Of a DNA stretch of 54,265 nucleotides, positions 1 through 54,265 are shown piece by piece; positions within the stretch are counted from its first letter, which is position 1; each line of letters begins with the position of its first letter. The position numbers and the translations under genes are program-made. The DNA comes from a virus, in the IMG/VR virus record IMGVR_UViG_3300048586_000088, positions 1 to 54,265 of that record; one strand, 5' to 3'. The notes beneath the pieces are model-generated. The model worked only from the letters and a program-made list of their open reading frames with translations, was not told the DNA's origin and searched no databases.

Positions 1-127
1 CCCATGATCACCGGGCAGATCAGGAACTCCAAGGACGGCAGGATCAGCGCCGCCGATTCCACCGGAGCCACCTGAAGCACGTTCCGCTTCACCTTCCACG
101 CATCGAAAAGGCAGGTGTAGTCGTCCT
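1..127. repeat. 127-bp terminal direct repeat (left copy)
   Basis: Bases 1-127 are identical to 54139-54265. The tail gene reads in frame across the junction, so the molecule closes as a circle of about 54,138 bp. The length of 127 matches a common assembler k-mer, so this is most likely a circular-contig artefact and not a physical terminal repeat or cos site. The true packaging ends cannot be read from it. Confidence 0.95.
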
Positions 128-470
128 GCGTCTCCACCTTGATCGTGACGTTGCAGTGATCCAGGTCCCACTCGCACGAGCCAGCGGAGAAATTACCGCG
201 CCATGCCTCGCGGTACGCACCAGCGCATTTCGTCTCCACGCGCAGCAACAAGGTCACGCACCGCTGCGTGGCGTTGAACTCGAAGGGCCGCAGCAGGTTG
301 TAATCATCCCCGGACAGCACCGGATCGCCGGACAGCTTGCGCCGTGCGAAGATCTGCCAGCTTTTCAGGTCGCGGGCATCGCGCAGCCGCAGCCGTGCGC
401 CGTTGGTGGGGCGTACCGTGGTCCACGATGCCCCGGCGTCTATGGACACGCTCCATCGTTTCTCTGTCAT
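1..470 (-). CDS. Tail-tip/baseplate protein, N-terminal part (gene cut by contig ends)
   Basis: The ATG is at 470-468 and overlaps the tape measure stop as ATGA. From there an open frame runs to base 1 and continues in the same frame at 54138, ending at 52764, for a full-length protein of about 614 residues. The N-terminus reads MTEKRWSVSIDAGASW and is followed by about 120 residues rich in beta-strand-forming residues. The position just after the tape measure gene is where siphoviruses encode distal tail or tail-hub proteins. That role comes from position. I do not recognise a specific family. Confidence 0.8.
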   Translation of the reverse strand, partial: MTEKRWSVSIDAGASWTTVRPTNGARLRLRDARDLKSWQIFARRKLSGDPVLSGDDYNLLRPFEFNATQRCVTLLLRVETKCAGAYREAWRGNFSAGSCEWDLDHCNVTIKVETQDDYTCLFDAWKVKRNVLQVAPVESAALILPSLEFLICPVIM

Positions 471-3400
471 GGCTTCCTGCGGATTCTGGTGACTTGGTTG
501 CCCTTGCGGATCACTCGTGTGCCGTCAGGCAGGACCGTCTCGCCATCCCGGTTGCGCCCATCGCTACGGAGCCCGCGTACCTCGTCGGTGAGTTCGCCCA
601 CCTTGCGCTCCAAGGCCTCCGTCCTCATGTTGTTGGCAACGTAGGTCGTGGCGGCCTCCTGCTTCCGTGCGTCGATCACCTGTTCGATCTTGGCGTCATC
701 CAACTTGATGCCCAGGCCGTCCAGAAGCGGGGCAAGGTCCGGCGCCCGCAGCTTGCTCAGGTCATCCTCGTTGATCGCCTCGATCAGCCCGCGATACTTG
801 GCCGTTGATTTCCGGTTGGTGACGTACTCCCCGGCCTCTGCCTCGATCAGAGTTCCGCCTTGGTAGTGGCGCTTGCCTTCCACGGGTCCGCCGTGCTCGA
901 ATTGGTCGGGCTGTGCCGCTGCCTTGGCCGCCGCCCGGCTCTTGGCGAAGAACGCGTAGATGCTGGCCGCTTGCGCGAAGGCAGCAACAAGGCCAACGCC
1001 CAGCGGAAGCGTGCTCCATGAACTGATCAGGTTCGCCACCGCAACGCCGATGCTCGAAGCCTGTGAGGCAGAATCAATGAGCGCCTGCCTGCGGGCAAGG
1101 ACCTGACGTTCGGCAACTGCCTTTTTACGCTGCTCGGTGGCATCGCGTTCGGCCTGGTTCACGCGCTCGATCTCGGCCCGAACGCCGTCCGCGTTGTTGG
1201 CATACCCTTGGCGCTGGTTCTCCAGTTCCTGCTGCAACAGGCTGGTGAGTTCCGACCGCCTGCGTTCAGCATCCGCGATGATCTCGTCCGTGGCGGAGAT
1301 ACGCGCCTCCACCTCTGCCGCCTGCTGGTCGATCCCCGCTTGGATGATCTCCTGCGCGGAGGACAGCACGCTGCTCAATGCGTCCTTCACCCGCTGTTGG
1401 TCCTCCTCCTTGATGCCAAGAAGGTCCAGCAGGTTCAGCTTCACCGGGTTGTTCGCCAGTTCCTGCCGGGCCTTGTTCACTTCGGCGACGACCAGTTCCA
1501 AGTTGGCCCGCGTCAGTTCGGCCTCCTTGCCTGTCTGCCCTTCGATCAGCTTGAGTTGTGCCTGTGCGGAGGCCTCCTTGATCGCCAGTAGTTCCAGTTC
1601 CTTGCGCCGTGCAAAGACCTTCTCCGGCTCCCCGGCGTTCTGCAAGGCGTTGATCCGGGCCGTCTGGATCTGCTCGTCCAGTTGGATATTGGCGATGGCC
1701 GTCTCGCGTTCGAAGCGGGCAAGTTCAGCAGCGGCAAAGCGCGTGATCTCGTCCTCTTCGATCTTGGCCTTTCGCAGTTCCTCGATGCGTTCGTTCAACC
1801 CTTGCACGAACACAGCCCGCTCCCGTTCGCTGGCGTCCTGGATCAGTTCGATACGCTTGGCGGCCTGCTCCTGGTACAGCGCGTCCACGGCCTCCAAGTA
1901 CTGCTCCTCCTCCAGCAACCGCAGCGCGTTGATCTGCTCCTGCTGCTTGGCGGGTAGCGTGATGTCGCCTTGGGCAATGAGCGCATCGGCGCGGGCCTCC
2001 TGTTCCGCCGTGCTCAGTTCCTGCCATGCCTCCACGCCCAGCCGCTTCTGCAATTCGATCGCCGCCAGCTTGCGTTGGAAGCCGCGCTCCAGTTCGTCGA
2101 TCTCCTCCTGCGCTACGGTGCGCTCGATGCGTACCCGCTCGAAGGGATCATCCTGCCCGGCCGCTTCGCGCTGTGCGTCCAGCAGGCGCTTGGCAAGGTC
2201 GCGTTCGGCGGCAACGAGTTCTTCCACAAGGGCCTTCCTTGCCTTGACGTTAGATCGTGCGGCCTCCAGTGCCTCCTTGTCGTTCTGCTGAACCTCAAGA
2301 TCCGCACGGCGCTTGATCAGCGTCACCTCGTTGTACGTGCTGGCTCCCTCCCTGCGGATGGCTGCGATCTCCGTCTCCCTGCGGTCCGTCTCCTCCTGCG
2401 TCAACTTCCCAAGGTTCACCTCCCTGTTCAGGTCGCTCTCCAGTTGGTCGGCGAGTTCACGGCGGGCGCGGGCGCGGTCCTCAATGGCCGCGATCTCCAC
2501 GTCCCGCAGTTCTTCGATCAGCTTCTTTTGCCCTTGCACATCCCCATCCTTCAGCAATGTTCGACGGCGCTCAATGTCCAGCTTCTGAAGTTCAGCACCG
2601 AACTCGCGTGAGGCATCATCGATCTCCTGAAACTCCCGGATCGTTGCAAGGAAGTCGTCCCACTGCTTGTTCGCCTTCTCCGCATCATCCCCGCTGGCCA
2701 GCACCGCAACGCCCAAGGCGGCAAGGGCCGCAACGACAAGGAAGATCGGGTTCGTTACCAGCGAGATAGTGAACGCCTTAACCGCTGCCGTAGCAGCGGC
2801 AAATCCGGTTGTGCTGGCTGCTGCTGCCGTGCCTGCCGCTGCCGTAGCCGTTGCGCTGGCTGCCGTGGCCGCCGTCTGCGTTGCCGTGGCCGTGCTGGTG
2901 AGGCCCAAGGTCGCCCGCAAGGTCTTGAGGCTATCCCCGAACCCGCCGATGAACTGTTGCAGCCCTTGGGTGGTGAACAGCAGCACTTGGAAGCTATTGA
3001 GCACCTTGTTCAGACCCTCGTTGTCCCCGGCGATCAGCCCGACCGTGGATTGCACGGCGAACAGGCCGCTTTGCAGGCTGAAGGAAAGCTGGTTGAAGGC
3101 TTCGAGCTTCTTATCCGGGTTGAACGCCTCAAACCGGGCACCAAGGTCGCCGACCTCATCGGCCAGGGCAGCTACCCGCTTCTGTGCTTCGATGGCCTGT
3201 GCGCTGTCGATGCCGAACTCCGCAGCCAGCGCCCCGGCCTCCTGCTTGGCCGCGCGAAGCTGCCGTTGCAGGCTGGTGACGGATTCCGTCGCTGGCTCGA
3301 ACGCCTCCCCGAGGTCTTCCGCCTGAACGCCAGCCGCCGCCAGTTCAGCAACGGCCTCCGCGATCGACTGCGTGAACTCCTCGCTCTCGATACCCACGGC

Positions 3401-3889
3401 CCGCACCTCCTCTCGGATGGCTTCGTACTGGTCAACGCTCAGGCCCAAGGATGCGGCGATCTCCTTCTGCGACTTCACGGCCGCCTGTGAAAGCCCCGTC
3501 AGGGAGTTCTTCCCGCTGTTGCTTGCCGATGCCGCGCTCTTTGCGATCTGCTCAAGTTCGTCCGACGCCTTGCCCGTAGATGCCGCCACAGCCTTCACCT
3601 CCTTGTCCAGCGCCCCGGTCGCCGTGGCCGCCGATTCGATGTTCTTCACGAACCCGGACGTGTTGGAGGCGGCGACCGCCTTGCCCAGGCTGGTGACGAC
3701 CTTGGTGGTATCGGCAACGGCCTTGCTGAACTGCTGTGCGCTCTTCCCGCTGTCGGCGATCTCCTTCTGGATCTCCTCCTGTGCCTTGGCGTTGGCGTCA
3801 CGAAGCTGCCGGACGCTGGCCGCCATGGCCGCGAGGTCGTCCGCGAACGTTCCCTTTCCCTCGAACTGGAGTTCTACCTTCTGTGCCAT
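467..3889 (-). CDS. Tail tape measure protein
   Basis: This 1140-residue protein is the longest in the genome. The first 270 residues and residues 420-900 are alpha-helical and rich in Ala, Glu, Lys, Gln and Arg, as in a coiled coil. Two hydrophobic stretches interrupt them: around residues 370-400 (ITLVTNPIFLVVAALAAL-like) and around 965-1000. The C-terminus carries a basic region. Tape measure proteins span the tail lumen and set its length; by the usual rule of about 0.15 nm per residue this one predicts a tail of roughly 170 nm. It follows the frameshifted tail chaperone, the canonical siphovirus order, and its stop overlaps the next start (ATGA at 470-467). Confidence 0.93.
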   Translation of the reverse strand: MAQKVELQFEGKGTFADDLAAMAASVRQLRDANAKAQEEIQKEIADSGKSAQQFSKAVADTTKVVTSLGKAVAASNTSGFVKNIESAATATGALDKEVKAVAASTGKASDELEQIAKSAASASNSGKNSLTGLSQAAVKSQKEIAASLGLSVDQYEAIREEVRAVGIESEEFTQSIAEAVAELAAAGVQAEDLGEAFEPATESVTSLQRQLRAAKQEAGALAAEFGIDSAQAIEAQKRVAALADEVGDLGARFEAFNPDKKLEAFNQLSFSLQSGLFAVQSTVGLIAGDNEGLNKVLNSFQVLLFTTQGLQQFIGGFGDSLKTLRATLGLTSTATATQTAATAASATATAAAGTAAAASTTGFAAATAAVKAFTISLVTNPIFLVVAALAALGVAVLASGDDAEKANKQWDDFLATIREFQEIDDASREFGAELQKLDIERRRTLLKDGDVQGQKKLIEELRDVEIAAIEDRARARRELADQLESDLNREVNLGKLTQEETDRRETEIAAIRREGASTYNEVTLIKRRADLEVQQNDKEALEAARSNVKARKALVEELVAAERDLAKRLLDAQREAAGQDDPFERVRIERTVAQEEIDELERGFQRKLAAIELQKRLGVEAWQELSTAEQEARADALIAQGDITLPAKQQEQINALRLLEEEQYLEAVDALYQEQAAKRIELIQDASERERAVFVQGLNERIEELRKAKIEEDEITRFAAAELARFERETAIANIQLDEQIQTARINALQNAGEPEKVFARRKELELLAIKEASAQAQLKLIEGQTGKEAELTRANLELVVAEVNKARQELANNPVKLNLLDLLGIKEEDQQRVKDALSSVLSSAQEIIQAGIDQQAAEVEARISATDEIIADAERRRSELTSLLQQELENQRQGYANNADGVRAEIERVNQAERDATEQRKKAVAERQVLARRQALIDSASQASSIGVAVANLISSWSTLPLGVGLVAAFAQAASIYAFFAKSRAAAKAAAQPDQFEHGGPVEGKRHYQGGTLIEAEAGEYVTNRKSTAKYRGLIEAINEDDLSKLRAPDLAPLLDGLGIKLDDAKIEQVIDARKQEAATTYVANNMRTEALERKVGELTDEVRGLRSDGRNRDGETVLPDGTRVIRKGNQVTRIRRKP

Positions 3890-4612
3890 GGGCCGCGTCT
3901 TTGATGTGCTGCGTCTTGTCCGTTATGTACTGCTGGTGGCTGCGTAGGGCGTAGAAGAACTCGAACACGTCCATCCCCTGCCAGACCTTCGCTTCGAGCA
4001 TCTTCCCGTCCGATATGGCGGCGAGTAGCCCATGCTGCCGTGCCTTTATGCGGGCGATGCGTTGCTCGTAGTGCTCCGGCGCTTGGGGCTGCCCTGCTTG
4101 CTCTCCGTCTTCTCCCCTGCTGAAGTAGTCTGGGAAACGGCCTTGTAAGCCGCGAGAAAGCCGGGAATAGAAAGCAGGGCAAACGTGAAAAAATACCCCA
4201 TGTCAATCCCTTCGTTCCGCCAGTCGTCGATCTTGTCCTTGATCATCTGGTCGTCGATCGTGCGCAGGTCTTCCCCGTCGCGCACAAGGAACAACGCGCA
4301 CATCTTTAGAACCGCGTGGTGCTGCTGTTGGCCGAGCAAGGAGCAACCGATAGACAGGTCACGAAGCAGTACGGCGAGGTCCGCGAAGACCTTCTTTCCC
4401 GTGGCGACTTCATTGCACAGTTCATAAGCCCGGTTCACCTCATCATTGAACTGCTCGAAGGTGCGGCCCATGCCTATCTCCACCTGGAGCAGTTCATAGG
4501 CCTCGTATCGGTCGATGCTCAGGGACATGAGGCGGCGGTAACGCTGGCCGCTGGCAGTGAACTCCGTGGCATCGTGCGGGATCTTTTTCAGACCCACCCA
4601 AGCGTCTGTCAT
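3798..4612 (-). CDS. Tail assembly chaperone, -1 frameshift product (G-T like)
   Basis: At 4193-4187 the coding strand reads TTTTTTC with zero-frame phasing T TTT TTC, a canonical X XXY YYZ slippery heptamer. A -1 slip there enters a frame that is open for another 129 residues down to 3798, including GKMLEAKVWQGMDVFEFFYAL. The joined product would be about 271 residues. Lambda-like phages make G and GT chaperones in this way immediately before the tape measure gene. The extension overlaps the tape measure start (3889) by 92 nt, which is unusual, so its exact end is less certain than the shift. Confidence 0.75.
4046..4612 (-). CDS. Tail assembly chaperone, unshifted form (G-like)
   Basis: This 188-residue, mostly helical protein lies directly upstream of the tape measure. 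I chose ATG 4612 because it overlaps the previous stop as ATGA; the longer frame up to 4810 runs back through a better membrane-protein gene in another frame. Residues 135-155 are hydrophobic (MGYFFTFALLSIPGFLAAY) and contain the slippery codons 141-142. The final 45 residues read in this frame are low-complexity, as expected for a tail that is replaced after the shift. In other siphoviruses such proteins coat the tape measure during tail assembly. Confidence 0.75.
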   Translation of the reverse strand: MTDAWVGLKKIPHDATEFTASGQRYRRLMSLSIDRYEAYELLQVEIGMGRTFEQFNDEVNRAYELCNEVATGKKVFADLAVLLRDLSIGCSLLGQQQHHAVLKMCALFLVRDGEDLRTIDDQMIKDKIDDWRNEGIDMGYFFTFALLSIPGFLAAYKAVSQTTSAGEKTESKQGSPKRRSTTSNASPA

Positions 4613-4971
4613 ATTTGTCGCCTCATCCATTGATAGCCGTGTGAAATGGTTTGGGCGAAGATAATGGCCGATGCTGCGGCAAGGGCGTGAAATAGCAGGG
4701 AGTGCGCTTCGATGGCCCACGGGATGAAAGCCGAGCAGGACCAGAGGGCGAGTTGCCCGCTGAAGCACTTGGCGCAGCCTCCGAGGGGTCCCCCTATCCA
4801 TGAGCGCCAACCGCCTTCGTCATGCCATTCGTTGATCCATCGGAACCAACGGTTAGCCGGGTTGTCTTCACGCGCCAATACCACGGCATAGGCTACGCCG
4901 ATGATCGCGCAGGCAAGGCCGTAGGACAGTGCTCCGGCGATGGTCAGGGCTATGGATACAGCGGTGGTCAT
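4609..4971 (-). CDS. Small membrane protein in tail operon
   Basis: The protein has 120 residues from ATG 4971. The N-terminus MTTAVSIALTIAGALSYGLACAI forms a transmembrane segment, and a second hydrophobic region (about residues 75-110) follows a Cys-containing GGCAKCFSGQL motif. It lies between the DUF1566-type tail protein and the chaperone and overlaps the latter as ATGA. Similar small two-pass proteins next to tail genes are common in Bacteroidota phages, but I know of no assigned role. It could affect the host envelope, or be a virion component. Confidence 0.7.
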   Translation of the reverse strand: MTTAVSIALTIAGALSYGLACAIIGVAYAVVLAREDNPANRWFRWINEWHDEGGWRSWIGGPLGGCAKCFSGQLALWSCSAFIPWAIEAHSLLFHALAAASAIIFAQTISHGYQWMRRQI

Positions 4972-5002
4972 GGCGCCACGTAGTTCGATGCGTCCATATT
5001 CA

Positions 5003-7501
5003 TCATGGTAAGCGGCGCACGAAGATGCCGTAGATGAATGTGTTGGTGGTCTTGGCAATCTGTCCCACCTGACCGGCTGGGCTGCCAAGGAACTTGGCTC
5101 CAGTGGTAGTTCCTGGCCCAGTGCTAGATGTCCAAATGTTCGTCGTTCCGCCTGGCGCACTGAATGGATCGCCAGTAATGAACGTCCCGCTGTTGTCGTT
5201 CGTTATGCTGTCCAACACCCTGTCGTTAGGAAGATACCAACCCGTCTCTCCCAGCGTGGCGTTGATGGTCACACCAGCAGTGACCGCCGCGTTCCATGTG
5301 GCCGCTGTAAGGTATGTGCCAAGAACATAGTATTCCAGCCCTGTAAGGTGGTCCTGAATGAACCTATTGCCAGAAGACGCAGCAGCGGCCCCGGCTCGGT
5401 CTGTGAACCGTAGCGTGTTTCCCCATACGTTGTTGGCAGCAAGGGTGGTGAAGTTTGCCCCAAGTTCAGCGTAGTGTGTGGGGTATACTGGACGGGTGTA
5501 GTTGAAGAACCCATCGGCGTACATGGTGCCCTCGTCCCCCGCCTGATAAACCGTCTCCTGCCCGCTGTGCAGGATGCGCCCGAAGTTGTAGGCGATCCCG
5601 CTCCGGTAGTTCCGCACATCCAGCGCCACGGTCGCAGCCAGGCCAACGGTCGTCCCATCCGGTTTGGTAATAGTGCTGTCCGCGATGTCCTGCGTGGCCG
5701 TGCCGTTGCTCTTGACCGCTACGGTGTGCAGCGTGGTGGGTACGCTGTTGCGGATGGTGACGCTGCCGTTAGGGGCGAACAATGTGTCTGAAGTTCCGCT
5801 CGGGAAATTTACCGGGCTGCCGATGTTGATGTCGTCGGTATCGACCAGTTGAACAGTAGCATCTGGCGCTGTCTTAGTGGTAGACGTTCCCGGCGCGTAC
5901 ACGTCAGGGCTTCCGATGTCAGTTCCTCCACTGTCCTGTAGTTGCACCGTCACCGCCACCACCGCGTCCTGCGATGGCGTCAACGGCGCGATGATCTGAG
6001 CCAGCACGTCCGCATCGTCAACGGTCGGGATCAGTTCAGCCAGCACACCAGCACGTTTGCCGCTGGACGTGACGCACGTGGCAACTTCTGCGGATGTGCC
6101 TTCGGTGATCAGGGTGCATAGTGTCTTGGCCGTGGGAACTATCCAGAACCCGTCAATCTCTTCACCGACAGCCTCAAGTTCTTCGTTGGCCACCCTTACG
6201 TTCACCAGACCGCCACAAGGTTCAGCAACTTCATCGAACGGCTCATCATTCACGGTCACCGTAAGCGGGTCGCAAGGCACAGCGCAGAACGTACCAATGG
6301 TCGCCTGTGCAACGGTGCCATCAATAGCAGCACCGCCGACGAACTCAACCCATACACCAGACCATGGATTCGCCGGGGCGTTGTTGGTGATCCAGTCGGT
6401 CCCAACGAAGATGTCCCGGTTGATGTACTGCGACCCGTTCCACTCGATCGTGTGGTTCGGCGCTGCGCTGTACTTGGTGCGACCGTTCAGCGTGCCGTCC
6501 GGCGTGTAGGTGCCGTTCTTCTGCGTCTCCGAAGCGCCCGACACTACAACGGCGTCCAATAGGGTATCGCAGTCGATGTCCTCCGTATCGCCGGATGGGA
6601 TGCTCAGTAGCGGGATGCTGGCGAAGGTCACCTCCGCATCTTCACATGGCGGGCAAGGGTCGCACTCCGGCACCGTATGCACGCCCGTAGCAGGGTTCAG
6701 CGTCCCCACGTTCACGCCTCCCTGCTGCACAAGGATGGTCGGCGTGTCGCTCTCTGTGCCGTTTACCGTGGTGGGGTCGCATGGACCGCCCCCTTCACAG
6801 TCCAGGCACTCCGGTCCAAGCTGCGCAGCCGTCAGGCCCGTCACCGGGTCCGTCAGTTCCTCGCACGTGAAGTCCTTGGGATCCTTCCGCCTGCGCGTCA
6901 CCGGAGGATGCCAGCAGCTATCGTCGCCCGGCACAGGCTCCTCCTCGCAGCCAGGCTTCACGCGGTACTCCACCGACAGGTCGATCGCGAAGGCGTCGAA
7001 CGGCCACATCAGGTACTGCCGCGTGCTGTCCGGGTACGTGTACTGGCTGAAGATCTCCGGCCCGCGCTTGGGCATGCCTTCCACGGCCTGCCGGATGCCG
7101 ATCAGCGTCTCCGCGTTGTATGGTGCCCGGTCGTCCAGCAAGTTCAGGAACTCCTGTAGGATCTTGTCCCCCGCCGTCACGTCCCCGCTGAACTTCGCCG
7201 TGTTGATCCAGCAGACCAATCGCAGGTTGCTCCGGTAGCTGGTGCCCCGCGTGCGGCTCGTGGTGCGCGTGGTGCCTCCGTCCTCGAAGTACACCATGCA
7301 GGCGTACTGTTCGTCGGGCACCAGGTCGCGCTGCGTGCTGTCGTCGCATGCAAGGTCGTCCTGCACATCCACGGCCACGGGCACCTTTATCACAGCCCCT
7401 TCGCGCTCGTAACTGATCACCCGCACGAGGCCCGCGATCCGGTCCACGTAGGTGAACGCGGCAATCTTGTCCTTTAGGATGGAGGCGAGCCGGGGGTTCA
7501 T
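5003..7501 (-). CDS. Structural protein: neck/tail N-domain fused to DUF1566-like C-domain
   Basis: The protein has 832 residues and its ATG at 7501 overlaps the tail-completion gene stop. Residues 1-200 form a mixed domain that resembles a tail-terminator or minor tail protein (inference). A Cys-rich linker follows around residues 205-300, including CDPCPPCEDA. Two repeats of about 33 residues lie around 510-590 (QLQDSGGTDIGSP, QLVDTDDINIGSP). The last 150 residues have GWYLPNDRVLDSI, then WTSST and a final FVRRLP, the pattern of DUF1566/Lcl C-type-lectin-like domains. That suggests a surface-exposed binding module on a core tail protein, possibly receptor or glycan binding. Confidence 0.75.
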   Translation of the reverse strand: MNPRLASILKDKIAAFTYVDRIAGLVRVISYEREGAVIKVPVAVDVQDDLACDDSTQRDLVPDEQYACMVYFEDGGTTRTTSRTRGTSYRSNLRLVCWINTAKFSGDVTAGDKILQEFLNLLDDRAPYNAETLIGIRQAVEGMPKRGPEIFSQYTYPDSTRQYLMWPFDAFAIDLSVEYRVKPGCEEEPVPGDDSCWHPPVTRRRKDPKDFTCEELTDPVTGLTAAQLGPECLDCEGGGPCDPTTVNGTESDTPTILVQQGGVNVGTLNPATGVHTVPECDPCPPCEDAEVTFASIPLLSIPSGDTEDIDCDTLLDAVVVSGASETQKNGTYTPDGTLNGRTKYSAAPNHTIEWNGSQYINRDIFVGTDWITNNAPANPWSGVWVEFVGGAAIDGTVAQATIGTFCAVPCDPLTVTVNDEPFDEVAEPCGGLVNVRVANEELEAVGEEIDGFWIVPTAKTLCTLITEGTSAEVATCVTSSGKRAGVLAELIPTVDDADVLAQIIAPLTPSQDAVVAVTVQLQDSGGTDIGSPDVYAPGTSTTKTAPDATVQLVDTDDINIGSPVNFPSGTSDTLFAPNGSVTIRNSVPTTLHTVAVKSNGTATQDIADSTITKPDGTTVGLAATVALDVRNYRSGIAYNFGRILHSGQETVYQAGDEGTMYADGFFNYTRPVYPTHYAELGANFTTLAANNVWGNTLRFTDRAGAAAASSGNRFIQDHLTGLEYYVLGTYLTAATWNAAVTAGVTINATLGETGWYLPNDRVLDSITNDNSGTFITGDPFSAPGGTTNIWTSSTGPGTTTGAKFLGSPAGQVGQIAKTTNTFIYGIFVRRLP

Positions 7502-8025
7502 GCGTTCAGGAATGTTTCAACGAAGCGGCCCCAGCGTACTGCGCTCTGGTCCGCAATGGTCACGATCTCCTTGTCCGAAAGGCGGAACCATCCGGGCCGA
7601 TAGTTGTCGTTGCCCTGCATCTTGGCACGGGTGAACTCGTCGCGGCCCGTGACAAGCACCTTCACGCCGTCGGCTGTTTCGGTCGTCTCAACAAGGCCAA
7701 TGCTGGAAAGCATCTGCCCGGTAAGCGTGAAGTCCACGATGCCGCGATACCTGCCTTGCGGAATGTCCGGCGTAGCCTTGGCGGTCGCCCGCTCCTTGCG
7801 CTTCTTCGCGCTGGCCTTGCCGCCGACCGCCTGCCGCTTGTAGGCTTCGTACTCCTTCGTGTACGGCTTGAACGGTTGCCCCGATGCGTTGCGCCCTTCC
7901 TCGCTCACGCGCTGGGTCACAATGGCAAGGCCTGTCTGCGCTACGGTTTCCATCTCCGTGCGCAGTTGTCCTTTGACCTCAGCGGCCAAAGACAGGATGC
8001 GGCCTTCGAGGTCGTCGAGGTTCAT
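7498..8025 (-). CDS. Tail completion / virion morphogenesis protein
   Basis: The protein has 175 residues and overlaps both neighbours as ATGA. Its centre is rich in Lys and Arg (GGKASAKKRKERATAK), followed by VDFTLTGQMLSSI and a C-terminal SAVRWGRFVETFL. This layout recalls the phage virion-morphogenesis / tail-completion (gpS-like) and HK97 gp10-like families, which join heads to tails. The position after the connector gene and before tail genes supports that role. Confidence 0.7.
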   Translation of the reverse strand: MNLDDLEGRILSLAAEVKGQLRTEMETVAQTGLAIVTQRVSEEGRNASGQPFKPYTKEYEAYKRQAVGGKASAKKRKERATAKATPDIPQGRYRGIVDFTLTGQMLSSIGLVETTETADGVKVLVTGRDEFTRAKMQGNDNYRPGWFRLSDKEIVTIADQSAVRWGRFVETFLNA

Positions 8026-9179
8026 GCTTTGAGCAAGCCCCGGCGAAGCCCCTGCCGGTCAAGGCAGCGACGGCAATCACCGAAGCGGTTGATGTTTCCG
8101 TTCTCCGAAAGCGTCGGGCACAGGTACTCCAACACCCGGTCCCGGAACTCCTTGTCGTACTGGTCGCGCAGCTTCTCCAACTGATCCCCCGCCGTCATTG
8201 TGTAGCGGTTGATCTTCGTGCTGGTGAGGATGTCCTGCAACAGGATCGCCCCGGCGCGGAACCGACCGGCGTGCGCGATCACTTTCTGGATGGGGTCAAA
8301 GGCATAGTTCGGAACGTCAGCGCAGAAGCTGCTCACGATGTCGCACGCGAACTGGACCCGGAGCATGATGCCCATCGAAGGGTTCTCCACCGTCCACTCG
8401 CTGCGATCCGCCAGGCTGTCGCCCTTGGTACCCGCCGCCATGCACCATTCCGCCCAGATCTTGCCGTTGTGCTGCTGGCGGCTCATGTACTGCGGGTTCC
8501 GAAGGTCCCACGTAGGCTTGAAGCCTCCGCAGCCGCAACTGATCTCCGTGTTCATGGCCTGCAACCCTTCGGTCGGCTCGTACACGAACCAGTAGCGCGG
8601 GTTGCTTGTGCCAAGTTCGCTCATGGACAACTCCAGCGGCACGGGCAGGTCGTTCCACACCACCTTCCCGCTGGTGCAGTTCAGCGTGTAGCTCTGCAAC
8701 GGGTCGTCGCTGTTCTCCGTGCGTTCGTACACGTTCACCGCGATCGTTGCAGGCACGGTGCCCTTGAACGCCGTGGCGATGGCCGTGACCTTGAAGTGAC
8801 CGCCTTTGACCTTCGCCGTCTGGAGCGTGAAGCCGTGGTAATTGCGCAGCAGCTTGATCCCAGTGCGGGTCGCGTTCTTATCGTCGCCGATCTGGCTGTT
8901 GCCGTCCTGCCGGGCTGGCATCGTGTTGGCGTCAAGACAGGCCCCGAGTTCCATCTGAAGGTCCTCGAAGGCTGCGCTGCGTGCCCGGTCCATCTTCACC
9001 CACAGGCTATCATCGCCGCAGTCCTGCGCTTGGCTGGCCAGTTGCAGGCTCATTCCAGGCAGTTCGTCCAAGTACAGGCCGGACGCGCTGATACCTGCCT
9101 CGATCGGCCGATCCGCCACGCATGGGCAGTCGCGGCGCGAAAGGCCGAAGACGTTATCGAAGCAGGCGGATGTGCTCAT
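8022..9179 (-). CDS. Head-tail connector region structural protein
   Basis: This 385-residue protein lies between the capsid block and the tail-completion gene. It is Cys-rich at both ends (RRDCPCVAD near the start, CRRCLDRQGLRRG near the end) and has a beta-rich centre with EISCGCGGF. I do not recognise the family by sequence. Proteins with this CPC N-terminus are, as far as I recall, found at this position in Bacteroidota siphoviruses, so a neck or adaptor role is likely but is inferred from position. Confidence 0.65.
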   Translation of the reverse strand: MSTSACFDNVFGLSRRDCPCVADRPIEAGISASGLYLDELPGMSLQLASQAQDCGDDSLWVKMDRARSAAFEDLQMELGACLDANTMPARQDGNSQIGDDKNATRTGIKLLRNYHGFTLQTAKVKGGHFKVTAIATAFKGTVPATIAVNVYERTENSDDPLQSYTLNCTSGKVVWNDLPVPLELSMSELGTSNPRYWFVYEPTEGLQAMNTEISCGCGGFKPTWDLRNPQYMSRQQHNGKIWAEWCMAAGTKGDSLADRSEWTVENPSMGIMLRVQFACDIVSSFCADVPNYAFDPIQKVIAHAGRFRAGAILLQDILTSTKINRYTMTAGDQLEKLRDQYDKEFRDRVLEYLCPTLSENGNINRFGDCRRCLDRQGLRRGLLKA

Positions 9180-9182
9180 GGG

Positions 9183-9473
9183 TTACTTGCGGCGGGTGTA
9201 TTCCATTACGATCTCTCGCAACTTTGGTCCGAAGACGGTATTTGCCATCTCCTGCTTTGCCAGTGCGTCCTCGCCCTCTGCCTCGTAGAACCGAATCGCC
9301 CGAATCTTGGCGATGATCTTGTCAGTGAGCGACTGCGATTCACTACTGGGGCCGACGAACAGCCCAATCCCCTTCAGACGAGCAAGAATCTCATCCCGTG
9401 TAGGGACTTGCTTGGCATATATAACAGGGCGCTGCATTGGAACCGACTTACCGCCTTGGAATTTCACTGCCAT
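9183..9473 (-). CDS. Small protein following major capsid gene
   Basis: The protein has 96 residues. Its start at 9473 lies 20 bp below a TACATTTG promoter box (9500-9493), after the capsid gene terminator. It is basic at the N-terminus and helical from about residue 45. I recognise no family. Its place between the capsid and connector genes suggests a head-completion or decoration role, but nothing in the sequence proves it. Confidence 0.65.
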   Translation of the reverse strand: MAVKFQGGKSVPMQRPVIYAKQVPTRDEILARLKGIGLFVGPSSESQSLTDKIIAKIRAIRFYEAEGEDALAKQEMANTVFGPKLREIVMEYTRRK

Positions 9474-9492
9474 GTTCGTTCGTGTTGGTGCC

Positions 9493-9500
9493 CAAATGTA
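9493..9500 (-). promoter_or_regulatory. Promoter -7 box TACATTTG (late type)
   Basis: On the minus strand TACATTTG matches the Bacteroidota TANNTTTG element. It lies just after the capsid terminator and about 20 bp before the start at 9473. I see no good TTG at the usual 19-bp spacing. It probably restarts transcription for the connector and tail genes. Confidence 0.55.
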
Positions 9501-9512
9501 GCGCGAAAAGAA

Positions 9513-9541
9513 GCGGGGCCATGTCCTAAGACAGGCCCCGC
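9513..9541 (-). terminator. Intrinsic terminator after major capsid gene
   Basis: The arms GCGGGGCC and GGCCCCGC, extended by TGTC/GACA around a CTAA loop, make a stem of about 12 bp. On the minus strand it is followed by TTCTTTT. It lies 24 bp downstream of the capsid stop and would confine the strongest transcript to the capsid block. Confidence 0.85.
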
Positions 9542-9564
9542 CACTTTCTGTACCGTTCCGTTCC

Positions 9565-10605
9565 TTACGCAGGAGCGCCGCACACGAACTTCAACACGCC
9601 CGTGCGGTCGTTCGAGCACCCCAGAGGGTTCAGGAACAGGTCGCCACGCGTCTTGATCTTCCACATATGCTTGATGTCACCACCCACGCAGATCTCCTGG
9701 TAGGCGATGTCGTACACCACGTCCGGCAGGCTGTTGGAGTTGATGGTGTACCAACGCTGGGTTCCCCCGCCGTCGATGTTCACCACACGACCCTCAGGGC
9801 CGTAAGCAGCGTGACGCGCCTTCGTGGCCATCGCCACCGATCCGCCGTTCACCAGGAACAGCGCCTTCTCGGCAAGGATGGTGTCCAGGCGACGATCGAA
9901 GTACGGAACGCCCATGCTGCCCATCTTGGCCGCAGCAGATGCGCCGGTCGGGTCGGTCGTCTCCATGCCGATCTTCCACATGTACTGCTTGAGCAGCGTT
10001 CCGCTCAATAGGCGACCGCCCGGCAGCTTGTTCTGCCACAGCACCGTGTCGATGTAGCCGAAGATGTCGGGGTTCCACGCAGCGGCCGGGATGTAGGTGG
10101 CGTTGCCGCTCACCGTGTACTGGCCGGCGTAGCTGTTCACGCCCGCGCTGGCGTCGAGGAAGGCGATCGCTTTGGCGGCCCAGAACTCGTCCATCAGCTT
10201 CATCTTCTTGAGCAGCGCACGCGCCACCACCTCCTCTTGGCTCCACATGCTCGTGAGGAACATCTCCTCGGTCAAGGAGAAGCTCTTCTCGAAGCACTCG
10301 GTCAAACCGTAGTTCACACAGTTGTCGCCGATCGGGTCACCGTCGATGGCGCACTGGTCGGTGCAGTCCTCGGGGTCGGTGTCGTCGCAATCGTCGATCC
10401 AACTGACCTTCAGTTCGCGGTCCTTCTCGGGGTTCTCCAGCACCTCGAAGCGGGCCGTCTGGTTCTGGAGGATCAACAAGGCAGGCTCCACGTCAGGGAC
10501 GTACTCCGCGTTGATGATGCTTTGGTCGGCCCAGATCTCCTGGACCTTGGCCTTGATCTCGAGCAGCTTTCCGCAGTCGAAATTCCCGGCAGTTGTAGTT
10601 GACAT
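9565..10605 (-). CDS. Major capsid protein
   Basis: The protein has 346 residues and is encoded after the scaffold-like gene and before a strong terminator, the classic place for the most abundant virion protein. The middle (FWAAKAIAFLDASAGVN) and the TINSNSLPDVVYDI and MWKIKTRGDLFLNP stretches fit an HK97-fold coat protein of Bacteroidota phages. Residues 70-105 are acidic and unusually Cys-rich (DDCDDTDPEDCTDQC, then two more Cys). This might be an E-loop with disulfides or a metal site. No protease gene is evident, so maturation may not need cleavage. Confidence 0.85.
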   Translation of the reverse strand: MSTTTAGNFDCGKLLEIKAKVQEIWADQSIINAEYVPDVEPALLILQNQTARFEVLENPEKDRELKVSWIDDCDDTDPEDCTDQCAIDGDPIGDNCVNYGLTECFEKSFSLTEEMFLTSMWSQEEVVARALLKKMKLMDEFWAAKAIAFLDASAGVNSYAGQYTVSGNATYIPAAAWNPDIFGYIDTVLWQNKLPGGRLLSGTLLKQYMWKIGMETTDPTGASAAAKMGSMGVPYFDRRLDTILAEKALFLVNGGSVAMATKARHAAYGPEGRVVNIDGGGTQRWYTINSNSLPDVVYDIAYQEICVGGDIKHMWKIKTRGDLFLNPLGCSNDRTGVLKFVCGAPA

Positions 10606-10629
10606 GGGTAAGGGGATTTAGGGTGAAAC

Positions 10630-11571
10630 CTAGATCACCCCATTCCGCTTGGCCGCTTCTTTCAGTTCAGCCCACTTGGATAACCGCTCCTTCACGTCGG
10701 GCAGCTTCTCGATGTCTGCGAACAGCTTGGCGTACTCGGCCGGCGTCTTGGGGTCGAACGCCCCGTCGCCTTTGCCCTTTCCGCCGCCACCGACCTTGTT
10801 GGGGTCGTCCGCTCCGCTGCGATCATCACCATCGGAGAACTCGTACATCTTGCTGGCGAGATCCTTGATGTGCGTTTCAAACTTGATGGGGTGCCCGTGG
10901 GCATCTTCAAGCCGACCACTTCCATCGGCCTTCATCGGCACGATGTCCACGATCTCGCCATCCTTCTCAACCAGTTGGTACTTGCCGCTCTTCACGGCGT
11001 TCTCCAGCAGAGACAGTTGCGCGTTCGCGATCGCCTCGTTCTTCGGTAGGATGGGATTCATCCCCTTCAACGTTGCGACGGCCTTGGACAGAACAGTGCG
11101 TTGGTCGCGTTCTGCTTTGAACTCCGAGCGAACCCGCTCCTCTGCCTCTTTCACCTTCTCCTCGATCGTCTGGGGGATGGCCGCCGTATGCTTCTCGAGT
11201 TCGAGGTACATAGGGTGTGCCTTCACCTGCTCGTCCGTGAGACTGGTGGCGGATTGCAGCTTCAGGGCCACGATGGCCTTGACAAGCTCCTTTCCTTTGG
11301 CATCGGTCGACTTCACTTGGTATTCGTCCCTCAATTCCTTCTCCAACGCTTCCAGTGCCTCACGCTTCCCTTGCGAGTAGCGTTCGGTCTTGACCTTCTC
11401 AACATCGCCGCGCAACGTGGCCACGCGCTCGGCGTCTTGCTTGGTCAGGAATTCGATGGCGTCGTCCTTGAATGACCCGTCCGCTTCTTTGAGTGCGGCA
11501 ACTCCCGTTTCGTCCAGTTTGTAAGTCGTGGACAGGACCCCTGTGAGAACTTCTTCAGCCGTCTTGGGCAT
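10630..11571 (-). CDS. Capsid scaffolding protein
   Basis: This 313-residue, highly charged, mostly helical protein lies 24 bp upstream of the capsid gene. It has long heptad-like stretches between residues 35 and 200 (AERVATLRGDVEKVKTER) and a flexible linker around residues 255-275 (KVGGGGKGKGDG). The C-terminus is a basic helix (LSKWAELKEAAKRNGVI), as in scaffolds that bind coat protein through a C-terminal helix. Composition and position identify it more than any motif. Confidence 0.8.
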   Translation of the reverse strand: MPKTAEEVLTGVLSTTYKLDETGVAALKEADGSFKDDAIEFLTKQDAERVATLRGDVEKVKTERYSQGKREALEALEKELRDEYQVKSTDAKGKELVKAIVALKLQSATSLTDEQVKAHPMYLELEKHTAAIPQTIEEKVKEAEERVRSEFKAERDQRTVLSKAVATLKGMNPILPKNEAIANAQLSLLENAVKSGKYQLVEKDGEIVDIVPMKADGSGRLEDAHGHPIKFETHIKDLASKMYEFSDGDDRSGADDPNKVGGGGKGKGDGAFDPKTPAEYAKLFADIEKLPDVKERLSKWAELKEAAKRNGVI

Positions 11572-11572
11572 G

Positions 11573-11800
11573 TTACTTCGTTTTGGTGGGTTGCTCTTTC
11601 GTCGCCGCTTCGACCTGGGCCTTCACGCCCTGGCGGATCTCGGCGGGGATCATGGTGCGGCCGCTGCCCACCACGCGCTCCTCAAGTACCTCGAAGCGGC
11701 TCATCATGCCCTTGGCGCGGATGGCTTGCAGCCCTACCTCGTCCACGACATAGCGGTTGCCCGTCTTGATGTTCTGGATGGTGATAGCCTTGGTGCTCAT
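11573..11800 (-). CDS. Small head-region protein
   Basis: The protein has 75 residues and its ATG overlaps the preceding stop as ATGA. Its opening (TIQNIKTGNRYVVDEVG) resembles the start of the next upstream protein (LIQNIRNGSEKRVSARTW). The two may therefore share a small N-terminal fold by duplication. The C-terminus is Lys/Thr-rich. The function is unknown, and its location suggests a head-assembly or head-tail component. Confidence 0.65.
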   Translation of the reverse strand: MSTKAITIQNIKTGNRYVVDEVGLQAIRAKGMMSRFEVLEERVVGSGRTMIPAEIRQGVKAQVEAATKEQPTKTK

Positions 11801-12354
11801 GCTGCGAGGGCTTTGGCCTTCATCTTCCAGCCGGGGACCTGTGCCTTTTTGGGGCTGAGGCTGGCCTTGTCGAGGGCTTCGTTGATGGCGTTGATGGACG
11901 CGGCGGCCAGTTCCTTGTAGGTCGTGATGCCGATGGCGTTGAGCAGTTCAGCGACCTTCGGGCCGATGCCTTCCACCTTGGTGAGGTCTTGGCCGGGGGC
12001 TGTCGGGGGCGCTGGGGCCGATTCAGCCTCCACGATGGCCTCAGCTACCAGGGAAGCCTCGACAACGGCAGCAGGGGCCGTTTCCGCCTCCACCTTCAAC
12101 CCGCTCACCAGCGCGGCGTCCTGCACAGCCTTCGCCGCGTGCGCCTTGTTCTCCGCTTCGGTGATCTCGGGAGGAACGAACGTGGGTTGATCGCCCTTCA
12201 CCACAACGCCGGGAGGTTTGGGGGCCGTGCGCGATACCAGGCGGAAGCCCTTGCGGACATCGCCCTGCTCAACGCTGTTTCTCATCAGGTCCCACGTTCT
12301 GGCGCTCACGCGCTTCTCGGAACCGTTGCGGATGTTTTGGATCAGTACGAACAT
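11797..12354 (-). CDS. Helix-hairpin-helix domain protein in head operon
   Basis: The protein has 185 residues. It has an N-terminal 45-residue basic domain related to its downstream neighbour, then an Ala/Pro/Glu-rich linker (residues 70-125). Next comes LTKVEGIGPKVAELLNAIG, the GxG hairpin of HhH (HHH_5-like) non-specific DNA-binding domains, and the C-terminal tail is basic. A DNA-binding protein among capsid genes could contact packaged or portal-proximal DNA. That role is inference. Confidence 0.75.
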   Translation of the reverse strand: MFVLIQNIRNGSEKRVSARTWDLMRNSVEQGDVRKGFRLVSRTAPKPPGVVVKGDQPTFVPPEITEAENKAHAAKAVQDAALVSGLKVEAETAPAAVVEASLVAEAIVEAESAPAPPTAPGQDLTKVEGIGPKVAELLNAIGITTYKELAAASINAINEALDKASLSPKKAQVPGWKMKAKALAA

Positions 12355-12372
12355 GCTCAGGTGTTGATGGGG

Positions 12373-12403
12373 CGAATGTAGTCACGAAACATTCACCTGA
12401 CAA
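12373..12403 (-). promoter_or_regulatory. Promoter for HhH-scaffold-capsid operon
   Basis: On the minus strand TTG (12403-12401), 20 bp and TACATTCG (12380-12373) lie just ahead of the start at 12354. This fits TTG-N17-23-TANNTTTG with one mismatch in the -7 box. Confidence 0.6.
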
Positions 12404-12960
12404 CATGGCGGCGTTCGGACCGTTCGCGTTCGCGTAGAACTTCAGACCTGAACTGCCTACCTGAGAAAGTCTATGACTGCTTAGACCAGAAGATCTTTCG
12501 AGGATGACCCCCCTTTCCCCCCAGAGTAGTTCTGAGTTGGGAAAGATGGCCTCCCCGGTGGTCTGTGCTGCTTGAGCCAGTTAGTCCCCCTGAGTGTGCC
12601 CCGGACGCCTACGCCCTACGTTTGCACGCACCCCGTGTTGATTCACGATGTCCGGTCTTTCCCTTCGAGGGCAGCCGCTTCGTGGAGGTGGTGGTGTGCT
12701 AGTATGGGTTGATCGGTAGTGCCCTCTGCCTTGCAAGGGCTTTTAACCGGGAGCTACCCGTCATGCGCAAGAACTCCGAACCTACGCATTCAATCGCCGC
12801 GACTGGGACACCGCTTATTTAGCCCCTATCACACACCACCATGTCCAAGAACGGCGAAGACCGGAGAACAGATTGCGCCTGTTTCCGGTCTTCAGTGTGG
12901 TTGGCAGCGTGCGGGCTACGCAACCGACGATCTTGAACCGAACACCGCGCAATGATGTTC
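12404..12960 (-). ncRNA. Candidate large structured non-coding RNA
   Basis: This gene-free stretch of about 550 bp lies between two head genes. It has a perfect consensus promoter (TTG-N19-TATGTTTG, 12994-12965) just upstream and no convincing reading frame. Read on the minus strand it forms successive hairpins: CCGAACA/TGTTCGG (12962-12938); GGTTG/CAACC with inner GCGT/ACGC; a stem of about 15 bp at 12893-12856; CCTTGCAAGG; CTTTCCC/GGGAAAG with nested CAGA/TCTG; GAAAG/CTTTC with nested GTCTA/TAGAC; and TTCAG/CTGAA. It could be a long structured leader of the next operon instead of a free RNA. Confidence 0.6.
12856..12893. repeat. Strong inverted repeat within the candidate RNA
   Basis: GAAGACCGGAGAACAG and CTGTTTCCGGTCTTC flank a 7-nt loop. 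The stem is about 15 bp with a single bulged base. No T-run follows on either side, so it looks like a structural element and not a terminator. Confidence 0.85.
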
Positions 12961-12964
12961 GGCA

Positions 12965-12994
12965 CAAACATACGAACGAATCCGATCCGCGCAA
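12965..12994 (-). promoter_or_regulatory. Promoter of the structured region
   Basis: On the minus strand TTG (12994-12992), 19 bp and TATGTTTG (12972-12965) make a full Bacteroidota consensus promoter. The predicted start near 12960 coincides with the 5' arm of the first hairpin. It lies directly after the terminator of the MuF-like gene. Confidence 0.75.
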
Positions 12995-13008
12995 CAACAA
13001 AACAGAAA

Positions 13009-13026
13009 GCCGCCCTCACGAGCGGC
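13009..13026 (-). terminator. Terminator after MuF-like gene
   Basis: On the minus strand GCCGC, an 8-nt loop and GCGGC are followed by TTTCTGTTTTG. It lies 19 bp beyond the stop at 13046 and separates the portal transcript from the structured RNA region. Confidence 0.75.
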
Positions 13027-13045
13027 CTCCTGTCCTTGTCGGGAA

Positions 13046-13963
13046 CTATGGCTTGGGAAGGTCCGGGCGCCTTCGGACAGCCTCTTCATAAGGAATATAA
13101 AGGAGCCGATGACGGCAAAACCATCTTCCCCGATCCTCCAATGGGTTGTAGTCCGTGATCACGCCGCTGTCCGCCTCAGCCTTCGTCCGGGGCAGCAGCG
13201 GGTCCCGCTCCCACGTCTTCGCCTCCTCCGTTGTGAAGACCTTGTTGTTCCGCTTCCGGCAGAAGCCGCGCGATGTTTCGATCAGGCCGCCCGAATAGAT
13301 GAAGTACTTGAGATCCAGCCGCGCCGCGAACTCGTTGTTCGTGATGCTATCCGCCACTTGGTACGCATCCAGCACGAACCCGCCGATGTTCCGCTCCAGG
13401 ATGCCAGCCGTCCGCGCCGTGCCTTGGATCTGCACGCGCAGTTGCCGCTCCAGCTTCTTCATCGGTATGCCAGCGGCCACAGCCTTCGCCACCAGCTTCT
13501 TGATCTCGTCGCGGGCGATCTCCGTCCGCTGCACTTGGCTCAGGTAGCCCTTGGGCCGCACCTTGCCCTTTGCGTCCAGCCCAAGGCGCTGTTGCAGCCG
13601 CTTTATCACGGCCTTCTTGATCGCGGCATACTCCCCGCGCTTCGGCTCGGCGATGCTCTGGTAGTACCGCGCGTTCATGGACAGAAGCTGCCCCGTGCCC
13701 TTGGCCGTCGCCCGTGCCACCTTGGCCAGCCCTACCTGCTCGATCTTGTCGAATATGGTATCAATGGCCTTGCCCGTGCTCACGAAGCCTTTGCGCGATG
13801 TTATGCGGCCCCCGTCCTCCTGCAACGAACGCTGCACCTCGGCCACCAGCCGCTTGAACAGCAGCTTCTCGATACCGGCAAGGTCCCGGAAGCGGGCCTT
13901 CTGCTCGGCGGATAGCAGCCTGTCGCTGGCCTGCGATAGCTTCAGGAGTTCGGCGTTGGTCAT
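13046..13963 (-). CDS. MuF-like minor head protein
   Basis: The protein has 305 residues and starts by ATGA overlap with the portal gene. It has a long basic helical N-terminal half and a C-terminal SGGLIETSRGFCRKRNNKVF, then RGRWFCRHRLLYIP. The ETSR-F-C and final RHRL signature is that of phage Mu F / SPP1 gp7-type head morphogenesis proteins, which bind the portal and enter the procapsid in low copy. The place directly after portal is the family's usual one. Confidence 0.85.
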   Translation of the reverse strand: MTNAELLKLSQASDRLLSAEQKARFRDLAGIEKLLFKRLVAEVQRSLQEDGGRITSRKGFVSTGKAIDTIFDKIEQVGLAKVARATAKGTGQLLSMNARYYQSIAEPKRGEYAAIKKAVIKRLQQRLGLDAKGKVRPKGYLSQVQRTEIARDEIKKLVAKAVAAGIPMKKLERQLRVQIQGTARTAGILERNIGGFVLDAYQVADSITNNEFAARLDLKYFIYSGGLIETSRGFCRKRNNKVFTTEEAKTWERDPLLPRTKAEADSGVITDYNPLEDRGRWFCRHRLLYIPYEEAVRRRPDLPKP

Positions 13964-16002
13964 GCTGTGGCATCATTTCCGGGGCTGTCCGGCAGGTCGT
14001 CCGTTTCGTCGCCCGTGCTGGCGGCGTCATCCGTGCCCGCGTCCCCGTCGCCTTCGTCCGTTCCTTCCTCCGTGCCAAGGTCCATGCGCGGGTCGCCCGT
14101 AGCCCCCTGCTCCTCGATCGCATCGATCAGTTCAGCCACGATGCTGTCGATCATCTTCTGTTGCTCGGGCCTCGACATGCCGTAGAAGTCCACCGGCATA
14201 CCTGCCTCGTCCATCTTCAGCCCGGCGCGTTCCTCGGCCTCTGCGAACACATACGCCATGTTCACCCACAGCACCTTGTTCTCCAATGTCGTCAAGTCCT
14301 GCGAGATCATTGTGGTGATCGTGCTCTCTGTCTTCCCGAGGAACGGATCGAATGACGCCATCACTTGCGCCTTCTTCAGTTCGCGCGGGTCGTCCGCATA
14401 TATGTCCTGCAACACGCTGTCGTTCACCCCGGCAATGGACGAACTCGAAGCCCCGGCCGCCCGCAGCTTCTCCATCAGCGCGATCCGCTCGGAAAGCGTC
14501 TCGAAGCGCATGTTGCGCGGGAACTCATGCCGAACCTCCAGCTTCTTCATGCCTTCCACGCCGTTCGTGTAGCTGGCCAGCAGCTTGTACACCAGGATTC
14601 GGCTCTGGCTGTACCAGTCGGCACCCGGCTTGAGCGTATCGTACACGCTTTGCAGGTCGATCAGTTCGCCCGTGGCGGTATCGCCCGCCGATGGGTTACG
14701 GAATCGGTCGGAGTTGTAGACCGAACGGTAGCAGGATTCCTCCAGCTTCGTCACATACTTATCCTGCCATTCCAAAACCTCCACGGGCAGTTGCACGTAG
14801 TGCGTGATGTTCGCAAGGTCGAACGCCTCGGCCTTATCCTTGGGCATGCGCAGGGTGATGTGGTCCTGCCCGCTGGTGTGTACCTCCATGCCCGATCCGC
14901 CGCACGCCTTGCACTTGTTCTCCCCCCCGGCCTCCCATCCATCATTACAGTCCGTGTACCGCCCGTCCGGGTGCTTGTACCCCCGGCAAGGGTTCTCGAA
15001 GCTGATCTTTTGAAGGAAGGCATGCAGAGACGCGCTCAGGTCCAACTCGCTGCCCGACTTGATGCCCTTTAGCATGTACGGAACGGCCGCATGCCACAGG
15101 TTCACCATCGTCTCGCCCTTGGTCTCCTGGTCGGGCACGTATCCAAGCCGGAACGCCTGCACCATGCCGGTGCCGTGCTGGTAGAACACCACCTCGTACA
15201 ACTCCTCCTGGCTCACGCGCATATAGTAAGATCCCTCGCGCGTCATCACCACGGCTCCGGTATCCACCAGCTTGCCCCCCTTGTCCATCAGCACGTCCTC
15301 CAGCGATGCGCTGACCGTTCGTGGGTCCACCTGCCGGAACACGATGTGGTGGTTGTCCGTGTACAGCCAGAACTGGTGGCCCTCCTTCGTCGTGGGCTTT
15401 ACAGGCTCCTGAGCCTTGCCCCGTGCTGGCTTTGCAGGAGCAGCGCCCAACTCGTACTGAATCGTGCGATGCACCAACAGCCAGCGCAGGATGCCGTTGA
15501 AGTACTCAAAATTCCATGCGTCGGCACACGAGATGATCGACGGGTAGACCTCCTTCGGCTCAGTGCTCGTGCGCAGCACCAGGCAGAAGGCGTTGGGGTC
15601 GATGGCGCCTTGGTCGATCAGTACGCTGCTGAAGTAGTGGTCCACCGACTTCCCCGCGTAGAACGCCGCCGCCGCCTTCATCAGCTTCTGGTCGGCCTCC
15701 TTCTGGTCCGCTCCGAATGTGATGCTGTCCACGGTCGGCTTCACCTTGGGGATCTTCCTGGCCGGGGCGATCAGCGTGTTGGAGATTGCCGGGGTGATCA
15801 GTTGCGTCAGCCGCAGGCGCTGCTTGTGGGCCTCCTCGCTCTCGCGGATGTTGAACCGGGCGATCAGGTGCGCCGCGTTCTTTCCGGTGATCATGGGCCG
15901 GTAAAGGCGGTCGTTCAGGTCTACGACGTGGGCGTAGTGCTTGTGCTTGACCTTTCCGGTGACCAGTGGCCTGGCGATGCGTAGCGCGTCTGCGAGTTGC
16001 AT
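13960..16002 (-). CDS. Portal protein
   Basis: The protein has 680 residues. It lies downstream of the terminase genes and overlaps the MuF-like gene as ATGA. The centre contains a four-Cys segment (CRGYKHPDGRYTDC, later CKACGGSG) that looks like a zinc-stabilised insertion in the clip or wing region. The C-terminal 45 residues are strongly acidic (DEGDGDAGTDDAAS). Size, order and overall layout fit portals of Bacteroidota siphoviruses, which form the dodecameric DNA channel. No short motif proves it. Confidence 0.8.
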   Translation of the reverse strand: MQLADALRIARPLVTGKVKHKHYAHVVDLNDRLYRPMITGKNAAHLIARFNIRESEEAHKQRLRLTQLITPAISNTLIAPARKIPKVKPTVDSITFGADQKEADQKLMKAAAAFYAGKSVDHYFSSVLIDQGAIDPNAFCLVLRTSTEPKEVYPSIISCADAWNFEYFNGILRWLLVHRTIQYELGAAPAKPARGKAQEPVKPTTKEGHQFWLYTDNHHIVFRQVDPRTVSASLEDVLMDKGGKLVDTGAVVMTREGSYYMRVSQEELYEVVFYQHGTGMVQAFRLGYVPDQETKGETMVNLWHAAVPYMLKGIKSGSELDLSASLHAFLQKISFENPCRGYKHPDGRYTDCNDGWEAGGENKCKACGGSGMEVHTSGQDHITLRMPKDKAEAFDLANITHYVQLPVEVLEWQDKYVTKLEESCYRSVYNSDRFRNPSAGDTATGELIDLQSVYDTLKPGADWYSQSRILVYKLLASYTNGVEGMKKLEVRHEFPRNMRFETLSERIALMEKLRAAGASSSSIAGVNDSVLQDIYADDPRELKKAQVMASFDPFLGKTESTITTMISQDLTTLENKVLWVNMAYVFAEAEERAGLKMDEAGMPVDFYGMSRPEQQKMIDSIVAELIDAIEEQGATGDPRMDLGTEEGTDEGDGDAGTDDAASTGDETDDLPDSPGNDATA

Positions 16003-16020
16003 GGGTGGGTGTTGTGGCGG

Positions 16021-16028
16021 TAAATGTA
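16021..16028 (-). promoter_or_regulatory. Possible promoter -7 box before portal
   Basis: The minus strand reads TACATTTA, one base from TANNTTTG, 19 bp before the portal ATG. No TTG sits at the expected distance, so this is a weak call. A cluster of small genes ends just upstream. Confidence 0.4.
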
Positions 16029-16044
16029 GCCACTTCCCTCCGTG

Positions 16045-16596
16045 CTACTCCCCCAGCATCTTAGCGGCGATCGGGTCGGCGCGGAGGGTTTCCCATGCCT
16101 TCCGCTGCTCCGGGTAGATGTCCGGGTCGCATGGGCACTTGTTGATGTAGTCCATCGCCAGCCTCAGGGCCTGCTCTGCCGGGATGGCGCGTTCAACTAA
16201 GGCGGCGGCGTAGCCCTCCTGCCTTGCCCCGACAACCGAATAAGCTAATGCAGCATCGGTGGTGTGCAGGTGCAGGTGATTTTCAAACAATGGCATCGGA
16301 TACCGCTCTGCCGCCTGATCCTCGGCGCTGGTCGTGGGTCGTTCTGGTGTGTTCATGGTCAATTTGTAGTATTCGTTCGCGGCCTTCATCATGCCATCGC
16401 ATCGCGGGTCGTGGTATGCGTCATCGTCATCCACCTCGCAGTACTTGTAGACCTCGGCAACGAGCGCCATGCCCGCTTTCTGCTCTGCTTCACTCATCCC
16501 CTCCAGCCTCATCCCGAACCGTAGCACGGCATCTTGGTCCTCGGGGCCAAGTTCGAGGCATTCTACGGCGGCTTCTATGATCTCTTGAATGTTCAT
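16045..16596 (-). CDS. Hypothetical accessory protein
   Basis: The protein has 183 residues. It is acidic and helical at the N-terminus (LELGPEDQDAVLRF), with a Cys/His-containing middle (DDDDAYHDPRCDGM) and a C-terminal INKCPCDPDIYPEQRKAW. I recognise no family. It is the last small gene before the portal and has an untranslated AT-rich leader upstream (16597-16657). Confidence 0.7.
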   Translation of the reverse strand: MNIQEIIEAAVECLELGPEDQDAVLRFGMRLEGMSEAEQKAGMALVAEVYKYCEVDDDDAYHDPRCDGMMKAANEYYKLTMNTPERPTTSAEDQAAERYPMPLFENHLHLHTTDAALAYSVVGARQEGYAAALVERAIPAEQALRLAMDYINKCPCDPDIYPEQRKAWETLRADPIAAKMLGE

Positions 16597-16643
16597 GTTG
16601 TCGTTTGTTGGACGGGTATGTTATGTTAATGTGGTTTATTTCC

Positions 16644-16654
16644 TAGTTGGCCCC
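16644..16654. repeat. Inverted-repeat arm flanking a small gene (left)
   Basis: TAGTTGGCCCC at 16644-16654 is the exact reverse complement of GGGGCCAACTA at 16954-16964. The two arms bracket the gene at 16658-16906. The right arm is also the edge of the 59-bp repeat at 16959-17017. Confidence 0.65.
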
Positions 16655-16657
16655 CAT

Positions 16658-16906
16658 TCAATACCGCTCACCGATGTAAAGGAATCTCTTGCCAAAGTGG
16701 GGGGCATCAGGCTTTACGAACTGGTTGCCATTGAAGTCAACGTACTCCCAGCCCTTGCCAAGGTGAGCCTTATCAAGTTCCGGTTCCTCGAATTTAACAT
16801 CGCCAAAGGACTGATACCCACCCGCCTCTTGCTGAACAGCCACCAGCACCTCCGCGTCATCCGGGAACTGTTCGAGCCACTTTCTGAAGTCTGCTACCGT
16901 TACCAT
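16658..16906 (-). CDS. Hypothetical small protein (cassette-like)
   Basis: This 82-residue acidic protein starts MVTVADFRKWLEQFPDDAEV, a pattern seen in many small phage proteins of unknown role (position-to-value proteins of the DxxFRxWLxxFPDDAxV type). It is bracketed by an 11-bp inverted repeat. I assign no function. Confidence 0.7.
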   Translation of the reverse strand: MVTVADFRKWLEQFPDDAEVLVAVQQEAGGYQSFGDVKFEEPELDKAHLGKGWEYVDFNGNQFVKPDAPHFGKRFLYIGERY

Positions 16907-16958
16907 GTGTCGTGCTTATTACCTGTTACCTAATGCCTGAAGAGAAAAGAACTGGGGC

Positions 16959-17017
16959 CAACTACAGCTTGTCGCAAGCCCGCCAAATGCGCGGGCCAGC
17001 GTCAAGCAATGTCCGTT
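16959..17017. repeat. Cassette-end repeat, copy 1
   Basis: It begins CAACTACAGCTTGTCGCAAG and ends with GCGCGGGCC, CGTCAA and TGTCCGTT. The same ordered blocks recur at 17648-17716. It lies 10 bp beyond the stop of the zinc-ribbon gene at 17027-17305. The two copies are diverged, so the relation rests on shared blocks in the same order and spacing. Confidence 0.6.
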
Positions 17018-17026
17018 GTGCCACAT

Positions 17027-17305
17027 TCAAAGACCACGAACGAAAGGACTTGGACCAAGCTCTTGGCGCTCCAAATCGTACATCAGTTCTGGCCTTGTGC
17101 CAATAGCACCGCACTTCGTGCATTGCCAACGACTGCGGTGCGCGTTACCGGGTATCATGTCACCGTACAGGTTGCGCAGCCAATGGTCGTACCTGTGCTT
17201 GCACCACAGCCGCTGCCAAAGGCTTCTTGGCCTCAATGCCAACGGCCTTCCGTTGCAGATGTAGTCCCAGAGCTTTTGAGCCCATTGCCTTTCTTCTTCT
17301 GTCAT
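17027..17305 (-). CDS. Small zinc-ribbon-like protein
   Basis: The protein has 92 residues with CKHRYDHW near residue 35 and QCTKCGAIG near residue 62, a likely Cys/His zinc site. The N-terminus is a Trp-rich amphipathic helix. Proteins of this C-K-H-x-W ... C-x-x-C-G type recur in Bacteroidota phages without known function. Its stop is followed directly by the 59-bp repeat, as a gene and its recombination site are in a cassette. Confidence 0.7.
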   Translation of the reverse strand: MTEEERQWAQKLWDYICNGRPLALRPRSLWQRLWCKHRYDHWLRNLYGDMIPGNAHRSRWQCTKCGAIGTRPELMYDLERQELGPSPFVRGL

Positions 17306-17400
17306 CGTTCGTGTTGATTAAAAGAACGTGGCACAACCACCGCTTGCCTCAATGCGCCCCTCAACACCGGCCACCGCACGGGCGCACTGCGGCAAGCTCT

Positions 17401-17650
17401 GTACGTTGTACGCAAGCGAAATACAAAAGACGTTCGTGGTGTTGGTGGGGCTGATTGTCCGCAATTACGCCACTGTAATCTTTTACTCCCTGCGGCGGGC
17501 GATTACAGAGGGTTCAATCAGCACGGTTGGTCTATACAGCACAACAACCTGTTCCTTGGGTATCGCCGGAAATCCGCCGACGATTTTACGTTGTGCCTAA
17601 GATCTGGGCCACCCACCAACACCAAGAACTCAAAGAACGCCTGCATACAA
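17401..17650. other. Gene-free element with imperfect terminal inverted repeats
   Basis: GTTCGTGGTGTTGGTGGG (17432-17449) is matched inverted at 17612-17629 in 17 of 18 positions. Looser similarity continues outward for about 25 bp (TACGTTGTACGC against TAGTTGTATGC). The core holds an 8-bp hairpin, CTGTAATC/GATTACAG (17473-17480 and 17501-17508). No convincing frame is present on the minus strand. It could be a MITE-like insertion or a structured RNA. Confidence 0.55.
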
Positions 17651-17716
17651 CTACGTGTTGTCGAAAGCCCCTACCCACAAAGCTAACGCACGGGCCTTCG
17701 TCAACACTTGTCCGTT
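17648..17716. repeat. Cassette-end repeat, copy 2
   Basis: It begins CAACTACGTGTTGTCGAAAG and ends with GCACGGGCC, CGTCAA and TGTCCGTT, the same order of blocks as copy 1. It lies 13 bp beyond the stop of the gene at 17730-17993. A weaker third relative (GCCCGTGCG...GGGGC on the minus strand) can be seen at about 17333-17390. Confidence 0.6.
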
Positions 17717-17729
17717 CTCGGCAAGCCAA

Positions 17730-17993
17730 TTACCACCGATCATCCTCGGGCGAGTTGTCAATGACCTTTTGGCCTGTGAGATCCACCCCGCAGCCTGGAC
17801 ACCATCGAATGATGCCATGGCCTTTACATGCCCTGCATTTTATCAAAGATCCCGGCGCGAAGTTGAATGGGTCAATGTCGCAAAGGTCTTCGGTGCCTTC
17901 AATGTCACCGCAGTCCTGGCACCTGTCACTGTGCAATGGAGTGTGTCCGCACTTCGGGCACTCCAAGTCGAAGTCTACTTCATAGTCTGCCAT
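17730..17993 (-). CDS. Small two-zinc-ribbon protein
   Basis: The protein has 87 residues with four Cys pairs: CPKCG, CQDCG, CRACKGHG and CPGCG, the last two spaced like a DnaJ-type or rubredoxin-like knuckle. The protein is acidic overall. It probably binds zinc and may contact nucleic acid or a host protein, but no function is known. Its end is followed directly by repeat copy 2. Confidence 0.75.
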   Translation of the reverse strand: MADYEVDFDLECPKCGHTPLHSDRCQDCGDIEGTEDLCDIDPFNFAPGSLIKCRACKGHGIIRWCPGCGVDLTGQKVIDNSPEDDRW

Positions 17994-18082
17994 TTGCCTT
18001 TTGCTTTAGATCCAATGAAGGGGCCTGCCGAGAACATGCCAGTAACCGCAACGCACGGCTCTGGCTTGGTGTTATCGGTCAT
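17975..18082 (-). CDS. Micro-gene, 35 residues
   Basis: The ATG at 18082 overlaps the upstream stop as ATGA, and the frame ends inside the next gene's start region (19-nt overlap). The product begins MTDNTKPEPCVAVTG and has a Gly/Lys-rich end. Coupling at both edges is the main evidence that it is translated. The function is unknown. Confidence 0.5.
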   Translation of the reverse strand: MTDNTKPEPCVAVTGMFSAGPFIGSKAKGKWQTMK

Positions 18083-18543
18083 GGCTTGGTGGGGTTGGTC
18101 TTGTTCAGGAATACTCCTTGGTGATCTTCATGAATTGCGTTGAGGTAGATCTCGGCATTCCTTGCCTGTCGCCCCAAGGCCGTCTCATATGGCTTTGCGT
18201 TGTGGCGCTCCCTTTTCATGCAGAAGTCTATCAGCTTCTCCACTTCGCTCAGGAAGGTGCGCTCAAGGCTATCCGGTCGCTTTCCTACCCCCGCCTCCCA
18301 CGCTAATCTGGCACGGCGCTTTAGCTCGTCTTCATACAGGGCAACTCGCTTCACTTCTGCCTCCAGCTCCGCCACCCGTGCCCGCAGTGCCTCTAGCTCA
18401 TCCGATGGAGCAGGGGTGTCGCCAATGATGAGCGTGGCTGGTTGGTCACTGAGAATCTTCCGATACTCCAGCGCGAATGGGGTGCCTTTGTTGGACGGAT
18501 CTGTGAATGCACTTGAACTCACCCATCCTTTGATGATCTTCAT
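18079..18543 (-). CDS. Hypothetical protein with coiled coil
   Basis: The protein has 154 residues from ATG 18543 (MKIIKGWVSS). A heptad segment at about residues 50-75 (LEALRARVAELEAEVKRV) predicts a coiled coil, followed by a basic helical region. The start was chosen because it sits immediately after the preceding stop, while the longer frame runs back through that gene. The function is unknown. Confidence 0.7.
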   Translation of the reverse strand: MKIIKGWVSSSAFTDPSNKGTPFALEYRKILSDQPATLIIGDTPAPSDELEALRARVAELEAEVKRVALYEDELKRRARLAWEAGVGKRPDSLERTFLSEVEKLIDFCMKRERHNAKPYETALGRQARNAEIYLNAIHEDHQGVFLNKTNPTKP

Positions 18544-18544
18544 G

Positions 18545-18856
18545 TCAGTAGTCTTTAGTGGTCCAGTGAGTAACAGTGATCTTCTCCCCGTTGTCGAAGC
18601 TGCGCCAATGCCCGGCCTTGTCAACGTATGCCTTCGCAACAACGTGGTATGGATGCCCAACAGGAGGCGCGTCCGTCCGCCATACGCCGGGCCGCGAGTA
18701 CCACAGCGCCGTGAGGATGAACAGCCCCCATCCGACCCAGGCGATCAAGCCCAGGTTGCGAACGGTTGAGCGATGCGTGTTGATGCCCGCAGCCTTACGC
18801 TGCTCGGCGAGATCCTTGGCCGCTTGGGCCGCTTTCAGAATGTGGGGGTTTGCCAT
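18545..18856 (-). CDS. Single-pass membrane protein, first gene after an early promoter
   Basis: The protein has 103 residues: a basic amphipathic N-terminus, one transmembrane helix at about residues 33-55 (LGLIAWVGWGLFILTALWY), then a hydrophilic domain. It is the first gene behind the promoter at 18915-18886. Its leader reads CGTGACTGAAAC, then GAGCAACC directly before the ATG, so it carries both motifs complementary to the small RNA at 26.9 kb. The function is unknown. Confidence 0.75.
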   Translation of the reverse strand: MANPHILKAAQAAKDLAEQRKAAGINTHRSTVRNLGLIAWVGWGLFILTALWYSRPGVWRTDAPPVGHPYHVVAKAYVDKAGHWRSFDNGEKITVTHWTTKDY

Positions 18857-18885
18857 GGTTGCTCCATTTGGTTTCAGTCACGGGG

Positions 18886-18915
18886 CAAATATAGCGAAAC
18901 CTTTCGCAATTACAA
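18886..18915 (-). promoter_or_regulatory. Early-type promoter with conserved 5' leader
   Basis: The minus strand carries TTG (18915-18913), 19 bp and TATATTTG (18893-18886), followed by CCCCGTGACTGAAAC. The same promoter and leader pair occurs at 30.8 and 42.8 kb, including the upstream TGTTG-AATT sequence. The transcript would begin almost at the conserved 12-mer. Confidence 0.85.
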
Positions 18916-18929
18916 CAGCATGCCGGAAA

Positions 18930-20480
18930 TTATCTACCGACCTTCCGCCGCTCCACGAACTCGCGGAACTGCTTGTCGAAGGCGCCAACCACGAGGTAGT
19001 AGTGCGCCTGAAGGCAGTGGCCGTACTTCTCGAAGCGTACCCGCGTCACGGGGTCCGTCGCGTACTGCTTCAGGATCGTCCCGTCCGCCGCCTCCTTGGT
19101 GTTGAGCATGTCCGATGCCGTGTGCGCCATGGACGGGTCGAACGTGACCCAGATGTCCAGCTTGCCAGCGAGGTAGGCGTTGCAGAAGTCCCGCACGACG
19201 GTATGCGCCGGGTTGCGCCGGATCACCCTGTCGCTGTGGTTGTGCAGCCATGGCCGCAGCACCTTCTGCACCAGGTCGAAGTTGTGAACGATGCCGTCGC
19301 GCTCCATGGGCGAACGGTTGGCGCCGGAACGGTCCCCGTAGAAGTACAGCCCGGCCGCGTGGTCCTTGTAGGCGCCTTCCTTCAGGTCGCGGGCCAGGTG
19401 ATCACACAGCGCCTCGGTGTTGCTCCAGGGGTGGGCAAGGCATCGCTCTTTGAGGAAGTGTACGCGCCAACGCCCCTCGGGTTCCTGCCATATCTGAGCA
19501 TCCAGCCCGGTCATGTACGGGGCCGTATTGAAGTCAACGGTGAAGTGCAGTGCCTTGGTCGGGTCGTACGGGATACGGATCAAGTGCTTGCGGCCCTCGA
19601 AGGCATGCAGGAACTCCCGGCCGGTCTTGCGCGTGGCGTTCCAGTCGCCATGCAGCAGGCGGGCGCGGTCGTAGTCGTCCGGGTTGCGCTCCAACTGCTG
19701 CGTGTAGCTGGCAACGTGCGCCTTGTCCGGGTTGTCGTCCAGCAGGACCAGCACCTTCGCTTGGTGCGGCTGTAGGTCCACGGCCTTTCCTTCCCTGTCC
19801 ACCACGTACCTGTACTTGGTCCAGTAGTCGCCGGGGTTGCCCGTCACGATCAGCTTGGGCACCAGCCCACGCGTCCATACGCCGCACCTGTAGCACTCCC
19901 ATTGGATCGGCCGCCCGTTGTCGTCGCAGTCCACCGCCTTGGACTTAGCCGCCATCCCTTCAGCGCAGCACGCATGGCAGAACTCCGTTGTCCGGTAGCG
20001 CAGGCGTCCGGCCAGGGCATCCACGGCCCGCTCCTCTATGCCGTCGCCCTCATCAACGCATGCCCGCGTATACGCACGACCGCCCAGCCTGGAGTAGTTC
20101 GGGTCCCTCGGATCGAATTGCAGGTAATCGAAGTAGGTGACCGACCCGTTCGCCCATTCCACCAGCTTCTTGCTCTCCTTGTAGATGTAGTCCGTACCAT
20201 CCCGAAGCCCGCTCTTTGCGATCACCTCGAAGAACGTGACCATGGTGGACTTCCGAAGGTTCTCCGCCGTATCCCGGAACATGCCGCCGACCGTGCCGGG
20301 GTACTTCAGCGCCTGTGTGACTTCAAACAGGCCGAGGAAGAACGTCTTGCCCGGACCTGCCGATCCGCCGAAGAAGAGTTCCGTGTGCGTCTGGTCGTGG
20401 GCTATGTGCCAGGCGTCCGACGCCCCTTGGCCCAGCGGCTTGATGCCCGACACGAAGGCGTCCGGCTCCTCATTGCCCAT
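18930..20480 (-). CDS. terL: Terminase large subunit
   Basis: The protein has 516 residues. Residues 38-46 are GGSAGPGKT, a Walker A loop, and RACVDEGDGIEE is the Walker B and catalytic-acid region. The nuclease half carries LHFTVDFNT and FYGDRSGANR, acidic metal-binding positions of the RNase H-like domain. A four-Cys insertion (CHACCAEG and CYRCG) sits between the halves. The enzyme cuts and pumps DNA through the portal. It overlaps the small-subunit gene by 11 bp. Confidence 0.95.
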   Translation of the reverse strand: MGNEEPDAFVSGIKPLGQGASDAWHIAHDQTHTELFFGGSAGPGKTFFLGLFEVTQALKYPGTVGGMFRDTAENLRKSTMVTFFEVIAKSGLRDGTDYIYKESKKLVEWANGSVTYFDYLQFDPRDPNYSRLGGRAYTRACVDEGDGIEERAVDALAGRLRYRTTEFCHACCAEGMAAKSKAVDCDDNGRPIQWECYRCGVWTRGLVPKLIVTGNPGDYWTKYRYVVDREGKAVDLQPHQAKVLVLLDDNPDKAHVASYTQQLERNPDDYDRARLLHGDWNATRKTGREFLHAFEGRKHLIRIPYDPTKALHFTVDFNTAPYMTGLDAQIWQEPEGRWRVHFLKERCLAHPWSNTEALCDHLARDLKEGAYKDHAAGLYFYGDRSGANRSPMERDGIVHNFDLVQKVLRPWLHNHSDRVIRRNPAHTVVRDFCNAYLAGKLDIWVTFDPSMAHTASDMLNTKEAADGTILKQYATDPVTRVRFEKYGHCLQAHYYLVVGAFDKQFREFVERRKVGR

Positions 20481-20793
20481 CTTGGCTTGGCGGGCGGACC
20501 ACCACGTTGATCACGGGAGCGGGGGCGTTGAGGCTGCCCGTCAGGTCGTGCTGCTGCTTCACCTTGCCCCATCCGCGTTCGAGGAGGACTTCAGCGGCCC
20601 TCACGTCTCCCTTCTTTGCCTTGGTAAGCAGGGCGTTGATGATCGCCTGTGCTTCGCTGACGCCTTTCTTCTCAGTGCCCAGCACTTCGGCCAACAGCTT
20701 GTCGAGTTCCGGCAGCTTCTTTGGCCTTCCAGCGGGGTTGCCGGACACGCCTTTTGGGATGCGCCTGAGCGTTCCTCCATTCCTTCCTGGCAT
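20470..20793 (-). CDS. terS: Probable terminase small subunit
   Basis: The protein has 107 residues from ATG 20793; GTG 20808 would add five. The N-terminus KGVSGNPAGRPKKLPEL is the GNPxGRP motif of DUF5681-type phage proteins found beside terL. A helix follows (KGDVRAAEVLLERGWGK). Position directly before terL, size and DNA-binding-like basic start all support a packaging-recognition role. Confidence 0.75.
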   Translation of the reverse strand: MPGRNGGTLRRIPKGVSGNPAGRPKKLPELDKLLAEVLGTEKKGVSEAQAIINALLTKAKKGDVRAAEVLLERGWGKVKQQHDLTGSLNAPAPVINVVVRPPSQDGQ

Positions 20794-20815
20794 CGGTTCG
20801 CGTTCCACGTTGCTG

Positions 20816-21124
20816 CTACGTTGTTTGTCCGTAGGTGATAGCCGGGTCGTCTGTGATGCTCAACTGCTGCACCTGCACGTCCTTGAAGGCGATGTCCATG
20901 AGCCAGTTGAAGACCCGCATGTTCCCCTCCATCAGTCCGGGCAGCAATGGCCCCTGTCCGCTGTGCTCGTTGAACAGGTTGAAGGCCAGCATCTGCTGTG
21001 CCCTGTCAGCCCATGTCACGAAGCCGGTGTAGTTCAGGCGGCTGGTAGCCATGCGTGCCGTCTTGAGGATCATCATGGCCTTGCCTGTCACTTCGTCGGC
21101 GATGTAGGATGCGGGGATGCTCAT
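20816..21124 (-). CDS. Hypothetical protein upstream of terminase
   Basis: This 102-residue helical protein is rich in Met (MMILKTARMATS). The start overlaps the previous stop as ATGA. I do not recognise it. The sequence hints at a helical oligomer, and it may act with the terminase or head genes that follow. Confidence 0.65.
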   Translation of the reverse strand: MSIPASYIADEVTGKAMMILKTARMATSRLNYTGFVTWADRAQQMLAFNLFNEHSGQGPLLPGLMEGNMRVFNWLMDIAFKDVQVQQLSITDDPAITYGQTT

Positions 21125-21366
21125 TCCTTTTCCGTTGGCTTGGTTCGTTGGTCCTCGAAGAAGTCCTTCAGGATCCGCTGGTATCGCTTGCGCTGGACGT
21201 TCAACTTGAAGCCCGAGACGCCGTAGTCCTTGGCGAACATGGCGAGGGCTTTTTCCACCGGCACGCTGGGGAGCGCACGCTTAATGCCTTGCACGTACCC
21301 GAACATCACCTTGTCGGAGGTGTCGAGCCTTTGGAACGCTGTAAGCCGGTCGGTGGCGTGCGGCAC
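21121..21366 (-). CDS. Hypothetical basic helical protein
   Basis: The 81-residue protein has MFGYVQGIKRALPSVPVEKAL and KLNVQRKRYQRILKDFFE, which suggest a small helical DNA-binding fold. The family is unknown. It shares one base with the preceding stop and overlaps the next start. Confidence 0.65.
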   Translation of the reverse strand: MPHATDRLTAFQRLDTSDKVMFGYVQGIKRALPSVPVEKALAMFAKDYGVSGFKLNVQRKRYQRILKDFFEDQRTKPTEKE

Positions 21367-21665
21367 TACTTGGGCTTGGTGGAGGGCTTGCGGCGGTCGA
21401 TGATGAAGTGAACCGGGCGGATGCGGAGTTCGCGCATCTTGGTACGCTCAAGGATCGTCCCTTGTTGCAGGATGATGTCCCACCGGCTTCCGTAGTGCGC
21501 TGCCAGCACCCGAGCAGCCCCACGCTTTGCGCTGCGCATGGTCACGTACCGCTCCTTCTTCGTCTCGTCATAGGCAGGGCCGGGGCGGTCGATGGTGAAG
21601 CTCCATGGCTGCGTCTTGTGCTTGCCTTCCTTCAGGAGTACGGTGATCGGCTTCAGCTTGCTCAT
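21366..21665 (-). CDS. Hypothetical basic protein
   Basis: The protein has 99 residues and is rich in Lys and Arg at both ends. It contains TMRSAKRGAARVLAAHYG and RPVHFIIDRRK. I recognise no domain. It is part of the run joining the glycan operon to the terminase genes. Confidence 0.65.
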   Translation of the reverse strand: MSKLKPITVLLKEGKHKTQPWSFTIDRPGPAYDETKKERYVTMRSAKRGAARVLAAHYGSRWDIILQQGTILERTKMRELRIRPVHFIIDRRKPSTKPK

Positions 21666-21680
21666 GCGTCAGGGTTTTGT

Positions 21681-21851
21681 TCAGGGGATGTACACGCTCC
21701 ACAGCCAGCGGAGCACAAGATAGATCGGCTTCCCGATAACGACCAACAGCAGCCCGCCGAACATACCGGCAGCGGCCAGGAACATCGCCGTCTGCATGCC
21801 GCCCATCGCGGCCTTGCCGATCATCCCGGCCAGCTTCTTCACGTAGGTCAT
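21681..21851 (-). CDS. Small membrane protein
   Basis: The protein has 56 residues from ATG 21851, which overlaps the glycosyltransferase stop as ATGA. A Gly/Ala-rich hydrophobic helix spans residues 10-50 (MFLAAAGMFGGLLLVVIG). It could anchor or assist the glycan enzymes next to it, but nothing more can be said. Confidence 0.65.
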   Translation of the reverse strand: MTYVKKLAGMIGKAAMGGMQTAMFLAAAGMFGGLLLVVIGKPIYLVLRWLWSVYIP

Positions 21852-22771
21852 ACGCGCACCGGGTTGGCTTGCAGGTCCAGCGGCTTGTGCTTCAGTTCGT
21901 TCCATGGCAGGTCTTGTAGGTCGATGGGTTTGCTATCCTGGTACCACTCCGGGTGTTTCGCAAAGCTACGCATCGCGGCGTCTGAGTAGATCACGTCCGC
22001 CACGTAGCCTATCCGGTAGGCCAGCGAACCCATCGGCCCGGCGCCACGGTTGTAGCCGTAGAAGCCAGCGTGGTACGCCTTGCCGGTGTAGCTGTAGCCG
22101 ATGGGCAGTTGCTCTCCCTGCTGCCATTGGATGCGGCGGATCAACCCGTCCTGCTCTGCGAAGGCACGTCCGATCGGACAGCCAGGGAAGTGCCTCGCGC
22201 AGTATTCCACGGGGTTCACGAAGTACTTGGGCTGGATGTGCGGCTGCACGAACTGGTTGAACACGGCCTTGTGGAAGCATACGCCCAAGGAGCAGTAGTC
22301 CAAGGTGCTCAGGTAGTACTCATCGTGGCGGCCTTCCTGTTCAACGGCCCGGTTGGGGTTGCGCACGCCGATGGAGCAGAATAGTGGGCGCGGTCCTGCG
22401 TGCATGTGTGCGTGCCATCGGAAGAAGTCGCGGGCGATCAGCACGTCCTCCTCGATCATGTAGATGCGGCCAGATGCGCTTGGGCGCGATGCCGCCAGTT
22501 GGTAACCCGTCAGCACGGAATACGACTGCTTGGCGATCAGGTAGTGGCTCCTGGGAGTGACGGCGACTTCGTGGCTGAACGGAAAGCCATTGATCACTTC
22601 ATGCAGTTCGGGGCTGTGGCCCTGGTCGAACCGGAATATGTAGTGCATGCGGTCGGCAAAGGCGGCCAGCTTGATGTTCTCCAGGCAGTGCCAAAGCATC
22701 TCAGGCCGTCGCCAAGCTGGGATCAGTACGATCGCCTCTGGCTGCTTTTGCAGCAGGTCAACGCACGCCAT
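21848..22771 (-). CDS. Glycosyltransferase, GT-A (GNT-I-like) type
   Basis: The protein has 307 residues. It opens VLIPAWRRPEMLWHCLENI and has YMIEEDVLIARDFF, an EED variant of the metal- and sugar-nucleotide-binding DxD. This layout fits GNT-I-like or family-2 transferases with a GT-A fold. The start codon shares a base with the methyltransferase stop (TGATG). It is one of several transferases in this operon, so a stepwise built glycan is likely. Confidence 0.8.
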   Translation of the reverse strand: MACVDLLQKQPEAIVLIPAWRRPEMLWHCLENIKLAAFADRMHYIFRFDQGHSPELHEVINGFPFSHEVAVTPRSHYLIAKQSYSVLTGYQLAASRPSASGRIYMIEEDVLIARDFFRWHAHMHAGPRPLFCSIGVRNPNRAVEQEGRHDEYYLSTLDYCSLGVCFHKAVFNQFVQPHIQPKYFVNPVEYCARHFPGCPIGRAFAEQDGLIRRIQWQQGEQLPIGYSYTGKAYHAGFYGYNRGAGPMGSLAYRIGYVADVIYSDAAMRSFAKHPEWYQDSKPIDLQDLPWNELKHKPLDLQANPVRV

Positions 22772-23481
22772 CAGGGGCGAAGCCTTGCGGCCGGGGTATA
22801 GGTCACAGGATAGCGGCCAGAGGCGCTGAAGTGGAAGGTCGGGGATACGTTCCAGCGTTCGATCAGCCTGTAGCCGATCAGCCCCAGCGTCCGCGTCATT
22901 TCCGCCAAAACGTACTCGTCCCAGATCTCGATGAACAGTTCGGGCTTGTGCTTGGTGATCGTGCCCCATGCGCCCGCGACGGCCTCGGGCTCCATGCCTT
23001 CAACGTCCAGCTTGATCAGGCGGACATCCATGTTCGGCATTTGCTCCACTTGGCTGTCAATGGTCAGGATCAGGATCTCGCCTTCCTTGTCGGGCCGCAT
23101 TTCCCACTGGCAGTTCTTTCCCGTGCCACCGAGTTCGGCGGATACATTCTGCTCCCTGTCGCCTACGCCAGCCCTGACCGTCTGGACGTTTGTACTCTCA
23201 GCGCCCATCACATTCTTCCACAGCAGTATGTGGTTGCACGGCATCGGCTCGAACGCCAGCACCTTATCCGCCCACAGACTGAACGCAAGCGAATGGTTCC
23301 CCACGTTCGCCCCTGCGTCGATCCACAGACCGCCCCGAGGGATGTTCTTCTCGATCCAGTCCAGCATGTGCCACTCGCACAGGTCGCCCTGCTTGTATGT
23401 GGTCTCCATGATCTCGTCGTCCACCAGGATGTGGAAGTCGTGCCCGTATCGGCGGATGTGGTAGCTGCGTGGGTTGCTCAT
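22771..23481 (-). CDS. FkbM-family SAM-dependent methyltransferase
   Basis: The protein has 236 residues from ATG 23481 (MSNPRSYH). WIDAGANVGNHSLAF is the SAM-binding motif I, AFEPMP is motif II, and VRLIKLDVEGMEPEAV with FIEIWDEY completes the FkbM pattern. These enzymes often O-methylate sugars. The start region reads ATGAGCAACCC, one of the sequences complementary to the 26.9-kb RNA. Confidence 0.88.
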   Translation of the reverse strand: MSNPRSYHIRRYGHDFHILVDDEIMETTYKQGDLCEWHMLDWIEKNIPRGGLWIDAGANVGNHSLAFSLWADKVLAFEPMPCNHILLWKNVMGAESTNVQTVRAGVGDREQNVSAELGGTGKNCQWEMRPDKEGEILILTIDSQVEQMPNMDVRLIKLDVEGMEPEAVAGAWGTITKHKPELFIEIWDEYVLAEMTRTLGLIGYRLIERWNVSPTFHFSASGRYPVTYTPAARLRP

Positions 23482-23783
23482 GATGGAACCGTTATGAGGC
23501 GACCGCTTGCACGGATTGCAAATGATATGGTATCGCCGTCCGCTGGATTCTTGCCCGTGCCATCGCATCGGTCGCAATCCTTGCGGCCGGTCTCGTTCAT
23601 TTCGGGATAGTAGTCGTCCGGGTCAACCCCCTCCATCTCTAGCTCGTATGCCGCTTCGTCTGCGGGTGTGGCGTAGGTCACGAAGCCGAAGCCTCCGCAC
23701 TTGGCGCACATATCTTTCTTGACGTGCATCGAAACATCGTACGCAAGACCGGTCTTTTCGCTGGTGATGGTCTGGTTGCTCAT
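23478..23783 (-). CDS. Small protein with DnaJ-like zinc knuckles
   Basis: The protein has 101 residues with CAKCGGFGF around residue 26 and CDRCDGTGK around residue 70, two CxxCxGxG zinc-binding motifs of the DnaJ type without any J domain. The acidic middle is rich in Tyr and Asp. It overlaps both neighbours as ATGA. The function is unknown. Confidence 0.75.
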   Translation of the reverse strand: MSNQTITSEKTGLAYDVSMHVKKDMCAKCGGFGFVTYATPADEAAYELEMEGVDPDDYYPEMNETGRKDCDRCDGTGKNPADGDTISFAIRASGRLITVPS

Positions 23784-23932
23784 GTGCTTCGGATTATTGC
23801 CACGATCGAGATGATTATGGACGCTACCTGAATGGCCGTTATCAACAGGAATAGCCGTACGCTTTGGGCGAATGACTTGCGGCGCTCCTCAGCGGCAGCG
23901 GTATAGATTTCGTATGGGGTTGGGTTGCTCAT
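23780..23932 (-). CDS. Small membrane protein, 50 residues
   Basis: The ATG at 23932 overlaps the glycosyltransferase stop as ATGA and reads ATGAGCAACCC. One transmembrane helix spans residues 26-48 (LFLLITAIQVASIIISIVAII), following a charged N-terminus. The function is unknown. Confidence 0.65.
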   Translation of the reverse strand: MSNPTPYEIYTAAAEERRKSFAQSVRLFLLITAIQVASIIISIVAIIRST

Positions 23933-24546
23933 TGCCATTCGTTGAAGCGGTAGCCGCGTGTGTCGCCCCCGCTGTGATCGTTGCCCAAGGTACTGTGTTC
24001 CACGCCAACGTGGTCCGCAAGGCTCGGAAGATGGAAGAACAGCGGGATGCGTGCCGTCTTCAGAGCGTGGAACAGCAGCGCGTCCGGCTTGGTGTTCATC
24101 GTGGGCGCTACCCGAAGCGTCTCGCGCATGTAGTAGGCGATCTTTCCGCACAACCCGGCAGGCAGCACAACGCTTCCGCCCCACAGGTGCTCATGCGGAT
24201 CAACATGCAGCCAGCCGTCGCCGTCCCGCTGGTCGTGTGGGATGTTCTGCTCGATCGTCCACAGGCTGAACGCCGCGACGGGGTATCGCGCCATCGCCTC
24301 CTCGGTTATCGGCAGCATCCTTTCAGCGAACACGAGGTCGTCGTCAACGATGCAGACATACTCGCCGCTCGGCCTGCCCATGCCAAGTTGGTCAATGGCC
24401 AGCAGCAGATTTCGCCCGGCGCCCAGCACGCCGTCATCCGGGAATACGGTTACCGATCCGACGCCGCAGCGGTGAAGCGAGGCAATGGTTCCGGGTAGCG
24501 TGTGCTGTGCCCGCTGCGTGGCGTGGAGTATGCCGAAGTGGATCAT
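23929..24546 (-). CDS. Glycosyltransferase, GT-A type
   Basis: The protein has 205 residues. GAGRNLLLAIDQLG and YVCIVDDDLVF give the nucleotide-sugar pocket and a DDD metal-binding site, and HVDPHEHLWGGSVVLPA follows in the acceptor half. It is short but complete in the core. It is coupled to both neighbours by overlapping codons. Confidence 0.8.
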   Translation of the reverse strand: MIHFGILHATQRAQHTLPGTIASLHRCGVGSVTVFPDDGVLGAGRNLLLAIDQLGMGRPSGEYVCIVDDDLVFAERMLPITEEAMARYPVAAFSLWTIEQNIPHDQRDGDGWLHVDPHEHLWGGSVVLPAGLCGKIAYYMRETLRVAPTMNTKPDALLFHALKTARIPLFFHLPSLADHVGVEHSTLGNDHSGGDTRGYRFNEWQ

Positions 24547-25454
24547 CGAAGTGCTTTGATCAGGTTGTTCGTGAAGGACAGGTCGTCCGCATGGTACGCA
24601 CGCCGCGCCCGTTCGCCGATGGTCGCCAGCGTCTCCGGCGAAGCGTTCATCGCCATCTCAATGCACGCCGCAAGGCTCACAACATCAACGTGCTTGTGCT
24701 GCGCCAGGTTCTGCGTTGTGATCCGCGCCGCAGTTGCCCCGAAGCCCGTGGAAGCGTCCACAAGGTCCGTCATGGGTTCAGCCGCCGTAGTGATCACCAC
24801 AGCCCCCACGGATCGCGCCTCGTTGATGTAGTGGCCGAAGCCCTCATAACTCGACGGGCAAAGGTGGATGGCGTGCGCGTTCATCAGTTCGGTCAGTTCC
24901 GCCTCGGTGACCGTATCCATCAGGTCTACGTTCGCGGGTATCTCCCCCCATGGCTTCCGGGCGATCATGGTCAGCCTGTACTCGGGCAGCATCCGCATGG
25001 CCGCCAGCACTTCAGCCGTGCCCTTCGCGCTCGACCCGCCCGCCACATGCAGCAGGGCCTTTCGCCGCTGAACGCTCGGGCTATGCCGGTCCTTCGATGT
25101 CCAGCCCATACGCACCACGTGCCCGTGCAGCCCCTTGAAGATCCGCATGCAGTCGCCCGTCTTAGCCCATACGGTAGTCAGCCCCTTGACGTGCGGCAGC
25201 CATTCGCGCATGAACCACTCCGGGTTGGGGACCATGATGTTGCTCCGGGCCTCGGGATAGAAAGCCGGGTTCAGCAGTTCCAGGAAGATGTTGTGGTCGT
25301 AATGGCCCTTGGGCGTTCCCTTGCTTCGGTCCTGCCAGTCGGTGAAGTCCACGTGCATTTCGTGGCCCGCGATCCCCACCAACGCCGACCGCAGTACCTC
25401 CACGTCGTGCGACAGGCCTAGGCCGTTGTGCTTGGTGATTATCTGGATGCGCAT
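24543..25454 (-). CDS. Glycosyltransferase, GT-B (family 4-like) type
   Basis: The protein has 303 residues from ATG 25454. It opens RIQIITKHNGLGLSHDVEVL. The donor-binding half has LLHVAGGSSAKGTAEVL and CPSSYEGFGHYINEARSVG, the EGFG...E signature of GT4 enzymes. A retaining transferase with a GT-B fold is the best reading. It shares a base with the upstream stop (TGATG). Confidence 0.87.
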   Translation of the reverse strand: MRIQIITKHNGLGLSHDVEVLRSALVGIAGHEMHVDFTDWQDRSKGTPKGHYDHNIFLELLNPAFYPEARSNIMVPNPEWFMREWLPHVKGLTTVWAKTGDCMRIFKGLHGHVVRMGWTSKDRHSPSVQRRKALLHVAGGSSAKGTAEVLAAMRMLPEYRLTMIARKPWGEIPANVDLMDTVTEAELTELMNAHAIHLCPSSYEGFGHYINEARSVGAVVITTAAEPMTDLVDASTGFGATAARITTQNLAQHKHVDVVSLAACIEMAMNASPETLATIGERARRAYHADDLSFTNNLIKALR

Positions 25455-25771
25455 CAGTTCAATTCTTCGGATGAACGATGAACAATCACGCCGTCGATCT
25501 CGGAAGGGCCGCAATGGCAGACCCGAACGCCGTCCGTGATGTGGCGCTTGTGCTTGGCAATGAACTCGATCTCATGGGCGAGCACTTCCCCATCCTCTCC
25601 GGTATCATCCCACTTCACAGCGTACTCCACCGTGCCCTCGATCCACTGCCTACGCTGTCCCTTTTCGATTGGCGTCACCTTGTCGTATTCGCCGAAAGGC
25701 CCGTCCGTGACGTAGCCCGTGCGCTGCGTTGGCACATGGACAAACCCCATCGTTCCTTCAAGTAGGCTCAT
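25454..25771 (-). CDS. Hypothetical protein in glycan operon
   Basis: The protein has 105 residues and is mixed alpha/beta. It contains YAVKWDDTGEDGEVLAHEIEF and a Cys/His segment (VRVCHCGPSEIDG). I recognise no family. It lies between two transferases with 2-bp spacing upstream, so it probably belongs to the same pathway or complex. Confidence 0.65.
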   Translation of the reverse strand: MSLLEGTMGFVHVPTQRTGYVTDGPFGEYDKVTPIEKGQRRQWIEGTVEYAVKWDDTGEDGEVLAHEIEFIAKHKRHITDGVRVCHCGPSEIDGVIVHRSSEELN

Positions 25772-25773
25772 GG

Positions 25774-26424
25774 TCAGATGTCGTATAGCCGAGGAATGTG
25801 GCAGACAAGGTAGCGCCCGCCTTCAATGTGAACAGGTGCGCCCGTGTTCAGCAGCGCCTTGTAGAACACGCGGTCATGATCGTAGCCCATGTCCGGCCAG
25901 CGGTACTCCGGCTCCGGCCAGTAGATGCCCGGCTGGTGGACCAAGTTGCTCGTGCCGATGCCGTTCTCCCGCGTAGGGGCCGCAACGCGCTCCACGAAGT
26001 CCTTGCGCCCGTCGTCCCAGACCCAATCGTTGCACACGGCCCATGGCGGATTACCGGCAGCATGCAGACCCGCCTCGATGCTGGTGAGGTGGTCCGGGGC
26101 CAGCATGTCGTCCGTATCGAGGTACACGATACGCTCCCCTTTCGCAAGGAAGATGCCCGAGTTGCGGACCTTGCCGCTCCACAGCCGCTGCTTGCCGATC
26201 CAAAGGAACCGTATCCGCTGGTCCGTGTACCGCTGCTGCTGCTCCCACGTCTGATCGCAGCCGTCCGCCACGATCAGCAGTTCCCACGATGGGCTGTCCT
26301 GGTCCATGACGCTCTGAACGGCCCGGTGGAACTTGGCGACGCGATCCGTAGCGCAGCGGCCGTAGTTGCCGCTGTACTCGCCCAAGTAGGACGCCATCAC
26401 GATGCTGAACTTAGGGACGCTCAC
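25774..26424 (-). CDS. Glycosyltransferase family 2
   Basis: The protein has 216 residues. It opens FSIVMASYLGEYSG, continues with SWELLIVADGC and LWSGKVRNSGIFLAKGERI, and has VYLDTDDMLAPDHL with the catalytic DxD. This is the standard family-2 GT-A pattern. The C-terminal part (PDMGYDHDRVFYKALL) supplies the acceptor side. A TACATTTG box lies just upstream. Confidence 0.9.
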   Translation of the reverse strand: MSVPKFSIVMASYLGEYSGNYGRCATDRVAKFHRAVQSVMDQDSPSWELLIVADGCDQTWEQQQRYTDQRIRFLWIGKQRLWSGKVRNSGIFLAKGERIVYLDTDDMLAPDHLTSIEAGLHAAGNPPWAVCNDWVWDDGRKDFVERVAAPTRENGIGTSNLVHQPGIYWPEPEYRWPDMGYDHDRVFYKALLNTGAPVHIEGGRYLVCHIPRLYDI

Positions 26425-26894
26425 CGGATCAAATGTAGCGCTGTGACGGTTACGAAGGCCGCAAGCTCCACGATGTAGGCTGCAACGCCAGCATCATGAA
26501 CAGCCTCCGCGTATTGGTCGTCGAGGTCGTAGCCGGTATGCTGCGCCCGCATGAACGCACGCCAGTTGCTCCAAGTCCATTCGCCGTGAGGCTTCCATCC
26601 CCATGCGCCGCTGACAAGGAGAAAGGCGTAGTCGTACCAATTCGACGGGCTTACATACCGCCAATCCAGCCCCCGCCACTTGTTCAGCGCGAAGCGGAAC
26701 ACGGCGCTGAACAGACCCCACAGGCCGAGCACCATCCACGGCAGCTTGAACAGGAGCGCCGCAAGGCAGACCAGCGCAGCACGCACCAGCCAGCGGGGGA
26801 TGTGCATGATGGCGTAGCCCCCGGCGATGCGGGTCTTGTCGTACCATGCGCTCAGGATGGCGATGGCGATGGTGATGGCGATCAGTGGTGTCAT
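26421..26894 (-). CDS. Polytopic membrane protein leading the glycan operon
   Basis: The protein has 157 residues with an N-terminal transmembrane helix (LIAITIAIAILSAWY), a second pair near residues 35-70 and a C-terminal one (YIVELAAFVTVTALHL). The central loop is Trp-rich (WRYVSPSNWYDYAF). It is the first gene behind the promoter at 26.91 kb. It could anchor glycan synthesis at the host membrane (inference from context). Confidence 0.7.
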   Translation of the reverse strand: MTPLIAITIAIAILSAWYDKTRIAGGYAIMHIPRWLVRAALVCLAALLFKLPWMVLGLWGLFSAVFRFALNKWRGLDWRYVSPSNWYDYAFLLVSGAWGWKPHGEWTWSNWRAFMRAQHTGYDLDDQYAEAVHDAGVAAYIVELAAFVTVTALHLIR

Positions 26895-26908
26895 GGCTCA
26901 GGTTTCGA

Positions 26909-26937
26909 CGAATGTACCGGAAACAGCGAAGCCCCAA
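26909..26937 (-). promoter_or_regulatory. Promoter of the glycan-terminase operon
   Basis: The minus strand carries TTG, 18 bp and TACATTCG (26916-26909), 15 bp before the ATG at 26894. It overlaps the terminator of the small RNA upstream, so the operon is restarted independently. Confidence 0.6.
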
Positions 26938-27005
26938 TGAAGGGGCCTCGCGCGGTGCCAGGTGAGCAACCCTGCGAAACTCGTGACTGAAACGCGGGCA
27001 CCGGA
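26920..27005 (-). ncRNA. Candidate trans-acting small RNA with two anti-leader seeds
   Basis: The unit is about 85 nt with a consensus promoter (27039-27010), a closing stem GGTGCC/GGCACC (27002-26997 with 26959-26954), a large loop, then an intrinsic terminator. The loop carries GTTTCAGTCACG (26993-26982) and GGGTTGCTCA (26972-26963). The first is exactly complementary to the 5' leaders at 18.87, 30.83 and 42.78 kb. The second complements sequence at or just before the start codon of at least seven genes. No reading frame of useful length is present. Base pairing in trans is inferred. Confidence 0.75.
26926..26951 (-). terminator. Intrinsic terminator of the small RNA
   Basis: On the minus strand GCGAGGCCCC, a TTCATT loop and GGGGCTTCGC form a 10-bp stem with one G-U pair, followed by TGTTT. 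It lies between the small RNA body and the next promoter. Confidence 0.8.
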
Positions 27006-27009
27006 GGCG

Positions 27010-27039
27010 CAAATATAGGCGCAAGCGTTCATCGTGCAA
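27010..27039 (-). promoter_or_regulatory. Promoter of the small RNA
   Basis: The minus strand carries TTG (27039-27037), 19 bp and TATATTTG (27017-27010), identical in spacing and -7 box to the early promoters at 18.9 and 42.8 kb. The TTG lies within the last codons of the upstream helicase gene. Confidence 0.85.
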
Positions 27040-28708
27040 GTGCTGATTTACGCGGCATCGGTCTAGCGTCCATCGGTACGCCAGTCAGTATCCGCCCCTG
27101 GCTGTGAATGTGCCAGCCGCCTTCGTTGCTCAACTCCAAGTCCTCCACCTTCCCGAACTGCCGGAGGTTGCCGCCCATGTCGATGATCATGGTGTGGTCC
27201 TTGTCCGGGTGCGGACGAATGCCCCTGCCCACGATCTGATACCACAGCGCAAGGCTCATCGTCGGGCGGGCCATCACTACGGCCTCCAGTTCAGGATAGT
27301 CGAATCCGGTGGTCAAGATCCCGACGTTGCACACCACCTTGATCCATCCGTCGCGGAAGCCGCGAAGCACGCGCTCCCGTTCCTTGCTCGGCGTCTCGGC
27401 AGTAACGATGGCCGCGCCGGGGATCATGGCCGCCACGAACCGCGCCTCCTCCGTGAAGCGCGTGAACACCAGCACATTCTTTCGCCCGATCTCCAGCAGT
27501 CGCTTCACGACCGACACGACCTTGCCGTTGAAGTTCGCCAGCTTGTACTGCTCCCGGACGCTCCGGTCGGTGTAGTCCGCGCCAGTGCTGTTGCGCTGCA
27601 AGGCGTTCCGGTTGATCACGTTCACCTCGTGGTAGACCAGCTTCGCCAGGTAGCCAGCCTCGAACAGTTCGCGGTTCTGGACGTGGTACACGATCTCGTC
27701 GAACACGCGCGGCCGGGTCCGGGTCAGCATCTTCAACTCCGAGTACGTCTCGTAGGTCACCGGGTTGCTGCCCTGTGAAAGGCGATAAGGCGTGGCTGTA
27801 AGGCCAAGGACCGGGACGTTCATGTGCTCCAATACCTCCGCATACATCGGCAGCTTCTCCCCGACCACTCGGCTGTGCTTGTCGCGGATCAGGTTGGCCT
27901 TGGCCGAAACGAGGTGGCATTCGTCCACGAGCACGTACTTGAACCGCTCCAGCAGGTGCTTCTTCCGCACTACGCTCCCGATCGTGGCGAAGGTCACGTC
28001 CCGAAGGTTCTTTTCACCAGCCGATGCGCTGTAGACCCCGCAGCCGTACCCGTAGCTGCGGTATTTAGCCGCGTTCTGCTCCAGGATCTCCTTGGACGGC
28101 TGGAACACGAGCGTAGGTGCGCCGAGTGCTTTGACTATGCCCGCGATCACCAAGCTCTTGCCGCTGTTGTGGTGAACGGTGAAGTCTTCCGTCAGGTACA
28201 GGTGATCTCCGTCGAGCGTGAATCCGTAGAATTCATCCTCCTCCATTTCTTCAACCATGAAGCCGTAGTACTTGGTTCCATTCTTCGTGTTCATCAGGAA
28301 GGCTCGACCAGCCCAGTGTGCAGCGTCTTTGATCCATTCGCGCACCTTCATATGGCACTCGCCTCCGTAATCGCCCCACAGGGCCAGCACGTGGTCGCCG
28401 TTTACAATGAACGGAGGTGGGCATTCTTCTTCGTTGGGATTGCGGGGGGTGATCCGATACATGGTATCGCGCCCTACGCAAAGGTTGAGCACGGTTCGCG
28501 GCTCAATTCCCCAAGGGCTGCGCAGCATGTCGCCGTCCTCTATGTCCTCAACCGCCTTGGTGGTCATGTCTGCCATCAGTATGCGCGTGCCCTTGGCGTG
28601 GCATCCGGTCGGAAGCATCACCAGCCCGTTCTTCCCGCGCGTAGTGCGCAGGAATTCCACGGACCTGTCAACGGCCTCCTGCTGGTATGGGCGTAGCGTG
28701 AACGACAT
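27029..28708 (-). CDS. DEAD/DEAH-box helicase interrupted by a mini-intein
   Basis: The precursor has 559 residues. After splicing, the 413-residue protein would read LRPYQQEAVDRSVEFL, then a Walker A loop rebuilt from LPTG and SGKS, then YVLVDECHLV (DECH box), LGLTATPYRL and VGRGIRPHPDK (motif VI). It is a superfamily 2 helicase of the ResIII type common in phage replication and recombination modules. The intein sits inside the ATP-binding loop, so the enzyme should be inactive until splicing. Confidence 0.92.
   Translation of the reverse strand: MSFTLRPYQQEAVDRSVEFLRTTRGKNGLVMLPTGCHAKGTRILMADMTTKAVEDIEDGDMLRSPWGIEPRTVLNLCVGRDTMYRITPRNPNEEECPPPFIVNGDHVLALWGDYGGECHMKVREWIKDAAHWAGRAFLMNTKNGTKYYGFMVEEMEEDEFYGFTLDGDHLYLTEDFTVHHNSGKSLVIAGIVKALGAPTLVFQPSKEILEQNAAKYRSYGYGCGVYSASAGEKNLRDVTFATIGSVVRKKHLLERFKYVLVDECHLVSAKANLIRDKHSRVVGEKLPMYAEVLEHMNVPVLGLTATPYRLSQGSNPVTYETYSELKMLTRTRPRVFDEIVYHVQNRELFEAGYLAKLVYHEVNVINRNALQRNSTGADYTDRSVREQYKLANFNGKVVSVVKRLLEIGRKNVLVFTRFTEEARFVAAMIPGAAIVTAETPSKERERVLRGFRDGWIKVVCNVGILTTGFDYPELEAVVMARPTMSLALWYQIVGRGIRPHPDKDHTMIIDMGGNLRQFGKVEDLELSNEGGWHIHSQGRILTGVPMDARPMPRKSALAR
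28166..28603 (-). mobile_element. Mini-intein (146 residues) in Walker A loop
   Basis: Residues 36-181 of the helicase precursor. It starts with Cys and block A (CHAKGTRILMADM), has block B-like GDHVLAL and ends with block F (HLYLTEDFTV) and block G (HHN), followed by the +1 Ser of SGKS. It is too short for a homing endonuclease, so it is a splicing-only mini-intein. The catalytic Cys1, terminal Asn and +1 Ser are all present, so it should be active. Confidence 0.93.
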
Positions 28709-28935
28709 CAGAACAGACCGGCTTGCTTTGGGTTCGTGCCGTCATGGTCCGCCAGCGCATCGGACGCCGCCTTGTCGAAGTAGGCCTCCAACTGCTTGGA
28801 CTTCTGCAGGCGGAAGTTGCCCTTGTTGGCGAAGTAGTCCTTCTGCGCCTTTCGCATCGCTACGCCTTGGCGGATGATCTCCCGCAGCCGTTCTATCTCG
28901 GCGGCCTGGGTGTGGAGGAAGTCGGTCGTGCTCAT
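28708..28935 (-). CDS. Hypothetical helical protein
   Basis: The protein has 75 residues and starts with a heptad-rich helix (AAEIERLREIIRQGV), then a basic segment (NFRLQKSKQLEAYF). It shares one base with the helicase start, so it is probably translated with it. The function is unknown. Confidence 0.7.
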   Translation of the reverse strand: MSTTDFLHTQAAEIERLREIIRQGVAMRKAQKDYFANKGNFRLQKSKQLEAYFDKAASDALADHDGTNPKQAGLF

Positions 28936-29117
28936 GGTTTCCGTGTTGCGCGAAGTGTTACGCCGTCAAACTCATTGTATGGTCCGATCTCGATGTCAAC
29001 ATCCACCTCGGTCAGCCCAGAAGCCTTAGCTCGGTCAATGAAGTCCTGCAACTTCTCGATGGTCAGGTTGTAGGTTCCGACTTCCAATTCAACGTATGTG
29101 TCCTTCTTGGTGATCAT
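28932..29117 (-). CDS. Hypothetical protein with conserved GACTGAAAC leader
   Basis: The protein has 61 residues from ATG 29117. The leader reads GACTGAAACA directly before the ATG, matching nine bases of the small RNA seed. It contains LTIEKLQDFIDRAKASG and an acidic DVDVDIEIG. I recognise no family. Confidence 0.7.
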   Translation of the reverse strand: MITKKDTYVELEVGTYNLTIEKLQDFIDRAKASGLTEVDVDIEIGPYNEFDGVTLRATRKP

Positions 29118-29121
29118 TGTT

Positions 29122-29475
29122 TCAGTCTTTAATTGATTGGCACTCGGTGATGTCGTAACGCTTTTCAACGGTTGGTGTCTTAATCACCAGCGCCAGATTT
29201 GTTCCGTAGTACCCGTTGTTCCATCCATGTGCGGGTACTCGTACAACGTGCCCATGAACAGGAATCAACTCAATTCCATATCCCTCAACTTTTCGGAAGA
29301 ACACATCGCCAGACAGGTCGAACTCCAGGCCATCGAAGTCATCAACCTTGACATCGGAAAGTGTAAGCGAATGTCTTTCGCAACAGTCTTGATCGTGGAA
29401 GGACGAAAGGGTTGACCCATCATCGAACACAATCTCCTCGCTGGTCACTTTTACTACTTTTCTATTGGTGATCAT
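29122..29475 (-). CDS. DUF7448-like small protein
   Basis: The protein has 117 residues. It contains HDQDCCERHSL, the D-CCE-H signature of a small family (DUF7448-like) that recurs in phages of Bacteroidota. The function is not known to me. The leader again ends GACTGAAACG before ATG 29475, so this gene and its downstream neighbour share a control element. Confidence 0.75.
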   Translation of the reverse strand: MITNRKVVKVTSEEIVFDDGSTLSSFHDQDCCERHSLTLSDVKVDDFDGLEFDLSGDVFFRKVEGYGIELIPVHGHVVRVPAHGWNNGYYGTNLALVIKTPTVEKRYDITECQSIKD

Positions 29476-29666
29476 CGTTTCAGTCTTTGCGCCCTCAGCC
29501 AGTCAAGCCAGGCGGGCAAGGTTAGTTCTTCAGGTCGTTCGATCGTGCCCGTGCGCGGCCTCCGTAGCGGGCCAACGCGCCTCCGGTAGTCTGCTGCCCG
29601 CTGCGCCTCGCTGGCGAAGCAGTAGCGGCCAAGCCGGATCAGGACCGGCGCTTCCTCGGGGCGCAT
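29472..29666 (-). CDS. Hypothetical basic protein
   Basis: The protein has 64 residues from ATG 29666, a start inside the preceding gene. It is Arg-rich, with GTIERPEELTLPAWLDWLRAQ at the C-terminus. The end overlaps the next start. I recognise no family. Confidence 0.55.
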   Translation of the reverse strand: MRPEEAPVLIRLGRYCFASEAQRAADYRRRVGPLRRPRTGTIERPEELTLPAWLDWLRAQRLKR

Positions 29667-29773
29667 CGGCGGCGCTCGTTTACGAATGCGCGGTCGTCCT
29701 TCGGCTCGGGGCCGATCAGCCAGCACTCCCGTTCGCGCGGGTTGAAGCAGTGGGCGGGGTAAGTGTGCGCCAT
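29639..29773 (-). CDS. Hypothetical small protein, 44 residues
   Basis: The ATG at 29773 lies 2 bp after the previous stop. The sequence begins MAHTYPAHCFNPRERECW and ends in a run of Arg and Lys. The two Cys and His residues may bind metal, but the protein is too short for an assignment. Confidence 0.55.
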   Translation of the reverse strand: MAHTYPAHCFNPRERECWLIGPEPKDDRAFVNERRRCAPRKRRS

Positions 29774-29775
29774 GG

Positions 29776-30066
29776 TTAGAGATACTCGTTTTCGACAATT
29801 CCACGGATGGAATGTATCGTGGACCGCATACATGAAAGGAACTCTTCCCGCGTCACCTCATCTTTCCCCATTACCTCCTTCACCACCTGCGAGGCGTCTG
29901 CAAATTCCCAACTTGCCACCATGTTCGGGGAAGCGACAACCTCTCGGTACCTGCCTGGCTTTCCCTCCGTGGCCGGGAGGTATGCCTGAACCTTGTCCCC
30001 ATTCCTGAAATAGATGGGCAGCGTAATGGCTGCGCCTTGTGCGATTTCGATGCGCTCGGTTTTCAT
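29776..30066 (-). CDS. Hypothetical protein
   Basis: The protein has 96 residues, with a beta-rich N-terminal half (IEIAQGAAITLPIYFRNGDKV) and a helical C-terminal half (EEFLSCMRSTIHSIRGIV). I recognise no family. It is tightly packed between neighbours in the accessory operon. Confidence 0.65.
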   Translation of the reverse strand: MKTERIEIAQGAAITLPIYFRNGDKVQAYLPATEGKPGRYREVVASPNMVASWEFADASQVVKEVMGKDEVTREEFLSCMRSTIHSIRGIVENEYL

Positions 30067-30071
30067 GTTGA

Positions 30072-30329
30072 TCAGAGATTAAGGTCTGCCTTGAGTTCGT
30101 CCAGTTCGGCGCACGGAGCGTTCCCGGTGGCCAGTTCCAACATCCGCTGGTGGATGTCCATCAGCTTGTCGATGGCCGTGCCGACCTCGGTCAGCGCCTT
30201 CCAATACTGCACCTCGGCCACCAGCCGCAGCGCCTCGCTGTCCGGGTACGCCAGTCGGATGGTTTCCTCGATGCCCTGGTGGAGGTAGTTCAGGCCGTCC
30301 ACCGTCTTCTGTGTGATCGCTTGCTTCAT
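30072..30329 (-). CDS. Hypothetical protein with GAGCAACCC leader
   Basis: The protein has 85 residues from ATG 30329, helical, acidic at the C-terminus (ELDELKADLNL). The ten bases before the ATG are TGAGCAACCC, complementary to the small RNA. An in-frame ATG at 30425 overlaps the upstream gene's end and would add 32 residues; I prefer the inner start because of the leader motif. Confidence 0.65.
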   Translation of the reverse strand: MKQAITQKTVDGLNYLHQGIEETIRLAYPDSEALRLVAEVQYWKALTEVGTAIDKLMDIHQRMLELATGNAPCAELDELKADLNL

Positions 30330-30414
30330 GGGTTGCTCAATTTTGAAGTCGGTCCAGCCCGCGCCCTTGCAACTTAAATGACTATGGGGGCGCGGGTCTG
30401 GCCGATGGGTTGGT

Positions 30415-30615
30415 TCAGTCTTCATCGCTATCACTCCAGATCCACGGAGAATACAGGCTTGTCTTGTCCTGCATATTTGCAAGGAATACAGATTGTCTCT
30501 GGGTGGACGGGTATAGCGGCATGTACTTCCGAACAAGGGCCTTGAACTCTTCTGAAAAACGCTGAACCACTTGGTGGTCTTCATCCGTAAAGTAATCTTG
30601 TTGCTCGCCGCTCAT
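30415..30615 (-). CDS. Hypothetical acidic protein
   Basis: The protein has 66 residues. It starts MSGEQQDYFTDEDHQVV and ends in an acidic tail (SDSDED). It is helical in the middle. The function is unknown. It follows the first gene of the 30.8-kb operon. Confidence 0.65.
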   Translation of the reverse strand: MSGEQQDYFTDEDHQVVQRFSEEFKALVRKYMPLYPSTQRQSVFLANMQDKTSLYSPWIWSDSDED

Positions 30616-30626
30616 TGTGATGATGG

Positions 30627-30818
30627 TTAGAACATTTTACCTACCAAATCCCCATTCTCATCAAAGACATTGATGTAGGAGAATCCGGTGCCGTCAGGAC
30701 AGTGAACGGCAACGTACTTCCATCCGCAATCATCGCCAGCCTCAGCACTGGCTGCTGCAACTTCTGCGTCAGATGGGTTCTTGTAATACTTGGGAATAAT
30801 GCGAATGGTTGCGTTCAT
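30627..30818 (-). CDS. Hypothetical protein, first gene of early operon
   Basis: The protein has 63 residues from ATG 30818 (MNATIRIIPKYY). The centre is Ala/Glu-rich and the end contains GTGFSYINVFDENGD. It lies 10-20 bp downstream of the conserved GTGACTGAAAC leader. The function is unknown. Confidence 0.7.
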   Translation of the reverse strand: MNATIRIIPKYYKNPSDAEVAAASAEAGDDCGWKYVAVHCPDGTGFSYINVFDENGDLVGKMF

Positions 30819-30843
30819 GTCGTTGTTCGTTTCAGTCACGGAA

Positions 30844-30873
30844 CAAACCTAACGCATCCTTTCCGAATTGCAA
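30844..30873 (-). promoter_or_regulatory. Early-type promoter with conserved 5' leader
   Basis: The minus strand carries TTG (30873-30871), 19 bp and TAGGTTTG (30851-30844), then TTCCGTGACTGAAAC. The upstream TGTTGCAATT matches the other early promoters. It drives the accessory operon from 30.8 to 27 kb. Confidence 0.85.
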
Positions 30874-30914
30874 CACTTGACTTTGTAGAAAGATTTTCGT
30901 ATGGGCCACGTCCC

Positions 30915-31376
30915 TCAACGGGCCAAAGTCCGGTCGCCAGCCTGAACCGGATCGGGGATGTTCAGACCGAACACTTCCATGCCCCACGCCCGGATCGCCT
31001 CGATGTATTCGGTCATCTCGCCCGTGGTCAGCTTCGCCGTGGACTTCACCACCTCCATGTACTCGCCCGTCTCCGGGTTGATAAGCACCGCCTCGCGCAG
31101 GAACCGGGCGGCAAGCATCTCGTGGACCTGCTGGTCCGTGATCGGCCCTCCATGCGGCCCGTTGACGCCTCGCGCCCGCATCTCCAGCACCAGCATGGCG
31201 ATCACCACGCCGAAGTAGTAATTACGCTGGGGTCCGCTGGTATAGTTCCGCTTCTTGCGTATACAGACCTCTACTTGGCAGTCATTGAGTTCGCGCATAA
31301 GGTCCAGCACTGCCTTGGTCACGAATCGCCCATCGACAATGCGGTCAGCGTAAAACACATCCGTCTTCTTTGCCAT
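30915..31376 (-). CDS. NinB-like recombination protein
   Basis: The protein has 153 residues. KKRNYTSGPQRNYYFGVVIAM matches the R-x-x-x-Q-N-x-Y-Y-x-G-V pattern at the start of NinB/Orf family proteins, which bind ssDNA and help annealing. The C-terminal half is helical with LTTGEMTEYIEAIRAWG. A RecT and an exonuclease are encoded elsewhere in the phage, so a recombination role fits. Confidence 0.7.
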   Translation of the reverse strand: MAKKTDVFYADRIVDGRFVTKAVLDLMRELNDCQVEVCIRKKRNYTSGPQRNYYFGVVIAMLVLEMRARGVNGPHGGPITDQQVHEMLAARFLREAVLINPETGEYMEVVKSTAKLTTGEMTEYIEAIRAWGMEVFGLNIPDPVQAGDRTLAR

Positions 31377-31394
31377 GTTTGCTCGCCGTACTAA

Positions 31395-31418
31395 GGGGGC
31401 GGCTACCTCACCGCCCCC
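31395..31418 (-). terminator. Intrinsic terminator
   Basis: GGGGGCGG and CCGCCCCC flank an 8-nt loop in a perfect 8-bp stem. On the minus strand a short TTAGT follows. It lies 7 bp after the stop at 31425 and precedes the NinB-like gene. Confidence 0.75.
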
Positions 31419-31424
31419 ATTGCA

Positions 31425-32033
31425 TCACTTCGCCTCGCCCAGCAGCTTGTCGCCGTCGCCCATGTCCACCACGCCATCGGCGTCCGTGAAGTTGAGCGCC
31501 GTCTGTGCCGGTGGTGCGACCTTGCCTTCCAAGTATGCCCATGCCTCGGCTTCGATCTGCGCGATGTGGCCGTCCAGTTGCGCATTGAATTTGTAGTTCT
31601 CCTGCGGGCTTCCCAGCTTGATCGCCGGAGCCAGTGCGTTGAAAACACGGCCACTTGTCAGTTTTCTTGTCCCATGGATCTGCACACCGACAGGGCTTGG
31701 CTCTTCGTCGCTTTTAGGATCCGACACGCCGCCGCTAAGGATCACGCTTCCCACATGCACCTTATCCGATCCCTTCAGGCTACCGTCGAACGGGTGGTTC
31801 CCCTTGGGGTCGGCACCGAGTTCGCAGATGATGCACCAATGCTCCCGCAGCACGCGCATGGCCGCCAAGAAGTCCTCGGTCACGCCAGCGTCACTGGTGC
31901 GCTCGTCGTGGTGGTGAATGTATCGCGCATTCGGCTCGTCGTAGAACACGTCCAGCCATTTCACAGTGGCACCTCCTCCACTGTTGAGTTTCACTTTGCG
32001 CAACAGGCGCTCTTTCCGTTGTAGTCCTTCCAT
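31425..32033 (-). CDS. Hypothetical protein near recombination/replication genes
   Basis: The protein has 202 residues and an acidic C-terminal tail (DADGVVDMGDGDKLLG). The middle contains DKVHVGSVILSGGVSD and KLGSPQENYKFNAQLDG. The acidic tail and location recall single-strand-binding-type accessory proteins, but I see no OB-fold signature and make no assignment. Confidence 0.7.
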   Translation of the reverse strand: MEGLQRKERLLRKVKLNSGGGATVKWLDVFYDEPNARYIHHHDERTSDAGVTEDFLAAMRVLREHWCIICELGADPKGNHPFDGSLKGSDKVHVGSVILSGGVSDPKSDEEPSPVGVQIHGTRKLTSGRVFNALAPAIKLGSPQENYKFNAQLDGHIAQIEAEAWAYLEGKVAPPAQTALNFTDADGVVDMGDGDKLLGEAK

Positions 32034-32046
32034 CGTCTTGAGTTGT

Positions 32047-32286
32047 TTATTGGGCCAAGTGAATGTTCATCGACGCCGCCTGTGCCCGTTTGCGTGCGTC
32101 GGTGAGGTCTGTGCCGAGGGATTGCTTTTCGTGGTCGCAAAGGGGCAAGCCAGGGTGCCCGGCTTTCGCCACACGCCAGCGGCCATCCTTCCAAGCCTCA
32201 AGGCTGTACCCGTTCCAGTCACAGCGTAAAGATACGGCCGTGGAGGGTTGCCAGCGGAAGGCGGGCATGTCGCGCTGGGGCCTCAT
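32047..32286 (-). CDS. Hypothetical protein
   Basis: The protein has 79 residues from ATG 32286, overlapping the previous stop as ATGA. It contains a Trp-rich beta-like stretch (CDWNGYSLEAWKDGRWRV) and a helical basic C-terminus. The function is unknown. Confidence 0.65.
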   Translation of the reverse strand: MRPQRDMPAFRWQPSTAVSLRCDWNGYSLEAWKDGRWRVAKAGHPGLPLCDHEKQSLGTDLTDARKRAQAASMNIHLAQ

Positions 32287-32615
32287 TTGGCGATCTCGCG
32301 TTGGCAGTGCTTGCATTGCACGGATGTCGGCAGGGTCAGGAACGCCTCCGCGTTGACCGTCCGGGACAGGATGCTCAGGTCCGTGCCGTGTCCGCTGCGG
32401 ATCGGGCAAGCCTTCGCGCCGCTCCAGTGTGCAGATCGCCAGCTTACGGGCTTGGGTTCGTCGCCGTGCGTGATGCGAAGGCTGAACTTACGCACGAATG
32501 ATAGCCGGTCGAACTCCGGGGCGTTGCAGCCCATGGCGTGGATCGTGTCGCACAGGCGCTGGCGCTCGGGTATCCATTCGCCAGAGGCGTTGTGGCAGTT
32601 GCTGTGTCGGATCAT
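32283..32615 (-). CDS. Hypothetical protein with C-terminal Cys pair
   Basis: The protein has 110 residues ending CKHCQREIAK, a zinc-knuckle-like Cys pair preceded by a Cys at the N-terminus (HSNCHNASGEW). I recognise no family. It overlaps both neighbours. Confidence 0.65.
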   Translation of the reverse strand: MIRHSNCHNASGEWIPERQRLCDTIHAMGCNAPEFDRLSFVRKFSLRITHGDEPKPVSWRSAHWSGAKACPIRSGHGTDLSILSRTVNAEAFLTLPTSVQCKHCQREIAK

Positions 32616-32896
32616 GGCGCGATCACCAGCCTAGGTTTCGTGCTCATGCGCTCGAAGTAATCCCGCACAAGGCTCGACAGCTTCAGGTTCAACTCCGGCT
32701 CTCCCACCGGGATCCGGAAGCTGAAGGCCTCGGGGTCCGCGTGCATCTTCGTGGTCATCTGGATCGTGATCACCGGAGGGTCCGCAGCTACGTCCCGGTC
32801 GGCGCATCCGATGTGCAGGTAGATGCCGTGCTCGATGCACAGGCGCGAAAGGTCGACGAGGCTGTAACCCGGCCGGGGGAGTTCTACTTTGATCAT
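32612..32896 (-). CDS. Hypothetical protein
   Basis: The protein has 94 residues from ATG 32896 (MIKVELPRPGYSLVDLSRLC). It is an alpha/beta protein with a Cys-rich centre (EHGIYLHIGCADRD). GAGCAACCC occurs 18 bp before the start. The function is unknown. Confidence 0.65.
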   Translation of the reverse strand: MIKVELPRPGYSLVDLSRLCIEHGIYLHIGCADRDVAADPPVITIQMTTKMHADPEAFSFRIPVGEPELNLKLSSLVRDYFERMSTKPRLVIAP

Positions 32897-33249
32897 GGGT
32901 GTTGGGGTGGATTTGGGTTGCTCTGTACTCGTGGGGTATTGGCAGCGATAGCCGCCTTGATGAATTGCGCGGTGACCTCCAAGTTCAGGTGCTTGGGCTG
33001 AACGCGGATCAGCAGCCATCCCATGGCGGCCGCGTAGTTCGCCTTCTCGTGGTCCTTGGCGATGCCAGCGCCGCGGCCGTGCTTGCCGCCCGTGAAGATC
33101 CCGCCATCGACCTCCAAGGCCACGCGGTACTGCGGCCAGGCGTAGTCGAAGCGCCACTTGCGTACAGCGTGGAAGCGATGCTCCGTAACCGGCTCAGGTA
33201 TGCCGCGCACCTTGCACGCAGCGAAGAAGACGTGGTTCGGCTTGCTCAT
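32893..33249 (-). CDS. PD-(D/E)XK-type endonuclease
   Basis: The protein has 118 residues. WRFDYAWPQYRVALEVDGG gives the D...E-x-D pattern of a restriction-type nuclease core, followed by HGRGAGIAKDHEKANYAAAMGWLLIRV. This matches a family of small phage nucleases related to VSR/DUF559 or Holliday-junction-resolvase-like enzymes. It probably processes recombination or replication intermediates. The start MSKPNHVF overlaps the previous stop as ATGA. Confidence 0.82.
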   Translation of the reverse strand: MSKPNHVFFAACKVRGIPEPVTEHRFHAVRKWRFDYAWPQYRVALEVDGGIFTGGKHGRGAGIAKDHEKANYAAAMGWLLIRVQPKHLNLEVTAQFIKAAIAANTPRVQSNPNPPQHP

Positions 33250-33497
33250 CGTCCGAACAGGGTCTTGCGAACGTTCACCAGCTTCTCGGGCACGATGTTG
33301 TTGATGTGGGCATGATGCGCCCGGCACCACTCCACTACGCGATCGTCATTCGCGTGCGGGTTCTCGATCAGGAACTGCTCGGCTACTTCGCAGCTTTGGA
33401 TCATGGCCTTGTAGTCGGTGCGCTTGCTCCAGCCGTTCGCGATCATGCGGCGGCGGTTGCGGACGTGGATATCCAGGGTTTGTCGGGTTGTGATCAT
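33246..33497 (-). CDS. Hypothetical protein with GAGCAACCC leader
   Basis: The protein has 83 residues from ATG 33497; GAGCAACCC lies directly before it. It is basic at the start (TLDIHVRNRRRMIANGW) with a CRAHH segment in the middle. The function is unknown. Confidence 0.65.
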   Translation of the reverse strand: MITTRQTLDIHVRNRRRMIANGWSKRTDYKAMIQSCEVAEQFLIENPHANDDRVVEWCRAHHAHINNIVPEKLVNVRKTLFGR

Positions 33498-33670
33498 GGG
33501 TTGCTCGTTGTGTGATTCCATCCAAGGTTCCAAAGCTGCCAGTCGTGGCTCCCGTACTCGTATGGGTTCGGCAGGCTGTCAAATACCTCGACATTCGGGT
33601 TGGCGTTGTAGGTCTTTCCTGCCGATACGCCTTCAAGGTATGCGGCGGACGCGAAGTCTTCGGTGATCAT
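33494..33670 (-). CDS. Ribosome-modulation-factor-like small protein
   Basis: The protein has 58 residues. AYLEGVSAGKTYNANP, then LPNPYEYGSHDWQLWNLGW, follow the G-x-x-x-A-G ... NPY-x-x-G ... W-x-x-G-W pattern of RMF/CrpP-type small proteins. Such proteins modulate ribosomes or, as CrpP, have other proposed roles. The similarity is clear in layout but short. Confidence 0.6.
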   Translation of the reverse strand: MITEDFASAAYLEGVSAGKTYNANPNVEVFDSLPNPYEYGSHDWQLWNLGWNHTTSNP

Positions 33671-34266
33671 GGCACGATGCGTTTGAACGTCACCACCCAT
33701 ACCCAAGGATTCGCATCCCAGCTTCCGGGGCCGTTGATGGATTCCCAGAGGTCGGCATATTGCTCCTTCGGGTTCTGCCACGCTCCGGTGCCTGGGTCGC
33801 GGTCACTAACCCCTTCGGCCACCGCATCCTCCAAGCTGCAATCATTCAACCGCTCCACCCTGACGCTCTCCACCTCCAAGGTGATACGGCTGGCGGCCCT
33901 TGGCATGTGAATGGAAGGCTTCCATCGCCAGCCTTCATCTTCACGCTCCCACGCCTGACCGTTTTCGCTTGCGCGGTATACATACCCCTCGTGGCCCTTC
34001 TCCGCATCAAACCATGCCCATGTCTCGCGCACCCACAGGCGGTCACCGGGCTTTCCGTATGGCGACTTGATCGATCCAAGTTCGCCGTTGCCGTTCTCAA
34101 ATACGGCGGCAAGGCTTCCGCATTTAAGGATCTGCATCCTTACGAACACAGCCAATCGGTCGGCGTTCACCTTGTCCAGCCCACGTGTTCGGCGGGTCTG
34201 AGTCTTTCGGTCGTCAAGGGTAGCCATGACCATTTCGCCTTGGAATAGTAGTGGTCGTTCTTTCAT
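33667..34266 (-). CDS. ASCH/PUA-like domain protein
   Basis: The protein has 199 residues. KTQTRRTRGL, PGDRLWVRETW, IHMPRAASRITLEV and LWESINGPGSWDANPWVWVV are the signature blocks of phage ASCH-like proteins. The domain is expected to bind RNA or modified nucleotides, but its role in phages is not established. GAGCAACCC lies just before the start codon. Confidence 0.82.
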   Translation of the reverse strand: MKERPLLFQGEMVMATLDDRKTQTRRTRGLDKVNADRLAVFVRMQILKCGSLAAVFENGNGELGSIKSPYGKPGDRLWVRETWAWFDAEKGHEGYVYRASENGQAWEREDEGWRWKPSIHMPRAASRITLEVESVRVERLNDCSLEDAVAEGVSDRDPGTGAWQNPKEQYADLWESINGPGSWDANPWVWVVTFKRIVP

Positions 34267-34280
34267 CGGGTTGCTCGTGT

Positions 34281-35693
34281 TTAGAATGGTAGTGGTTCGT
34301 CGTTTGTATTGCTCTCTGTTTTCGGCGGCGGCTGGCTGAACAGGTCATCTTCACGGAAGGCCGTGCAGGGTCCGTCGAAGCGAAGCCGCGCCAAGCCCAA
34401 AGGCCCGTTGCTGTTCTTCGCAATGATCAGGTCAGCACGGCCTGCCGTTGGGCCTTCGTCGTCGCTGTGGATCGCGTAGTACTCCGGCCGGTGCGCGAAG
34501 ATCACCACCTGCGCGTTCTGCTCGGCGCTTCCGCTGTCCCGTAGGTCAGTCAGTTCCGGCTTCATGCCGCTGTCCTTGCGCTTGGTAACGTCCCGGCTCA
34601 ACTGGTGCAGCAGGATGATCGGCATATTAAACTCGACCGCCATCTTCTTGCATGCCATGGTCACCGCCGATACGTGGTCCTCCTTCTTCGGCGCCTGCAC
34701 CCACGTCAACTGGTCGATGTATGCCGCCGTGATGCCATATCGCCGTTTCATGCGCCCGATCTCGCTGCGCAGTTCCCCGATGCTCAGGCCCGTGGCGAAG
34801 TTCGTGTAGAGCGGCATCTTGGAGTACGTGGCGTGGTGCTCGTGCAGCTTCTTGAGTTGATCCGGGCTGTACTTGTTCGCCAGGATGATCGTGACCGGGA
34901 TGCCCGTGCCGATGCTGATCAGCCTGGCGTTGGTCTTCACTTCGCCCAACTCAAGGCTGAACAAGGCGGTCGGGTTGCCCTGCGCGGCGGCGTGGTACAT
35001 CCCAGAGAACGCCGCGCTGGTCTTCCCCATCGCCGGACGCCCCGCAATGATGATCAGATCGCCGTAGCTGTACCCGCCGTTCAGCGCCTTGTCCAGCCGT
35101 TCAAATCCGGTGGTGCGCGTCGTCACGGCCGGACTGTCCATCGCCGCCATCTGCTCGGCTGCTACGTCCCCGATCGTAACGCTCGACTTACGCGCCACCT
35201 CCTCCATCAGTTCGGAGATATGCCGCTCTGCGCTCTCGGCGATCTCGAAGGCATCGTTCGTGGGGTCGTATCCATCCATGACCGCCGCCTGGCTCACGCG
35301 GATCACCTCTCGGGCCATGAAGTACTGGATCACGATCATGGCGTGCTCGGCGATGTGCCGGGTGCTCGATACGCCGTTGGTCAGTTGGGACAGGTAGAAA
35401 GGCCCGCCAACGATGTCCATTTCGCCCGAACGCTTCAACTCCTGCGCTACGGTCAGCAGGTCCACCGGGCGGCTCTCCTCGTAGATCTTGGCAGCAGCCG
35501 CATAAATGCGCTGGTGGGCGTCGACGTAGAAGTGCTCGGCCTTCAGGCGCGGAAGTTCCTCGATCGCTCGGTAGTCCAGCAGTATCGCCCCCAGCACGGC
35601 CTGCTCCAGTTCCGGGGCCTGCGGCGGGATCTTGCCTTCGGACGTGTCGAGGATCGGCTGGCGGCGTGCGCTGGCCTGCTGTGCTGTGCTCAC
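34281..35693 (-). CDS. dnaB: Replicative DNA helicase (DnaB)
   Basis: The protein has 470 residues from a GTG at 35693 that overlaps the previous stop as GTGA. The N-terminal domain has LEQAVLGAILLDYRAI and FYVDAHQRIYAA. The RecA core has AGRPAMGKTSAAF (Walker A at 218-225), then AAYIDQLTWV (Walker B), HQLSRDVTKR and LRDSGSAEQNAQVVI. This is the complete DnaB pattern. It unwinds DNA at the phage fork and probably loads at the 36.4-kb origin. Confidence 0.95.
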   Translation of the reverse strand: MSTAQQASARRQPILDTSEGKIPPQAPELEQAVLGAILLDYRAIEELPRLKAEHFYVDAHQRIYAAAAKIYEESRPVDLLTVAQELKRSGEMDIVGGPFYLSQLTNGVSSTRHIAEHAMIVIQYFMAREVIRVSQAAVMDGYDPTNDAFEIAESAERHISELMEEVARKSSVTIGDVAAEQMAAMDSPAVTTRTTGFERLDKALNGGYSYGDLIIIAGRPAMGKTSAAFSGMYHAAAQGNPTALFSLELGEVKTNARLISIGTGIPVTIILANKYSPDQLKKLHEHHATYSKMPLYTNFATGLSIGELRSEIGRMKRRYGITAAYIDQLTWVQAPKKEDHVSAVTMACKKMAVEFNMPIILLHQLSRDVTKRKDSGMKPELTDLRDSGSAEQNAQVVIFAHRPEYYAIHSDDEGPTAGRADLIIAKNSNGPLGLARLRFDGPCTAFREDDLFSQPPPKTESNTNDEPLPF

Positions 35694-36106
35694 TTGTGCC
35701 GAAGGTACTCGTTGTAGTTCATCTGTTCCACCTCGGCGCAAACCGCCTCCATCCACTCGCAAAGCATCGGGTAGGTCAGCTTGTGCCCGACGGCCTTCTG
35801 CTTCACGCCGCGCCGGATCGCCCGGATGATATTCCCGATGGCGTAGCACTTGAAGTCGTCCATCGCCAAGGTCGAAATGATCGCGATCTGCTCCTGGCTC
35901 ATGCCGCCACCCAAGGCCGCGTCCGCTGCGGACAGGTACTTCGTGAAGCTCTGGGCCACAAGGTCGTGCCCGTGCTCCGCCAGCACCATCGAAAGCGGCG
36001 GGGTCTTGCAGCTTTCGGAAAGTTCCTCGCGCTTATAGGAGGCCAGATCGAATGATCGACATGGCTCCGGCTGCTTTGTCTGCAACGCTTTGTCCTGATG
36101 TTCCAT
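35690..36106 (-). CDS. Small protein between initiator and DnaB
   Basis: The protein has 138 residues. It overlaps the initiator gene's end by 74 bp and the DnaB start by 4. It has a helical core (AALGGGMSQEQIAIISTLAM, FKCYAIGNIIRAIRRG). A helicase-loader-like role, as in lambda P, is suggested by the order initiator, this gene, dnaB, but there is no AAA+ motif. The true start could lie further in. Confidence 0.65.
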   Translation of the reverse strand: MEHQDKALQTKQPEPCRSFDLASYKREELSESCKTPPLSMVLAEHGHDLVAQSFTKYLSAADAALGGGMSQEQIAIISTLAMDDFKCYAIGNIIRAIRRGVKQKAVGHKLTYPMLCEWMEAVCAEVEQMNYNEYLRHK

Positions 36107-36791
36107 TGGTCCGTGGTTGTGATATTGTGAACTCGTCCTCCCATGTCCTGTGCTTGATGAACCGCTCCCCGTCCTTGCGGTAGACCTTGTCCGGCTTAGC
36201 TCTGAAGTATTCCGGTATGCGCGGCATCAGCGCCTCCTTGTCGGCCTGGGTCAGCCTACGCCATTCCTGCTCGGCGACCTTGCGCGATCCTTTCCGTTCG
36301 TATGCCGTCCAGAAGTCGTCGAAGGTCGGCCACTGGATTACCTCGTACACCTCGACGGGTAAGACAGCCTCGGTTTTCTCGCCCGCGCGTTCCTCCTTCT
36401 TTTCTTCTACTTCATCTTCTTTCTTCATACTTCGTACCCTTTGGGTACCCTTTAGGTACCCTTGTTTTTTAGAAAGGGTACCCTTTTCCTCCTTAGATGG
36501 ACGGCCTCCTTTAGTCCCAAAGGAAGAAGCCTTTTCACGAAATACACGCTGCTTTTCGCGCAATTCCTCCTGCCAAACGAGGCCCAAACCTGCCTCAAAA
36601 GTGCTGAACAGAAAGGCTACCCTTTCCCAACCCCTTCCGGCGACCTGTTGAAGCCGATCGGAAGGCGTCGGGCCGTTCGTCCAGAGGTACATCATGGCTC
36701 GGGTCCATGCCCCTACAGCCTCGTTGTCAAGGCCCATGATGTCCATGGCGCGATCACCTGCGTAGAACTGGAACGCTGGGGCCTTGCTCAT
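36033..36791 (-). CDS. Replication initiator-like protein (DUF1376-type) carrying the origin
   Basis: The protein has 252 residues from ATG 36791. The N-terminal part FQFYAGDRAMDIMGLDNEAV and AWTRAMMYLWTNG fit DUF1376/YdaU-type initiators. The C-terminal part FDDFWTAYERKGSRKVAEQEW is the W-x-x-Y domain seen at the end of such proteins and of helicase-loading proteins. The linker region (residues about 100-135) encodes the 11-bp iterons. The order initiator, small protein, dnaB parallels lambda O-P. Confidence 0.82.
   Translation of the reverse strand: MSKAPAFQFYAGDRAMDIMGLDNEAVGAWTRAMMYLWTNGPTPSDRLQQVAGRGWERVAFLFSTFEAGLGLVWQEELREKQRVFREKASSFGTKGGRPSKEEKGTLSKKQGYLKGTQRVRSMKKEDEVEEKKEERAGEKTEAVLPVEVYEVIQWPTFDDFWTAYERKGSRKVAEQEWRRLTQADKEALMPRIPEYFRAKPDKVYRKDGERFIKHRTWEDEFTISQPRTNGTSGQSVADKAAGAMSIIRSGLL
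36434..36488. repeat. Iterons: candidate replication origin
   Basis: GTACCCTTTGG, GTACCCTTTAG, GTACCCTTGTT and, one 11-bp turn later, GTACCCTTTTC start at 36434, 36445, 36456 and 36478, all in 11-bp register. Eleven is not a multiple of three, so the repeats encode different residues in each copy, and selection acts on the DNA and not on the protein. A pyrimidine-rich run (36395-36430) flanks them. Like the lambda ori, the array is inside the initiator gene. Confidence 0.75.
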
Positions 36792-37042
36792 TTGCGGAAC
36801 CTTGCTGGAATGACACACTCACCACGGTTCGGACCCCTAGGAGCCATTACTCCGCCTTGTGCGAACTTGGGCGGCTTGCAATCTCCGTATGGCTCCAGCA
36901 TTATGTTCAGCGTTCGGATAGACAGATTCCAAGCCGTAAGCCATGCGGAATGTCCACCTATCTGCGCGAATGCATGGGCCGCTGATTGGTTCAGCAACAT
37001 GCGCTCCTTTCGTATCTCTACGGCCATCTTTCGGTAGTCCAT
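36788..37042 (-). CDS. Possible DNA-binding small protein
   Basis: The protein has 84 residues from ATG 37042. KMAVEIRKERMLLNQSAAHAFAQIGGH resembles a helix-turn-helix-like start, followed by WLTAWNLSIRTLNIML. It ends overlapping the initiator start as ATGA. It may regulate or aid replication. The family is not recognised. Confidence 0.6.
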   Translation of the reverse strand: MDYRKMAVEIRKERMLLNQSAAHAFAQIGGHSAWLTAWNLSIRTLNIMLEPYGDCKPPKFAQGGVMAPRGPNRGECVIPARFRK

Positions 37043-37065
37043 ATGAAAAGTTTTGCTCCGCCTGT

Positions 37066-37338
37066 TCACTTTGTACGCCACAAACGCAGCACCCATTCTC
37101 CGCTGTCCTCCTGGTATATCCGGGTGGTCATCTTACGCTCCAGCCCTCGGCTTTTCATGGCCTTATCCCAAGCTGCACCCATCATCTTTTGCTTCAGTTG
37201 GCATTGTGCCTTGTCACCTCGCGCAAGTGCTACGCTTTCGTCTATTTCAAGGTTAACAAGTGCGCCTGTCAGCTTCCCGTACTCGGAAATGGAACTTCCA
37301 GGTATCGCAATACCATGCTCTGGTTTGTAATCAATCAT
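37066..37338 (-). CDS. Hypothetical protein
   Basis: The protein has 90 residues: a hydrophilic N-terminus with GKLTGALVNLEIDES, then a basic helix (CQLKQKMMGAAWDKAMKSRG) and a Trp-rich C-terminus. The function is unknown. The start overlaps a 32-residue micro-gene as ATGA. Confidence 0.65.
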   Translation of the reverse strand: MIDYKPEHGIAIPGSSISEYGKLTGALVNLEIDESVALARGDKAQCQLKQKMMGAAWDKAMKSRGLERKMTTRIYQEDSGEWVLRLWRTK

Positions 37339-37433
37339 GATTGTGGAAAAGAAGCGCCCCCCACGTTATCCTTCAGCACAGGGCAGCGTGCTTCGGGATC
37401 CCGTGAGGGGCGGTATTGTTGTTCGTAGTTCAT
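37335..37433 (-). CDS. Micro-gene, 32 residues
   Basis: The ATG at 37433 opens MNYEQQYRPSRDPEARCPVL and the frame stops within the next gene's start (ATGA overlap). Coupling is the main evidence for translation; it may be a leader peptide for the gene that follows. A GTCCC/GGGAC hairpin lies 15-30 bp upstream. Confidence 0.5.
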   Translation of the reverse strand: MNYEQQYRPSRDPEARCPVLKDNVGGASFPQS

Positions 37434-37477
37434 CGCTTCTGCCCAAGCGGTCCCGTATCTGGGACGCAGCTAAGATA

Positions 37478-37579
37478 CTAATCTTTCCACTTGTGTCCGC
37501 AGTTCATGCAAACATATCCGATGATCGTGGACAGCCATCGCGTGGCCACCTGGTCGCTTCCGCAGCATGGGCACTTCAT
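37478..37579 (-). CDS. Zinc-ribbon miniprotein, 33 residues
   Basis: The ATG at 37579 overlaps the methyltransferase stop as ATGA. The product MKCPCCGSDQVATRW, then VCMNCGHKW, is a minimal zinc ribbon with CPxCG and CxxCG knuckles and nothing else. Similar single-ribbon proteins act in transcription or translation, but I assign no function. Confidence 0.75.
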   Translation of the reverse strand: MKCPCCGSDQVATRWLSTIIGYVCMNCGHKWKD

Positions 37580-38580
37580 GCTTCGTCGGTTTCAGATGCG
37601 GCAAAGTCCAACTCAGGCAACCGCTCAGAGGCAAAGCGGTCCTTCGCAGTGGCCATGTTCAGAATAGCTTGCTTGAAATAGCTATCCTTCAGTTCGATGC
37701 CGATGGCCTTGCGACCCATGCTGACCGGGCTGTAAACCTCAGACCCAACACCCATGAACGGGGTCAACACCGTCTCTCCTGGGTTGCTGTACAGTTCAAC
37801 AACGCGGTCGATAACGTCAAGCTGCAACGGGTGGACGTGCTTTTCGTCATCTTCGTCCTTGCTGTCCTTGTACTGCAACACGTTGTCGATGCGGATGTCA
37901 TCCCATACGCTCGAAGCATACCGCTGCCAAATGATGTGTGACAGCTTGTTCGTCTTCGGGTCTTCGTGGTCCCGGTACTTGGCCTTCAGTTGTTCAAAGG
38001 TTCCGTACTTGTCCGACATAGCAGGTAGGATGGGTGTAGCCCCTGCGTAGTAGCTCAGTCCGACCGGATGCGTCACCGGCACCTCGTTCTCCCCTTTCTT
38101 TTTGAAGATCAGCAGGTAGTCCGGCATGGCCGTAAAGCATTCTGTGCTATCCTCGACGATCAACTTGTGCATGAGGCTCCGCACCATGGTACGCATCCGA
38201 ACCTTCAGCGGCTCTTTCCAGATGGTCACACGGTTGCGATACTTGAACCCGTGGCGTTCGTGCATCTGGATCACAGCGTTGGGGAAGTCCCACATGCTGC
38301 CATCCTTGTTCATCACATCGGTCACGTGGACCGCAGTGATGCGCCCAGGCTTCGTGACCCGTGCAATCTCGGCGCAAAGGAACTCGTACTGTTCCATGAA
38401 CTGTTCCCGCGTCTCGCAGTTGCTGAAGTCGTTCTCTGAGCTGCTGTAATTGTACAGGCCAGCAAAGGGCGGGCTATACACGCTCAGGTCAATGGACGCA
38501 TCTCCAAGCTGAGGCATGACGTACATGCAGTCCGAGTTGTAGAGGGCGTACTGGTCGGTGATGTGCTGTTCTTTTACCAT
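37576..38580 (-). CDS. DNA adenine/cytosine-N4 methyltransferase (beta-type order)
   Basis: The protein has 334 residues from ATG 38580. Residues 36-39 are SPPF, the catalytic motif IV, and the SAM-binding motif I (LTPFMGVGSEV) comes near the C-terminus with GRKAIGIELKDSYF. This permuted order is that of beta-class N6-adenine or N4-cytosine methyltransferases. A cognate restriction gene is absent. It probably protects phage DNA. It is 4 bp downstream of the SNF2-type helicase. Confidence 0.88.
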   Translation of the reverse strand: MVKEQHITDQYALYNSDCMYVMPQLGDASIDLSVYSPPFAGLYNYSSSENDFSNCETREQFMEQYEFLCAEIARVTKPGRITAVHVTDVMNKDGSMWDFPNAVIQMHERHGFKYRNRVTIWKEPLKVRMRTMVRSLMHKLIVEDSTECFTAMPDYLLIFKKKGENEVPVTHPVGLSYYAGATPILPAMSDKYGTFEQLKAKYRDHEDPKTNKLSHIIWQRYASSVWDDIRIDNVLQYKDSKDEDDEKHVHPLQLDVIDRVVELYSNPGETVLTPFMGVGSEVYSPVSMGRKAIGIELKDSYFKQAILNMATAKDRFASERLPELDFAASETDEA

Positions 38581-38584
38581 GGTC

Positions 38585-39955
38585 TTACTTGTTGAGGAAG
38601 GTTGGAAGTTGGATCGGCTTGTTGAACTCCTTGGTCGAAGCGTGGTACTCCGAGTTGATGGAGGCATTGAGTTTGCTGAACAGTTCGTCGGCCTTTGCCG
38701 CCTTGGCGATAAGGCTGTCCATGACGCGCTTTTGTCCGTCGGAATACACAAGGTCCACCACTACCTCACGGGTCTGTCCAAAGCGCCAAAAGCGGCGGAT
38801 GGATTGGTAGAACTGTTCATAGCTGAAGGTGGGAAAGTAGACGGTGTGGGCGCAGTGCTGCCAGTTCAGGCCGAAGGCGGTGATCTTGGGCTTGGTGATC
38901 AGTCGCTTGATGTCACCGTTGGCAAAGCCCAGCAGCAACTCTTCCTTTTTGTCCAGGTTCATGGACCCGGATATCTGGTGTGCGTCCTTGTCCATCTCAG
39001 CCAGTAGGTCGCCCTCTTTGTTGAGGTTGCACCAATAGACGGATACATCGTGGCCAAGGGTCAACTCCACAGCGGCCTCACATCGCTTGGCCACGGTCTG
39101 TGATTGCTCAACCCTGACCTCAGTCAACCGCCGTGCAATCTGATTGAACAACTGTATCTGCCCGTCCACCACAAGGTTCTCCTCGTTCTTTACGCTGTGG
39201 TGCCGAAGGTCCATGATGGGCAGAACGTGCCTGCTGTCATCAAAGCCAAGGTCGGACGGCTTCCGCATCGACACGCTCCACGAACTGACCCACTGAAAGA
39301 ACGCCTCTTTAGCGTGGCCTTTCAGGATCCATTCCGTCCCGATGTTCTGCGGGCTGATGGTGTCCTCATTGTTGGTGAAGAACTTGGTGAGCATGTCGGT
39401 ATAGCCCATGTACCCAAGCGCCTCGGAACTTGTCCCTAGCTCGATAAAGTCGTTCGGGCTTGGCGTGGCCGTGAACAGGTACCTGTATTGCACTTGCTTC
39501 AGGAAGCTGGTAACCTGTGCTTTGATAGCCCCGTCAAAGTTCTTAAGGATGCTGCTTTCATCCAAAATGACGCACCCGAAGTCGTTGGGGTTGAACTTGT
39601 CCAAGCGTTCGTAATTGCATACCACTATCTTGGTATTGAACTTGCCATCCTTGGAATAGCTGATGTCATCGATGCCGAACTTTTCAGCCTCTTTGATGAA
39701 CTGAAAGGCCACGGCCAACGGGGTCAGGATCAACACGGGCTTGTTGGTGTGCTCGATGTAGTTCCTGGCCACCGTCAACTCGATGACCGTCTTACCTAGT
39801 CCAGTGTCAAGGAACACGGCACAGCGACCCTTGCGGATGGCATATCGTGCAACGTGTTCCTGATAGTCGAACAATCCGCTCGGCATCCACTTGGGTTCTA
39901 TCCCGTGGTCCGATGCCCTGTGCCGCTTGGATGCGACAAACTTATCGTAATCCAT
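38585..39955 (-). CDS. SNF2/superfamily 2 helicase
   Basis: The protein has 456 residues from ATG 39955. FDYQEHVARYAI, then FLDTGLGKTVIEL (Walker A), GCVILDESSILKNF (DExx box), YLFTATPSPNDF and the C-terminal YQSIRRFWRFGQT (motif VI) identify a phage-type SNF2-like ATPase. These are often next to a DNA methyltransferase, as here, and may aid modification or replication. The longer frame to 40018 runs back through a hairpin leader. Confidence 0.9.
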   Translation of the reverse strand: MDYDKFVASKRHRASDHGIEPKWMPSGLFDYQEHVARYAIRKGRCAVFLDTGLGKTVIELTVARNYIEHTNKPVLILTPLAVAFQFIKEAEKFGIDDISYSKDGKFNTKIVVCNYERLDKFNPNDFGCVILDESSILKNFDGAIKAQVTSFLKQVQYRYLFTATPSPNDFIELGTSSEALGYMGYTDMLTKFFTNNEDTISPQNIGTEWILKGHAKEAFFQWVSSWSVSMRKPSDLGFDDSRHVLPIMDLRHHSVKNEENLVVDGQIQLFNQIARRLTEVRVEQSQTVAKRCEAAVELTLGHDVSVYWCNLNKEGDLLAEMDKDAHQISGSMNLDKKEELLLGFANGDIKRLITKPKITAFGLNWQHCAHTVYFPTFSYEQFYQSIRRFWRFGQTREVVVDLVYSDGQKRVMDSLIAKAAKADELFSKLNASINSEYHASTKEFNKPIQLPTFLNK

Positions 39956-39968
39956 GTGTAAAAGGTTT

Positions 39969-40026
39969 GCGCCCCCATGTTCACCGTTCACAGTGTCGAG
40001 CCTGTGTCGGGTGCCCATGGGGGCGC
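39969..40026 (-). terminator. Inverted repeat upstream of helicase: attenuator or terminator
   Basis: GCGCCCCCATG (39969-39979) and CATGGGGGCGC (40016-40026) are an exact 11-bp inverted repeat, with a nested CACAG/CTGTG. On the minus strand the second arm is followed by AAACCTTTT just before the helicase ATG. This could partly terminate transcription from the recombination genes. Confidence 0.6.
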
Positions 40027-40073
40027 TGTATTTCGTTGGTGATGATCATGTTCGCTGCTCGACCAGCGGAAAC

Positions 40074-40970
40074 CTACTCGGCTTCGGCTTCAAACGTAAC
40101 GCCTTCCGCGTTCTCTTCCAAGGCCCGGTGGACAATTTGTTGCTCCTCCGGGTTGCACGCAGCCAGGTAGCCTTGGATCGTGTCCAGCTTGGCGGCAACA
40201 ACATCAGCGAAGGCATGCACGCGGCGGCTCATGCTCTCGATCACCGCCTCATCCCGGTACACCCGGATGATCACCAAGCGCATCGCCAGCGGGAAGCGGT
40301 CGTCGTAGCTCACGAAGTCGCACCAGTTGCGCCCGCTGATCCATAGCTGGCCATGGACCTGCTCGAAGTAGTCCTCGGGCAGCGTGCGCGTCAGGTAGGT
40401 CTGAAGATGCCGCTTGATCTCCGGGCACTTGACCTCCAGGATGCCGGGGCCTTCCTCGTCATCCTCCACGAAGCCGTCCGGCGTTGCGCCTATGGTGGTG
40501 CCTTCGAGGATCAGGAGGCGGCCTTCGGATACGTCCGTGAACTTGTGGGTCGCGTACTGGTCCAGCGCGTCCTGCTCCAGGTCGATGCCGCGATCCATGG
40601 CGGCGCTTCGGCCTCCTACGCGGTCCAGTCCTGTAACGGCCTGCGCCATGATCTCGTACATGTAGGACACGGCCGTCTCGGACAGTGGGAAGGCTCCCTG
40701 CAAGGCTGCGGCCTCAGCCACCATCTGCGGCAAGCCGTCCGCCTCGACCTTCATCCCGGCACGCGGCCCGGACTTCAGCACCTTGAAGCGGTCGGCCTCC
40801 GGGATCAGATGGATGTGCGCGTTGACGAACTCTCGCGGGATCGTGCGCGGATCCTTCACCACATCGCCGAACCGGGATGCCGTGACCATTGCGCGGCGGG
40901 CGGTCTTCCAAGTGTCCGTCCCGTACTTCGGACCATCAACAACGCCGGGGGGTAGGTAGATGGTGCTCAT
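40074..40970 (-). CDS. YqaJ/lambda-type exonuclease
   Basis: The protein has 298 residues. IGATPDGFV and GILEVKCPE, then YFEQVHGQLWISGRNWCDFVSYD are the D...E-x-K ... Q-x-x-x-Q catalytic pattern of YqaJ/lambda exonucleases (PD-(D/E)XK fold). With RecT, 250 bp upstream, it forms a two-component annealing system for phage DNA recombination, as in lambda Exo-Beta. Confidence 0.92.
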   Translation of the reverse strand: MSTIYLPPGVVDGPKYGTDTWKTARRAMVTASRFGDVVKDPRTIPREFVNAHIHLIPEADRFKVLKSGPRAGMKVEADGLPQMVAEAAALQGAFPLSETAVSYMYEIMAQAVTGLDRVGGRSAAMDRGIDLEQDALDQYATHKFTDVSEGRLLILEGTTIGATPDGFVEDDEEGPGILEVKCPEIKRHLQTYLTRTLPEDYFEQVHGQLWISGRNWCDFVSYDDRFPLAMRLVIIRVYRDEAVIESMSRRVHAFADVVAAKLDTIQGYLAACNPEEQQIVHRALEENAEGVTFEAEAE

Positions 40971-41218
40971 GGTGCTGTCGGTTTAAACCACTGAAGATCA
41001 AGCCTGCGGCAATCCGCGACGAACTCTTTTTTCTTCTCGCAACGAATGCCGAAATATATCCCGATGCAAAGCGACCAATGCGCACCGGTAAAGTACGCTA
41101 CCCCTTTGTGCATTCTTCCGTCCACATCATTTGCTTGAATGATCGCGAAAGCCTCCATGCCCGAGTGGATGTGATCAAAAAGGGCGTTGTAGTTCTTGGA
41201 TGTTGTGTAGGTGCTCAT
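40967..41218 (-). CDS. Hypothetical protein between exonuclease and RecT
   Basis: The protein has 83 residues overlapping the exonuclease start as ATGA and abutting the RecT stop. It contains KGVAYFTGAHWSLCIGIYFG and a Cys-Lys-rich CEKKKEFVADCRRL. The function is unknown; the position suggests a recombination-associated role. Confidence 0.65.
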   Translation of the reverse strand: MSTYTTSKNYNALFDHIHSGMEAFAIIQANDVDGRMHKGVAYFTGAHWSLCIGIYFGIRCEKKKEFVADCRRLDLQWFKPTAP

Positions 41219-42138
41219 CAGTTCTCAGGTGTTACGCCGACTTTCCGCAGCATCGTCCGCCAGAACTCCGGGTCAACCCGGTTGCTCAACGCGAAGGCAG
41301 CCGCCTCCTTCTTGATCGCCGCCTTGTCCTCCCCAGCGTATTCCTTGAAGGCGTCCCGGAACTGGTCCTGCAAGTCCTTCGCCACGCCCTCAGCAGCCGT
41401 CACCGGCGCCGCCGTCTGCGACCCGCTGGTGTAGTCCTCGTTGTCCATCTCGATCGCCTTGGCCAGCTTCTCGAACCGGCTGGACTTCGGCAGGTGCTTC
41501 GTGTGGCGCTTCAGGACCGTCTTGCGGGCCATCTCCTCGGGGTCCGTATCCCAAGGCGACGAGCGGCCCGCTTTGACGCTCTCGCTGCGTCCCTTGATAC
41601 CGTCTATCTCCTGCTTACTCATGATCTCGAAGTGCTTGGATCCGTCCGCCAGGGTCGCCAAGCTGTACACGGCCACCATGTCGCCCTTGGGCAGCCCGCG
41701 CATCATGTAGGGCGTATGGCGCAGCACCTTCCGATCGCTGGCCATGTCGATCTCGCACTCGTCGCCCTTGTATACGGGGTGGCATTCGATGGACCGGACC
41801 GATCCGGTATCCGTCAGCAGCTTCACCAGCCCCATGTAGGAAGGCTCCAGCACGCAGACCGTCTTCCCTGCCTTGCGGCGCGGGATCAAGTACGCCAGCT
41901 TCATCGTTGGGTTCAGCGTCAGTCCGCTGTCGGCCAGGTTCATCAAGGCCTGGATCTTGCTCTCTGGCGTCGATCCGGCGAGGTAGTCGTTGCCCTCGAA
42001 GATCTGCATAGCGAAGGCAGCCTCCTTGATGAAGTTCTCCTCGTTCGCCAGTCGGGCGAAGTGCTCTCGGGCCGGGGCGAATAGTTCCACCGCCTTGTTC
42101 TGTTGCGCGGGTTGAACCGCTGTCGTCGGGTTGCTCAT
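41218..42138 (-). CDS. recT: RecT-family ssDNA-annealing protein
   Basis: The protein has 306 residues. ALMNLADSGLTLNP, LAYLIPRRKAGKTVCVLEPSYMG and SPWDTDPEEMARKTVLKRHTKHLP are the conserved RecT blocks. The start reads ATGAGCAACCC, a sequence complementary to the small RNA seed. It anneals single strands made by the exonuclease gene downstream. Confidence 0.94.
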   Translation of the reverse strand: MSNPTTAVQPAQQNKAVELFAPAREHFARLANEENFIKEAAFAMQIFEGNDYLAGSTPESKIQALMNLADSGLTLNPTMKLAYLIPRRKAGKTVCVLEPSYMGLVKLLTDTGSVRSIECHPVYKGDECEIDMASDRKVLRHTPYMMRGLPKGDMVAVYSLATLADGSKHFEIMSKQEIDGIKGRSESVKAGRSSPWDTDPEEMARKTVLKRHTKHLPKSSRFEKLAKAIEMDNEDYTSGSQTAAPVTAAEGVAKDLQDQFRDAFKEYAGEDKAAIKKEAAAFALSNRVDPEFWRTMLRKVGVTPEN

Positions 42139-42296
42139 TGGTTTGGGGTTTGAATGCGTGTGATCGTTCCGTCAGGTTTCATGTAGATGGTCGGCAGTCT
42201 GTCGCTCTGCCGCTTCCGTGCCCATGCTGGCAGCTTCAGCCGCTCATGCCGCTGTATGGCCCGCACAAGGCTCCGCAGTGCTTCGTTCTCAGTCAC
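42135..42296 (-). CDS. Small basic protein, 53 residues
   Basis: A GTG at 42296 overlaps the regulator's stop by 8 bp and the frame ends with an ATGA overlap on recT. The product begins MTENEALRSLVRAIQRHERL and is Arg/Lys-rich. Being linked at both ends argues for real translation. The function is unknown. Confidence 0.6.
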   Translation of the reverse strand: MTENEALRSLVRAIQRHERLKLPAWARKRQSDRLPTIYMKPDGTITRIQTPNQ

Positions 42297-42603
42297 CTTC
42301 CTCGGGGTTCACGGGTCCGCCAGCCGGGTCGAAGTCCAGCAGCTTGCGCACATCGTAGATGCCGAAGAACCGCGCCATCCGCAGCAGGTGCCTGGGCTTC
42401 ATGCTGGTGAGCGCCGCGCCCGTGTCCCATTGCCACATCAACTGCTGCTTGCGCGTGTCGCTGATGGGTCCGCGAACGCCGAACTTCGGGCGGCTGATGT
42501 CGTCGCTGAAGACGTGGGCAGCCAGTTCGGTCTGCGTCACCTTCCTTCGGCGCTTGTGGCTGGCAATGGCCAGCAGTTCCTTGATCCGTACTCTCTCGAT
42601 CAT
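42289..42603 (-). CDS. Small DNA-binding regulator-like protein
   Basis: The protein has 104 residues from ATG 42603. RIKELLAIASHKRRRKVTQTELAAHVF resembles the helices of a Cro/C1-type helix-turn-helix, and LTSMKPRHLLRMARFFGI is a second helix pair. It is among the first genes of the early operon, so an early transcriptional regulator is likely. The identification is moderate. Confidence 0.7.
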   Translation of the reverse strand: MIERVRIKELLAIASHKRRRKVTQTELAAHVFSDDISRPKFGVRGPISDTRKQQLMWQWDTGAALTSMKPRHLLRMARFFGIYDVRKLLDFDPAGGPVNPEEGD

Positions 42604-42613
42604 CTTGTGGGGG

Positions 42614-42775
42614 TTAAAGGTCGCGTAGGTCCGCACGGATCTCGGCGCGTATCTCCGCGCGTAGTTCCTCCATGCAGTGGTGGCACACGTCGCCGTCCGT
42701 GTAGTTGTTGCCGCCGCATTCGTCGCAGCGGTCCGGCTCAGTAAGCAGGTTGTCGGGGGTTGGCAGGTAGCTCAT
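42614..42775 (-). CDS. Zinc-finger miniprotein, first early gene
   Basis: The protein has 53 residues from ATG 42775. CDECGG and CHHCM form a four-ligand zinc knuckle, followed by a repeat-like basic-acidic helix (ELRAEIRAEIRADLRDL). It is the first gene behind the 42.8-kb early promoter, and its leader is the conserved GTGACTGAAAC. Confidence 0.75.
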   Translation of the reverse strand: MSYLPTPDNLLTEPDRCDECGGNNYTDGDVCHHCMEELRAEIRAEIRADLRDL

Positions 42776-42798
42776 GTTGCAATGTTTCAGTCACGGCA

Positions 42799-42828
42799 CA
42801 AATATAGGCCGAACTTTCACAATTACAA
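42799..42828 (-). promoter_or_regulatory. Early-type promoter with conserved 5' leader
   Basis: The minus strand carries TTG (42828-42826), 19 bp and TATATTTG (42806-42799), then TGCCGTGACTGAAAC. It is nearly identical to the promoter at 18.9 kb from TGTTGTAATTG through the leader. It drives the recombination and replication genes. Confidence 0.88.
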
Positions 42829-42840
42829 CAGGTTGGCAAA

Positions 42841-43284
42841 TTATTTCACGGCCAGCAGGTAGGCCGTCAACGCGCCAAGCGCCGCCAGCACCCCATAGAG
42901 GAACCCGCGCCATCCCCTGCCCTTCGCCTTGCGCTCCCAGAACTCCGCATCCTTCTTGAATTGGTCCGCAGCCGTAACGAGGTCCGCCACGTTGCCCGAT
43001 GCAAGGTCAGCCCGTTGGCGCTCGATGGCTTCGCGTTGCTGGGTGGCCTTGAGTTCGCTGCTGTACTCCGCGATCAGTCGCGCCATGATCACCCGCTTCG
43101 CCCGCCCGTCTACCCCGCTCCACAGGCTATCGTTCACGGTCAGCACCTCCCCAACGGTGAAGCATATCGTGTCCCGTTGGTTCAGTCCCACGAACGGGCT
43201 GTCAACGGGTAGTGATGGCCCTTCGGACGCTCTCGCGCAGTTCACGCTTAGAACGAGGCATAGGACGGGGAGTAGTTGGCGCAT
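42841..43284 (-). CDS. Exported protein with coiled coil and C-terminal anchor (spanin-like)
   Basis: The protein has 147 residues from ATG 43284. A signal peptide (MRQLLPVLCLVLSVNCARA) is followed by a helical middle rich in Glu, Arg and Gln and a C-terminal transmembrane helix (FLYGVLAALGALTAYLL). It overlaps the upstream gene by 83 bp, as outer- and inner-membrane spanin genes often do. Spanin function is inferred from topology and place. Confidence 0.6.
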   Translation of the reverse strand: MRQLLPVLCLVLSVNCARASEGPSLPVDSPFVGLNQRDTICFTVGEVLTVNDSLWSGVDGRAKRVIMARLIAEYSSELKATQQREAIERQRADLASGNVADLVTAADQFKKDAEFWERKAKGRGWRGFLYGVLAALGALTAYLLAVK

Positions 43285-43531
43285 GGAGTTGTGATTCAAG
43301 TTCCTCGATTCTGCACAGGCGTTCGGCGGATTCCTTCCGGCTGGCTTCGGCTTGGGCCTTGAGAAAGTCTGCGGCTACGGCGTTGGCCCTTGCGATCTGC
43401 GCCCCGTATTCGATGGAGCGTTGCTGCTGCTGGATAACCCGCGCCTTGGATGCGTTCATCCCCCACAGTACGGCACAGGCGACGGCCAGGATGCCGCACA
43501 GGATGGCGAGGGACTTGGTGAGGATGGTCAT
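43202..43531 (-). CDS. Inner-membrane spanin-like protein
   Basis: The protein has 109 residues from ATG 43531. One N-terminal transmembrane helix (ILTKSLAILCGILAVACAVLWG) is followed by a coiled coil (VIQQQQRSIEYGAQIARAN) and a Pro-rich end (PTTPRPMPRS). This is the topology of an i-spanin. Its gene overlaps a second exported protein gene. No Rz family signature is visible, so this is inference. Confidence 0.55.
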   Translation of the reverse strand: MTILTKSLAILCGILAVACAVLWGMNASKARVIQQQQRSIEYGAQIARANAVAADFLKAQAEASRKESAERLCRIEELESQLHAPTTPRPMPRSKRELRESVRRAITTR

Positions 43532-43716
43532 GGGGCCTTTGGCAGTTTCATCCAGTGCGTCACATTGTATGCAGCCTCTCGGTCGATGTAGTCCCATACA
43601 GCATCACCTTCGTACGTGCCGAGATAGCACCCGACCGACACAACTCCAGCGTCACAGATGATCACCGTCTCGTCTATTGCAGGGAGGCGGTCAGTGCATT
43701 TTATCCAGTCGCTCAT
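43528..43716 (-). CDS. DUF551-like protein
   Basis: The protein has 62 residues from ATG 43716. WIKCTDRLPAIDETVIICDAG and VTHWMKLP are the N- and C-terminal signatures of DUF551, a small phage family of unknown role. It overlaps both neighbours as ATGA. Confidence 0.85.
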   Translation of the reverse strand: MSDWIKCTDRLPAIDETVIICDAGVVSVGCYLGTYEGDAVWDYIDREAAYNVTHWMKLPKAP

Positions 43717-44093
43717 CTGTTCCGCCCCGTATAGTTCAACCATGACTGCCACACCAACACGCCCTCCACCAGCAGGGCCATTGCCACGGCTACCCATCCT
43801 CCATCGGACCACGTTACAGAACCCGTAACGATAAGGGCGATGCACATGGCTTGGATGAACACGAACGCTGTCCAGCTTGTGCGCCCGAAGCCAGTGGGAC
43901 GTGTCAGGTACTCGGCGAAGGTTTCGCGGCGGTACTCGTGGGGCTTCAGCGAGATGCGCTGCCCCATTTCGTTGGTGTACAGAATGGCCTCGAACTCCTT
44001 TGTGATGCTGTCGTTTTCGATGCCGTCAACGACCCAAAAAGCGTCCGTGCTCAGTTCAACGATGCCGTCTCCGGCCTGTGGGTGGGTGGTCAT
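43713..44093 (-). CDS. Two-pass membrane protein
   Basis: The protein has 126 residues. After a hydrophilic 75-residue domain come helices near residues 75-95 (WTAFVFIQAMCIALIVTG) and 98-115 (GWVAVAMALLVEGVLVW). The start overlaps the YopX-like gene's end by 38 bp. It is placed with lysis-associated genes. The function is unknown. Confidence 0.65.
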   Translation of the reverse strand: MTTHPQAGDGIVELSTDAFWVVDGIENDSITKEFEAILYTNEMGQRISLKPHEYRRETFAEYLTRPTGFGRTSWTAFVFIQAMCIALIVTGSVTWSDGGWVAVAMALLVEGVLVWQSWLNYTGRNR

Positions 44094-44484
44094 GGGTCAG
44101 TAATTCTGGGGTTTCGTAAATGTTGCCGACGACCTTCCATCCTTCGCCATCGTCTTCACAAAGTGCTCGTCCTGTTGCACTACCTGAAACGCGGTCGGAC
44201 ACGACATGAAGCCCAACAGACCATTGGTGGTCCCGCGCGCACCAATACACTTCTCCCAAGTAGTTGCGAAGCGAACCAGAGTAGAAAGGATAGGAATCCA
44301 AATCGATCACATCCCCCTCATAGATCTCCCGCCCGTCCTTGTCCTTCAGGCCGGTGTATTGCATGACCGGGCAATCCTTAGTAAACTCCACACTTCGTGG
44401 TGGCTGCATGTCGTATAGGGTGTACGGCCCCCACATGGCGTCTACATTATCCCAAACCCGGAACTTGATCTCTCGTTGCTTCAT
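44056..44484 (-). CDS. YopX-family protein
   Basis: The protein has 142 residues. REIKFRVWDN, then YTGLKDKDGREIYEGDVI and WKVVGNIYETPELL are the standard YopX blocks (RGIKFRVWD, EGD, IGNIYENPEL). YopX proteins are very common in phages of Firmicutes and Bacteroidota and have no known function. The start follows the large secreted protein by 3 bp. Confidence 0.9.
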   Translation of the reverse strand: MKQREIKFRVWDNVDAMWGPYTLYDMQPPRSVEFTKDCPVMQYTGLKDKDGREIYEGDVIDLDSYPFYSGSLRNYLGEVYWCARDHQWSVGLHVVSDRVSGSATGRALCEDDGEGWKVVGNIYETPELLTHDHPPTGRRRHR

Positions 44485-44487
44485 GGT

Positions 44488-46983
44488 TCACTTCGTTTGG
44501 TACAATGGATCCCCCGCGAACAACATCCGGTCAGGTGCCTGCACAGCCGACCATGCCGCGATGCCTACGGGCGTGCCAGCGAGGAACAATGGATGGAAGA
44601 TGGACACGTTCACGAACTGTGCAGGGAGCGAACTACTGCCGGGTTCCGACACGCTACCGACCGACATGGAAGCCCCGCGATCCAAGTGCCACGTGAGGGC
44701 CGTCTGTCCCTTGCTGTTGGTGTAGGTGGAGTTACCGGGTAGGAAGCCCCCGTAACTGGTCACATGGTCGCCATAGAAGCCCGGTTGCCACGTTACCCCG
44801 GCAGCGGTCCCGAGGCTGAACATGGAGCCATAGTAGGCCAAGATGGGGAGCGATGGAATGCGGCCCGAGATCCAGCAGTTCATGGATAGCTGATTGCAAG
44901 TGTTCACCCCTTCGCCCATTCCCGTGACGTTCCGATAATCCCACACGGTCAAGCCTTCGGCTGTCTGCGATGCGCGGGCATTGCCACGGTATGCGGGCGT
45001 CTGGTCCTTCGCCAAGATCATGTAGCTGTTGCCCGTTGCGCCGTTCTTCGTGACAGATGCCTTGATGTACTTGGCGTCCACCAACAGGAAGGAGGGTGCT
45101 ACACCTTTGGCCGTGCGTGGCGTGGTGCCGGTGTAGTTGTACAGGACCGAAGCGGTAAGGCTCGACACTGAACGCGGGCCGAAGGTGACCGCCGAGGTGA
45201 TGGACTGCGACCCGTAGCGCGAAGGCTTGCTGAACGCCAATACGGTGAACTGCTTGCCCGCGTTGTTGATGGCCGTCCGTGCCGTGTTCAGTACCGTGGC
45301 GTTGGTCAGTTCATCGCTGCTGCCAAGGTTGACCGTTACCGTTGCCGTTGTCTTCCACGCCGCGCTGTATGCCTGTGCCATTGCCGCCGATGCGGGGTCT
45401 GCGCTGTTGATCACCACCAACACGTCAGCCGGGTTGATAGCGCCGGGCGTAGTAGGCGGCGGCTCCACCACGATCGTGCATGGCTGCGTGGTCGGCGGTG
45501 ATGTCCCTGTGCATCCTGCCGGGCTGCTGGTCACCGTGCGGACCTGAACGCCGTTCACGCAAGCGCCCCAAGGTCCGGTCGTGTATGTGCATGGTGTGGG
45601 CGTGGGTGGTGGCGTCACTGTTCCGCCCTCCGATGCGATGGGCTGGGTGTAGCTGTACAGCGGCGTGCAGCCGGACCAACTGCCCACGGCATTCCCCGTC
45701 ATGGGGTCGCGGGCCAAAGGAGCGAGGCGCTGGTCGCAACTCGCGGCCACGTCCTTCAGCGTTACGCCAGGGGACAGGATAACCCCGTCAACGCTGTTCC
45801 AGCACCATGTGGTCACGTTGGACCCGAACCCGTTTGTGGCGTCCATTTCATACAGCCGTCCCTTGTCCCGGTCGTGGAGCATGTAGGCCGGACGGTCGAA
45901 CCATGTGACCCCGTAGATGTTCACGGACGAACGGAGGCCCGCCTTCCCTTTGTATCGGATCAGGCTGTGCGGCATGCTGTTCACCTTGGAATAGGCGAAG
46001 CCGTAGACATCCATCTTGACCCAACAATCCTCGGCGTCCAACAACTGTTGACCCCGGCTGTATGGCCGTGCTGCGGTCTTACCTGTCTCGAACTTGATGC
46101 CGTACACCTTCAGGCTGGTGCCGTTGCCGATGCTGCCCTGTGCGTCCGGGCGGACATGGAACACGGACGGGTTATCGTCATAGCTGCCCATGTGAACCTG
46201 CATGTGGGCACCGCCGATAACGCCGTAGGCCCCAACGCCGCATTTGAAGATGCTGACGCGCTCCGTGTAGAACGTGGCGTGGAACTGTCCGCCCAACTCA
46301 ATGCCGTAGTTGTTGGCCTCATAGATGAACACGTCCTCGATCAGATAGTCCTCCCCCGCCTTCCATGCGCCGATCGCGCTGAAGTGGTAGGAAGGGTCGT
46401 ATAGGCCGGTCCCTTGGCCCATGATCTTGAAGCCATGAAGCTGGGAACTCTCCGTATACCCGAAGTTATCCACCCGGCCCCACGTCATATCGCGGAACAT
46501 GAACCGCTGCGCAGGGTCTCCATCCCATCCGGCATGGTCGTATACCAATGTCGTACCTCCTGGCTTCACGCCCCAACTGTCCAGCACGTACCCTTGCGTC
46601 CCTTCGCCCCACACTTGGCCCTGTGGACGGATGAGGTCGATGTCAACGCGGAACGTACCGTGCGGCCAAATGATGTTGGCCCGTGACCCGCATCCGTTCG
46701 CATAGTTCGTCACACCGGGTCCGTCATCGTTGGCCCACACCGCCTCGTTGTGCCATGCCGCAGCTTTGCGGATGTTGAGCACCTTGGACGATGCGCCGAT
46801 GTACTCCATGTACCCTACCCATGCGGGCCACTTGGCCTTGGCCTGTGCATAGGTCATGTCCTTGCCGATGGTGGTGGTATCGCGCCAACTGAACTGTGTT
46901 CGGAGGTCGATGGTCTGCGGCATCGCGGCCATAGGCAGCACGATCAGGCAGAGGCAAAGGAGGCGTTCAAGGAAGCGGATCAT
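44488..46983 (-). CDS. Secreted beta-helix / TSP1-like / TIGR03790-like protein
   Basis: The protein has 831 residues. A signal peptide (MIRFLERLLCLCLIVLPMAAM) is followed by about 400 residues of beta-helix-like repeats with short turns (SQLHGFKIMGQGTG, YLIEDVFIYEANNYGI). A Pro-rich hinge and a thrombospondin-1-like segment (GPWGACVNGVQVRTV) come next. Residues 530-831 match the TIGR03790 layout (NPADVLVVINS, GDHVTSYGGFLPG, SVSEPGSS, LFAGDPLYQ). It lies in the lysis operon, so it may be exported and not built into the virion. Confidence 0.8.
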   Translation of the reverse strand: MIRFLERLLCLCLIVLPMAAMPQTIDLRTQFSWRDTTTIGKDMTYAQAKAKWPAWVGYMEYIGASSKVLNIRKAAAWHNEAVWANDDGPGVTNYANGCGSRANIIWPHGTFRVDIDLIRPQGQVWGEGTQGYVLDSWGVKPGGTTLVYDHAGWDGDPAQRFMFRDMTWGRVDNFGYTESSQLHGFKIMGQGTGLYDPSYHFSAIGAWKAGEDYLIEDVFIYEANNYGIELGGQFHATFYTERVSIFKCGVGAYGVIGGAHMQVHMGSYDDNPSVFHVRPDAQGSIGNGTSLKVYGIKFETGKTAARPYSRGQQLLDAEDCWVKMDVYGFAYSKVNSMPHSLIRYKGKAGLRSSVNIYGVTWFDRPAYMLHDRDKGRLYEMDATNGFGSNVTTWCWNSVDGVILSPGVTLKDVAASCDQRLAPLARDPMTGNAVGSWSGCTPLYSYTQPIASEGGTVTPPPTPTPCTYTTGPWGACVNGVQVRTVTSSPAGCTGTSPPTTQPCTIVVEPPPTTPGAINPADVLVVINSADPASAAMAQAYSAAWKTTATVTVNLGSSDELTNATVLNTARTAINNAGKQFTVLAFSKPSRYGSQSITSAVTFGPRSVSSLTASVLYNYTGTTPRTAKGVAPSFLLVDAKYIKASVTKNGATGNSYMILAKDQTPAYRGNARASQTAEGLTVWDYRNVTGMGEGVNTCNQLSMNCWISGRIPSLPILAYYGSMFSLGTAAGVTWQPGFYGDHVTSYGGFLPGNSTYTNSKGQTALTWHLDRGASMSVGSVSEPGSSSLPAQFVNVSIFHPLFLAGTPVGIAAWSAVQAPDRMLFAGDPLYQTK

Positions 46984-47026
46984 GTGATGTGGTTTGTGCC
47001 GCCAAGGTAAGCAGCACCACTATCAC

Positions 47027-47482
47027 TTAGTCCAACTCGAAGTGGACCAGGTCCTGGAACGTCTGGTCCGTGATGATCTCGCCGTCGCCATCCCAATTAC
47101 CACCCCAGCGCATGGCGATCCCGCGCCGCTTGCCCACGGCCATCACCACACCCGCCACGAAGCAGATGTGCGAACGGTCGTATCCAAGGGCAGGCTTCCC
47201 GGCCACGCGGATCACGATGTCCACCGCCCTCGCCTTGGGTTCGATCTTGTTCACCACGTGCTTGGCGACCTTCACGATCTCGTCCTGCCCGTAGGCGTCA
47301 GGGTTGATCTTGCTCTTGCCGGTGCGGAAAAGTTGCCGTTGCTCCTCGATCGTGCGGGCGCCGTCAACAAGCTGGAACTGGACAGTGGACAGCTTCCTGG
47401 CGTCGTCGATCACCATTGCCAGTTCCCCGCGTAGTTCGGACAGCACCAGGCAGGAGCGGTCGTCCCATTGCCATTCGCTCAT
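47027..47482 (-). CDS. Endolysin, M15-family peptidase
   Basis: The protein has 151 residues. LVDGARTIEEQRQLFRTGKS opens the fold, EPKARAVDIVI supplies the Asp of the zinc site, and MRWGGNW followed by LVHFEL gives the catalytic end. These are the L-alanyl-D-glutamate peptidase (M15C) signatures. The usual first His before the A-V-D is ten residues away (KHVVNKIEPKARAVD) where typical enzymes have about six. It cuts peptidoglycan after holin release. Confidence 0.85.
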   Translation of the reverse strand: MSEWQWDDRSCLVLSELRGELAMVIDDARKLSTVQFQLVDGARTIEEQRQLFRTGKSKINPDAYGQDEIVKVAKHVVNKIEPKARAVDIVIRVAGKPALGYDRSHICFVAGVVMAVGKRRGIAMRWGGNWDGDGEIITDQTFQDLVHFELD

Positions 47483-47961
47483 GGCTGCGCGGGTTGGTCG
47501 TCCTTGGTCTGGATGTACTTACCAAGCCGCTCCTCCAGCCACACGATCAACTTGGAGCCGGTGAGCTTGCCGTACTTGCGGGCAACGTCAAGCAGGGTGG
47601 CGATTCCCACGAACGAGGCCACGGCAATGAACAGCGGCGTGTCCGGTATCCACGTCGCGTTGGGGATCATGGTATCAACGATGGACGCCACGAACAGCAT
47701 CCCGGCCGTGAGGCTGAACTTTTTGAGCGGCCCCATGGTGAAGTGCGATGTTCGGAACTCTTTGCCCGCACGCATGGCGACCATAGCCCCCATGATGGCA
47801 TCCACCACCAACATCACGAAGTAAAGGAAGATGGACATGCCGATGATCTGAAGATTGCCCCAAAGGACCGCGATCCCGCTCAACAGGATCTTGATGCCCA
47901 CCTCTGCGGGCGTCCCTCCGATGATCTCCCTGAGCAGTTGCCCGAACGTCGCCTCCTTCAT
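47479..47961 (-). CDS. Holin (toxin secretion/phage lysis holin type)
   Basis: The protein has 160 residues from ATG 47961. LSGIAVLWGNLQIIG, FLYFVMLVVDAIMGAMVA and FSLTAGMLFVASIVDTMI are hydrophobic helices with the VDAIMG...LKKFSLTAGM signature of the phage holin 4 (Cph1/TcdE-like) family. It directly precedes and overlaps the endolysin as ATGA. It forms the membrane hole that lets the endolysin out. Confidence 0.9.
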   Translation of the reverse strand: MKEATFGQLLREIIGGTPAEVGIKILLSGIAVLWGNLQIIGMSIFLYFVMLVVDAIMGAMVAMRAGKEFRTSHFTMGPLKKFSLTAGMLFVASIVDTMIPNATWIPDTPLFIAVASFVGIATLLDVARKYGKLTGSKLIVWLEERLGKYIQTKDDQPAQP

Positions 47962-48248
47962 GCCTTTGTCAGCCTTAGTTGAATGATGATGCCCGCTGCC
48001 ATTGCCGCCACGAGCCAGTATTCCCAAGTATCCGTGCTTCCGATGTTGCTCCCGGTGAACTCCTGCTGCGCCTGGGTGCTGAACCACACGGCCCCCATCA
48101 GCGCGGTGGGCTTCATCCGAGGAGCCGCCCACGCCATTGCTACCAGACACAGCAGTGCCTTGGAAACCTCCGAAAGTGCGAGATAGATCAGCCATTTGCG
48201 TTCGTTGTCGAATGTATCGGGAAGCACGATATGTACCTCCGTCAGCAT
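47958..48248 (-). CDS. Small membrane protein upstream of holin
   Basis: The protein has 96 residues from ATG 48248 (MLTEVHIVLPD). Two transmembrane segments: LIYLALSEVSKALLCLVAMAW and YWLVAAMAAGIIIQLRL. It overlaps the holin start as ATGA, so it may be an antiholin or a second holin. That is inferred from place and topology only. Confidence 0.6.
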   Translation of the reverse strand: MLTEVHIVLPDTFDNERKWLIYLALSEVSKALLCLVAMAWAAPRMKPTALMGAVWFSTQAQQEFTGSNIGSTDTWEYWLVAAMAAGIIIQLRLTKA

Positions 48249-48262
48249 TACGGCCACCAGGA

Positions 48263-48445
48263 TCAGCCCAGCTTGCGCGTAGGCACCCCAGCGGGTTTCC
48301 CGTTCGCCACTGCGATCGGCTCCAATACCTCGCAGAAATCCTCGAAGGCGATCGCGCACCCGTTGTCCGATTTGGCCGCGTTGCTTTGGATCCTCCATGT
48401 GTTCCATGCTTCCAAGATAGCCGAAAGGTCCGTTTGTGCGCTCAT
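48263..48445 (-). CDS. Small hypothetical protein
   Basis: The protein has 60 residues, helical, with a Cys pair (NGCAIAFEDFCEVLEP). It overlaps the upstream gene as ATGA. I recognise no family. Confidence 0.6.
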   Translation of the reverse strand: MSAQTDLSAILEAWNTWRIQSNAAKSDNGCAIAFEDFCEVLEPIAVANGKPAGVPTRKLG

Positions 48446-48660
48446 CGTGCGTTGTTGAATGGTGAGGGGTGAGTGACGAAAGGGGATCCCCGGAGGGTGT
48501 TGTCGATGGTGTCTAGGCGGCTGTTGATGGCCTCCTGCTCTTTGGCGATGGCCTCGTATGCCTTAGTGACCTGTTCGTTCCTGTGCCGCGCCCAACGTTC
48601 GCGCACGGCGTGGATCACGATGTACAGGACCGCAAGGAGTATCGGCGCCACGGTGCTCAT
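48442..48660 (-). CDS. Small membrane protein with coiled coil
   Basis: The protein has 72 residues from ATG 48660. An N-terminal transmembrane helix (VAPILLAVLYIVIHAV) leads into a helix rich in Arg, Glu and Gln (YEAIAKEQEAINSRLDTI). The topology resembles a bitopic lysis or spanin helper. The function is unproven. Confidence 0.6.
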   Translation of the reverse strand: MSTVAPILLAVLYIVIHAVRERWARHRNEQVTKAYEAIAKEQEAINSRLDTIDNTLRGSPFVTHPSPFNNAR

Positions 48661-49208
48661 GCTTCCACAACGATACGCAGCGCCCAGCCTCCGTCCGACT
48701 GCCGGACGAACGCGGAGCGAAGCAGGGTTTCGGTCGGCGTAACATCGTCGCAATCCAGCGGGTCGCCTGCCGTGCCTTCAACAGTGCGCAAGGCGTATGG
48801 CGTGAATCCTACCTCGGATACAAGGCTGCCTTTGATCCGCTCGGCAAGCCCTACGGCATCGTCCTCGCAGTCCTCCGGGCACGCGGATTCGCCGACGTAC
48901 TGCCAGATGCCCAGCACGTTCACGGCGGGATCGTCCGATGGGTACAGCAGTCCTTGCATGATGGTTTCGATGCCCTGCTGCTCGTCGCATTCGATCAGGT
49001 CGCCGCTGGATTCCGCACTGACGTTGACCACCACCAGGCCACCAACGATGGCGCTGGACAGGCGCGTGACGATAGGCACGATGCCGCACTCCTTATCGCC
49101 GTTGATGAAATACGAAGAGGCGTCGACCGCGATAGCCACGCAGTCGATGCCATCTTGCTTTCGCATAGCGCCACGCAGCGCCGTTTCCAGTGCTGCGGGC
49201 GTACACAT
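48657..49208 (-). CDS. Hypothetical structural-region protein, Cys-rich
   Basis: The protein has 183 residues. It contains ESACPEDCEDDAV and DPLDCDDVTPTETLL, a beta-rich middle (LSSAIVGGLVVVNVSAESS) and an SVSEVGFTPYAL-type end. It is coupled on both sides. The Cys/Asp pattern resembles other virion proteins of this phage, so it may be a tail-end or adsorption component. Confidence 0.6.
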   Translation of the reverse strand: MCTPAALETALRGAMRKQDGIDCVAIAVDASSYFINGDKECGIVPIVTRLSSAIVGGLVVVNVSAESSGDLIECDEQQGIETIMQGLLYPSDDPAVNVLGIWQYVGESACPEDCEDDAVGLAERIKGSLVSEVGFTPYALRTVEGTAGDPLDCDDVTPTETLLRSAFVRQSDGGWALRIVVEA

Positions 49209-49447
49209 TAGGCCTCCTCGATCAGGATCAGGGCAGGCTCACCAGCAGTCGAAAGGCCCACGGCGTACCGCAGGATGCCTTCGATGCCAAGGTTGAACTC
49301 AGCGCATCCGATCACGGGTTCGATGTTCGCGGCCGTAGCCGATACCCGCTTGACGCGCAGTCCGGTCACGCCGAGGTTGGTGCGGACGAGCAGGCTGTTG
49401 AGCAGCTCCTCCGAAGAGATCTGGGGGTTGTCGCAGGTAACGGCCAT
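49208..49447 (-). CDS. Small structural-region protein
   Basis: The protein has 79 residues: MAVTCDNPQISSEELLNSLL, then GVTGLRVKRVSATAAN and IEPVIGCAEFNLG. It shares a base with the next gene. It looks like a small beta-sandwich virion protein, but it is not recognised. Confidence 0.6.
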   Translation of the reverse strand: MAVTCDNPQISSEELLNSLLVRTNLGVTGLRVKRVSATAANIEPVIGCAEFNLGIEGILRYAVGLSTAGEPALILIEEA

Positions 49448-49474
49448 GGGGCGTTCTGTGTTGAAGGGTTACGC

Positions 49475-50029
49475 TTACGCGATCGGGTTGGTGATACGAA
49501 GCGGACTGAGGCGGCTGGTCCACTTCACCTCGAAGTTCAAGGTGGCGTATTCCAAGTCGTCCTCCACGATCTCCTCCCAGCCACGGAAGTTCACTAGGAT
49601 GCCGGTGTTGCCTCCGTACAGCTTGGCGCCCAGGGTGCCATACCACATGCGGTACTGGCGGTTACATCCGGTGCCGCGCATGAAGTCGTAGTTCGTGTCG
49701 CTGTTGTCGTCGATGCGGCCGGTCAGCGTGTACTCGGCGGGGCTGAAGATCTTACGGCCTCCGCTTATCTTCTTTTCCGTCTGCGCGGGGGCTGCGATGC
49801 TGCCGATCACGATCAGTTCGCGGATGGCGTTGGCGTCGGCGCTGGAGTTGTCGATGCGGCTGGCCCATTCTGCGGGATCCTCCCAGTTGGTCAGCGGGTA
49901 GCCGTCGTTGGCCAGGTAGATCACCGAGATCTGTGCCTGGAGCAGTTGCGGGTTGCAGGTGGAGAACTCCACCGTGGGCAGAACCGCGCTGCAATCGGTG
50001 GGACAGACGAGGGTGTCGATGGATGCCAT
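49475..50029 (-). CDS. Probable major tail (tube) protein
   Basis: The protein has 184 residues. It starts MASIDTLVCPTDCSAVLP and is all-beta-like (GRKIFSPAEYTLTGRIDD, YRMWYGTLGAKLYGG, LEYATLNFEVKW), in the size range of siphovirus tail-tube proteins. A terminator ahead and a CATCTTTG box at its own promoter suggest separate, strong expression. The assignment is inference from size, fold guess and expression layout. Other genes in this block lie between it and the chaperone. Confidence 0.6.
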   Translation of the reverse strand: MASIDTLVCPTDCSAVLPTVEFSTCNPQLLQAQISVIYLANDGYPLTNWEDPAEWASRIDNSSADANAIRELIVIGSIAAPAQTEKKISGGRKIFSPAEYTLTGRIDDNSDTNYDFMRGTGCNRQYRMWYGTLGAKLYGGNTGILVNFRGWEEIVEDDLEYATLNFEVKWTSRLSPLRITNPIA

Positions 50030-50067
50030 GTGCGTGGTCTTTTGGTGCTGTTGTGCCGAACAAAGAT

Positions 50068-50103
50068 GGGGGCCGAAATAGCCCCCACCAAGGCCGCGAG
50101 GCC
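50068..50103 (-). terminator. Terminator after long tail protein gene
   Basis: GGGGGC (50068-50073) and GCCCCC (50081-50086) form one stem, with a second GGCC/GGCC hairpin at 50092-50103. They lie between the stop at 50123 and the start at 50029. Confidence 0.65.
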
Positions 50104-50122
50104 CTCTGTACCGTTTCGTTCC

Positions 50123-52408
50123 TTAAGCGTCTCGCACCTCACTCAATGTCCAGTCGCAGTCTGTGCGCCATGCGGAGCGCACGCGGTACTGGTAGGTGGC
50201 GCCGCCGCCAAGCTCTGCCGCTCCATTGACGCTGTATAGCGTATCGAACGAAATGTCAATGTCGATCCATGGCCCGGCGCCGTCGATCTGCACTTGCGCC
50301 TCGATCGGCTCAAGCTGCGCTGCCACGAACAGGCCCCCGTCTCCGTCGATGGCGGCGGTCGTTCCAGTGAAGTTGAAGCTGAACAAAAGGCACGCGCAAG
50401 GCAGCGCGTCCGACCGGCTCGATACCATCAGGCAGCCAGCGGCGCCGATCAGCGTCAGGCGGATGGATACCGCCTCGCTCGGGGGCGTCACCTCAACCCC
50501 AGCCAGCATCTCGCTCTGCGTGAACAGTTGATCCGTGATCGGCGTCCATGTGCCGCTGTCGATGTCCGTGTAATCCAAGCGCACGGAGTATCCCGGCATC
50601 GTGTAGGCGCTCACCGTATAGGTGGCCGGATCCGCCTCGCAGTTGATCGGCTCGATGGCGATGAACTCCGCTGCCGGGCGCCATTCCCCGGCCCTGTAGT
50701 ACCAGTAGCTCACGCCTGTGTCCGTGCTCACGCGGGCGAAGCGCAGCGGGCAATCCGTCACGTTTCCCCACAGCAGCGGGTCCTCGATCGGGTCCGAAGA
50801 TGTGGCGTAGGTGCCGTCCTCCAGCAGGTAGATCTGGTCGGGCTGAATATCCCCGTCCGCCTCCAGCCCGGCAGCCGTCACGCACACGTCGATGCAAGGC
50901 GCGTCGAAGGAGGTGCAGCAGCCAGCGGTCACGGCGGCCTCGTCGATCTGGAAGGTCATCACCACGAAGGCGAAGCACTCGGCCCCCACTTCGTCCCAAT
51001 CCACGTCGAAGCGAACGGCCATGATGGGCGTCGTTCCCCGGTCGCGGTCCAGCACCAGGTTGATCGTCTCATGCAGCGGGACCTGTGCCAGGGCATCCAC
51101 TACGTGCCAAGGGAGGTAGCCCATGTCGATCGTGTACTCCACCTCCGTGCGCCGGAATGTCTCCACGCGGTTGTTGTTCGCGTCCTCCTCCACGGTGATC
51201 TCCGTGGTAGGCTCCGGCGTGCGAATGAACGCTTCGGTGGGCAGGATCAATTCCTGCGTGAAGCCCTCCTCGTAGTACGTGTTCCCCACGTTCCCGCAGG
51301 AGGACCATTCCAGCACGATATGGCAGTCCAGCGTATCATCTGCGCACTGCGTCTCGATGCTGAACACGTCCATGATGGCGGGCGCGTCCGGCTCCCCGGC
51401 AACGATGTGGAAGGTGTAGCCCGTGGCCCCGATGTATGCGTCGATCTCGGCAAAACCGGAAAGGCCGTCCGTCTGGTCTGATTCCGCGATCACCTGCCCG
51501 TTCTGGTCCCATACTTCGAGGTGGAACGTGCCCGCCGTCATGCCCACCTGAACCGTGAAGCGTACCCAGCGGCCCACGCACTCGATCTCGTCAAGGTTGC
51601 GGCCGATGGCGATGGGCTGGTAGGCTTGCCCGTAGAACCCGAGCACGTCACCGGAGACGGCCGCGAATATTGGCGGCGGAACGCTCACCCAGTTCACCCC
51701 GTCAAAGCTGTGCTGCGTGCCCGCTTCCTCGTTGTACCACGTGTCATAGTCCTCCCCTGGCGGGCGGCTATCCACCCAGACACCTGCGGTATACGTCCAC
51801 AGGTCGCCGGTGGTCAGGTTGGCCGCCTGCGACCCCTCGAACGCCCATGTGGGATCCGTTGGTGCTCCGGCCCCGCTGTACATGCCGGTGAGCAGGTAGG
51901 CGTACCGCGTCACGGACCAGTCGGCATCGGGTGCCAAGTCCTCGCTGAAGATGCCTCCGTCGCCGATGGTTACCACCCCGGTCGGCCCGTTGTAGATCGG
52001 CGCGGCTGCCGGGCACAGCGGCTTGAAGATCTCGCTGTAGTAACTGACGCCCCCGGCCACGATCACCGAGTACACGGGAACAGTTGGCAGCGCCGCTATC
52101 AACTGCGTGCCGGGATAGACCAGGTAGTTCAGCCCCACGAATGGCACCACGATGATCTTGTTCCGATCGTTGGTGATGTCCGCCACCTCCTCGTCGTTCA
52201 GGTTGTACAGCTTCCACGAGGTTATTGTGGTGACGCCCGTTGCGATGTGAAGCTGGAATGGGGGCAGCGACTGGCTGCGGCTGAAGATGGCATAGTCGCA
52301 CTCCCGCAACTGCTTACAGGGCCGCGAATGGCGGTGCTGGTCGAACAGGCTGGTGTACCAACGGAGGGGGGTCTTGACCTGTCCGTTCAGTGCGCTGAAT
52401 GTTGGCAT
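50123..52408 (-). CDS. Large tail fibre/baseplate-type structural protein
   Basis: The protein has 761 residues from ATG 52408 (MPTFSALNGQ). It opens with a beta-rich domain, then has linker motifs and several repeated immunoglobulin-like segments with Cys pairs (CADDTLDCHIVLEW, CCTSFDAPCIDVCV). The end has YQYRVRSAWRTDCDW. Size, composition and position after the tail-tip protein indicate a tail fibre or baseplate component for host binding. The family is not recognised. Confidence 0.7.
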   Translation of the reverse strand: MPTFSALNGQVKTPLRWYTSLFDQHRHSRPCKQLRECDYAIFSRSQSLPPFQLHIATGVTTITSWKLYNLNDEEVADITNDRNKIIVVPFVGLNYLVYPGTQLIAALPTVPVYSVIVAGGVSYYSEIFKPLCPAAAPIYNGPTGVVTIGDGGIFSEDLAPDADWSVTRYAYLLTGMYSGAGAPTDPTWAFEGSQAANLTTGDLWTYTAGVWVDSRPPGEDYDTWYNEEAGTQHSFDGVNWVSVPPPIFAAVSGDVLGFYGQAYQPIAIGRNLDEIECVGRWVRFTVQVGMTAGTFHLEVWDQNGQVIAESDQTDGLSGFAEIDAYIGATGYTFHIVAGEPDAPAIMDVFSIETQCADDTLDCHIVLEWSSCGNVGNTYYEEGFTQELILPTEAFIRTPEPTTEITVEEDANNNRVETFRRTEVEYTIDMGYLPWHVVDALAQVPLHETINLVLDRDRGTTPIMAVRFDVDWDEVGAECFAFVVMTFQIDEAAVTAGCCTSFDAPCIDVCVTAAGLEADGDIQPDQIYLLEDGTYATSSDPIEDPLLWGNVTDCPLRFARVSTDTGVSYWYYRAGEWRPAAEFIAIEPINCEADPATYTVSAYTMPGYSVRLDYTDIDSGTWTPITDQLFTQSEMLAGVEVTPPSEAVSIRLTLIGAAGCLMVSSRSDALPCACLLFSFNFTGTTAAIDGDGGLFVAAQLEPIEAQVQIDGAGPWIDIDISFDTLYSVNGAAELGGGATYQYRVRSAWRTDCDWTLSEVRDA

Positions 52409-52434
52409 CCTTGGAAATGTTGTAATTTGGCGGT

Positions 52435-52770
52435 ATGAAACACGTGAGCACCCTCCTTTTTGCCTTCCTGTTGAGCCTTCCATGCCTCGCACAGCAGACG
52501 CTTCCCGAGGCCCCGGCCCAAGACGTGAACCTCCGCTTGGAGTTGGCGTCCGGGCACTTGCTGAAGTCCGCCAAGCTGCGAAACGAGGCGATCTTCTGGG
52601 GCGTTGCCGGGACCGCCTTCACCCTGCTGGCCGCCAACAAGGGGCAGCGCCACTACAGCGAGGGTGTTGCCGTGGGCTTCGGCCTTGCCACCGTTGGCGG
52701 GTACGTGATGTTCAGCCTGCGGGCGAACGCTCACGATCGGAAGGCGGCTTTGGCGCTGCGGCATCAGTAG
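52435..52770 (+). CDS. Plus-strand exported membrane protein (possible moron)
   Basis: The protein has 111 residues: signal peptide MKHVSTLLFAFLLSLPCLAQQ, then a Leu-rich helix and two hydrophobic helices (FWGVAGTAFTLLAANKG, VAVGFGLATVGGYVMFSL). This is the only credible gene on the plus strand. It lies between two tail genes, starting 26 bp from one and overlapping the other's end by 7 bp. A TGTTGTAATTTGG sequence immediately upstream may be its promoter. Independent orientation suggests a moron acting on the host envelope. Confidence 0.75.
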   Translation: MKHVSTLLFAFLLSLPCLAQQTLPEAPAQDVNLRLELASGHLLKSAKLRNEAIFWGVAGTAFTLLAANKGQRHYSEGVAVGFGLATVGGYVMFSLRANAHDRKAALALRHQ

Positions 52771-54265
52771 GTGTATTGCAGGACAAACGTACTGCGGTCG
52801 GTGCTCAGGTCGTGCTCAATGGTCTGGACCGATGCCTGTATTACGCCGATACGGTCACCCAATCGTGTGCGCAGGTACTTGGTGGCATCGTACCACGGCA
52901 TCGCGCAGCACAGGGGCACGGACACGCCCCCCTGCTCAATGTTCGGCCGGTAGCCGTCGAAGGTCACGTCCTGCCCGTTCATGTTCCCGGTCGGCAGGTA
53001 CCTGTTCCACGTCCAGAAGTCCCGCTGAAGGTTTGCCAATGACGCAGGGGCGTTGGTGGTCAGGTTGCCGGTGATGGCGCCGTAGTCGATGATCGCGTTG
53101 TATACCGCACCGTCGAAGGTGGTGGCCATGATCACGAAGCCGCGCTTCTCCAGCCCGTCCGGATCGGTGATCAGGTATGGGAGGTCCGTGCTGATATTCC
53201 CCACCGTGTACTCTTCCACGCCGTCCCCATCCGTCACGATCACGCACGGGCCGCTGTACACGATGTCCCGGCCCACGAAGTCACGGCCCTGCGAATCTGC
53301 GAAGCTGGCCCGCTCGATGCGCGGGATGGATTCGGACAGGTGCTTGTAACGCAGTGGCTCGATAACGTCCTGCATCGTGCGGATGTCCAGCCCCTCCACC
53401 TCGATCCAGTACTTGTAGTGCTCGATGCGGATGTATCCATCCTCGTCGATGCGCCAGAATACTTGGTACATGGTGCCCAAGGCTTCGAGGAAGTCGGACA
53501 GGCTCATTTCGCCGATCGTAGCCGGGTTGGTGGCGGTCGGGTCCAGCACGTCCGTCTTCTGGAAGATCACCAGGTTGTTCGTCTGGCTCTGATCCCCTGT
53601 CACGTAGTTGATGCCTGCGGCGTATCCCGGCGCATCGCCCACGGGCAGGATCTCAAAGAAGTCCGATCGGATGCCTTCCAGCGGGCATCCGGTCTGCTCC
53701 ACGAGGTAGTCGCCTACCTCGGACACAAGGCGCCCTCCAGGTAGTTCGGTGCTGTCGCCGTCCGACAGGCATACGTAGAACGGCACGATGCCGGGAGGGT
53801 CCGCGATGCTGGTGAAGTCGTAGGACCCGATCTGTAGCCACTGGCAGGTGTCGGGCGGCGGCTCTGGGTATCCGTCCATGCCGAAGAACGCGTCCGGGTC
53901 GCCGAAGGTGTAGGAGATCAACGGCGTCCGGTAGTAACGCGCCGTGCCGTTCGTTGCGCAGTTGTCCGTTTCCAGCGTCCACCCGGCGCCTGGAGGCGGC
54001 GATGGTGCCGAACCGATGCACTCTGTAACGGAGAACTCCCTCCACAGCACCCCGAGCAATGGACCGCCCCCGATGGGCGTCCACGTGTGCACCAGCGTGT
54101 ATCCGGTATCATCCCCAACGCCTCCACAGATGGGAACACCCATGATCACCGGGCAGATCAGGAACTCCAAGGACGGCAGGATCAGCGCCGCCGATTCCAC
54201 CGGAGCCACCTGAAGCACGTTCCGCTTCACCTTCCACGCATCGAAAAGGCAGGTGTAGTCGTCCT
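52764..54265 (-). CDS. Tail-tip/baseplate protein, C-terminal part
   Basis: This is the continuation of the gene that starts at 470 and crosses the contig junction; within the window it runs from the right edge to a stop at 52764. Bases 54139-54265 duplicate 1-127. The C-terminus is rich in beta structure with PDGLEKRGFVIMATTFDG, ending VQTIEHDLSTDRSTFVLQYT. It contains a middle domain (YLVEQTGCPLEGIRSDFFEI, SDFLEALGTMYQVFWRI) that recalls tail-hub (Tal/gp27-like) proteins. The function is inferred from order. Confidence 0.8.
   Translation of the reverse strand, partial: DDYTCLFDAWKVKRNVLQVAPVESAALILPSLEFLICPVIMGVPICGGVGDDTGYTLVHTWTPIGGGPLLGVLWREFSVTECIGSAPSPPPGAGWTLETDNCATNGTARYYRTPLISYTFGDPDAFFGMDGYPEPPPDTCQWLQIGSYDFTSIADPPGIVPFYVCLSDGDSTELPGGRLVSEVGDYLVEQTGCPLEGIRSDFFEILPVGDAPGYAAGINYVTGDQSQTNNLVIFQKTDVLDPTATNPATIGEMSLSDFLEALGTMYQVFWRIDEDGYIRIEHYKYWIEVEGLDIRTMQDVIEPLRYKHLSESIPRIERASFADSQGRDFVGRDIVYSGPCVIVTDGDGVEEYTVGNISTDLPYLITDPDGLEKRGFVIMATTFDGAVYNAIIDYGAITGNLTTNAPASLANLQRDFWTWNRYLPTGNMNGQDVTFDGYRPNIEQGGVSVPLCCAMPWYDATKYLRTRLGDRIGVIQASVQTIEHDLSTDRSTFVLQYTY
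54139..54265. repeat. 127-bp terminal direct repeat (right copy)
   Basis: Identical to bases 1-127; see the left copy. It should be removed before analysing the genome as a 54,138-bp circle. Confidence 0.95.

Follow-up and report, generated by a model that had tools for sequence, protein, structure and literature searches.

A non-coding stretch between two head-gene transcription units of the phage genome analyzed here carries its own promoter motif, has more predicted secondary structure than shuffled sequences with its two ends paired, and is absent from relatives at the same site. From the modeled fold and its surroundings, we put at about even the chance that this element (minus strand, 12994–12405) is a stand-alone gene for a structured RNA, expressed from its own promoter. 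The window, that is, the whole stretch of 54,265 nucleotides analyzed, carries a direct terminal repeat of 128 bp (1–128 and 54138–54265), and the record therefore probably represents a complete genome that closes circularly and is about 54,137 bp (~54.1 kb) long. It encodes a tail tape-measure protein, terminase, portal, RecT, DnaB, and helicases. One helicase gene (27029–28708, minus strand) shows a Hom_end-associated Hint (intein-type) profile at residues 36–110 and helicase domains from residue 182, and a relative (G002) is alignable only from residue 182 onward.

The genome has 5 promoter motifs of the type TTG-N19-TAnnTTYG, versus 0.24 expected, all on the minus (coding) strand; the sigma-ABfr consensus of Bacteroidota has TAnnTTTG at −7 and TTTG near −33 (PMC7366714; PMC9723704). 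Because of these genome-wide motifs of the sigma-ABfr type, together with a terminase resembling, among others, those of Bacteroides, Flavobacterium, and Cellulophaga phages, the host is probably a member of the Bacteroidota. Relatives of the capsid protein were sought in cellular genomes and none were found. No tRNA genes were detected in the window, and ARAGORN finds no tmRNA either.

The minus-strand order around the element is portal, p305 (Mu-F-like), hairpin terminator, promoter, element, promoter, p185, p75, scaffold-like, and capsid-like, where the scaffold and capsid names reflect gene order and conservation, those proteins having no Pfam or PHROG match. The sequence-only reading had placed a gene-free stretch among the head genes, and this was borne out for positions 12355–13045, bounded by the p305 gene (13046–13963) and the p185 gene (11797–12354). 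In terms of the phage's own codon usage, the element scored −0.5 to −0.9 bits per codon in all six frames, as compared with +0.2 to +0.5 in the majority of short genes examined, and the open reading frames of the gene-free stretch gave no convincing match to Pfam. A protein-coding gene was rejected, as coding-like codon usage was found in none of the six frames.

The upstream operon (portal and p305) is closed by a hairpin terminator at 13041–12996 (minus strand; 21-bp stem in the minimum free energy (MFE) fold); the strong terminator formerly assigned to 13009–13026 is thus present as a hairpin, but is longer than described. At this site an equivalent, though not identical, hairpin (GGGCGC..GCGCCC-TTTTT or similar) is present in most relatives. 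The promoter said to open the stretch was identified as a Bacteroidota sigma-A motif, TTG-N19-TATGTTTG, at 12994–12965 on the minus strand (TTGCGCGGATCGGATTCGTTCGTATGTTTG), which is one of the genome's 5 matches. It conforms to the consensus of Bacteroidota rather than to an E. coli sigma-70 site, and an E. coli-type promoter scan missed it because the host type differs. With the box assumed at −12 to −5 (PMC9723704), the RNA is predicted to start (+1) at 12960. Likewise, the next-operon promoter proposed at 12403–12373 (minus strand), preceding p185 and the scaffold-like and capsid genes, was confirmed as TTG-N20-TACATTCG; the box and its flanking bases are conserved in five relatives carrying the same head genes (L002–L005 and L017), and the TGACTACATTCGCCCC part is (nearly) conserved. 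Two minus-strand promoter motifs (18915–18870 and 42828–42780) have in common TTGTAATTG(C/T)GAAAG...CTATATTTG and a downstream CCGTGACTGAAAC; GTGAC also occurs in the capsid promoter, where relatives have a GTGACGCCGCGTCAC palindrome. These sequences possibly mark a site for a phage regulator.

The predicted RNA of about 555 nt (12960–12405, minus strand; 3′ end placed from the closing helix) was more stable than expected by chance. Thus, the MFE of 12960–12404 was −231.8 kcal/mol, against −198.1 ± 7.1 kcal/mol for dinucleotide shuffles (z −4.7; 0/200), and the plus strand gave a weaker z of −2.6. The excess was greater in the 5′ half of the minus strand (z −4.1) than in the 3′ half, which was weakly above chance (z −1.5). 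Segments of 280 nt taken across the whole genome gave z values of 0 ± ~1.15 (about 1.2), placing the element in the tail of the distribution. Two further minus-strand stretches are strongly structured: 39901–40180, with GCGCCCCCATG...CATGGGGGCGC directly ahead of a helicase gene start at 40018, and 30241–30520, which contains CCCGCGCCC...GGGCGCGGG; both are likely to contain terminators or attenuators.

About 60 nt at either end of the predicted RNA (5′ strands within 12951–12899, 3′ strands within 12461–12406) pair with each other through three helices of 13, 13, and 9 bp, namely P1 (12951–12938 with 12418–12406), P2 (12930–12916 with 12437–12424), and P3 (12908–12899 with 12461–12452), with pair probabilities of 0.94, 0.78, and 0.96, respectively. 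The energy of this end-to-end duplex, −53.2 kcal/mol, was matched in 4 of 2000 shuffles of the whole RNA, 0 of 2000 shuffles of the arms, and 17 of 2098 genome segments; taken by itself, the closing helix, with 11 uninterrupted bp, stands out less, 26 of 1000 shuffles having one at least as long. Since the closing helix stops 2 nt short of the next promoter, the cassette fits the gap from the terminator to the capsid promoter.

Inside the paired ends, the predicted fold contains three well-defined arms. Both conspicuous stems of the sequence-only reading recur in it with mean pair probabilities of at least 0.97: the stem of about 15 bp as a 16-bp hairpin, GAAGACCGGAAACAG / CTGTTCTCCGGTCTTC (12893–12856; mean 0.97), and the CTTTCCC/CAGA...TCTG/GGGAAAG double stem within a three-segment hairpin of 10 + 8 + 6 bp (12557–12499; 0.98). 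The remaining arm is a two-part stem (11 + 11 bp, 12855–12831 with 12699–12674; 0.93–0.99) closing a multi-branch domain (12855–12674) with four small hairpins, where pair probabilities are 0.61–0.89. A central domain (about 12671–12562) is weakly defined, most pair probabilities being 0.5–0.6. The fold z, the promoter motif, and the terminator-to-promoter anatomy support the earlier proposal that the stretch encodes a structured RNA expressed from a promoter of its own.

The same transcript might instead serve the p185–scaffold–capsid operon as an extended, structured 5′ leader, read through from 12960 and tuning late head-gene expression in cis. The element lies on the same strand directly upstream of this operon, and no intrinsic terminator was found after the RNA 3′ end, that is, between the RNA and p185, by a simple scan whose sensitivity is limited, as it also failed to flag the strong upstream hairpin at 13041–12996; read-through into p185 is therefore possible. 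However, the operon retains a conserved promoter of its own immediately ahead of p185, the closing helix stops before that promoter and not near the p185 start, and relatives have the same operon with no such leader. We therefore regard the leader explanation as unlikely. A stand-alone RNA gene would instead presumably be transcribed as a unit with a 3′ end near 12405, its product acting in trans and not on the downstream genes.

The relatives compared are IMG/VR phages whose capsid, portal, terminase, and p305 proteins are 78–84%, 62–63%, 62–64%, and 57–58% identical, respectively, to those of the window, and all five with the same head genes lack the element at the syntenic site. In four of them (L003, L004, L005, and L017) the slot holds about 110 bp, comprising in most a hairpin terminator and then the conserved TACATTCG-containing promoter. 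In the fifth (L002), a 1.9-kb protein-coding cargo of several open reading frames precedes the same terminator and promoter, and opens with its own TTG-N21-TATCTTTG promoter motif (TTGCATATTTGAAACGGACGGCGCTATCTTTG). Because the slot is so short in four relatives and filled with such a cargo in the fifth, it appears to be a site for independently promoted, moron-like cargo. Within the L002 cargo (3156–5100 of that record), part of one open reading frame resembles the start of the window gene 16045–16596 (65% over 40 amino acids).

No copy turned up elsewhere in the relatives' records, most of which are fragments, or in the most complete relative (48 kb), whether by BLAST or with a covariance model for the branched domain. 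A 22-nt BLAST match in G002 lies inside a gene and was dismissed as chance. Since relatives with the same capsid, portal, and Mu-F-like proteins do without it, the element is, on sequence comparison, accessory and dispensable in the lineage, and head assembly in the group does not require it; its accessory nature speaks against an essential part in packaging or assembly. The packaging- or assembly-linked role suggested earlier, whether as an RNA like phi29 pRNA or as a packaging site, accordingly fared badly: its one support is position, next to the portal, Mu-F-like, scaffold-like, and capsid genes, whereas relatives whose capsid, portal, and Mu-F-like proteins are 57–80% identical (62–80% for portal, terminase, and capsid) have no element, and the 48-kb relative has no copy elsewhere. 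We consider such a role very improbable; that the element adjoins head genes is better accounted for by a cargo slot separating two transcription units.

Searches for homologues gave nothing. With the Rfam models (gathering score, and E up to 5) no family matched the element, RNase P and tmRNA included; weak matches to ryfA and SNORD103 were rejected as far below the gathering scores, the ryfA match covering the terminator hairpin only. BLASTN against annotated phages and plasmids gave no similar DNA beyond chance matches, exact 15–17-mers in IMG/VR gave none or chance matches (every one inspected had no flanking similarity), and a 20-mer scan of bacterial genomes gave no match. A covariance model built for the branched domain from the one sequence likewise detected no homologue in relatives or other viral loci. 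As the oligomer and similarity scans detect near relatives only, this absence of homologues is weak evidence.

A remnant of mobile DNA, or a non-autonomous form of it (an intron fragment, transposon end, or decayed gene), in which hairpins are incidental, would account for a single copy with no function at all, and absence from relatives means gain in this lineage or loss in others. Nevertheless, Rfam gave no match to group I or group II introns, HEARO, or other ribozymes; the genome has no second copy of the element, and the stretch no protein-like remnant; and a correctly placed promoter motif with paired ends is unexpected in debris. We give this origin a low probability, similar to that of the leader.

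Collectively, the stand-alone RNA gene remains the favored reading. The cassette would be an accessory RNA gene inserted between two late transcription units, a moron with an RNA product. A host-type RNA polymerase would start at about 12960, and the ~555-nt transcript would close on itself through P1–P3, with three stable arms around a branched core and a 3′ end near 12405 made by processing or some form of termination. Its most likely role would be that of a scaffold RNA that folds by itself and acts in trans while the phage infects, with or without host proteins. It may provisionally be called a large structured phage non-coding RNA of a new, so far single-member class, provisional because the claim rests on one sequence. 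More tentatively, and with less than even confidence, it may represent a Bacteroidota-phage class of large ornate RNAs forming a closed multi-domain particle (perhaps a multimer), with RNA as the sole cargo of a late-gene slot that in a relative holds protein genes. Few large non-coding RNAs of the ROOL and GOLLD kind are known from phages, and what they do is unknown. The class would be broadened by an independent case from a different host phylum that sits in an exchangeable cargo slot, and related phages with and without the element offer a clean presence/absence comparison for function.

ROOL is a homo-octameric cage, and both ROOL and GOLLD form multimers. Like ROOL, the element would be a large (~550–600 nt), structured, phage-encoded RNA; unlike ROOL, which typically, although not strictly, lies near tRNA islands (PMC12286853), it occurs in a genome with no tRNA genes and with Bacteroidota-type promoters, and has no match to the Rfam model (gathering score; E up to 5). 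It shares with GOLLD a large multi-domain architecture in phages and an unknown function, but is shorter (about 555 nt, where many GOLLD RNAs exceed 800 nt; PMC12286853), has no tRNA island, and does not match the Rfam model, which includes the conserved 3′ region. Judged by these model searches, the element is a member of neither family, although it may work like them. As for phi29 prohead RNA (pRNA), which is much shorter and essential for packaging, the likeness is that of an RNA encoded by a tailed phage and, here, adjoining head genes, whereas the element appears dispensable in its lineage. Phage morons offer a further parallel: the product here appears to be RNA and a limited-sensitivity scan found no dedicated terminator, but the element is absent at the syntenic site of relatives, has its own promoter motif, appears accessory, and lies between two transcription units in the slot where a relative carries protein cargo.

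Follow-up and report, generated by a model that had tools for sequence, protein, structure and literature searches.

The question raised by the segment between positions 27005 and 26920 on the minus strand is whether it encodes a small RNA and, if so, on which genes of the same phage that RNA would act. The window analysed is the whole of a 54,265-base IMG/VR virus record with a GC content of 60%, in which the recognisable genes are all on the minus strand and include those for terminase, a portal-like protein, the tape-measure protein, RecT, an exonuclease, DnaB, a helicase and a NinB-type protein. Matches of the terminase include phages of Bacteroides, Flavobacterium and Cellulophaga and, given the presence of promoters of the form TTG-N19-TAnnTTTG, a host in the Bacteroidota is likely, albeit inferred.

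The promoter of the putative small RNA (TTGCACGATGAACGCTTGCGCCTATATTTG) is an exact TTG-N19-TAnnTTTG sequence located where the helicase gene (27029-28708, minus strand) has its 3' end. This form is close to the published Bacteroidota consensus (PMC7366714), and a pattern scan restricted to the 19-nt spacer found five such sites in the window, every one of them on the minus strand. No plausible reading frame was found within 27005-26920. A plus-strand frame starting with GTG at 26962 (about 19 codons) was weighed and discarded: it has no promoter ahead, and the two seeds described below are its sole notable content. Comparison to the Rfam families gave no match at gathering score, nor in a permissive scan of 26900-27060, in which CRISPR-DR35, the hairpin ribozyme and Xoo5 came up far under their cut-offs and were rejected.

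The predicted fold of the segment is more stable than that of shuffled sequences (z -2.5; -40 kcal/mol in a 91-nt piece). An outer stem, found in both the minimum-energy and the centroid fold, encloses the two seeds, each of which lies in its own weak hairpin in the minimum-energy fold and not in one open loop. The letters AGTCAC and GTTGCTCA are predicted to form the largely unpaired loops of these two hairpins, the seeds being partly tied up in weak 3-bp helices. The GC-rich 3' hairpin is not called by an intrinsic-terminator scan because the T tract that follows it is short and poor, and for the same reason the 3' end is less certain than had been stated before. It remains possible that this hairpin is an intrinsic terminator, perhaps one common to the upstream helicase operon. 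As regards what is expected of the locus of a trans-acting small RNA, the promoter is clear, the 3' hairpin is clear and the T tract is weak; transcription itself is inferred, as there are no expression data.

The first-pass annotation had described here a TTG-N19 promoter, an RNA of about 85 nt without a useful reading frame, an intrinsic terminator and one loop holding both complementary segments. The promoter held, and so did the anatomy and the lack of a frame (with a length of about 86 nt, expression being inferred). The terminator held in part only, its 10-bp hairpin being real but its T tract poor and not called by the scan, and the single loop was not borne out.

The 5' arm and loop of the 3' hairpin recur as a 15-nt copy in the same sense (AGGCCCCTTCATTGG) at 18026-18012 on the minus strand, downstream of the 18543 gene.

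Table 1. Coordinates of the putative small RNA, its elements and its predicted target sites. Genes are named by the position of their ATG.
Feature	Position	Strand	Remarks
Small-RNA promoter	27010-27039	-	TTG at 27039-27037, 19-nt spacer, TATATTTG at 27017-27010
Putative small RNA	26920-27005	-	About 86 nt; both ends inferred, the 5' one from the spacing to the promoter and the 3' one from the hairpin
Outer stem, 5' arm	26997-27003	-	CGGTGCC; minimum-energy and centroid fold
Outer stem, 3' arm	26953-26959	-	GGCACCG; minimum-energy and centroid fold
Seed 1	26982-26993	-	GTTTCAGTCACG; complements CGTGACTGAAAC exactly in three promoter-proximal leaders
Seed 2	26963-26972	-	GGGTTGCTCA; complementary to (T)GAGCAACCC, which is more enriched at starts than any other 9-mer of the genome
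3' hairpin	26926-26951	-	GCGAGGCCCC-TTCATT-GGGGCTTCGC; 10 bp, GC-rich, by fold; then TGTTTCC
Seed-1 target, 5' end of 42775 operon	42784-42795	-	12-nt match, -20 to -9 of the ATG, 3 nt after TATATTTG
Seed-1 target, 5' end of 30818 operon	30828-30840	-	13-nt match after TAGGTTTG
Seed-1 target, 5' end of 18856 operon	18871-18882	-	12-nt exact match
Seed-2 match at 18856 gene	18857-18864	-	8-nt match GAGCAACC, directly ahead of the ATG
Seed-1 target, 29475	29476-29485	-	10-nt match directly before the ATG
Seed-1 target, 29117	29119-29127	-	9-nt match just ahead of the ATG
Seed-2 target, recT (42138)	42128-42137	-	10-nt match over the start codon; RecT by Pfam and PHROGs
Seed-2 target, 34266 (phrog_874 protein)	34268-34276	-	9-nt match just ahead of the ATG
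Seed-2 target, 33497	33498-33506	-	9-nt match directly before the ATG
Seed-2 target, 32896	32915-32923	-	9-nt match, 27 to 19 nt ahead of the ATG
Seed-2 target, 30329	30330-30339	-	10-nt match directly before the ATG
Seed-2 target, 23932	23922-23931	-	10-nt match over the ATG
Seed-2 target, 23783	23774-23782	-	9-nt match over the ATG; newly found
Seed-2 target, FkbM-type methyltransferase (23481)	23471-23480	-	10-nt match over the start; Methyltransf_21
Seed-2 target, 11571	11588-11596	-	9-nt match, 25 to 17 nt ahead of the ATG; newly found

Evidence that this segment is linked to other genes of the phage comes from a census of the 9-mers present at 67 gene starts (-40 to +14), which was made blind to the small RNA. 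Apart from the ATGAGCA start consensus, the census was led by GAGCAACCC (8 genes) and GACTGAAAC (5 genes), and all minus-strand copies of these two motifs in the genome are near starts (8/8 and 5/5, respectively). The sole other frequent class of 9-mers, CATGAGCA, represents the Met-Ser start that is common here. The exact complements of the two leading motifs are both found inside the single 86-nt segment. Matches of at least 9 nt to the seed-bearing region (small-RNA positions 12-43) occur at 14 of the 67 starts and in 1 of 1,699 other same-strand windows. Because the list of 67 genes contained six start positions that had been moved or added after the motif was seen, the test was rerun on the unedited coding-score gene list, whose calls are blind to the motif; matches were found at 8 of 62 starts versus 7 of 1,723 other windows (p=7e-9). 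Out of fifteen distinct matches to this region on the coding strand, fourteen are near a start, the exception being 41288 within recT. When the whole segment is considered, fifteen starts are matched at 9 nt or more, which is the highest value of all same-strand 86-nt segments (next 8, mean 1.0). High-scoring segments on the plus strand were rejected, as they overlap the motif-bearing start sites and read them in antisense. In four control phages of Bacteroidota, no segment was comparable, apart from A/T-rich matches or maxima that were weaker. Finally, the predicted accessibility of the target sites is higher than that of the same positions in other genes (0.60 versus 0.48, p=0.008). Pairing energies, computed either by gapped hybridisation or as an ungapped helix, failed to tell target starts from the others in this genome of 60% GC and were dropped, so that the evidence rests on the recurrence and position of exact matches.

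One alternative is that the matches are due to chance or are a by-product of start-codon bias, ATGAGC being common in this genome. In its favour, the frequency of ATGAGCA starts makes part of a seed-2 match cheap, and the thermodynamic scores do not discriminate. Against it, start windows permuted by column, which keep the bias, gave a mean of 1.2 and never more than 6 matched genes in 2,000 trials, versus the 15 observed for the whole 86 nt, which rules out the start-codon consensus as the cause; moreover, GACTGAAAC and GAGCAACCC-ATG are unrelated to ATGAGC. We regard this explanation as all but excluded. The complementarity is non-random and far beyond chance, it is limited to one strand and it is located at starts.

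The complement of seed 1, CGTGACTGAAAC, is present as an exact match on the minus strand at 18882-18871, 30840-30829 and 42795-42784. In all three leaders it begins 2-3 nt past a TAnnTTTG box, that is at or near the predicted transcript start. Two further seed-1 sites are at internal starts, one of which belongs to a gene (29475) whose product is DUF7448-like, slightly under the Pfam cut-off. The position of the three leader copies directly after promoters could speak for the motifs being DNA sites, such as operators or parts of promoters, which happen to occur in both orientations. This is very unlikely, since eleven of the fourteen sites are at start codons or in leaders without a recognisable promoter ahead, and on the plus strand the full motifs are confined to the two copies within the small RNA.

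The three promoters with seed-1 leaders (42828, 30873 and 18915, minus strand) have in common the sequence GTTGYAATTSnGAAAG around the -33 element, possibly an operator or an activator site. The promoter of the small RNA is without this sequence, and the RNA may therefore be timed differently from its targets.

Seed 2 has exact TGAGCAACCC matches at 42137, 23931, 23480 and 30339. Its sites fall in two main registers (ATGAGCAACCC and GAGCAACCC-ATG), either over the start codon (42138 recT, 23932, 23783 and 23481) or ahead of it, be it directly (34266, 33497 and 30329) or at some distance (32896 at -27 and 11571 at -25). As the register varies from -27 to +2 relative to the ATG, a simple start-codon consensus cannot explain the seed-2 matches, and a ribosome-binding element is disfavoured as well. 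Taking both seeds together, nine of the fourteen sites overlap the ATG or begin at most 10 nt ahead of it, and the sites are spread over the greater part of the gene array (42775, 42138, 34266, 33497, 32896; 30818, 30329, 29475, 29117; 23932, 23783, 23481; 18856; 11571). A Pfam scan detected no antirepressor among the targets, several of which are without any annotation.

The recurrence of the motifs at starts is also what would be expected of cis elements, either enhancers of translation or RNA sites bound by a protein, in which case 26920-27005 would be a titrating or antisense remnant and no regulator. This explanation does not predict that exact complements of both motifs should be found 9 nt apart in a promoter-driven noncoding segment. 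A decoy for a protein should carry the same strand as the sites, and the locus carries the complement, which argues against an RNA-binding-protein decoy; the variable position of seed 2 is likewise unlike that of a ribosome-binding element. We consider the cis-element explanation very unlikely.

With respect to the targets proposed in the first-pass annotation, the exact 12-nt matches of seed 1 to the three leaders held (the one at 30840 actually being 13 nt), as did the nine-base match before 29117, while that before 29475 is actually 10 nt. The seed-2 matches at recT (42138), the FkbM gene (23481), 23932 and 30329 were confirmed as exact, and the nine-base ones at 33497, 34266 and upstream of 32896 were found as described. 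The presence of both motifs at 18856 held in part, the seed-2 match there being only 8 nt. The list was incomplete, as it lacked two 9-nt matches, one covering the start of 23783 and one located 25 nt upstream of 11571. A control against shuffled sequence had been called for, and the permuted windows described above show that the matches beat it. The reading as a trans-acting regulator is supported as to its kind, because unbiased tests upheld the complementarity, its placement at starts and at the 5' ends of leaders, and the anatomy of promoter, stem and hairpin. The claim that it coordinates several early operons is too narrow as to targets, since the terminase/glycosyltransferase block contributes three (23932, 23783 and 23481) and a further one is 11571; early timing and coordination are not established.

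Short antisense matches to several unlinked mRNAs, above chance and concentrated at translation starts, are a criterion of trans-acting base-pairing small RNAs, and this criterion is met. We favour such an RNA because it is the sole reading found that explains why both of the most start-restricted 9-mers have complements in one noncoding 86-nt segment. The segment 27005-26920 is thus likely to encode a two-seed antisense RNA of the phage which blocks the translation of selected cistrons in several transcription units, with transcription, ends, pairing, repression and role all being inferred. According to this model, the RNA would be transcribed from its own host-type promoter, the outer stem would present the two antisense seeds, and the GC-rich hairpin would form the end. 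Seed 1 would pair in trans with the first nucleotides of the three promoter-proximal leaders and with the two internal starts, and seed 2 with nine start regions across several transcription units. In the duplex, the start codon and the nucleotides around it would most likely be inaccessible to the ribosome, possibly alongside RNase III or 5'-end effects, and the expression of the marked cistrons would be lowered as a group. The physiological role may be the shut-off of part of the programme or the control of stoichiometry. A regulator acting post-transcriptionally on polycistronic messages would need tags at internal cistrons as well as in leaders, as is seen here.

It could also be that a genuine RNA does pair with these sites, yet activates or stabilises its targets, shielding 5' ends or opening structured starts for joint expression. 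In support of this, seed 1 is placed so as to cover the 5'-terminal nucleotides of three mRNAs, where pairing could protect the 5' end. Against it, a duplex at the nine sites on or close to the ATG would hinder initiation, and the target sites are predicted to be already open. Activation is therefore unlikely, and repression is inferred to be the likelier outcome. A bolder form of the repressor reading, towards which we lean by a narrow margin, is that this one RNA is a master post-transcriptional regulator and that about fourteen cistron starts in most transcription units evolved one of its two tags and are shut down together.

Among known systems, the c4 antisense RNA of P1 and P7 has complementary stretches in loops, pairs around ribosome-binding sites and blocks translation of phage mRNA (PMC12197685); the family (RF01695) is known from Proteobacteria and their phages (PMC2864571). 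The putative RNA described here resembles it in being a small structured phage-encoded RNA with seeds in loops and complementarity, in our case only predicted, around the starts of phage mRNAs. It differs in having about fourteen targets in several transcription units, whereas c4 controls one ant operon, and in its Bacteroidota-type promoter. The RF01695 covariance model gave no match at gathering score, nor permissively in 26900-27060; a direct search of the family also gave none, which is weak by itself as the controls were silent too. A direct precedent for the mode of action is GibS of Bacteroides thetaiotaomicron, an intergenic small RNA in which two adjacent seed regions pair with the start-codon regions of targets (PMC7366714). 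Unlike the RNA of the window, GibS is chromosomal, has 145 nt, an open 5' seed and few metabolic targets. VpdS of phage VP882 is likewise a phage-encoded small RNA acting on phage mRNAs, in addition to host mRNAs (PMC12197685), but it is Hfq-dependent and found in Vibrio. P22 sar, lambda OOP and STnc6030 are phage or prophage antisense RNAs which repress phage mRNAs, with one main target each (PMC12197685). Each of them is encoded opposite that target, whereas the RNA of the window lies apart from its many targets.

A search of viral and genome collections, which may omit near relatives, turned up no relative carrying the small-RNA locus. For the helicase, the closest relatives reach 52% identity at best and belong to phages of about 57-68% GC whose loci are without such promoters. 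Single-protein scans with terminase, DnaB and portal detected no relatives, the DnaB alignment reaching only about 36% identity, and DNA pattern searches with the seeds, with leader plus promoter and with the shared promoter element returned nothing or chance matches in unrelated sequence.

The kind of regulator, a phage-encoded antisense RNA, is already known; what is unusual is the number of genes of its own phage that it matches, the direction and timing of regulation not being established. Most characterised phage antisense RNAs control one gene (PMC12197685), and control of many genes by one RNA is well documented in bacteria but hardly at such a scale for a phage's own genes. If our reading is true, a single phage RNA with about fourteen tagged starts in its own genome makes RNA a global regulator of the phage programme, and it does so in hosts where the usual small-RNA chaperones may be missing, Bacteroides at least having no obvious Hfq or ProQ homologue (PMC7366714). 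A search of the open-access literature turned up no comparable multi-target self-regulating phage RNA in Bacteroidota; as far as this weak evidence of novelty goes, the RNA would have no described predecessor among the phages of Bacteroidota. The census approach, in which start-restricted k-mers are collected first and their complements are then checked for clustering in one noncoding segment, needs no relatives and is applicable to any phage genome.

Other noncoding or promoter-like features were observed in the window. At 12994-12403 on the minus strand, beside the portal region, there is a promoter (TTG-N19-TATGTTTG) and, downstream of it, a stretch of about 590 nt that holds no convincing gene. 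Part of this stretch (12955-12660) folds much better than shuffles (z -4.0) and has no Rfam match, which makes it a possible candidate for a large structured noncoding RNA. Another noncoding-looking stretch interrupts the otherwise dense gene array at 17735-17330 (minus strand). The sequence TACATTCG occurs only three times on either strand, at 48216, 26916 and 12380 (minus strand), in each case 21-26 nt ahead of an ATG (48195, 26894 and 12354, respectively), and may represent a second class of promoters.
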